DNA of 28,079 nt from a virus. The translations under genes and the position numbers were made by a program. The number at the start of each line of letters is the position of its first letter. Position 1 is the first letter of the stretch. The notes beneath the pieces are model-generated. The model did not search any database, had not been told where the DNA came from, and was given only the letters and a program-made list of their open reading frames with translations. The DNA lies in the IMG/VR virus record IMGVR_UViG_3300042312_000050, positions 1 through 28,079 of that record; one strand, 5' to 3'. Below, in pieces: positions 1 to 28,079 of this stretch.

Positions 1-432
1 GTCATGCACACCCACGAGGTCGGTGGTTCCTGCATAAACTTCAGGAAAGTATAGACTGACTTCAGTACCCCAAAACTCTTGGCAATTGTTAAGACCTTTA
101 TTGATTATTTCTTCAGCCATGTCACGGCTCTGAATACTATAAGGGTTTTTTCCTGGATCTCCTGCTATACCTGTCTTTACAAAATTCTCAAGAAACTTGT
201 GCATACGTGTACCGCGGCCAGCGGCTTCGGTAGTAATTTCCTTAGCCTTTTGCTCTCCTACACGCTTACGCCATTCACGTAGTGCTTGCTTCGCTTCTTC
301 TGGTTTAGTGGCTTCTAGTATTGTGGTGACACTGGGAACTGCAAATCCATCTGGAGTTACATACTTTCTTGAGCCGTTTAAATTTGTTTTTTCTAGTACT
401 GTGTAATTAAACTTCGTCGGTATATATTTCAT
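1..432 (-). CDS. PD-(D/E)XK (RecB/Cas4-like) nuclease, partial
   Basis: The reading frame starts at ATG 432 and runs off the left edge of the window, so only the first 144 residues are present. Visible motifs are VPSVTTIL (about 32-39), GRGTRMH (72-78), a glutamate at 124 and AGTTDLVG (134-141) with an aspartate at 138. This order (GT.xH, E, then GxxD) is that of the RecB/Cas4-type PD-(D/E)XK nucleases found in T4-like aquatic phages, which cut or resect DNA during recombination. The final lysine of the D-x-K motif would lie beyond the edge. The gene begins 2 bases after the stop of the SGNH hydrolase gene, so it is probably co-transcribed with it. The family call is fairly secure. The exact substrate is unknown. 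Confidence 0.7.
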   Translation of the reverse strand, partial: MKYIPTKFNYTVLEKTNLNGSRKYVTPDGFAVPSVTTILEATKPEEAKQALREWRKRVGEQKAKEITTEAAGRGTRMHKFLENFVKTGIAGDPGKNPYSIQSRDMAEEIINKGLNNCQEFWGTEVSLYFPEVYAGTTDLVGVHD

Positions 433-434
433 AG

Positions 435-1265
435 TTATAAATCATAATCTTTCGCATAGTGTAGATTCATTTGGTAGCGGAACCATTTGTTATCACTTCT
501 AAACCGCCTCAAGAAACTTGTAGGAAAATCTTTAAGTGTTAAAAAGTCTGCATCAGTTTTAACTTTGATATCAGTATATTTTTCTATAATTTTGTTATAG
601 ACAAAATCTGCTAAAGCGACCTGTGCTTCGGGACCGTCATGACTTCCATCTTTAGCCTTAGGATATATATTACCGTCTGAAAATCTACTAAGTTGTCCTA
701 GTTGAAAAGGATCATGATTAACATAATTATATAATTCACTAAACCTACTTGTCATAAATTGATGTATTTTTGAATCATTATCGGGCATGTAATCTCCAAT
801 AAAATAAGGGTTATTATGAGCCTTAAACAAATTGATCAAAGAAGCCCATAATCTATATTTTCTTTCTTGTGAGAAACACATGCCTGTTTCATCCATCTGT
901 GAGTATAAGGCTTTGCTTAAAGGATCATTTTCATCATATGCTGCCAAATACATATAATCATTTATTTTTTCAGAATTAGTCGCATTATGAGGATATTCGG
1001 CATAGTATTCTTCTCGCCTCATAGCCTGACTCATCGCAATGATATATAGGGGCTTGCAATTACGATTAAAATTCTTATAAAAATAATTATAGGTTCTTCT
1101 TACGATGCCATCATTGCTTGAGCCAGGATCTCCTAAGTTTACGATAGGTACGCCCAATTTGTCTGCAAGTAATCTAGGCCATCCTTGAACAGGAGGGTCA
1201 TAAAGACCCTGACAATAAGTATAACTACAGCCATTTGTAACAAGATGTGATATTTCTAAGGTCAT
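435..1265 (-). CDS. SGNH/GDSL-type hydrolase-like protein
   Basis: The protein has about 276 residues. It has a GCS block near residues 12-14 (nucleophile S14), a GSSND block (48-52) and a DGSH motif near 206-209, matching blocks I, III and V of SGNH hydrolases. These enzymes cleave esters, for example on polysaccharides or lipids. A role in modifying host surface glycans is only inference. The ATG at 1265 overlaps the stop of the upstream iron-sulfur gene as ATGA, which indicates translational coupling. A longer reading frame from 1292 exists, but it would run deeply into that gene and is less likely. No signal peptide is seen. The substrate cannot be read from sequence. Confidence 0.65.
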   Translation of the reverse strand: MTLEISHLVTNGCSYTYCQGLYDPPVQGWPRLLADKLGVPIVNLGDPGSSNDGIVRRTYNYFYKNFNRNCKPLYIIAMSQAMRREEYYAEYPHNATNSEKINDYMYLAAYDENDPLSKALYSQMDETGMCFSQERKYRLWASLINLFKAHNNPYFIGDYMPDNDSKIHQFMTSRFSELYNYVNHDPFQLGQLSRFSDGNIYPKAKDGSHDGPEAQVALADFVYNKIIEKYTDIKVKTDADFLTLKDFPTSFLRRFRSDNKWFRYQMNLHYAKDYDL

Positions 1266-1582
1266 ATAGTAAAACTTTCTCCACACCCACAACGTCCTGT
1301 TTCATTTGGATTTATAAATTCAAATTTTTCATTTAGTCCCTGCTTTATATAATCAATTGTCATACCATTTAAATATTTAAATGCTTCTTCTGTTACATAG
1401 ACATAAAGATCATCTTTTATAACAAGGTAATCATTTTGATTCCACTTATCGGCAAAGTCTAGAGTATATGAGTAACCAGAACAACCTGTTTCTTTGACGC
1501 CTACAAGTATCCCTATACCTTTACCGCGCTGTTGTAGTTGTTCTTTAAATCTTTGTTTGGCTCGTTCAGTAAGACTAATCAT
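1262..1582 (-). CDS. A-type iron-sulfur cluster carrier (IscA/SufA/HesB-like)
   Basis: This 106-residue protein has the full HesB/IscA signature: a cysteine at 34 in ETGCSGYSY, and a C-terminal CGCGESF with cysteines at 98 and 100. Family members bind a [2Fe-2S] or [4Fe-4S] cluster, or iron, through these three cysteines and pass clusters to apo-enzymes in the cytoplasm. The length is normal and no residue is missing. Similar genes are known in aquatic T4-like phages, where they are presumed to support iron-sulfur enzymes during infection. The gene ends in an ATGA overlap with the SGNH hydrolase. The Shine-Dalgarno sequence before ATG 1582 is weak. Confidence 0.9.
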   Translation of the reverse strand: MISLTERAKQRFKEQLQQRGKGIGILVGVKETGCSGYSYTLDFADKWNQNDYLVIKDDLYVYVTEEAFKYLNGMTIDYIKQGLNEKFEFINPNETGRCGCGESFTI

Positions 1583-1617
1583 TTCACTAGTTTACACTAC
1601 AAATTTTATGATTTCAA

Positions 1618-1950
1618 TTATTTTTGGGCTTTTTTAGCCATTCTAGCAACTACTTCTTTACTTTGTTCAGGGGGCGGTGTTTCGGCGGGAGTAGGATCTT
1701 GCGGCAATCCTTTGAATCTAACTTCTTTACCGCTTATAGGATGTACCACAGATTTTAGTGGATGCACCTGACTCATAGTATAAATGTCAACTGGGTTTAA
1801 ATCAATACCGAAGTTTTCAAAATAATTGAGTAATTCATCCATAGTGAAATTTTTAGTGATTTCACCATTGTGAATTTTTTGTTTAAGATTATCTACCGCT
1901 GCTATAATATTTGCTGCAAGATAATCGTTAGTGAATTCATAGAGGTACAT
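1618..1950 (-). CDS. hypothetical protein, proline-rich C terminus
   Basis: A 110-residue protein of unrecognised family. The first 80 residues look like an alpha-helical domain (an aromatic N terminus, then a charged helix around 20-30). The C terminus is rich in proline and glutamate (TPAETPPPEQ near 88-97) and ends in a basic alanine-lysine run. A good ribosome binding site (AGAGGTAAG) precedes ATG 1950, and the upstream gene stops 4 bases before it, so the two are probably translated together. Its position among late, structural-type genes suggests a virion or assembly role, but nothing in the sequence proves this. Confidence 0.6.
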   Translation of the reverse strand: MYLYEFTNDYLAANIIAAVDNLKQKIHNGEITKNFTMDELLNYFENFGIDLNPVDIYTMSQVHPLKSVVHPISGKEVRFKGLPQDPTPAETPPPEQSKEVVARMAKKAQK

Positions 1951-1953
1951 TAC

Positions 1954-2667
1954 TTACCTCTTTGCTCTACCAACTCCACCAGTCATTTCTTCTTCTGGTT
2001 CTTCTGCTGGAAGTTCAGCAGGAGCAGCGCCGGCAGCAGGACCTGCTGCAGCCATCATAGCGTCGGCATCTCCTTCAGGAGATTTTACAGCAATGTCAGT
2101 CACTGCCATTTCATCGCCGCCTGCATTTGGATCAAATCCTGCATCACCACCAGTTATAGCACCCATAGCCTGTTGCAATACTTGCTTGCTTTGGCTTAAT
2201 GCTTGATTCAATGATGTCAATGCTTCGTTGGCTAGTTGATTAAATTGTCCTGATTGTTCTGGACCCATCTCTGATAGTAAACTATCTGTAAGCGCAGGTA
2301 ATTCTTTGACAAGCATATCGTTTACTTGTTCAATCATTTTTTGAACACTATCAACCATATCCTGTGCTGCTAAAGTATTTTGAGCATCTTCAACAGCCTT
2401 GTTCTCTACAACGATACGTGTATTCTTAAATGATTTATAATGTTCATTTAAAGCCTGGGCTATGAAAGTCATTTTTAAATAGTTTTCATTAGTTTGTGAT
2501 TTTACAAAATCTGGCTTTAATTTAGCCTCCTTTAGTGCATTATTAACCTTAGTTAAAAAATTAAAGGTTTGACCGCGATCTAATTTAGTAACATCTAAAT
2601 TAAAATCAAAATTTGACTTTAAAGCCTTTACTGCTGTATTAGCGTATCCTAATTCATTAAGTTTCAT
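1954..2667 (-). CDS. hypothetical protein, scaffold-like composition
   Basis: This 237-residue protein is largely alpha-helical and rich in glutamine and asparagine between about 80 and 165. It ends in a low-complexity, strongly acidic region rich in alanine, proline and glutamate (about 195-230) and then a short basic tip (GRAKR). The N terminus begins MKLNELGYANTAVKALKSNF. Helical, Q/E-rich proteins with an acidic tail are typical of phage prohead core or scaffold proteins, but no diagnostic motif is visible, so this is inference. A late-promoter-like box (GATAAATA) lies 23 bases before ATG 2667. The Shine-Dalgarno sequence (TGGGAT) is weak. Confidence 0.6.
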   Translation of the reverse strand: MKLNELGYANTAVKALKSNFDFNLDVTKLDRGQTFNFLTKVNNALKEAKLKPDFVKSQTNENYLKMTFIAQALNEHYKSFKNTRIVVENKAVEDAQNTLAAQDMVDSVQKMIEQVNDMLVKELPALTDSLLSEMGPEQSGQFNQLANEALTSLNQALSQSKQVLQQAMGAITGGDAGFDPNAGGDEMAVTDIAVKSPEGDADAMMAAAGPAAGAAPAELPAEEPEEEMTGGVGRAKR

Positions 2668-2690
2668 AGTAATATCCCAGTATTATAATA

Positions 2691-2698
2691 TATTTATC
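2691..2698 (-). promoter_or_regulatory. T4-type late promoter box
   Basis: Read on the minus strand the sequence is GATAAATA, one base from the T4 late consensus TATAAATA. It lies 23 bases upstream of ATG 2667, which would give a leader of about 18 bases. Confidence 0.5.
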
Positions 2699-2708
2699 AT
2701 ATTAACGA

Positions 2709-3149
2709 TTATTTGTGTTGATTTTCAGCGAACTTCTTGCTCTGCATATATTTGGATAATCCAGTAAAATCGTTAATTTCTTCAAGCATTTTACGCTTTT
2801 TGAGCTTCTGCTCAATAAGTTTTGCTTTATATATGTATTTATTGCTATTTTTACAACTGGTCATAAGACGGTTATAGTTAGCAATCAACGCATCGGCCGA
2901 CACTATATCGTTATCTAGTTCATGTACTCTTTTTACTTCTTTATATTTGTTTGCTTTATCAAATACGCACCAAGTAACAGCATGTTTTAAACTATAAAAA
3001 ATAAGGATATTAGAGTCATCATTTTTAGCAAGATGATATTGTCCGTTTATGGTTGAAATGACATAGTTCCCAAAAAGATTATATGTTCCGTCATTGTCTC
3101 GGGAAATAAAAAGATCAGAAATCTTGTTTTTAATATCAATCTTGTTCAT
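2709..3149 (-). CDS. hypothetical protein
   Basis: The protein has about 146 residues when started at ATG 3149 (MNKIDIKNKISDLF). The reading frame is open further to 3197, but that would overlap the upstream gene by about 60 bases, whereas 3149 overlaps it by 14. The first half looks like a small beta-rich domain (GTYNLFGNYVISTINGQYHL). The second half is basic and helical, with a lysine-rich segment (KAKLIEQKLKKRKML). I do not recognise the family. A late-type TAAATA box ends exactly 5 bases before this ATG and there is no clear Shine-Dalgarno sequence. Confidence 0.6.
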   Translation of the reverse strand: MNKIDIKNKISDLFISRDNDGTYNLFGNYVISTINGQYHLAKNDDSNILIFYSLKHAVTWCVFDKANKYKEVKRVHELDNDIVSADALIANYNRLMTSCKNSNKYIYKAKLIEQKLKKRKMLEEINDFTGLSKYMQSKKFAENQHK

Positions 3150-3594
3150 TACTATATTTAACAAAATAAATGTTTCTTTTTTCATTTGTTGTGTCAAGCA
3201 TAAGTTCCAAACTCTTTAATTGGTTTTTTGTGTTGACCATAGGAACTCCCTGACAGTCATTGTACAGAGCACCTAGTGTGTTATCCCCGTCGTCAAAAAC
3301 AGAGGAATTTTGAACTTCAAAATCAAAACTCCATACATAAGTTAATCCTTTGTTATACTGTGTTCCAAAATTATGTGTATCTGACAAGTTCAAAGACTGT
3401 GCTAGGGGTATTGTAGAATTATCAGGTTGAGATCGTAAAGATATCACTTGTAATAGCGTGTCTAAATTGCATTGTGACGCACGTTGATCAGACCATAGAT
3501 TAAAATCTGTTACATCATCAGCGGGTCTGGCTCTATTCAATATACCTGTTTTAGTTATATCAAACAATGTGTAACATGCGATTCTATGAGACAT
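3136..3594 (-). CDS. hypothetical protein, possible virion protein
   Basis: A 152-residue protein starting MSHRIACYTLFDITKTGILN. It is mixed alpha/beta and contains a segment around 80-95 (NKGLTYVWSFDFEVQN) that looks like beta strands. Its terminal 14 bases overlap the start of the next gene. It lies immediately downstream of a terminator that follows the small structural-type gene at 3669-4040, so it may depend on readthrough or on an unrecognised promoter. I do not recognise the family. A structural role is suggested only by its neighbourhood. Confidence 0.55.
   Translation of the reverse strand: MSHRIACYTLFDITKTGILNRARPADDVTDFNLWSDQRASQCNLDTLLQVISLRSQPDNSTIPLAQSLNLSDTHNFGTQYNKGLTYVWSFDFEVQNSSVFDDGDNTLGALYNDCQGVPMVNTKNQLKSLELMLDTTNEKRNIYFVKYSNEQD
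3155..3162 (-). promoter_or_regulatory. candidate late promoter box (5 bases before ATG 3149)
   Basis: The minus-strand sequence GTTAAATA shares the TAAATA core of the T4 late box and is followed by five bases and then ATG. It lies inside the 3' end of the upstream gene, so it could be chance. It is listed because the same spacing recurs at other genes in this window. Confidence 0.35.
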
Positions 3595-3611
3595 GCCGTA
3601 TTTACAGCCAC

Positions 3612-3641
3612 AAAAAAGCCCGAGAATTTTACTTCTCGGGC
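3612..3641 (-). terminator. rho-independent terminator
   Basis: On the minus strand a 9-bp stem (GCCCGAGAA paired with TTCTCGGGC) with a 6-base loop is followed directly by six T residues. It sits 27 bases after the stop of the gene at 3669-4040, and its strength fits a highly expressed small structural gene. On the plus strand no equivalent T-run follows. Confidence 0.9.
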
Positions 3642-3668
3642 CTTGTTCTGCTTACTAAAAACTAACTA

Positions 3669-4040
3669 TTAGTTAGTGAAAGTTGCTGTTGCTGAAGCAG
3701 CTACGTTTGCTGATGTCCAAGCATTTGCTAATGCTGCATCAAGTGATGCAACAGTCCATGCGCCTGTTGGATATACTGCGATTGCTAGAGTATCATCAGT
3801 AGCATTTGTATATTCATAGATATGAATAGTTGCTAACTGTTGAATAGTCTGGAATGTAGCTTGAATGTTGTCAGCGATCTGTGAGCCATTGCCTGTTAGA
3901 GTGAAAAAGTCTAACTTTGGGCCTTGTGGCTGAACTGTTACTGCTGAAGTTACAGCGTTTACACCAGTGTTAGTATAATCTGGTGCGTCTAACCATAATA
4001 CTTGTTTAAAGTCACCATTGACTCTTGTGAATTGTGCCAT
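3669..4040 (-). CDS. small putative virion protein
   Basis: A 123-residue protein starting MAQFTRVNGDFKQVLWLDAP. It is rich in threonine, alanine and valine and low in charge, and ends in a repetitive ASATATFTN. This composition is common in small phage capsid-decoration or tail proteins, but no family motif is recognised. It appears to be a single-gene unit: a late box (CATAAATA) lies 47 bases upstream, a ribosome binding site (GGAG) precedes the ATG, and a strong terminator follows. That arrangement suggests high late expression. A 12-codon upstream reading frame precedes it in the same frame. Confidence 0.7.
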   Translation of the reverse strand: MAQFTRVNGDFKQVLWLDAPDYTNTGVNAVTSAVTVQPQGPKLDFFTLTGNGSQIADNIQATFQTIQQLATIHIYEYTNATDDTLAIAVYPTGAWTVASLDAALANAWTSANVAASATATFTN

Positions 4041-4043
4041 TTT

Positions 4044-4082
4044 CTAAATCTCCATGTTATTTTGAACCTTCATGAGGCTCAT
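4044..4082 (-). other. upstream short reading frame, 12 codons
   Basis: An ATG lies exactly 5 bases after the late box core at 4088-4093 and opens the short frame MSLMKVQNNMEI followed by TAG. The stop is separated from the ATG of the structural gene at 4040 by a single AAA codon, in the same frame. The ribosome binding site of the main gene (GGAG) lies within this frame. It may be a translated leader peptide coupled to the main gene, or simply untranslated leader. Confidence 0.35.
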
Positions 4083-4087
4083 ACTAT

Positions 4088-4095
4088 TATTTATG
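4088..4095 (-). promoter_or_regulatory. T4-type late promoter box
   Basis: The minus-strand sequence CATAAATA matches seven of eight positions of the T4 late consensus. By T4 geometry, transcription would start near 4082, giving a leader of about 42 bases for the gene at 3669-4040. Confidence 0.6.
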
Positions 4096-4117
4096 CCTGT
4101 GGCAAAAAAACACGGTG

Positions 4118-5278
4118 TTAGAGATTGTCTTTACGCATCAATCTAGGCATTAGATTGAAACTATTTTTAAAGATTAAAAAAGCGATATTTTCAAGGTCTT
4201 TAGTAACCTGACCTTTGTTTTTTGATGTTACGCTATTGTTTAAATTATCTAATATATTTTGTATTTGAAGTTTAACAGCAGGCGGAATATCATTAGATTC
4301 TACATGTTTTTTTATCAAACTGTTATAAAGATAATCCCCAAGCGTCGGTAATCCGGTTGATTCTAATAACTGCGTATATTTTTTCTGTAGTCTGTTATAA
4401 TTGATTGTCTCTACTAAAGCAGACATATAGGATTCATTTAAATACTCTGCTAAAGTACCCTCTGCCTTATGGGTGTCGCTATACCAACCGTCTTTAGTAT
4501 GTGTATACGTCACACCATTTACTGTTGCTTTGACAGGAAAAGACTCATCTAACGGGACCTTGTTTAATAAATCGCTAGTATTTTTATCAGCAGGTCTACC
4601 CTTTGCATTTACCCATCTACCGTCTACCTTGTAATATTTCACTCCTCCAAACGTGACAGGTTCTGATACCCGGGGCATTGTTTGTTGAGGGGAGGGAGTT
4701 ACTGACTTAGGAGCAGGAGTTTGCCTTCTTCTTTGTAGTGCAGGTTTGTCAAATTGTCTCCAGTCGCTCCCATAATCTTGCGCTCCTAGAGTGCTGGCTT
4801 GGGGTACTACTCCTGGTTCAGGGGGAGTATCTAAAGGTAAATTCATCTGACTTCGTATTTGCGGGGCAGGAGGAGGCGGCAAGTCTGGCTGTTGATTAGC
4901 GATAGCCGCCAACTCATCTCTATAAGCCTCAAGCCAATCTTTTGTATTATTCCAAGTTCTTGAACCTTTAAAATCTGACGGATAAGAAATTGTCCTACTT
5001 CCTGATGGTCTTTGGGATATGGCTAAGTCAGGCCCTAAAGGGCTGGGAGTATCTAATGTGAACTTTTCTCTTTCAATACCGTAATCAATTAGATCAGCGA
5101 TATCGTTTATAAAGTTTTTTCTAAAAATCTCGTATGCACGTTGTTGTTCTGGGCTAAAGCCAGTTTTTTGTCTAGCAGCATAGTTGCCTAAAGGATTTTT
5201 AACATTTTTAGCAAAATCATAAGCACCGCTAAGTGCATCTATTATATTGCCTGCGTTTTCACTTAACTTCTTTGTCAT
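4118..5278 (-). CDS. hypothetical multidomain protein, probably structural
   Basis: A 386-residue protein. Residues 1-130 are helical. A proline-rich linker (DLPPPPAPQ and following, about 130-205) leads to two short related repeats, GGVKYYKVDGRWVNAKGRPA and NGVTYTHTKDGWYSDTHKAE (about 210-275), and then a helical C terminus. The repeats share the pattern G-V-x-Y, D-G-x-W, a basic residue and a terminal leucine-asparagine. The layout of globular ends joined by a proline-rich linker is common in virion-associated proteins, but I do not recognise the family. The start overlaps the upstream gene by 20 bases, with AGAAAGAAGG directly before the ATG. Confidence 0.65.
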   Translation of the reverse strand: MTKKLSENAGNIIDALSGAYDFAKNVKNPLGNYAARQKTGFSPEQQRAYEIFRKNFINDIADLIDYGIEREKFTLDTPSPLGPDLAISQRPSGSRTISYPSDFKGSRTWNNTKDWLEAYRDELAAIANQQPDLPPPPAPQIRSQMNLPLDTPPEPGVVPQASTLGAQDYGSDWRQFDKPALQRRRQTPAPKSVTPSPQQTMPRVSEPVTFGGVKYYKVDGRWVNAKGRPADKNTSDLLNKVPLDESFPVKATVNGVTYTHTKDGWYSDTHKAEGTLAEYLNESYMSALVETINYNRLQKKYTQLLESTGLPTLGDYLYNSLIKKHVESNDIPPAVKLQIQNILDNLNNSVTSKNKGQVTKDLENIAFLIFKNSFNLMPRLMRKDNL

Positions 5279-5513
5279 CCTTCTTTCTAATAGATTTGGA
5301 AAATCTATTAGGCTCCCTGTTTTTTATAGCACTTAAAAGTTTCTTTTCCAGTATTTCGGCTTTGTCTGTGCTATAGTTTTTATTAATTAATTCTATTAAA
5401 TTAATAGCACTTGTTATGACATTATTGGCACGGTTTTCAATAACATGTCTCATGTCACGATTTTGACCAATGGCCTCTAACTCTTCTAAGAGACTTTTAG
5501 TTTGCTTTTGCAT
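5259..5513 (-). CDS. hypothetical small helical protein
   Basis: An 84-residue, mostly helical and charged protein ending in a lysine-rich tail (RKKDDKEVK). No family is recognised. It overlaps the next gene by 20 bases. A late box (GATAAATA) ends 5 bases before ATG 5513, with no Shine-Dalgarno sequence between them, so the mRNA would be leaderless if this start is used. A second in-frame ATG at codon 21 (5453) is the alternative start. Confidence 0.55.
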   Translation of the reverse strand: MQKQTKSLLEELEAIGQNRDMRHVIENRANNVITSAINLIELINKNYSTDKAEILEKKLLSAIKNREPNRFSKSIRKKDDKEVK

Positions 5514-5518
5514 ATAGA

Positions 5519-5526
5519 TATTTATC
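5519..5526 (-). promoter_or_regulatory. T4-type late promoter box (5 bases before ATG 5513)
   Basis: The minus-strand sequence GATAAATA matches seven of eight positions of TATAAATA. The distance to the ATG is 5 bases, so the predicted start of transcription is the A of the start codon. Confidence 0.55.
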
Positions 5527-5539
5527 TATTTTAGGGAGT

Positions 5540-6946
5540 TTATTTCTTTAATGACGCTATCAAACTTTTCAATTTTACGCTTTGGACATCAACATTTTTG
5601 CTTGTTTGTTCGGGTTCTACAGTCCTAGAGACTATCTCATTTACGGACCCAATTTGACTGGTCGTCTTGATTTGACTCATAATTTGGCTAGGGCTAGGGC
5701 TAGGTTCCTTTTGATATGATTCTCCGTCGTCTGTGATACGTAGAGTATCCCCGTTGTATTTCAATTCAATTTTCTGTCCTACTCCTGAACTGCTGCGAGT
5801 TTTCATAAGTTGTATCTGATATCTTCCGCTTTCACGTATAGAACGCGATGTAAAGATTCCGAACACATTATCAGCAGTATTGATCTTACTGATTCCGCCT
5901 GCGATATGACTATGATCAAACTCAATTTCATCCACCGCGCTACGATTCAACTGACTTGCTGTGACGAACAATACGTTCAGTTCCTTAGCAAGGTTACGTA
6001 ATTCTTCTGATACATACTTGTCCTTGACGAACAAATCGCTAGGACTTACTTTTGCGGTCACAGGCATAATAAGATCAAGATAGTCAACACACATGAAGTC
6101 AACGCGCATTCCTGTCTGTACTTGCAGCTCTTTTACATACGCTCTGATGTCATTGACATTGCTTTGCGCCGGCATATACTTGACACGTAATTGACCTGCC
6201 TTCTTTGAGATCATCTTGACTTTCATCTCAACATTATCAAGATCCTTGAAAATTTCTCTTGTGCTAGTATCAGTCATCATGCTATCCAATCGCATACTAC
6301 ACAAGCCTTCACTCAATTCAAGAGTGACATAGACACCATTGAGTCCATTCTGTACCCAGTTGACCGCAAGATTCTGCATGATCAAACTCTTACCTGATCC
6401 GCTACCACCTGCAAAGATTTGTAGTTCGCCGCGATTGAATCCACCATATAGTTTCTGATCAAGTGTTGGCCAGCCTGTGCTGTTTTGTCCATTGTTTGAT
6501 TTCAATGCCATGAGTCTTGCTCTAGGATCAGCAAAGTAATCTGTGCCCATATCCTTCTGTAGAGAAATCTGAACAGCATCTTTGATCAGTTTCTCCACAG
6601 GTCCATACTCGCCCTTCTCAAGATGATCAGCACTCTTAAGAATAGCCCTCTCAAGTTCTTGTCGTTTAGTGAATGATTCAAATTCTTCTAGGAACCAATC
6701 ATAATGTCCTTCATCAAGTTCTTCTAGTTTATCAATAGTGACATCAGTTGTAGCCTTGATCTGTATTGGTTCCGGGATAACATTATATTTTTTCGTATGG
6801 TCAATGATGAATTCTGCGACTGGTCGCAATCTTCTATCAAAATTTTCACTATTCATAATATTCATGACGCGGGTATAAAGTTCAGCGTTTGTGACCATCA
6901 TTCGCAAGAATAGTGTTTGTACATCAATGTTGTAGTCGTTTATCAA
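5540..6946 (-). CDS. 41: replicative DNA helicase, gp41/DnaB-like
   Basis: A 468-residue RecA-fold helicase. The N-terminal helical domain (1-140) is followed by the DnaB-type core, with Walker A GGSGSGKS (180-187), a Walker B segment ending in CVDYLDL (D288), an SQLNRS segment and a conserved HIAGGISK region. The length matches T4 gp41 (475 residues). It unwinds duplex DNA at the fork as a hexamer and works with the adjacent primase. The start is a TTG preceded by AGAGGAAAC. The next in-frame ATG is at codon 16. It overlaps the 3' end of the primase gene by 23 bases, which fits coupled synthesis of the primosome partners. The C-terminal 60 residues are polar and probably disordered. Confidence 0.92.
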   Translation of the reverse strand: MINDYNIDVQTLFLRMMVTNAELYTRVMNIMNSENFDRRLRPVAEFIIDHTKKYNVIPEPIQIKATTDVTIDKLEELDEGHYDWFLEEFESFTKRQELERAILKSADHLEKGEYGPVEKLIKDAVQISLQKDMGTDYFADPRARLMALKSNNGQNSTGWPTLDQKLYGGFNRGELQIFAGGSGSGKSLIMQNLAVNWVQNGLNGVYVTLELSEGLCSMRLDSMMTDTSTREIFKDLDNVEMKVKMISKKAGQLRVKYMPAQSNVNDIRAYVKELQVQTGMRVDFMCVDYLDLIMPVTAKVSPSDLFVKDKYVSEELRNLAKELNVLFVTASQLNRSAVDEIEFDHSHIAGGISKINTADNVFGIFTSRSIRESGRYQIQLMKTRSSSGVGQKIELKYNGDTLRITDDGESYQKEPSPSPSQIMSQIKTTSQIGSVNEIVSRTVEPEQTSKNVDVQSVKLKSLIASLKK

Positions 6947-7901
6947 GTTGTTTCCTCTTTACTTCTATCTTGATCTTGCTGTTTGTTGCTGACTGCAAGA
7001 TACTTAGCAATGTTGCTAGTTTACCATATTTTACTAGACTATCATTCACGTCCTTAATATCATCTTCCCAATTTGGTATGCTCACATAAAAACCCAAATC
7101 AAGCGCCCTATCGCATATTTGTAAACCTGTTTTGTCTTGATCCGGCACAACAATAATTTTTCTGTTTAGATTTTTTAAGATTTCTGCTTGTTCGTCGCTT
7201 ATAGTATTGTGTGTTAATGCACAGCCATTTATGCTTAATGCATCAAATATACCTTCTGTAACTATACAAACTTGATAATCTGGCTTCTGTAAATCATAAC
7301 CAAATACATAGCCCTGTTGTTGCTCGTTAATAAATTTCGGTGTACGATCATCTAAGTACCTACTAGTATGTCCTACTATTTTATTTTCATATGTGTAGGG
7401 AATGATGATGCGATTTGATTGTCGTCCTTCCAAATCAGGTGTACACATGAAAGGATAATCAGATATACGAATTTTGCGTTTGTTTAAATATGAAACATAA
7501 ATTTGATGCTTAGGATTATTTTCATCAATAAGTTCAGCATCAGGTAATGTCATTTCTTTAAATTTTACCTTTTTCTTTTCGCGTTTCACACGCACAAAAT
7601 CTAGTAAGTCTTTGTGTTGTAAACTCTCGAGGCTATACTTATTGATGTCATCTTTGTCAATTCCGCAATAAGACAACAATTGTCTAGTGTTTCTTGTTAG
7701 TGTGCGTCCTAAAGTGAATGTACATTTGAATCCACAATTAAAACAATGATAACTCCAGTTATCTCCATCAAACTTTATACCGCCGCGACTGCGACGATCG
7801 GCTTTATGACCACGATAATGGCAACAGATAGCATTGAAACTATGCCAGCCGCTTTGCGTAAGTTTTTTCTTGCCTGGAACTACTTGAAGAATATCAAACA
7901 C
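6924..7901 (-). CDS. 61: DNA primase, gp61-like
   Basis: A 325-residue primase close in length to T4 gp61 (342). The N-terminal zinc-binding module is visible as a cysteine/histidine cluster at 26-32 and CFNC at 53-56. The TOPRIM catalytic domain shows VTEGIFDALS (E216) and VVPDQDKTG (D254, D256). It makes RNA primers for lagging-strand synthesis together with the helicase encoded immediately downstream. The start must be GTG 7901 or later, because an in-frame TGA directly precedes it. A TATAAT box ends 6 bases before this GTG and there is no convincing Shine-Dalgarno sequence. Confidence 0.92.
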   Translation of the reverse strand: MFDILQVVPGKKKLTQSGWHSFNAICCHYRGHKADRRSRGGIKFDGDNWSYHCFNCGFKCTFTLGRTLTRNTRQLLSYCGIDKDDINKYSLESLQHKDLLDFVRVKREKKKVKFKEMTLPDAELIDENNPKHQIYVSYLNKRKIRISDYPFMCTPDLEGRQSNRIIIPYTYENKIVGHTSRYLDDRTPKFINEQQQGYVFGYDLQKPDYQVCIVTEGIFDALSINGCALTHNTISDEQAEILKNLNRKIIVVPDQDKTGLQICDRALDLGFYVSIPNWEDDIKDVNDSLVKYGKLATLLSILQSATNSKIKIEVKRKQLDKRLQH

Positions 7902-7907
7902 TCAGTA

Positions 7908-7935
7908 ATTATAACAGAGTGTTGTGTAAAAACAA
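7908..7935 (-). promoter_or_regulatory. candidate sigma70-type promoter before the primase gene
   Basis: On the minus strand TTGTTT and a perfect TATAAT are separated by 16 bases. The -35 box is weak. The predicted start would fall at or next to the GTG start codon, which would give a leaderless primase mRNA. The gene could also be read through from the upstream virion-protein gene. Confidence 0.4.
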
Positions 7936-7949
7936 ATAGTATTGGTATC

Positions 7950-8753
7950 TTACCTTGCCAAAATATTAGTTACTACACCAGCGTTGCTTGTGAATACCAT
8001 ACGAACGAATGGATGAAAACCTGTGATGGTATAACCTTGTGTTGCTGATACATTATCATACTCTTCAGTCTCAATAATAGGATACCAATCTGTGAGTTGT
8101 TGGTTACAAGTGCCTTCAATTGTTATGTATCCATTATACTCTTCTAACTTAGTTTGTATAGTAAGTATAGGATTGTCCTGCGTATTGATAGTTGAACTAT
8201 AATAAATGTTAGCATTTGGTAAAGGACTATTTGCGTTTACGTTAGGATTCAGATTAGGGAAGGGCTGTCCTGTAGGTATAGTAACTGCTTGGCTAGGAAC
8301 AAAACTAGGTAATACGCTATTCAACACATTCATGTCGCCCCTTGCTCCTGCAGCAGGGTCTACGAATACCGGAAAGTTAAATTGTCCATCTGGAATTTCT
8401 AGACTATAATGTGCTAATTGGGCTGGTATATCTTCAATTTCTGCTGCATTAAGATATAAGTATGCAAGACCAGTTAGTGGAAGTTCTAGTGTCAACGCCT
8501 TGTTGATAAGAACCTCAGTACCGTCATTATTGATAAGTCTAAATGTGATTTCTTTACCAGTAATATCCACTGGTTTTTGTTCCTGATTAAGGAACTTAAA
8601 CTGTATCTTGTTATCTACACCCTTATGTAGATTAAGTGTTTTAGCGTAGTTTGGCATATAGGCCCTCGGACTGTTTCCAGATAATAAAACAACTATCTGT
8701 CTTTGTACATACAAGAAAACTGCTGTTGAATATCCTACGTTTGTAACTGTCAC
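7950..8753 (-). CDS. putative virion protein with BppU-like N-terminal domain
   Basis: A 267-residue protein. Residues about 38-125 (LHKGVDNKIQFKFLN, DITGKEITFRL, and an alternating hydrophobic pattern ending HYSLEI) resemble the Ig-like N-terminal fold of phage baseplate upper proteins. A proline/asparagine-rich linker (about 155-185) leads to a C-terminal beta domain (GYITIEGTC to the end). A tail or baseplate-associated role is likely but inferred. The start is GTG 8753, supported by GAGGAG 8 bases upstream and a late box 18 bases upstream. An alternative ATG at 8657 (MPNYAKTLNL) also has a ribosome binding site (GAGGG). Confidence 0.7.
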   Translation of the reverse strand: MTVTNVGYSTAVFLYVQRQIVVLLSGNSPRAYMPNYAKTLNLHKGVDNKIQFKFLNQEQKPVDITGKEITFRLINNDGTEVLINKALTLELPLTGLAYLYLNAAEIEDIPAQLAHYSLEIPDGQFNFPVFVDPAAGARGDMNVLNSVLPSFVPSQAVTIPTGQPFPNLNPNVNANSPLPNANIYYSSTINTQDNPILTIQTKLEEYNGYITIEGTCNQQLTDWYPIIETEEYDNVSATQGYTITGFHPFVRMVFTSNAGVVTNILAR

Positions 8754-8771
8754 AGATGTTGCTCCTCATAG

Positions 8772-8779
8772 TATTTATT
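8772..8779 (-). promoter_or_regulatory. T4-type late promoter box
   Basis: The minus-strand sequence AATAAATA matches seven of eight positions of the late consensus. T4 geometry places the start of transcription right at the AGGAG ribosome binding site used by GTG 8753. It faces away from the plus-strand late box at 8815-8822. Confidence 0.6.
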
Positions 8780-8814
8780 TGTATAAAATTAAAATATTTT
8801 TTAGGCTACCCGAA

Positions 8815-8822
8815 TATAAATA
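8815..8822 (+). promoter_or_regulatory. perfect T4 late promoter box TATAAATA
   Basis: An exact TATAAATA match on the plus strand, 7 bases before ATG 8830. It is the only perfect match I found in a promoter position, and it serves the only plus-strand gene. The predicted leader is 0-2 bases. Confidence 0.75.
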
Positions 8823-8829
8823 AATTTTA

Positions 8830-9210
8830 ATGATCGCTAATGATTTTCTAAAAAAATTGAGTGAAAACCACCCCTTTATCACCATAGTTTCCTTCGCAAA
8901 TCAGGATTATGTGGGAATTATTCAGAACAGGGATGAGCAATGCACTTCACTATATGATTACGGTTCAATAGTAAGCCAGTCAACTAAAGAACTTTTTTTA
9001 AAGTTAGGGGATATTTGGTGGTGGGAAAGTAATCGCCAGATACCCATAAACATCTTTCTTAAAGAAGATTGGGATCCTTTTAGACCATATTTAAAAACTT
9101 TTAGCAATAAGAACCTTACTATAGTACATGGTCCTATAGTGTGCTTGGCAGAACTTAATAAAAAGCGAACAAAGCGTAAAAGTATTACGCTCGTAAAACG
9201 CCTATCTTGA
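8830..9210 (+). CDS. conserved-looking hypothetical protein, only plus-strand gene
   Basis: A 126-residue protein with a distinctive aromatic segment (IWWWESNRQIPINIFL, about 62-77) and a basic C terminus (NKKRTKRKS). It has normal mixed alpha/beta composition. No catalytic motif is recognised. It is preceded by a perfect late box, has no Shine-Dalgarno sequence, and its 3' end overlaps that of the convergent deformylase gene by 9 bases. The family may be a phage regulator or virion protein, but the sequence gives no proof. Confidence 0.7.
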   Translation: MIANDFLKKLSENHPFITIVSFANQDYVGIIQNRDEQCTSLYDYGSIVSQSTKELFLKLGDIWWWESNRQIPINIFLKEDWDPFRPYLKTFSNKNLTIVHGPIVCLAELNKKRTKRKSITLVKRLS

Positions 9211-9687
9211 TTTCTTACGGCGCTTTTGTTTAGCGAAATCTAAAGATACGGGACCTACTCTAGTATCAAAACACACCCCATCTAAATGATCAAGTTCATG
9301 TTGATAGACTCTAGCAATCAGTCCATCAAATACTGTCTCTACAACATTACCTTTTGTATCTTGATAATGTGCTTGTATCTGTTTGTATCTGTTTACATGC
9401 AACCATAAATTAGGAAAACTTAAACACCCTTCTAGATCACGGTAAAATTCTCCACCTGATATAAGCGTTGGGTTTACACAAACGATAAGTTTGTCTGAAT
9501 TACCCATTATAAACAATCTTTTGAGTACACCAACTTGAGGGGCAGCAAGTCCTATACCGTTATTCTCAAACATGATCTTTGTCATATCTTTGACTAGTTC
9601 TGTAGGGTCGCCGTCAACAGCAAAGTCCCATGGTTCAGCAACACGGCGTAGTAGTTCATCATCCTCTTTTAATAAATTAATTTCCAT
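9202..9687 (-). CDS. def: peptide deformylase
   Basis: A 161-residue polypeptide deformylase with all three motifs intact: GIGLAAPQVG (44-53), EGCLSFP (86-92) and QHELDHLDG (129-137). The metal ligands are C88, H130 and H134, with E131 as catalytic base. It removes the N-terminal formyl group from new proteins in the cytoplasm. Phage deformylases are well known in cyanophages and other aquatic T4-like phages, usually slightly shorter than host versions, as here. A ribosome binding site (GAGGAA) precedes ATG 9687 and lies within the end of the upstream gene, so the two are coupled. Confidence 0.97.
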   Translation of the reverse strand: MEINLLKEDDELLRRVAEPWDFAVDGDPTELVKDMTKIMFENNGIGLAAPQVGVLKRLFIMGNSDKLIVCVNPTLISGGEFYRDLEGCLSFPNLWLHVNRYKQIQAHYQDTKGNVVETVFDGLIARVYQHELDHLDGVCFDTRVGPVSLDFAKQKRRKKSR

Positions 9688-10255
9688 TTTCCTCTAATAA
9701 ATTTATATGCACTACTACAAGATGCGCGTAGGCAACTGCGTGTGACTTTTTAAAAGTGTAAACACCTTCTTCTTTTTCCCAGATAGTCTTTGTTACTTCA
9801 GACCAAGGAAGACCTATCAAATGTTTTTTACCTGGACGAATCGCAGCCAAAAACATAGCAAGTCTTGGTATTGTATTTACAGGTTCAGGCATTTTTTGTA
9901 AACTATTATAGTGATTACCTAAATGTATCAATTGTTCAACAAATTTTGAATCATTCAATAGTGACCAATTCGGTTCGCGCATTAGTTCTACTAAATGATT
10001 TTCATCACGTATCTGATTGTAAACATGCACATTAAGTATATCTAGTTTCATATAACCGCGTTCTTCTGCTTGTTCATAATCAATAGCAGAAAGTTTATTG
10101 ACGCTATCATATGGTATATCGGTTACATAGATGCCAGTATTATGTCTTTTAACTTCGTTTTTCCTTATACTTGCAGGCGTATGGTCAATGAGCGATAATA
10201 GTTTATCTCTATCACCTAAATCAATATCAATATCGCTGTTAAATTTCATTGCCAT
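9677..10255 (-). CDS. condensed DnaE-like (DNA polymerase III alpha palm) protein
   Basis: A 192-residue protein that keeps, in the right order, the hallmark motifs of the C-family polymerase core. SDIDIDLGDRDK (7-18) corresponds to the PDxDxDF motif with two catalytic aspartates. RHNTGIYVTD (37-46) corresponds to the RHaGGVVI motif. RGYMKLDILNVHVY (66-79) corresponds to the GlvKfDfLGL motif with the third catalytic aspartate (D72). AAIRPG (137-142) corresponds to the aLfRPG motif, and FKKSHAVAYA (168-177) to FNKSHsaAYA. Full-length DnaE is over 1000 residues, so PHP, most of the fingers, and the beta-binding and OB domains are absent. Activity is unknown. It overlaps its neighbours on both sides and is near a DEDD exonuclease gene. 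The start could also be the second ATG (codon 3). Confidence 0.75.
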   Translation of the reverse strand: MAMKFNSDIDIDLGDRDKLLSLIDHTPASIRKNEVKRHNTGIYVTDIPYDSVNKLSAIDYEQAEERGYMKLDILNVHVYNQIRDENHLVELMREPNWSLLNDSKFVEQLIHLGNHYNSLQKMPEPVNTIPRLAMFLAAIRPGKKHLIGLPWSEVTKTIWEKEEGVYTFKKSHAVAYAHLVVVHINLLEENGN

Positions 10256-10500
10256 GATAATAAAAATAATATTTCTTTTTCTTCGTCTAATATTTCAACT
10301 AAACATTTTGGAGGGTTTCCAACTATTCTAAGTATCCAACTTTCTTTATCTTTACTACGCCACTCAATAAACTGCCCTACGCTACTCATATTATATCTTT
10401 TTCCGTCATCGTAGTAATTTTCTTGTACATTGTCAAAGAGCCATTGTAACATTTCTTTGTGTTTTGAATAGGGCAAAGTATGCCTGCGAGATTTTTTCAT
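10246..10500 (-). CDS. hypothetical protein between exonuclease and DnaE-like genes
   Basis: An 84-residue protein beginning with a basic stretch (MKKSRRHTLPYSKHKEM) and ending in a hydrophobic, beta-like segment (EKEILFLLSW). It has no recognised family. Its ends overlap the upstream exonuclease gene by 4 bases (ATGA) and the downstream DnaE-like gene by 10 bases, so all three should be made together. Confidence 0.65.
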   Translation of the reverse strand: MKKSRRHTLPYSKHKEMLQWLFDNVQENYYDDGKRYNMSSVGQFIEWRSKDKESWILRIVGNPPKCLVEILDEEKEILFLLSWQ

Positions 10501-11045
10501 CGTGAAAGTCCTAACTTTCTGTATGCCTCTTGTACAACTATAGCCTGACGTTCTGCATCCTCTACCGCTTTGTGCGTAGTGACATGTCCACCATCTTTTA
10601 ATTTAACACCTGCAATCTCAAACAATGTGCGTGTATCACGCACTGTATAGAATGGCCAAGGTATTGGATTAGGTCTATCAGTTAATGTTTGACGCATAGC
10701 AGTCTCACAAGCAACAACGTCAAACGGCGCACCATGACTCCATACTGCCCTACGATTCCAACCAATACTATATAATTTTTCCATGCAGTCACGTAATGTC
10801 ATGCGATCATTATCGCTCATGGCTTCTTCTAATGCTTCAGGAGTTTGTTCGCTCCACCAGCGTATAGTATCATCATTGATAATACGATTATATTGTTCAG
10901 TCTGATCTTCTACGGTGGGCTTTAGTGTCCAGCGTTCAGCAACACCTTCACCATATGGATCAAATCTCACGATGCCAATAGTAAGGATAACACAATAAGG
11001 ACTTGTGTCCAGTGTTTCCAAATCTATCATTAAATCATTTGCCAT
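10497..11045 (-). CDS. DEDD-type 3'-5' exonuclease, DexA/DnaQ-like
   Basis: A 182-residue RNase H-fold exonuclease. Motif Exo I is MIDLETL (D8, E10). Exo II lies at WSHGAPFDVVA (D109). Exo III is HKAVEDA (H158, D163). The segment DTIRWWSEQTPEA (59-71) closely resembles the region of T4 DexA that reads TIEWWKNQSPEA. It should remove nucleotides from 3' ends of DNA or RNA. T4 DexA has 227 residues, so this is a shorter relative, similar to the Rv2179c-like exoribonuclease group. Proofreading together with the nearby DnaE-like protein is conceivable but unproven. It overlaps the genes on both sides. Confidence 0.88.
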   Translation of the reverse strand: MANDLMIDLETLDTSPYCVILTIGIVRFDPYGEGVAERWTLKPTVEDQTEQYNRIINDDTIRWWSEQTPEALEEAMSDNDRMTLRDCMEKLYSIGWNRRAVWSHGAPFDVVACETAMRQTLTDRPNPIPWPFYTVRDTRTLFEIAGVKLKDGGHVTTHKAVEDAERQAIVVQEAYRKLGLSR

Positions 11046-11310
11046 ACTTAAGAATATACACTAAAAACTTCTTCTCGTCAACTACCTTATAATCATCACT
11101 TAACATACCTTCAATATTTTCAAGTGGTCTAAACCCATATTTGTTTTCTAACCATTTCATATATTCTCTATGGTCTCTACTATTCGTTTCACTCTTAAAC
11201 TCTAATTTGAGGTCTTTAAGATTTTGCCAATACTTCCAGCGTGCCTTACGCTTCTCAATATCAGCATCATCGTCATCGTAATCTTGGAAATCTTTAGGAA
11301 CTTTTACCAT
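11035..11310 (-). CDS. hypothetical small charged protein
   Basis: The preferred start is ATG 11310 (MVKVPKDFQDYDDDDADIEK), giving 91 residues with a ribosome-binding-like TGGAAAAG just upstream. The frame is open to 11364, but that would overlap the oxygenase gene by about 70 bases. The N terminus is strongly acidic (DDDDAD) and is followed by a basic aromatic helix (KRKARWKYWQNLK). The family is not recognised. Its 3' end overlaps the exonuclease start by 11 bases. Confidence 0.55.
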   Translation of the reverse strand: MVKVPKDFQDYDDDDADIEKRKARWKYWQNLKDLKLEFKSETNSRDHREYMKWLENKYGFRPLENIEGMLSDDYKVVDEKKFLVYILKYGK

Positions 11311-12007
11311 TACTTTTCCATATATTATCAATTTTTGAAACGTCATCAAGTATGGTGCGATCAAGGTAATTTAATAACAATGCCGGTCTTGGTTTATCAG
11401 TATTATTGGGCATACTGCTGTGTAGCACCCTGCAGTTGTATAAAAGTAAACTACCTCTAGGCATGTCAGGTTGCTTACAATTATCAATGAACCAGCGATC
11501 ATAAGTTCCAGTATAGCAATTCATGATCTCAAAATCCCGCTTTTGACTAAATGGAACTAAGCCTGTAGCAGCATTCTCTTTTGTTACATCATCAAGTGAA
11601 ATTATACATTGTATGCCTAATAATCTTTTATCAAAATTCCACTTTTCAAATCTATGAGGGGTATCAACATGAGGACTTAACCACTGACTCCTAGCATTAA
11701 TAGTAACATTGTCGCTTGCATAGAACTGAAGGGTTGGAAAGTTATTGTAGATTACAGGATCAACTAGTTTCTTAATTTTTTGAAATTCAGGAAAAGTCTC
11801 AACTGTCTGGCTCCACCATACGCTTATGTCATCTAATTTTTCTATTTCTTCACGTTCAGCGTATACTTTCTTGCTACTACTTGCACGAACAGGGTGTAAT
11901 TGACCAAGTATTTTTTTGTAATCTGCTATCAGAACTGAAGGTATAAAACCAGATAATATCTCATATCCTTGTCCTTGCCCTAATGTATTTTTTAAATTTT
12001 TCATCAA
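11294..12007 (-). CDS. 2-oxoglutarate/Fe(II) oxygenase, phytanoyl-CoA dioxygenase-like
   Basis: A 237-residue protein with the double-stranded beta-helix iron site of this superfamily: H113-x-D115 in SPHVDTPHRF, the distal H196 in CRVLHSSMP, and R207 in KPRPALLLNY for binding 2-oxoglutarate. The length and the 'LLYNCRVLHSS' context fit PhyH-type oxygenases. The substrate is unknown. In phages such enzymes have been proposed to modify nucleotides, proteins or metabolites. It overlaps the upstream zinc-finger gene by 4 bases (ATGA). Such oxygenase genes are frequent in aquatic T4-like phages. Confidence 0.8.
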   Translation of the reverse strand: MMKNLKNTLGQGQGYEILSGFIPSVLIADYKKILGQLHPVRASSSKKVYAEREEIEKLDDISVWWSQTVETFPEFQKIKKLVDPVIYNNFPTLQFYASDNVTINARSQWLSPHVDTPHRFEKWNFDKRLLGIQCIISLDDVTKENAATGLVPFSQKRDFEIMNCYTGTYDRWFIDNCKQPDMPRGSLLLYNCRVLHSSMPNNTDKPRPALLLNYLDRTILDDVSKIDNIWKSNGKSS

Positions 12008-12687
12008 TAACCGCCTGCGCTTAATAATTCTTTTACTTCTGCTATCACATTTTTATGTTTCTTAAACTTGATAGCCCATTGTTCTGGATTGATGTATTCT
12101 AATATCATTTTTTGTTGTGTGCTATCTAATGTTTCCATAAACTTCAATCCGCTTTCACTTTGATATAGCATCCAAGGGCTGATTTTTCCTTTAGTTATCT
12201 CAAAGCAAATCTTATTTACATTTCCATAACGTAATACATCTTTTGTTTGTATTTTATGTGTCTCTGCTAATTGTACGCAAGTTTCTATGCTGCGGGCGAT
12301 AGCATCTAAAGGATCCTCAGTTTTTAAATAATCTATTAAAAATTTTGTGTATACACTATCACGATTCCAAGTATCTATACTTATTTGATTTTTAAGTAAC
12401 CAGTCTATGTATCTAGGAATATTCAACACTTGTACTTCTAGACAATAATTACCAAACTTTACGAATGCTCCATAATAAGCACTAGACATAAATTCAGCAT
12501 AATCTTTTTTCTTTTTGTTACTATGCTTACCATAAAATTGTATCCAAGAATTAAACCCTATACGGTTTGCAGGTAAATCTTTTTCATGCCATCTGCGCTT
12601 AGGTACGCACATGTGTTTTGCTATAGTAGTTTCTCGTAAAAACTCTTTAGCACAAAAATCACATTTGAACTTAGTTTCCTGAATCAC
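12004..12687 (-). CDS. zinc-finger-containing hypothetical protein
   Basis: A 227-residue protein with an N-terminal C2HC-type finger: C9 and C12 in FKCDFCAKEF, then H25 and C27 in AKHMC, followed by a basic KRRWHEKD. The remaining 190 residues are helical and aromatic with no recognised domain. The finger suggests binding to nucleic acid or to a partner of the replication or late transcription machinery. It overlaps the gp62 candidate by 17 bases and the oxygenase by 4. Similar proteins occur next to UvsW and the clamp-loader subunit in related phages, from memory. A specific function is not assigned. Confidence 0.65.
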   Translation of the reverse strand: MIQETKFKCDFCAKEFLRETTIAKHMCVPKRRWHEKDLPANRIGFNSWIQFYGKHSNKKKKDYAEFMSSAYYGAFVKFGNYCLEVQVLNIPRYIDWLLKNQISIDTWNRDSVYTKFLIDYLKTEDPLDAIARSIETCVQLAETHKIQTKDVLRYGNVNKICFEITKGKISPWMLYQSESGLKFMETLDSTQQKMILEYINPEQWAIKFKKHKNVIAEVKELLSAGGY

Positions 12688-13144
12688 GTATGTGTTGCTC
12701 TAACTCTTCTGTAGTGATGATTGAGGCTAATATTTTTAGATCAGAGATTTTAGTTGTAGGATATATTGAACTTAAAAAATTAATGAGGTCGTTATCATCC
12801 AACTTGTTAGGTTTTAAAAATTGATGAAACTGTTTCCCATTACCTAGACCGCTAGCACATAGCATCAACCATTGTAGTTTAGGATGCTTATTTACAAACT
12901 CGCTAAACAAATGTGTATTAGCAAATTCGTTTGTACTCAAAACATGGTATTGTTGTAATGCAGTATTGCCCTTGATAGAACTCATCCATCGTACCATCAT
13001 ATAGGGGCTAAACTTTCTTTGTTGTTCTTCAGTAAGACTATCATAGTAACCATAGTCCTTACGATCAATGGCGGCTAAGGCTTCAAACAAGTCAAAGTCT
13101 TGCTTCTCAAACTTCTCGTCAGTTGGTATCTTTGCTTTCGCCAT
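12671..13144 (-). CDS. 62: probable clamp-loader small subunit, gp62-like
   Basis: A 157-residue protein. The segment from HPKLQWLMLCASGLGNG to QFHQFLKP (about 86-111) resembles T4 gp62, which has a cysteine/proline-capped helix followed by the SGLSDEAHFNYL segment. The C terminus (STIYPTTKISDLKILASI-like region, then TTEELEQHIRDSG) parallels gp62's closing helices. T4 gp62 has 187 residues. It pairs with the gp44 ATPase to load the gp45 clamp, but neither gp44 nor gp45 is in this window. The resemblance is weak and comes from recalled sequence, so it needs profile confirmation. It overlaps its neighbours on both sides. Confidence 0.5.
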   Translation of the reverse strand: MAKAKIPTDEKFEKQDFDLFEALAAIDRKDYGYYDSLTEEQQRKFSPYMMVRWMSSIKGNTALQQYHVLSTNEFANTHLFSEFVNKHPKLQWLMLCASGLGNGKQFHQFLKPNKLDDNDLINFLSSIYPTTKISDLKILASIITTEELEQHIRDSGN

Positions 13145-13304
13145 ATAATTCTACTACAGCAGTATCGCCCCAAATCTGTGCATAGTCAAGTGCTTCTTGT
13201 TCCGTTTCAAACAGTTTAGGTTGCATCTGAAACTTACTATCACCCTCAGTCACCCATAAGAAGTCACCATCAGGCCAGTAAACTTTTACACCATACTTCA
13301 TCAA
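13119..13304 (-). CDS. hypothetical small protein
   Basis: A 61-residue protein beginning MMKYGVKVYWPDGDFLWVTE, a short beta-hairpin-like sequence followed by an acidic helix (ETEQEALDYAQIWG) and a beta strand (TAVVELYG). The pattern resembles a small stand-alone fold seen in many phages, but no name can be given. It is coupled on both sides: a 4-base overlap with the upstream gene and 26 bases with the gp62 candidate. Confidence 0.6.
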   Translation of the reverse strand: MMKYGVKVYWPDGDFLWVTEGDSKFQMQPKLFETEQEALDYAQIWGDTAVVELYGESKDTN

Positions 13305-13801
13305 AATACCTGATTGTAGTCAACAATCTCACAGTTGCGGCTTATCTCTTTGACGAAATAAACACAGCGTGGTTTAGGACCATCATCTATCGGTACACAT
13401 AAGAACTGTCCATTACGTAGTCTAGGAGCATACCAAGTTACATCGTGATAGATATCTGCAATCTCTATAGGTACGAATGTAGGACTGAAGGAACTTAATG
13501 GATTAAATTCAAACGCACTGAATCCACGATCATTGAGGCTGCTTAGTGGCAATGTTTCAAGATCACCATGTTCCTTTTCGCCTATCAACACTTGCCAATC
13601 TAACGGCATCTTGATATTGCGATTAGCGATTGTCAATACAAGTGCCGGAGTGTTAAAACTTTCTAAAAAGATAAGAGGTATATAATGATAATCTACGCTT
13701 TGAGGATTGCTATTATCTAATATAGCAAAACGCAAGTCATCAATCTCATCAGGTAATGTTTCTAAGTTATAATATTTGTTGTCTAAAGTTAATATACGCA
13801 T
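13301..13801 (-). CDS. conserved-looking hypothetical protein
   Basis: A 166-residue protein with a beta-rich composition. Noticeable segments are NIKMPLDWQVLIGEKEHGDL (about 62-81), LNDRGFSAFEFNPLSSF (88-104) and KPRCVYFVKEISRNCEIVD (143-161). No catalytic signature is seen. The density of aromatic residues and prolines suggests a folded globular protein. I recall similar sequences beside replication genes in aquatic T4-like phages but cannot give a function. It follows UvsW after 24 bases. Confidence 0.65.
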   Translation of the reverse strand: MRILTLDNKYYNLETLPDEIDDLRFAILDNSNPQSVDYHYIPLIFLESFNTPALVLTIANRNIKMPLDWQVLIGEKEHGDLETLPLSSLNDRGFSAFEFNPLSSFSPTFVPIEIADIYHDVTWYAPRLRNGQFLCVPIDDGPKPRCVYFVKEISRNCEIVDYNQVF

Positions 13802-13825
13802 GTTGTTATTTTACGACATTTTTTA

Positions 13826-15280
13826 TTAGTAGTCAAGTTTTTCAATTGTAAATGGGTACTTTGCTTCCTTGTAATATGCTTTACGTTGTGTCAAATGACG
13901 TTTGGCAAATCTACAATCGCTAGTGATATCCCAGATTTCTACATGATCCTTATCTTCCGCTTTACGTATGCCGCGACCAATACTTTGGATAACTCTGACA
14001 AATGATTTGCCAGGCTCAATTAACACAAGATTAAAGATACGCGGTATATTGATACCTACAGCAGCGACACCATATGTTGCGATAATGACTTTTGTATCCG
14101 ACGTTTTTACCTCATCATATTCCTCTTTACGCTCTGTGAGTTTAGTTTCACCTGATATGAATACGCTATCTTGAAGTCTACTTTGTAACTCACGTCCTGC
14201 ATTGACCCGATCAACAAGCACTAATGTATTACCGCTATCTTTTATCTTATCTACAAGTTGGGCAATCTTATCTAATCGCTTTTCATCTTCTAACAAATGT
14301 TTAAGTTCGCTTTGATAGTTAGTAAACTCTACACCGTCTTTCATCTGTACGATGTTGACATGACATTGTGCAAGCACACCCTTCTCTTGTAATTCGGCTG
14401 CGCTAAGTTTACCGATCACAGGACCTAGACTTACAAGCAAACTCACTTGTTCGTACATTGCCTTAGGTATAGTTCCTGTTAGTCCCCAACGTATTGGTAT
14501 CTGACTGAATGGACCAGTTAACAATGATTTCAGTGCATCTGCTTTTGCCATGTGTACTTCATCAACCATGACACATACAACACCCTCAATGAAGTCTTTG
14601 ATGCTTATGTCAGTATCACCGCTGCGTGTATTTTTGAGAAGATTGTTGAGGCTCTGCCAAGTGCAGATTGTATGTGTCTTGTTGTACTCCTTGCGATCAC
14701 CGAAGTATACGCCGACATCTAATCCAAGATTGATATAGTCTGCTTCAGTCTGTACAACAAGGCTCTTGTTGGGAACGATGACGATAGTTCTACCATATAT
14801 CTCTACGCTCTTGCTCAATGCCGCAGTCATGATGGTCTTACCTGCGCCCGTCGCTACTTCTTGAATGCACTGCGGGTTCTTCAAAAAGTTATTGATTAAT
14901 TCAACTTGGTAGTCACGCAATAGTATTGATTCACCTGCTTGCGTGTGTCCTTTAGGCCATACCTTATCCGCGAAACTATCTTCTTTTATTTCTTCAAATG
15001 CATATGTAGTACGATATTCTCGTAGGTCCACAAGGTCAATATCATAATCATATTCTTGTAGTATAGGCACAATATCAGGAATCAGATTGATGTATGTGCT
15101 GCCTGCTATGCTGCAATAACTGACCTTACCGTTCCATCTACCAAGACGGACCGCAGGAAGATATCGTGCGCCCGGAACTTCATGTTCAAATTTACGCATC
15201 AACGCCTTGCGGCAGTCCAACTCAAGACCTTCTATCTTGCAGTTGACCTCATCCTTTATTATGATTTTGGCTTGTCTCAT
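13826..15280 (-). CDS. uvsW: UvsW-type superfamily 2 DNA/RNA helicase
   Basis: A 484-residue helicase close to T4 UvsW (about 500). The small N-terminal domain (1-110) is followed by LRDYQVELI (Q motif area, 121-129), Walker A ATGAGKT (143-149), motif II DEVH (240-243), motif III GLTGTIP (266-272) and motif VI QSIGRGIRK (about 433). UvsW reanneals and remodels DNA forks and R-loops, and in T4 switches off origin-dependent replication and promotes recombination-dependent replication. It starts at ATG 15280, inside the 3' end of the CWC-protein gene (32-base overlap). UvsX and a UvsY candidate are encoded in the same window. Confidence 0.93.
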   Translation of the reverse strand: MRQAKIIIKDEVNCKIEGLELDCRKALMRKFEHEVPGARYLPAVRLGRWNGKVSYCSIAGSTYINLIPDIVPILQEYDYDIDLVDLREYRTTYAFEEIKEDSFADKVWPKGHTQAGESILLRDYQVELINNFLKNPQCIQEVATGAGKTIMTAALSKSVEIYGRTIVIVPNKSLVVQTEADYINLGLDVGVYFGDRKEYNKTHTICTWQSLNNLLKNTRSGDTDISIKDFIEGVVCVMVDEVHMAKADALKSLLTGPFSQIPIRWGLTGTIPKAMYEQVSLLVSLGPVIGKLSAAELQEKGVLAQCHVNIVQMKDGVEFTNYQSELKHLLEDEKRLDKIAQLVDKIKDSGNTLVLVDRVNAGRELQSRLQDSVFISGETKLTERKEEYDEVKTSDTKVIIATYGVAAVGINIPRIFNLVLIEPGKSFVRVIQSIGRGIRKAEDKDHVEIWDITSDCRFAKRHLTQRKAYYKEAKYPFTIEKLDY

Positions 15281-15434
15281 TTTCTAATTCTATCAAACAT
15301 TTTTCGCATAAACAATCTTTATACTGCTCTGTCTTGTCCAATCTTACATAAGATATTTGAAAGCACCAGCAGTTGGATTCGGATCCGTTACATATAAATT
15401 TAGTCCTGCAACGTTCGCAAATTAAGTCTCTCAT
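15249..15434 (-). CDS. cysteine-rich CWC family protein
   Basis: A 61-residue protein with eight cysteines arranged as CERC (6-9), C15, CWC (22-24), CLC (41-43) and C46. The CWCF and CLCEKCL segments match the cysteine-rich CWC family of small bacterial proteins, which probably bind zinc. The function of that family is unknown. It starts at ATG 15434, overlapping the upstream gene by 4 bases, and overlaps UvsW by 32 bases. Confidence 0.7.
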   Translation of the reverse strand: MRDLICERCRTKFICNGSESNCWCFQISYVRLDKTEQYKDCLCEKCLIELENETSQNHNKG

Positions 15435-16456
15435 TTTACTAAAATAGGCCTTGAGTTTTTAATAGTTACTACCTTGCTTATGTTTTTGTGTAAGTTTTCA
15501 TTGTGCAATAACAAGGTCCGGCGAGAATGTTTATAAGAGGTATAATTTAAATATAAAATGTTTTCATATAAATCTAGATCGGATGTATTACGGCTTATGG
15601 GAATTTCACTTAAAACATCCCTGATATCTTTGGATATTTCTTTATTAAAAATAATTTCAGATCCTAAATATATTAAATCGTAGTTTAACTCTTTAAGCCA
15701 ACTGCCTAGTGATTTGATATCATCAATATCAACACAGGGGTAAAAGTTACTTGCAAAATGCAATAAATCATCGTCTTGTAGTATTGACTGATCTATTTTA
15801 ACACCATATTGCGATAGTTTTAAGAGTACCTGCGGTTCATCAGATAACTTTATATCGTGTAGTGCTTTATTTAGTGATTCGTTTATCCCGTAGATGTAAA
15901 AATTATTATTGGTTTTTACGAGGGTAGGATCCCATAATTTAAAACTTTTGTACTGTTGTAAATTTAATAAAATAGATTCTACAGTAGAATCATAATTAAC
16001 ATTTTCAAAATATTTGTTTAACTCACTGTAGGCTATCTTAAGATTGTGAGTAGACGCTGTTGCACTATAGCATTTATTTTGTTTATCCCAGATAAAAAAA
16101 TTGTCCTGAACATTTTTAAATTTTTGTATAAATTTTGTATTGTAAGGACATCTTATTTTTATTTCCCCATTTTCAAAAGATATTTTAGGGTGACAAAATT
16201 CTTCTTTGGAAGGCACAATTTCTATCTGCCATCCTAACCCATTGAGTTGTTCTACATCATATCCAAGTTTAACAAATTGTCTTTTGTACTTTAGTAGTAA
16301 TTTACTATAAAGTTTATCTTGATTAGAAGTGATAGGCTTTGAATTTGATATCTGAGTTTTTAAATTATTAAAAAATCCATAGTCTTTTTTTGACAAATGT
16401 ATATCACCCTTGATTAAAAAATGGGTGAGTTGATCTTTACTGATGAACATTTTCAT
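15431..16456 (-). CDS. possible HARP-like protein
   Basis: A 341-residue, AT-rich gene product with a lysine- and asparagine-rich composition. Residues about 85-160 (ENGEIKIRCPYNTKFIQKF, then NFFIWDKQNKCYSA and KIAYSELNKYF) follow the pattern of HARP-type domains: a beta strand, a 'cPYN..fi..fk' helix, a tryptophan-containing 'WD...k.y.a' strand and a closing helix. In SMARCAL1-like annealing helicases such domains bind forked DNA. Here no helicase motor is attached, but UvsW is encoded two genes downstream. This is an inference from pattern. The rest of the protein is not recognised. The start ATG 16456 directly follows a TATAAT sequence, and a second ATG is at codon 3. Confidence 0.6.
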   Translation of the reverse strand: MKMFISKDQLTHFLIKGDIHLSKKDYGFFNNLKTQISNSKPITSNQDKLYSKLLLKYKRQFVKLGYDVEQLNGLGWQIEIVPSKEEFCHPKISFENGEIKIRCPYNTKFIQKFKNVQDNFFIWDKQNKCYSATASTHNLKIAYSELNKYFENVNYDSTVESILLNLQQYKSFKLWDPTLVKTNNNFYIYGINESLNKALHDIKLSDEPQVLLKLSQYGVKIDQSILQDDDLLHFASNFYPCVDIDDIKSLGSWLKELNYDLIYLGSEIIFNKEISKDIRDVLSEIPISRNTSDLDLYENILYLNYTSYKHSRRTLLLHNENLHKNISKVVTIKNSRPILVK

Positions 16457-16489
16457 ATTATAAAATACTCAAATTATTTAATAAAGGAA

Positions 16490-16510
16490 AGAGGGTCATA
16501 AAGACCCTCT
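16490..16510 (-). terminator. rho-independent-type terminator after the AAA+ ATPase gene
   Basis: On the minus strand an 8-bp stem (AGAGGGTC paired with GACCCTCT) encloses a 5-base loop and is followed by TTTCCTTTATT. It lies 26 bases after the stop of the ATPase gene. The T-tract is interrupted, so termination may be partial and could allow readthrough into the next gene. Confidence 0.7.
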
Positions 16511-16535
16511 CGCCTTTGCTCGGGTAAACGGAGTA

Positions 16536-17573
16536 TCAAGCCCGACGCATAACAGTAGACTCAGCCAATGCACGCCAGTTAGCGGGGCTAATCTTAACCA
16601 GATCAGCGATCTTGAGAGCCATACGCATACTCAACTCACGCAGACGCGACTTGTTATCCCACATGAAGTTCAACACCTGATCACCCTCGTCAAACTCAAA
16701 CCCGTAGTCACGGAAGAGTCCGCCGTCAGTATCACGATGCACCTGCTTGATACGCAACAACTTGTCACGCTCCGTATCAATCGTCAAGTCAAGAAAGTGA
16801 CAGCGCGATTGAAGCGCCTCGAGGTGATCCTGCAACTTCTTGCTCTTCAAGTTCTCAAACTTGATGTTAGTGATAAAGATACAAGAACCGTTAAAGTCAA
16901 ACGCATCGGGGATACCTTCGCGGCGCAACATGCTGGAGTCACTGTTCCAGTAAATTCGACGGCGCTTACCACTATCAAGTGCAGCCTTGAGAATGTTGAG
17001 CGACAAATCGTCCATGAGTACGCTATCGCAATCGTCAAACACCAGCACATGGTTCTTATCGCTATGCTTGAACAATGTAGCATAGAGACCAAGCGCCGTC
17101 ATTGCACCCTTGACGACCTCATACTTGAGAGTCTTGCCAGCAAGACGATCAAACATCGACGCCTTCTCTAACTGCTGCTCAACACCGAACGACTTACCAA
17201 CGCCCGGGGGACCACTGACGATCATTGCGCGGATACCACCGTTTGTAGTAGCCTTAGCCATCTCGTCCAGAATCGCAAAGCGGGTAGCGATACGATTCAT
17301 AGCCTCGTCATCGGTCTCAACAGGCTTCACAGCCTGCGTGACAAACTGAGATACCTCAGCAGGTGCTTCACCACCAACAAACTCAAAGTCATGCTGGTCC
17401 TCGACCTTGATCTTAATCGTGTCAATACCAGCAAAGTCAGGGAACACACCGTCATTACGAACAGTGATGTAACTACCCTTCTTCCCAGTCTGAAAACCAC
17501 GAACCAACTTAAACTGGGTATTAATCACAGGAATACCGCGATACGACCCACTCTTAACAAGAACAACAGACAT
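16536..17573 (-). CDS. AAA+ family ATPase
   Basis: A 345-residue protein with Walker A GPPGVGKS (121-128), Walker B VLVFDDCD (176-183), a sensor-1-like FITN (about 234-237) and an arginine-containing RLRELSMRM segment near 310. Residues 1-90 form a separate N-terminal region. It is an ATP-driven remodelling enzyme of unknown target and lacks the features of the gp44 clamp loader. It has its own strong sigma70-type promoter, a good ribosome binding site (ACGGAGT) and its own terminator, so it is probably an early single-gene unit. Its DNA is visibly richer in G+C than the gene that follows. Confidence 0.85.
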   Translation of the reverse strand: MSVVLVKSGSYRGIPVINTQFKLVRGFQTGKKGSYITVRNDGVFPDFAGIDTIKIKVEDQHDFEFVGGEAPAEVSQFVTQAVKPVETDDEAMNRIATRFAILDEMAKATTNGGIRAMIVSGPPGVGKSFGVEQQLEKASMFDRLAGKTLKYEVVKGAMTALGLYATLFKHSDKNHVLVFDDCDSVLMDDLSLNILKAALDSGKRRRIYWNSDSSMLRREGIPDAFDFNGSCIFITNIKFENLKSKKLQDHLEALQSRCHFLDLTIDTERDKLLRIKQVHRDTDGGLFRDYGFEFDEGDQVLNFMWDNKSRLRELSMRMALKIADLVKISPANWRALAESTVMRRA

Positions 17574-17607
17574 AATTTACTCCGTTAGTAAACAACTCAA
17601 TATAACT

Positions 17608-17635
17608 ATTATAGCAAATTGACGGCCTAGGTCAA
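17608..17635 (-). promoter_or_regulatory. strong sigma70-type promoter for the AAA+ ATPase gene
   Basis: On the minus strand TTGACC and a perfect TATAAT are separated by 16 bases. The 18-base stretch around the -35 box (TTATAGTTnTTGACCTAG, 17627-17644) is repeated at the promoter near 18292-18329 with one difference. Confidence 0.85.
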
Positions 17636-17655
17636 CAACTATAAATCCAACAATA

Positions 17656-17859
17656 TCAACGACTTAGAATGCCGAAAAACTCGTTTTTCAATTCCGCTAC
17701 AGTACCGTGGGGCACGTAGAAGTCCGTAGTAGGATCCCAGTACTGACCAGCCTTAGGATCGTAGTATAAGACCTGACCGTTAGGGTAATAGAAGGGACCT
17801 TCAAGACCTTTACGCGGTTGATACTTACGTTCCAAATTAGTCAATACACGATATCCCAT
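17656..17859 (-). CDS. hypothetical small protein
   Basis: A 67-residue protein started at ATG 17859 (MGYRVLTNLERKYQPRKG), which lies 2 bases beyond the stop of the upstream gene. It is rich in tyrosine, proline and glycine (a GPFYYPNGQVLYYDPKAGQY segment) with a helical C terminus. No family is recognised. It is the last gene of a three-gene operon driven by the promoter near 18292. The frame is open to 17904, but the upstream gene covers that region. Confidence 0.6.
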   Translation of the reverse strand: MGYRVLTNLERKYQPRKGLEGPFYYPNGQVLYYDPKAGQYWDPTTDFYVPHGTVAELKNEFFGILSR

Positions 17860-17860
17860 A

Positions 17861-18064
17861 TTAGAACCATTCCTTGTGATTGCCCCAAGCCTCGTTATCT
17901 TCAAAGCCCTTATGATACGCTTCGATTTCCTCGCGTGTCATACGCTCCTCGGTGACAATTTCGCTAGTGTAGGTAGCACCTACATAATAGTGAGGCTTGC
18001 GACCACGACGATAGTAACTATCAGCACTACCGCGATCATAAGCACTACCATGTCTCGTATCCAT
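17861..18064 (-). CDS. conserved small phage protein of unknown function
   Basis: A 67-residue protein started at ATG 18064, with AAGGAGATTGTG directly upstream as a strong ribosome binding site. It begins MDTRHGSAYDRGSADSYYRR and continues with KPHYYVGATYTSE and an acidic helix ending DNEAWGNHKEW. I recall close versions of this sequence in many unrelated tailed phages, always without a known role. It overlaps no neighbour, but sits 10 bases after the upstream stop and 1 base before the next start. Confidence 0.75.
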   Translation of the reverse strand: MDTRHGSAYDRGSADSYYRRGRKPHYYVGATYTSEIVTEERMTREEIEAYHKGFEDNEAWGNHKEWF

Positions 18065-18074
18065 CACAATCTCC

Positions 18075-18263
18075 TTATTGGAAAAGTGTAGCATAAACTT
18101 CATCACGAACCGCAGTATCGGTCGCTTCCTCGAAACCGTCAAGCGTACCAACATCGTGAAGCAGGTCACAGACCTGATCCCAATCTAATTCAGCAGCCCT
18201 AGCAGTCACCACGATACCGTGAATGAGTGCGTTGCCCTTCTCTGTAAACATACCGTAGTACAT
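18075..18263 (-). CDS. conserved small phage protein of unknown function
   Basis: A 62-residue protein started at ATG 18263 (MYYGMFTEKGNALIHGIVVT), with ACGGAG 6 bases upstream. An in-frame TTG at 18281 is less likely because it precedes that ribosome binding site. The protein is helical with an acidic C-terminal half (DGFEEATDTAVRDEVYATLF). Similar small proteins occur in other phages, from memory. It is the first gene of an operon with a strong sigma70-type promoter, suggesting early expression. Confidence 0.7.
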   Translation of the reverse strand: MYYGMFTEKGNALIHGIVVTARAAELDWDQVCDLLHDVGTLDGFEEATDTAVRDEVYATLFQ

Positions 18264-18291
18264 AAAAACTCCGTCTATCAACTGTATAGAT

Positions 18292-18320
18292 ATTATGCGC
18301 CCAAACTACTTCTAGGTCAA
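18292..18320 (-). promoter_or_regulatory. strong sigma70-type promoter for the small-gene operon
   Basis: On the minus strand TTGACC and CATAAT are separated by exactly 17 bases. The surrounding 18 bases (18312-18329) repeat the block found at the AAA+ promoter. The predicted leader is about 22 bases. Confidence 0.85.
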
Positions 18321-18356
18321 GAACTATAATTCCATATAAATCAATAACTTACAAAC

Positions 18357-18447
18357 CCTCGTAAAACCGTCTAGGACCGTCTATAAACGGCGCTGGCCAG
18401 ACATATAGCGTTGTAGCACTATACGCTGGCCAGGGCTTTTTGCGAGG
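18357..18447. ncRNA. structured intergenic element, possible non-coding RNA or terminator
   Basis: CCTCGTAAAACC (18357-18368) can pair with GG..TTTTGCGAGG (18434-18447), with a 2-base bulge. Inside, two copies of CGCTGGCCAG (18391-18400, 18424-18433) pair with each other through the palindrome CTGGCCAG and enclose TATAG/CTATA (18404-18408, 18419-18423). A smaller hairpin, CCGT-CTATAA-ACGG, lies at 18377-18390. The strand is ambiguous: the closing stem has a U-G pair only on the plus strand, whereas the inner hairpin has one only on the minus strand. Confidence 0.5.
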
Positions 18448-18452
18448 TCCTA

Positions 18453-18713
18453 TTACTTGCTAGATTTCTGTTCTAGAGATTGAAGCAGGTTGCGTGTACG
18501 GACAACTTCCTCGACACGTTCCAATTCACGCTGTTCATTTTCTAAGGAACTTAACCTGATACTGTACATGATATAAATCAAATAAGCCAACAAGCCAAAT
18601 GCGATAATGATTGATGCGTACTCCTTAGTTACATAATTCACTAAGGCAATACTACCAAAAATAACCGCTGTGACACCGGCAACATCTCCGGCTGCTTTCA
18701 ACTTCAAGTTCAT
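18453..18713 (-). CDS. small two-helix membrane protein
   Basis: An 86-residue protein with two predicted membrane helices (about 10-28 and 34-52), followed by a charged amphipathic or coiled-coil segment (LENEQRELERVEEVVRTRN). The start ATG 18713 follows AGGAGATAT. It resembles its upstream neighbour (18791-19006) in length, helix placement and charged tail, so the two may be paralogues. Possible roles include a holin-like, superinfection or membrane-anchoring function, none of which is shown by the sequence. It has its own sigma70-type promoter. Confidence 0.7.
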   Translation of the reverse strand: MNLKLKAAGDVAGVTAVIFGSIALVNYVTKEYASIIIAFGLLAYLIYIMYSIRLSSLENEQRELERVEEVVRTRNLLQSLEQKSSK

Positions 18714-18745
18714 ACATATCTCCTTTGTTTATTACTACAAGATAT

Positions 18746-18774
18746 AGATTACATGACACTATATGTTGTGTCAA
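18746..18774 (-). promoter_or_regulatory. sigma70-type promoter with overlapping dyad
   Basis: On the minus strand a consensus TTGACA and TAATCT are separated by 17 bases. The inverted repeat TGACAC/GTGTCA (18754-18759 and 18768-18773) overlaps the -35 box and spacer and could bind a repressor. Confidence 0.65.
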
Positions 18775-18790
18775 GTTGAGGTTGCCCAAT

Positions 18791-19006
18791 TTACTGATTT
18801 TCCTTGTTAAATCTTTTTATCAAGTCTTGAAGTTCAAGTAATTCTACCTTGAAAGTGTAGGCAAAGTACATAAAGAGAGTTAACCATATTACCCAAAATA
18901 TCTGTTCGCCATGGTTTGGACTTAATATTTTTAGTCCTATCATTATTCCTGCACCTAATAGTCCTGCTGCTATAAGTTCAATCAATGCCTTTATTTTGTT
19001 GTTCAT
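18791..19006 (-). CDS. small two-helix membrane protein
   Basis: A 71-residue protein with two hydrophobic segments (about 8-26 and 36-54) and a charged C-terminal helix (ELLELQDLIKRFNKENQ). The start is MNNKIKALIE, comparable to MNLKLKAAGD in the next gene. The probable topology is two membrane helices with the charged end in the cytoplasm. No holin-specific motif is visible. It lies 5 bases after the preceding gene. Confidence 0.65.
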   Translation of the reverse strand: MNNKIKALIELIAAGLLGAGIMIGLKILSPNHGEQIFWVIWLTLFMYFAYTFKVELLELQDLIKRFNKENQ

Positions 19007-19011
19007 ATGTT

Positions 19012-19266
19012 TTAATAATATCTTAGGTTATTTAATCTGTCAATCTCAGTTCTAAATGTTTTGATACTATCGCATATAGTATATGGTAAGTGATTTATTT
19101 TTAATTTAATAAAATTATCATTATAAACTAAAACGGTGATGTCATATTGTAGATAAAAACAAGATATACAGACACAATCATCTTCAACAGTTTGTAAAAT
19201 TTGTCCGTGCAAATTAACATTATTATTTTTTAAATAGGATATGATTAGATTACTGACTAATTTCAT
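19012..19266 (-). CDS. hypothetical small protein
   Basis: An 84-residue protein with a beta-rich middle part (DDCVCISCFYLQYDITVLVY, about 29-48) and a C-terminal helix. Three cysteines lie close together, without a clear metal motif. It is not recognised. It begins 1 base after the methyltransferase stop and is probably part of the same transcript. Confidence 0.55.
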   Translation of the reverse strand: MKLVSNLIISYLKNNNVNLHGQILQTVEDDCVCISCFYLQYDITVLVYNDNFIKLKINHLPYTICDSIKTFRTEIDRLNNLRYY

Positions 19267-19267
19267 A

Positions 19268-19939
19268 CTACTTTCCTTGATAAGTGAACCAGTGAACGTA
19301 TGATTTTCCGTGAATTACATCTTTATTTAATTGTGCTGCTTCTAAGTTTCCTCTGAATAATAAGTTTGAACGTTTAGCCAACTCTATGTTTCGTTCTGCA
19401 TATGATCCTGTTTCTGATATTAGTATATCACAATCTGGATTACAGTAATTATGTATGTTTGTAAAAAATTCTTCGTGGATAGTCCAATCGGGATCTGCTA
19501 ATAATCTGTTTTGAGTTTTTAAGTGAAGTTCATTTTTAACGGCTATTTCTTCTAAGTTCAATAATCTATCTCTATGGGGAGGGTTCCCTACTATCAAATC
19601 AAACTTTTGTTGTGGTGGAATATTTATAATTTTATCTGTACAATAGGCAAAAACTTTATCATCAATATTATTGATACTAGCCATATCTTTAACATAATCT
19701 ATCGCAGGCTTAAACATATCCATAAATGTGATATGGTTCACAATTTTTGCGTCAAGCAGGCTATAACCGATCGCGCCGAAACCCGCACACCATTCTAAAC
19801 ATCTATTGTATTTTTTATTTTGTTTGAGTAAAGGATCTAAAAAATCAAGGTATTGTGTAGAACCTCCACCGTTCAATGAATGCCCGTCAACTATCCAATT
19901 TTCTAAGGATAATCCGTTTTGAAAAGTCAATTTTAGCAC
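19268..19939 (-). CDS. SAM-dependent methyltransferase with NPPH motif
   Basis: A 223-residue class I methyltransferase. Motif I is CLEWCAGFGAIGYSLL (47-62), the acidic loop follows at TFMDMF (71-76), and motif IV is IVGNPPH (116-122). An NPP-(Y/F/H) motif is used by enzymes that methylate exocyclic or amide nitrogens, such as adenine-N6 or glutamine (PrmC-like) enzymes. The aromatic residue is replaced by histidine here. The target may be DNA, RNA or protein. It starts at ATG 19939, adjacent to the UvsY candidate stop, and has no visible target-recognition domain. Confidence 0.75.
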   Translation of the reverse strand: MLKLTFQNGLSLENWIVDGHSLNGGGSTQYLDFLDPLLKQNKKYNRCLEWCAGFGAIGYSLLDAKIVNHITFMDMFKPAIDYVKDMASINNIDDKVFAYCTDKIINIPPQQKFDLIVGNPPHRDRLLNLEEIAVKNELHLKTQNRLLADPDWTIHEEFFTNIHNYCNPDCDILISETGSYAERNIELAKRSNLLFRGNLEAAQLNKDVIHGKSYVHWFTYQGK

Positions 19940-20398
19940 TTAACTGACCGTGACATCTTCCATGCCAGCTGTGCGTAGCCTTACGATATGGCCTAATTGC
20001 CATTGCTTGCTATCAAGCCCTTTCATGATGCCTAGCCATTTATTACGCAAAAGTGCTACCTCGTTGATTAGTACTTCAAAATCAATGACTTCATCTTCGC
20101 CGTCTACATACTTTTCAGCATCACGGCTTGTCAATGCTCTATTATAGCCTTCCAGATATTTCTGAAAGTATTTACGTCTTAACTTACGTAATTGTATGTT
20201 GAGATAATTCAATACCGCTTCAATCTCTTGTAACTGATTAAATCTTTGTTCCGTGATTCCGGGTAGGTTTGAGATATTTTTCTCTACCTTTCCACCTACC
20301 CTACAATCATATTTTGCTTGCTCTAATTCTGATTCATAGTGTGCTATGAAATCAGGGATTACAGACAAATCAGTTGTGATTCTGGTATACCAGTTCAT
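19940..20398 (-). CDS. uvsY: probable recombination mediator, UvsY-like
   Basis: A 152-residue, strongly helical basic protein. The C-terminal part has the pattern expected of UvsY: RKYFQKYLEGYNRALTSRD, then an acidic turn (EKYVDGEDEV), a long helix (LLRNKWLGIMKGLDSKQ) and a closing LGHIVRLRTAG. T4 UvsY (137 residues) ends similarly with FAIKHIQDMRAFEAG. UvsY helps load UvsX onto gp32-coated single strands. Its location one gene after UvsX in a gp32-UvsX cluster supports the call. The match is by recalled pattern and should be tested by profile search. Confidence 0.6.
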   Translation of the reverse strand: MNWYTRITTDLSVIPDFIAHYESELEQAKYDCRVGGKVEKNISNLPGITEQRFNQLQEIEAVLNYLNIQLRKLRRKYFQKYLEGYNRALTSRDAEKYVDGEDEVIDFEVLINEVALLRNKWLGIMKGLDSKQWQLGHIVRLRTAGMEDVTVS

Positions 20399-20401
20399 TC
20401 A

Positions 20402-20659
20402 TCACCAATTGTCGTCATAATCCTCGTCATCTTCCTCTTCTTCCTCATATTCCTCTTCTTCGTCCTCTTGTGATGCGATATATGCCTTGACAGCATCCAT
20501 CACATGAACATCTCTACGAAACTCTGCCTTGATATCGCTTGCTTCATAATCATTTTGAATGAGAACATCTACAAGTGATTCAGCGGCATCTGGAAGAACC
20601 GTTTCATCAATCTCAGTTTTTAATGCACGCCAAACTTCGTGTATAACAGTAATACTCAT
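20402..20659 (-). CDS. hypothetical protein with polyacidic tail
   Basis: An 85-residue protein with a helical N-terminal 65 residues and a C terminus almost entirely of glutamate, aspartate and tyrosine (about 66-83, ending DDNW). Such tails often mimic DNA or contact basic partners. Its place between UvsX and the UvsY candidate, 3-5 bases from each, suggests it acts with the recombination proteins, but this is inferred only from position and composition. Confidence 0.65.
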   Translation of the reverse strand: MSITVIHEVWRALKTEIDETVLPDAAESLVDVLIQNDYEASDIKAEFRRDVHVMDAVKAYIASQEDEEEEYEEEEEDDEDYDDNW

Positions 20660-20664
20660 CTGTA

Positions 20665-21723
20665 TTATTCCTCCGCTACAGAATTTGTATTACTTATCTT
20701 TGTTTGACGATTTTGATATTCTGACATTACTTTGTCAAGACAACCATCTTCGTTGCTTTCCCAACCTTTGCGGAAGAATTTGATAACTTCACCGCTATCA
20801 GTTGTATAGACAAGACGATTACCTTCTTTCGTCAAAATATTTGCCTTCTCAAATAGATCAAGCAAACCACTGTATGGGTTCATGCCAGTCTCATATGGAA
20901 TCTTGACCTGAACACTTTCAAATGGCTTTGCGTAACGAGTTTTCATGATTTTACAAGCAGCACGAATACCTCGCACATCAGTAATCTTGTTGCCATCATC
21001 ATCTTCCTTGAGCTTGAGTTTCTTCATAGCGACAACGATACTGCTTGCGTAAACGAATCCTTGGCCGCCGCTGATCTTGTCATCAGGGTCAAACATATCT
21101 TGACTAGCATATGTGTGATTAGTCGCAACCAATCCTACATTATGACTACCAAACATGTTTACACAGTTACGAACAAGACTAGTCAATGCCTTAGGCTTAC
21201 GACCCATGTCACCCTTCATATCACCTGCTTCAAACTGATTGACATCAGTTGGAGTCAACAACATACCAAGACTGTCAATGATAAACAATACCTTCGGCTT
21301 GTCATCCGCCGGTAAAAGTTTATAATTTTTCATGAACTCACTAATAGTCTTAGCAACGTCATCAATCATCGCCATGTTCAACTTCAACAACTTATCTTCG
21401 GCTGTATCGACACCAAGTGCCTTCAACCAATCTTCATCAAGTGCGTTTTCAGTATCAACCAATACTACGAAAATGCCTTGCTGTTGTGCGTGACGAACGA
21501 GGTTACCAGAACAAATATATGATTTGCCTGAACCCGATTCACCTGCAAATACAGTTACCTTACCTAGTGGGACTCCTTTGTTAAAGTCTCCGCTAATAAG
21601 ATAATTGAGAGCGTGGTTACCAGTACTGATCCAATCAGTAGGATCATTGAAACCAATACTGAGACCTTCAATACTCTTGGTAATATCTTTTCTAAATTTG
21701 CTAACATCAAACGGCTTTGCCAC
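20665..21723 (-). CDS. uvsX: UvsX, RecA-like recombinase
   Basis: A 352-residue RecA-family strand-exchange protein, slightly shorter than T4 UvsX (391). Walker A GESGSGKS is at 61-68, the DTENALDEDWL segment at 90-100, Walker B VLFIIDSLG at 145-153, and a RecA-like L2/GGQGFVYASS region near 220. The protein polymerises on single-stranded DNA and drives homologous pairing for recombination-dependent replication. The start is GTG 21723, supported by AAGGAGG 4 bases upstream. An overlapping ATG at 21725 is out of frame. It is encoded with gp32, the UvsY candidate and UvsW. Confidence 0.96.
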   Translation of the reverse strand: MAKPFDVSKFRKDITKSIEGLSIGFNDPTDWISTGNHALNYLISGDFNKGVPLGKVTVFAGESGSGKSYICSGNLVRHAQQQGIFVVLVDTENALDEDWLKALGVDTAEDKLLKLNMAMIDDVAKTISEFMKNYKLLPADDKPKVLFIIDSLGMLLTPTDVNQFEAGDMKGDMGRKPKALTSLVRNCVNMFGSHNVGLVATNHTYASQDMFDPDDKISGGQGFVYASSIVVAMKKLKLKEDDDGNKITDVRGIRAACKIMKTRYAKPFESVQVKIPYETGMNPYSGLLDLFEKANILTKEGNRLVYTTDSGEVIKFFRKGWESNEDGCLDKVMSEYQNRQTKISNTNSVAEE

Positions 21724-21732
21724 ATGGCCTCC

Positions 21733-21969
21733 TTATTTCAAAATATTTCTTTTAGCGATTCTATCATTGAATGCTATTTTGTCAAGCATATCAGGACAAC
21801 TGTCCGCGATACGGTCAAGTTCATAGTCATTTGGATAGTGTCTTAATGCACCACGCGCACGATCACGGACGATGCTCGGCACCCTAGGCGTCTTGCCTGG
21901 ATCGCATAATTCCTCAAGTAATTTCTTACCTTGCTTTAGTGCGCGGTATCTTTCGTCTGGTAGTGTCAT
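21733..21969 (-). CDS. BPSL0761-like conserved protein
   Basis: A 78-residue protein beginning MTLPDERYRALKQGKKLLEE and continuing CDPGKTPRVPSIVRDRARGALRHYP (split here by positions 22-46). This is the pattern of the BPSL0761 family of small bacterial proteins, whose function is unknown. The length fits. It has a ribosome binding site (TGAGGTAAC) and ends 9 bases before the UvsX start, so it is likely in the same operon. Confidence 0.7.
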   Translation of the reverse strand: MTLPDERYRALKQGKKLLEELCDPGKTPRVPSIVRDRARGALRHYPNDYELDRIADSCPDMLDKIAFNDRIAKRNILK

Positions 21970-21992
21970 GGTAGTTACCTCAGTTTAGGAGA

Positions 21993-22014
21993 GGGGAGAG
22001 TTTTACCTCTCCCC
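21993..22014 (-). terminator. stem-loop after gp32, possible weak terminator
   Basis: On the minus strand GGGGAGAG pairs with CTCTCCCC around the 6-base loop GTAAAA, beginning 10 bases after the gp32 stop. No T-run follows (TCTCCTAAAC), so it may stabilise the gp32 mRNA end or attenuate transcription rather than end it. Confidence 0.5.
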
Positions 22015-22023
22015 AATACTTTC

Positions 22024-23040
22024 TTAGCCCTTCTGCTGTCTAGCACGGATCATCGCTAAAATGTCCTGTGCCTTATCGCTAGAAGTACTCTTAGGAACTA
22101 CTACGGGTTCACTCTTTGTTTCTGCTTCTTCTTCAACATCATGGACATCCCCGTGTCCATCTACTGTTGCCTTTTTTGCGCTTACAGTAAGAGTTGTAAC
22201 CTCAGTTACATGAGGGGGTGCTAACTGTGATGCACTAGTTGCAGGAGCCTCAAGACCATATGGACGATAGTATGCGCCCCACTTGTCATTATCATAAGGC
22301 TTACCATCTACTGAAGCCTCAAACATTTCTTTGATGACACGTAGTTCGCTTTCGCTTGGCTTCTTGGGCAAGAAGTCAGCAAGATTGAATAGACCATGTG
22401 CTTCAATAGCAGCCTGCTCTACTTCAGTCAACGGGCTTTCACGGCGTGCCCAGTTACTAGTGCTATAATCAGCATAACCACCCTTGCTAGTCTTTTTGAC
22501 GTTGAAATCAAGACCACGCTGATAATCAGTTGGCAATTCTTGAATTTCAGGATCCATCAAACTTGCCTTGATGATTGTGAAAATCTGCGGGCTGATGACG
22601 AAACGACGAATCGGATTCGCAGGAGTTACGTCATTGCCGATCGGATTCTGACGAACAAAACCTTGAAACAGATAACTACGCTTCTTCCAATATTTATTAG
22701 CCATATCTTTGAGCGTATCATCCTTATACCAAGGACGAACTTCTGCTAAGATAGGACAGTTATCACCGTACATTTCTACGCATGGGACTTGAACGACTAC
22801 CTGCTTCATGTTGGGATCACCTTTGACGCCATTAAACGGCAACTTGATGATCTGTCGTTCTACCCAGAAAAATGTATTGCTTGAATCTTTGTCTGGAAGA
22901 AAACGGATAGTGGCAGTAGTGCCTTCTTCCATATTCCAGTGTGGGTAGATTGCGTTATCTGATTGGGTGCGTTGACCCTGACCTGATTTCTTACTTTCTT
23001 GTGCCGCGATACGGGCACGGATATCTGCTAGACTTGCCAT
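22024..23040 (-). CDS. 32: single-stranded DNA-binding protein, gp32-like
   Basis: A 338-residue gp32-type protein. The N-terminal SLADIRARIAA segment serves as the cooperativity region. The OB-fold core contains WNMEEGTTATIRFLPDKD (36-53), FFWVERQIIKLPF (57-69) and VPCVEMYGDNCP (84-95). A low-complexity acidic segment (VHDVEEEAETKSE) precedes the C-terminal DILAMIRARQQ. It coats single strands and organises replication and recombination proteins. Only two cysteines are seen, whereas T4 gp32 uses three cysteines and a histidine for zinc, so zinc binding is probably lost or altered. It has a strong promoter and a structured leader. Confidence 0.93.
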   Translation of the reverse strand: MASLADIRARIAAQESKKSGQGQRTQSDNAIYPHWNMEEGTTATIRFLPDKDSSNTFFWVERQIIKLPFNGVKGDPNMKQVVVQVPCVEMYGDNCPILAEVRPWYKDDTLKDMANKYWKKRSYLFQGFVRQNPIGNDVTPANPIRRFVISPQIFTIIKASLMDPEIQELPTDYQRGLDFNVKKTSKGGYADYSTSNWARRESPLTEVEQAAIEAHGLFNLADFLPKKPSESELRVIKEMFEASVDGKPYDNDKWGAYYRPYGLEAPATSASQLAPPHVTEVTTLTVSAKKATVDGHGDVHDVEEEAETKSEPVVVPKSTSSDKAQDILAMIRARQQKG

Positions 23041-23121
23041 ATATAATCTCCTATGTTGTAAATGCCTATGTTGAGCCTAAATGTGTTTTATGTTGAGTTG
23101 TCTAGGAGACAACTAACACAT
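23041..23121 (-). promoter_or_regulatory. gp32 mRNA leader with hairpin and CAACATA repeats
   Basis: The leader of about 80 bases has a 7-bp hairpin (23096-23102 with 23108-23114) whose loop, UCCUA in the RNA, is complementary to UAGGA in the ribosome binding site (23049-23053). Between them lie three copies of CAACATA (23052-23058, 23067-23073, 23089-23095). T4 gp32 represses its own translation through a leader pseudoknot followed by an unstructured tract, so this layout may be the equivalent. Confidence 0.6.
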
Positions 23122-23127
23122 CAAGAT

Positions 23128-23155
23128 ATTCTACACGAATATCATGCTGTGTCAA
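23128..23155 (-). promoter_or_regulatory. strong sigma70-type promoter for gp32
   Basis: On the minus strand a consensus TTGACA and TAGAAT are separated by 16 bases. A 7-bp inverted repeat (GATATTC/GAATATC, 23125-23131 and 23137-23143) overlaps the -10 box and may be an operator. Confidence 0.8.
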
Positions 23156-23188
23156 TATTATATATCACCGAACTATGTGCAAAAAATA

Positions 23189-26100
23189 TTACTTTAATCC
23201 CGAAAGTGTTTTTATTCTATCCAATTCAACACTTTCGCTTGCGCCAACTAGTTTACCAATGTTATTATTTTTAACTTTTTCGGTTGGGCCTAATTGACCT
23301 ACACGCTTTTGATTAGCGTCTAAATCTTCTTCTACTTCTTCTTTAGGCATTGTCTTCTGTGAATAATCACGTTGCATTGCAGAAGGCGCAGTAGGCATTG
23401 TCTTCTGTGAATAATCACGTTGCATTGCAGAAGGCGCAGTTTCATAGTTACCTGATTGAATATGTGCCTTGATATGAGAATGGATTCGTTCTGGATTATA
23501 TTTTTCATCAGGAGGTAGATTGAAGACAGGGTAATCTGATCCACTACGAATAGAAAATGAGATAGGTTTTCCGCCTGCTTGTGCTAGAGGAGGTACAATA
23601 TATGTGCCTGGCTTGAGTGCCTTGTATCCAGCAAAAGATGCTAACTTCTTGGCTAACCAACCTGCGCCTTGATGTAAAAGACCTTCTTCAACATCTTCTT
23701 TGTGGAATGTATCTAGATATTGTTGTGCTTTATCGGGAGATACCATGTATCTTCCACCATCGTTTGATGCTGCTTTTTGTAGATATTCTTTACTCCAGTT
23801 TGCACCTTCTGGTCTTTTTGATTGAATCTTGACCGGTTGCAATTCAGGAGCAGGATCTGGTTTTGTTTGTGATTGTATATGTTGTGCCAAAGATGGTTGC
23901 CCAGGTACAACTCTTTCATCTAGTTCTTCTTCATTAAATTTGTCTTTTACCCAGGCGCCTGCATTTTTGACACGATTCACGACTGGGCGTGATTGTAAGT
24001 TATAACCATATTTTGTATAACCCATATCAGTCATTTGTTTATCCGCTGCACCTTGCTGTGCTTGATAATTTGCTTTGGCTTGTGCAGGTGTTATCGCTAG
24101 TTGTCTATCAACTTCAGCCTTTGATTCTGGGTCAAGTGCATCATACTGCTTTTTAAATTCTTCTGGATTACGTTTTTGATCTGCTTGAAGTTTGCCTGGC
24201 ATGTCTCTGTAATAAACTTTATTAAGGTCTCTTGCAGCACCGCCCATAGCAGGCATCATTCTATCAACACCTTTTGACAATAGTTTTGTAGCATCAATGT
24301 TACCTTCTTTGTCAGTAGATGCTTTGATATCTTTTTGCATGCCTTTGTCAACTGCATAACCTTGTGACATGCTATCAAAATCTTGTTTTGGTATTTTGAG
24401 TTCGCCGCCCTGCTTTTGCATTTGTGCAGATTGTTGGGCAGTATTTAAATTGTCAATATCTTCATCCAAATTGTCGTCTGTTTTATCTCTGGCAGCCTGT
24501 TCAGCCTTTTTACGATTACGCTTAACGAACCCAACACTTACTTGTAAATAGTCAGCAAGTTCTTCATCGGTCATTTTTTCAATAGGAACATCGCCGCTTC
24601 CCTCATCCAAATCAAATGCTTTAAGATTTGACTTTTCAGTGTTTTGATTATGTTTTAATGTCATAGCACCAGGTGCTTCATCTAACATTTTATCAGCAGG
24701 TACTGCTAATGATGCTGTAGTAGAATCTATTTTTCCTTCAAGATGGATGTTTAATTTGTCCATCAATATTTGTGCGACTTTATCTGTATTGACTCCATAA
24801 CCCTTTTCTGCCAATAATTCGGCATACTCATCTATTGAACTATAGATATCATCACTACTTAACCCTTCTTCTCCGCCTAAACTATCTGCTATAACTGATG
24901 CAACTTCTTGGCTGTTAGCCATTTTTTTTTGACTTAACTCATTTGCTTCTGCATATCTTTCATATGGTCCAGGTGTGGGTGGTTTTTTAGGTGGCTCTTT
25001 TTTTTCGGAATTTGGCTCAGATTTTGGCTCAGATTTTTGTTTTGGCACATATCGTATTTCACGTTTAGTGCTGAGAGGTTTTTTTACCTCTACTTCATCG
25101 TATTCATTTCCATCTTGGTCAATAAATCTGTGTTGTATAGTTTGTTCATTAGTTGGTGTAACATCTTCTGCACCGCCTTCTCCGGCATCACCTGGTGTGT
25201 CGCCGTCAGTCTCTTCGCTTGCTTCTCCGCCGTCACCACCTTCAATTAAACTTTGTGCCCATTCGTCTAATTCTTTAACTTCATTCATTTCAGTTAAGTT
25301 CTTTGACAAACGATTTAATATCGGTAATACACTTTCAATACGTGGGTCTAGTGTTTCTTGTACAAATAATTCGTTTAAGTTATTACCTTCATCATTTTCT
25401 TCATTTAGTACAGGGGTGTAACTTTCAAAATACTTTACATACCCGCGATGAGTAGTCATGCGACTCAATGTTTCGCGTAGGTTATTATAGTGCAGCACGC
25501 CTTCATTAATCAAACGCTGTGTTGATTCGTTGAATTGACTATTATTTTTTGTCGCACGGACAAATCCAGCCATTTTTGTATATTCTTCAACTAAAGATGT
25601 GATATGTTTTGCCTTATCGTCATATGGTGTGCCACCTTCTGCGATATGACGGGCATATACTCTTGCAAGACCTGGGCGATTAGTTGGTAATAAGAAACGT
25701 TCACCGGAAAGGTTTTCAACAAATATTCTGTGAACATTGCGAAATCTTTGTTCACCTTCTTCAATATTGCGATTATGTTCAATAATAATTTTAACTGTTG
25801 GAACATTATCGCTGAAACTTGTCTTTTTACCTAAAGGATAGTATCCTTCACTAATGTTATCTTTTTCTTGTTGCATTTTGTTTCTCGCCCTTTTTTGCAT
25901 ATCAAATTGAAAATGATCTGACTTTCTTATTTCCATCTCACCTACTTTATTTAAAACCCAGGGTTTAATAAACTTATGAAACATTTGAAATTCTGGGCTT
26001 TTAACTACCTCTCCATCTACCCAGATAGTAGTAGTTATGATATCTTTTCTGGGTTTTTTATCCATTGAAACATAAGCAGGATCAGACTTGAGGTCATTTT

Positions 26101-26245
26101 CATCACGTAAAGTAAATCCAATAGTTAATGCTTTTTCTGGATCTAATGTCTTTTTTCCTGTTCGGTCCAGAGCATATGGTTCATAACCGCGATTATGCAA
26201 CTCATCATATAACTCTGCCATTTTTCTTTCTAAACTTATAGCCAT
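23189..26245 (-). CDS. large hypothetical protein (1018 residues), possible virion or assembly protein
   Basis: Residues 1-300 form a folded region with segments such as KPRKDIITTTIWVDGEVVKS and ENLSGERFLLPTNRPGLARV. Residues about 330-460 are low-complexity, rich in glutamate, glycine, serine and proline (including a KSEPKSEPNSEKK run). Residues 460-1000 are mostly helical and polar. Several EE-(V/E)-(D/E) acidic clusters recur near the C terminus (EEELDERV, KEDVEEGLL, KEEVEEDLD). A 16-residue segment is exactly duplicated near 935-966. No known domain is recognised. It lies directly after the terminase gene, has a late box 5 bases before ATG 26245, and may start instead at codon 9, which has AGAAAGA upstream. 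Confidence 0.75.
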   Translation of the reverse strand: MAISLERKMAELYDELHNRGYEPYALDRTGKKTLDPEKALTIGFTLRDENDLKSDPAYVSMDKKPRKDIITTTIWVDGEVVKSPEFQMFHKFIKPWVLNKVGEMEIRKSDHFQFDMQKRARNKMQQEKDNISEGYYPLGKKTSFSDNVPTVKIIIEHNRNIEEGEQRFRNVHRIFVENLSGERFLLPTNRPGLARVYARHIAEGGTPYDDKAKHITSLVEEYTKMAGFVRATKNNSQFNESTQRLINEGVLHYNNLRETLSRMTTHRGYVKYFESYTPVLNEENDEGNNLNELFVQETLDPRIESVLPILNRLSKNLTEMNEVKELDEWAQSLIEGGDGGEASEETDGDTPGDAGEGGAEDVTPTNEQTIQHRFIDQDGNEYDEVEVKKPLSTKREIRYVPKQKSEPKSEPNSEKKEPPKKPPTPGPYERYAEANELSQKKMANSQEVASVIADSLGGEEGLSSDDIYSSIDEYAELLAEKGYGVNTDKVAQILMDKLNIHLEGKIDSTTASLAVPADKMLDEAPGAMTLKHNQNTEKSNLKAFDLDEGSGDVPIEKMTDEELADYLQVSVGFVKRNRKKAEQAARDKTDDNLDEDIDNLNTAQQSAQMQKQGGELKIPKQDFDSMSQGYAVDKGMQKDIKASTDKEGNIDATKLLSKGVDRMMPAMGGAARDLNKVYYRDMPGKLQADQKRNPEEFKKQYDALDPESKAEVDRQLAITPAQAKANYQAQQGAADKQMTDMGYTKYGYNLQSRPVVNRVKNAGAWVKDKFNEEELDERVVPGQPSLAQHIQSQTKPDPAPELQPVKIQSKRPEGANWSKEYLQKAASNDGGRYMVSPDKAQQYLDTFHKEDVEEGLLHQGAGWLAKKLASFAGYKALKPGTYIVPPLAQAGGKPISFSIRSGSDYPVFNLPPDEKYNPERIHSHIKAHIQSGNYETAPSAMQRDYSQKTMPTAPSAMQRDYSQKTMPKEEVEEDLDANQKRVGQLGPTEKVKNNNIGKLVGASESVELDRIKTLSGLK
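23345..23440 (-). repeat. perfect 48-bp tandem duplication inside the 1018-residue gene
   Basis: Positions 23345-23392 and 23393-23440 are identical. The unit is a multiple of three, so the frame is kept and the protein carries TAPSAMQRDYSQKTMP twice. Complete identity at all codon positions indicates a recent duplication. Confidence 0.95.
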
Positions 26246-26250
26246 AATAT

Positions 26251-26258
26251 TATTTATT
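26251..26258 (-). promoter_or_regulatory. T4-type late promoter box (5 bases before ATG 26245)
   Basis: The minus-strand sequence AATAAATA matches seven of eight consensus positions. The start of transcription predicted from T4 geometry coincides with the A of the ATG. There is no Shine-Dalgarno sequence in the gap. Confidence 0.55.
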
Positions 26259-26265
26259 CAAATTT

Positions 26266-27813
26266 TTAACTTAGGACGGCAAAAAACGGTAAAGGGGGTA
26301 TAACTTCATCGTGGTCACGCATCTGAGTCTCTAAGTCGTAATGAAAGTCTGTTAGTTGTTGTAGCATTCGTGTGACAAGTAGCGTGGCCATCACTAAATC
26401 GTCAGTTTCTCCTACTTTAGCACTATAACTGCCGCCTAACGCTACGAACGTTTTTAGTTCTGAAATAAGTGAACGACTGTGTAATTTCATTTTTTTACTT
26501 TCTAATAGTGTTTTAAATTTTGCGCAGGCAGTTAGTTTTACCTTATGAGAAGTATTAAACCCTTTTCTTTTTTTACCATATTCGCTGAAAAAGATACCTG
26601 GAATATTACTTTCTCCGAACTCATTTAAAGAAATAATCGCCGCTTCTCCTATACTGTTATTTTCTAGGCTATAATATAGGTTATTGGGTTCACCAGTACA
26701 CTCAACGATATATTTGTTGATATCTGCTAATAATTTAATTTGTTGTGGAATCTCTGTTTTGTTATGCTTCCATTCACCTATCTGTTCTGTAGTGTTTGCT
26801 TCAAATATCTGTATAGCAGCAGGATCGCTTCCTGTACCTAGGCTTGGATCTAGTCCTACAACATAGATATTTCCTTTAGTTGGTTGTTTGTACCATCGTA
26901 CTTGTCCTAACCTGCTTATAGGCTCTATACCTTCAAGCATAATCAATGTGTTTGGATTTATTAATGTTTCGTCTGCGATAATAAATTCACAACCAATTTC
27001 ACGATTGAAACGATCTTCTCCTAGTTGTGATTTTATCTCTTCAGCCCACTTTTCATCACGACCGGGTTGTTCATGCCAATATGATCTGAATGCTTTAAAA
27101 CCGTTCTTGCCTACATCCGTCTTATTACCGAACTCATCTTCAGTCTTGTTAGCACCTTTCCATATCAATGCGAATTGATCTTCGTCGCTGTTAGGAGTTG
27201 ATGTAATGATAGCCTTACCACCAGTTGCTAGAGTGGGAGTAATTGATGTCCAGAACTGTTCAGCGATTGTTGGTCTTACGAATGCGAACTCGTCAAGATA
27301 TAACAATGTGATAGACATACCACGACCAGTATTTTCAGTTGTCGTGGCTGATACGATACGGCTACCATTATCAAAGAAAAGTGATCCTTTATTGTATGTC
27401 GCTGCGCCTGCTTTAATGTGCATAGGACAGTTTTCATAGGCATAGCGAATACGCTGCATGATTTCTTGCGCGCCTGCATACTTGTGTGCGGCGATAAGAA
27501 TAGTGCTATCGGGTACAAACATAGCATACCATAATAGATAACCAGCAGCACTTGTGGTCTTACCGCTCTGACGAGGCATGAGTGCGATACTATATCTGTA
27601 CTTGTGATAAGTATCAATCAATCGTTCTTGATACTTATAGGGATGATACAACATGCTACCTCTAGTAGGATGTTGTATGTAAAAAAAGTTATCCATGAAA
27701 TATAGATAACCGGTATCTGGGTCACAACACTTTACAAAGTCATCTAACTCTTTTTGAGTTTTGAAAACTGTTTTAGTGTACGGTTGTTTTATTAATGTAT
27801 CGGCACTAGCCAT
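26266..27813 (-). CDS. 17: terminase large subunit, gp17-like
   Basis: A 515-residue DNA-packaging motor. The ATPase domain has Walker A PRQSGKT (80-86), Walker B LLYLDEFAF (170-178) and the coupling motif ITSTPNS (203-209). The RNase H-like nuclease domain has VVGLDPSLGTGSD (D322) and a final acidic pair near 471-472 in GETDDLVMATLL. The length is below T4 gp17 (610), as in many aquatic relatives. It cuts concatemeric DNA and pumps it into the prohead. The ATG at 27813 has no Shine-Dalgarno sequence, follows the upstream stop by 8 bases and lies 5 bases after a TAAATA core. Confidence 0.97.
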   Translation of the reverse strand: MASADTLIKQPYTKTVFKTQKELDDFVKCCDPDTGYLYFMDNFFYIQHPTRGSMLYHPYKYQERLIDTYHKYRYSIALMPRQSGKTTSAAGYLLWYAMFVPDSTILIAAHKYAGAQEIMQRIRYAYENCPMHIKAGAATYNKGSLFFDNGSRIVSATTTENTGRGMSITLLYLDEFAFVRPTIAEQFWTSITPTLATGGKAIITSTPNSDEDQFALIWKGANKTEDEFGNKTDVGKNGFKAFRSYWHEQPGRDEKWAEEIKSQLGEDRFNREIGCEFIIADETLINPNTLIMLEGIEPISRLGQVRWYKQPTKGNIYVVGLDPSLGTGSDPAAIQIFEANTTEQIGEWKHNKTEIPQQIKLLADINKYIVECTGEPNNLYYSLENNSIGEAAIISLNEFGESNIPGIFFSEYGKKRKGFNTSHKVKLTACAKFKTLLESKKMKLHSRSLISELKTFVALGGSYSAKVGETDDLVMATLLVTRMLQQLTDFHYDLETQMRDHDEVIPPLPFFAVLS

Positions 27814-27818
27814 ACAAA

Positions 27819-27826
27819 TATTTAGA
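27819..27826 (-). promoter_or_regulatory. candidate late promoter box (5 bases before ATG 27813)
   Basis: The minus-strand sequence TCTAAATA shares six of eight positions with TATAAATA. It contains the TAA stop of the upstream gene, so part of the match is constrained by coding. It is listed for its recurring 5-base spacing to the ATG. Confidence 0.4.
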
Positions 27827-28079
27827 CAGTGAAGCCAGGCTTGTAAACTGTTTTACCCTTCTCTGTCACAGCAGTAAGTTTTTGCTTTCTATTAGCGCCT
27901 TCACTGTAACTTGCATGTACCCAACCAGAATTTGGACCTTCTTTTGGATCATAGAATTCTAGAATAATCTGATCAAAGTCACAGTTTTCTGACACCCACT
28001 TGGCTAGTTCAGGATTGGCAAGTCCGTCAATTTCAAAGTCGACTGCCTCTCCATTGCAGTGCTGTGATTTGGAGGATCC
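27822..28079 (-). CDS. M15-type peptidase (D-Ala-D-Ala carboxypeptidase-like), partial
   Basis: The last 85 residues of a gene that enters from the right edge. SQHCNGEAVDFEI near the start holds the H-x(6)-D zinc-ligand pair, and GWVHAS about 45 residues later supplies the third ligand histidine. This is the pattern of Peptidase M15A C-terminal proteins, which cleave peptidoglycan peptides. In phages such proteins act as endolysins or virion-associated lysins. The gene ends 8 bases before the terminase start. The N-terminal part is outside the window, so any additional domains are unknown. Confidence 0.8.
   Translation of the reverse strand, partial: GSSKSQHCNGEAVDFEIDGLANPELAKWVSENCDFDQIILEFYDPKEGPNSGWVHASYSEGANRKQKLTAVTEKGKTVYKPGFTV

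Follow-up and report, generated by a model that had tools for sequence, protein, structure and literature searches.

Conserved leader hairpins upstream of the gp32-type gene of RaK2-like jumbo phages as a putative operator for autogenous translational control

In the window, that is, the whole stretch of 28,079 nucleotides of viral DNA analysed here, the leader of a gp32-type single-stranded DNA-binding protein (SSB) gene probably acts in cis as an RNA operator of autogenous translational control. The leader carries a 7-bp hairpin, P2, which, judged by covariation in a sister lineage, is a genuine selected sense-strand RNA element of gp32 leaders. In the mechanism that we propose, gp32 present in excess of the available single-stranded DNA would bind its own leader, with P2 as the point of nucleation or as a boundary, and would spread cooperatively along a repeat track, thereby covering the ribosome site. 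In the window's lineage an optional layer may be added, in which CUCC of the P2 loop touches GGAG of the Shine-Dalgarno (SD) sequence and lowers basal translation. The gene, the hairpin and the ribosome site are located as follows, with the evidence for each in brackets.

22024-23040, minus strand: gene for the gp32-type single-stranded DNA-binding protein, 338 amino acids (matches to PHROG 1192 and PHROG 224)
23047-23053, minus strand: UAGGAGA, the gp32 SD region (sequence)
23114-23096, minus strand: P2, a 7-bp hairpin, AGUUGUC-UCCUA-GACAACU (sequence; the homologous hairpin covaries in the sister lineage)
23103-23109, minus strand: UCUCCUA, loop and stem top of P2, complementary to the SD region (sequence; energy compared with shuffles; invariance of CUCC)

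The SSB gene was recognised through profile matches to PHROG 1192 (E 2.6e-65) and PHROG 224 (E 7e-9), together with a Pfam gp32 match (E 2e-4) lying under the Pfam cut-off. Protein searches place it among the jumbo phages PA5oct, RaK2, 121Q, GAP32, Atu_ph07 and others, and many relatives, named phages included, share a gene order in which a structural protein gene precedes the SSB gene and a gene of the UvsX/RecA type lies on, or close to, its 3' side. The leader directly abuts the gene on its start-codon side (minus strand). Scans of IMG/VR by protein, and with two linker patterns from which the hairpin was left out, yielded 412 leaders. Of the 175 pattern matches, 174 precede gp32 (174 of the 174 that could be scored), and the remaining one lies at a contig end. 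The relatives are RaK2/121Q/PA5oct-like jumbo phages, with many leaders coming from metagenomic contigs of no known host, and they fall into group 1 (window-like, 81 unique leaders), group 2 (71), group 3 (11) and many more distant leaders. These sequences are related, so that the counts given below represent non-independent events, and the permutation tests ignore the tree. A search of Rfam 15 with the window and nine relatives' loci returned no family above the gathering threshold, the best subthreshold match having an E of 4.6.

Elsewhere in the window, between the terminase and gp32 genes, positions 23189-26245 (minus strand) hold the gene for a virion-type protein of 1018 amino acids, far longer than the gene of about 430 amino acids found in the same place in RaK2 and 121Q; the C-terminal part of this protein includes a tandem duplication, with TAPSAMQRDYSQKTMP occurring two times. 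Another promoter-like site of the form TTGACA-16-TAGAAT, besides the one in the gp32 leader, is located at 21758-21785 (minus strand), just before uvsX and within an ORF of 78 amino acids.

A preliminary description of this DNA had reported a 7-bp hairpin at 23096-23114 exposing UCCUA, and such a hairpin is indeed present on the minus strand (AGTTGTC-TCCTA-GACAACT), 56 to 74 nt upstream of the gp32 start codon. Specifically, in group 2 the P2 stem occurs at the same place in 38 distinct versions, with each position paired in 97-100% and double compensatory changes at seven of eight positions; following the swapping of arms between phages, a permutation that ignores the tree, pairing reached at most 0.92. 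The non-Watson-Crick pairs of group 2 comprise 41 G-U versus 0 A-C, indicating that the fold of the sense RNA, rather than a DNA cruciform or the antisense strand, has been selected. In group 1 conservation extends to the sequence of the stem, and the 11 distinct P2 sequences differ by a single G-C to A-U exchange (L065) plus U-G wobbles.

In addition, group 2 contains a small covarying hairpin near the SD, P3, with the loop CCA. A loop-loop contact between P2 (AUAGG) and P3 (CCA) in this group was rejected by inspection, showing many mismatches and no covariation. As regards the window, a predicted outer stem would pair UGUGUU with AACACA around P2; permuted partners pair equally (13.85 vs 13.63 +/- 0.20), and we consider this stem possible at most. 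Group 3 leaders (for example L198 and L210) show a UUCG-capped hairpin followed by GCGACAAC, and the loop of their first hairpin, UAAC, is the one known from the T4 gene 43 operator.

Upstream of P2, the leader contains a promoter and a second hairpin, P1, which the preliminary description had missed, as it had the AGGC(A) motif of the linker discussed below.

23114-23154, minus strand: P1, a long hairpin spanning the promoter (folding z; pairing within the lineage; double changes)
23128-23133, minus strand: -10 box TAGAAT, spacer 16, predicted start near 23121 (sequence)
23150-23155, minus strand: -35 box TTGACA of the sigma70-like promoter (sequence; kept in most relatives)
23159-23166, minus strand: degenerate remnant GATATATA at the site of the relatives' T4-late-like ATAAATA box (position; box not intact in the window)

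The sigma70-like promoter, TTGACA-16-TAGAAT, ends directly upstream of P2, which therefore lies near the 5' end of the predicted transcript. P1 folds with a z of -4.7 in the window; for this region, 96% of the group 1 leaders and 86% of those in group 2 have a z under -2. Among the 29 distinct sequences of group 1, the paired fraction of cells amounts to 94%, whereas permutations that ignore the tree never exceeded 84%; double changes are seen in 9 of the 17 pairs. Non-Watson-Crick pairs are again biased towards G-U over A-C (60:20 and 62:37), so that an RNA element is preferred to a DNA operator or cruciform, the bias being milder than that of P2. Since P1 spans the promoter, it is contained in RNA only when transcription starts upstream of it. 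Immediately before P1, a T4-late-like box of the ATAAATA type is present in 69 of the 70 group 2 leaders and in 68 of the 80 from group 1, with 1.0 expected in each, and in nearly all relatives this predicted box ends 2-3 nt before the start of the -35 box and P1. The exact TATAAATA is missing from the leader of the window, which has the degenerate form only. In CBB, a relative, a gp55-like sigma and ATAAATA late promoters have been reported (PMC5259590). Moreover, a subclade (L040-type) has lost the -35 box and kept P1, which supports a putative role of P1 in longer transcripts.

Stems of this kind lie over the -10 box in some distant lineages, one of which (L565) shows a perfect palindrome of 16 bp across the -10 box of its predicted gp32 promoter. 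P1-like stems flank the -10 box in distant lineages, and in two of these leaders (L447, L561) the stem is followed by a T-rich run, as if a terminator for read-through RNA had been built around the promoter.

Hairpins at the 5' end of an mRNA can also confer stability, and purely mRNA-stabilising 5' hairpins are the main rival to autogenous control. According to this explanation, the 5' end of early transcripts would be capped by P2 and that of late or read-through ones by P1, protecting or processing the message by blocking 5'-end-dependent decay, with no feedback by gp32. The position of P2 where the sigma70 transcript is predicted to start, the spacing of the late-like box from P1, the constraint on P1 at the RNA level and the free stem sequence of P2 in group 2, where pairing is kept, are all as this explanation would have them. 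However, it accounts neither for the gene-specific AGGC repeats of the linker nor for the conserved P2 sequence and CUCC of the window's lineage, and we judge it rather unlikely.

The autogenous operator that we favour would include the linker between P2 and the start codon, in which the following motifs were located.

23089-23095, minus strand: CAACATA, copy 1 (sequence)
23075-23078, minus strand: AGGC motif 1 (UUUAGGCUC) (enrichment of AGGC in gp32 leaders)
23067-23073, minus strand: CAACATA, copy 2, followed by GGC (sequence)
23064-23067, minus strand: AGGC motif 2 (AUAGGCA) (enrichment of AGGC in gp32 leaders)
23052-23058, minus strand: CAACATA, copy 3, running into the SD (CAACATAGGA) (sequence)

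The three CAACATA copies noticed earlier between hairpin and ribosome site are present, and their clustering is not due to chance, because at the rate of the whole window, where 6.65 would be expected on both strands of the 28 kb, such a stretch should contain about 0.005. Their suggested function as the track for cooperative binding is not supported in that form: at least two copies occur in only about 1% of leaders, and the repeated motif that is conserved is AGGC(A). Strong dereplication left 68 gp32 leaders, of which 40% contain AGGC(A) at least twice; among the controls, which were intergenic leaders of other genes on the same contigs, the share is 1% (p 1e-10). Likewise, repeated 5-mers reach about twice the shuffled expectation in gp32 leaders versus 1.1 times in intergenic controls. 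The spacings of the linker repeats peak at 10-11 nt, with another peak at 21 nt, the exact period needing care as the intergenic controls also show an excess at 9-11 nt (37 observed vs 13 expected). In the window the successive units read UUUAGGC, AUAGGC and then AUAGGAG, which is the SD itself. The AGGC motif is not universal, being missing from 121Q and RaK2, while group 2 mostly has P3 instead; other repeats (AGGCUAAUAU, UUUAGCACAA, AAAUU) are found in some lineages. The T4 UUAAA motif (TTAAA) showed no enrichment over the controls after strict dereplication. One distant leader (L565) contains AAATT about six times ahead of the SD, recalling the UUAAA track of T4.

Linker length is 51-59 nt in group 1 and 36-59 nt across relatives, the median distance from the end of P2 to the AUG being 56 nt in group 1 and 45 nt in group 2. 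The intervening stretch had been called otherwise unstructured; the linker of the window does not bear this out, as it is predicted to fold better than shuffles (z -2.4), and the group 1 mean is neutral (z -0.14). Alternatively, the linker motifs might be ribosome standby or SD-like sites, with AGG pairing with the 3' end of 16S, or the target of another repressor, and P2 a spacer. In favour of this, the AGG core of the repeat resembles an SD, and in the window the series of units ends with the actual SD (CAACATAGGA). The leaders of other genes on the same contigs do not carry the repeats, whereas a site for ribosomes in general, or for a global repressor, should turn up in other places as well, which makes this explanation improbable.

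The complementarity between the loop UCCUA (23107-23103) and UAGGA (23053-23049) was confirmed and extends to 7 nt, UCUCCUA (23109-23103) with UAGGAGA (23053-23047); in the window, the duplex energy of the loop with the downstream sequence is better than that of 98% of shuffles (p=0.02). In group 1, CUCC in the loop is invariant and GGAG in the SD is nearly always kept, while the bases 3' of CUCC vary. CUCC is also invariant in every hairpin-independent linker-pattern match that reaches P2, and it persists in one leader (L225) that lacks a clear hairpin. All this would suit a switch in which the SD is occluded through pairing with the loop of P2, and in which gp32 binding or melting toggles between the two states. 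On the other hand, the loop/SD helix measures just 4-5 bp in most relatives (p 0.05-0.18 vs shuffles), the match is partly lost in one leader whose SD is AAGGAAA (L039), and the stem of the same lineage is almost as invariant as the loop. No compensatory changes between loop and SD were found in group 1, because both sides are fixed there. In groups 2 and 3, which retain P2 or equivalent hairpins (with loops such as AUAGG and AUGGU), the match is absent. Thus, the comparison of relatives that had been proposed as a check on compensatory changes revealed conservation without covariation, in one lineage only, and pairing of loop and SD as the switch itself appears improbable. A contact between loop and ribosome site, conserved in one lineage, is possible and weakly supported by these data.

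In T4, gp32 first binds a pseudoknot at the 5' end of its message and then, cooperatively, a less structured stretch lying across the ribosome site, and so represses the translation of its own gene (PMC535899, PMC3014915); in the T4 gene 32 leader, a structured part of about 28 nt is followed by more than 40 nt of less structured sequence, with UUAAA/UAAA repeats over the ribosome binding site (PMC535899). The leaders described here resemble the gene 32 operators of T4, T2 and RB69 in preceding a gp32-type SSB gene and in having a structured 5' element and, after it, short repeats along a track that is longer than 40 nt (here about 45-55 nt) and extends over the ribosome site (PMC535899, PMC3014915), a layout that stays while the leader sequence diverges. 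They differ in having a plain hairpin in place of the H-type pseudoknot, AGGC(A)-type in place of UUAAA repeats, and P2 directly at a sigma70-like promoter, with P1 and, in the sister lineage, P3 as extra elements. No significant T4-like H-type pseudoknot was found, group 1 having just the long-range loop/SD match without covariation. A candidate pseudoknot in the leader of the PA5oct-like Pseudomonas phage Ettore, good by eye only, was rejected (p=0.19 vs shuffles); this leader (L235) has a candidate hairpin, AGUUUUGC..GCAAAACU, with a loop CUAACCC matching the downstream GGGUUUAG.

Other known elements share single traits with these leaders. The gene 43 operator of T4 and RB69 is likewise a plain hairpin without a pseudoknot, about 40 nt before the start codon, which continues over the ribosome binding site (PMC3014915), but it belongs to another gene and repressor, and no common conserved loop is found in the window's lineage. 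The STAXI motif is a structured element near SSB and DNA-handling genes (PMC2864571); it is a tandem pseudoknot, possibly acting as single-stranded DNA (PMC2864571), whereas the excess of G-U over A-C pairs in the present hairpins points to sense mRNA. We infer that the leaders would work like the T4 gp32 operator. Membership of the T4 operator family is not claimed, because the pseudoknot and the UUAAA repeats were looked for and not found. The T4-related control first envisaged for this leader thus retains a selected hairpin and a T4-like layout, while its loop/SD switch is weak and its CAACATA track unsupported.

A more far-reaching reading would make these leaders an undescribed and widespread class of SSB operators in RaK2-like jumbo phages. 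Promoter choice would select the fold, either late P1, with UGUGUU in its 3' arm, or early P2; gp32 would spread along AGGC repeats of about 10-11 nt and stop translation; and in the window's lineage the P2 loop would also hold the ribosome site. We regard this complete scheme as unlikely.

In conclusion, do relatives of gp32 that lack the pseudoknot also regulate their own translation? Published work on T4 has not settled this (PMC535899, PMC3014915). With hundreds of leaders from a distant and abundant phage group, combining a covarying hairpin with a gene-specific repeat track, this question becomes directly testable, and the leader set represents a natural mutagenesis series for studying how an SSB without sequence specificity recognises the mRNA that encodes it. 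The preserved hairpins suggest that these phages may possess an on/off control comparable to the classic one of T4, and differently built.
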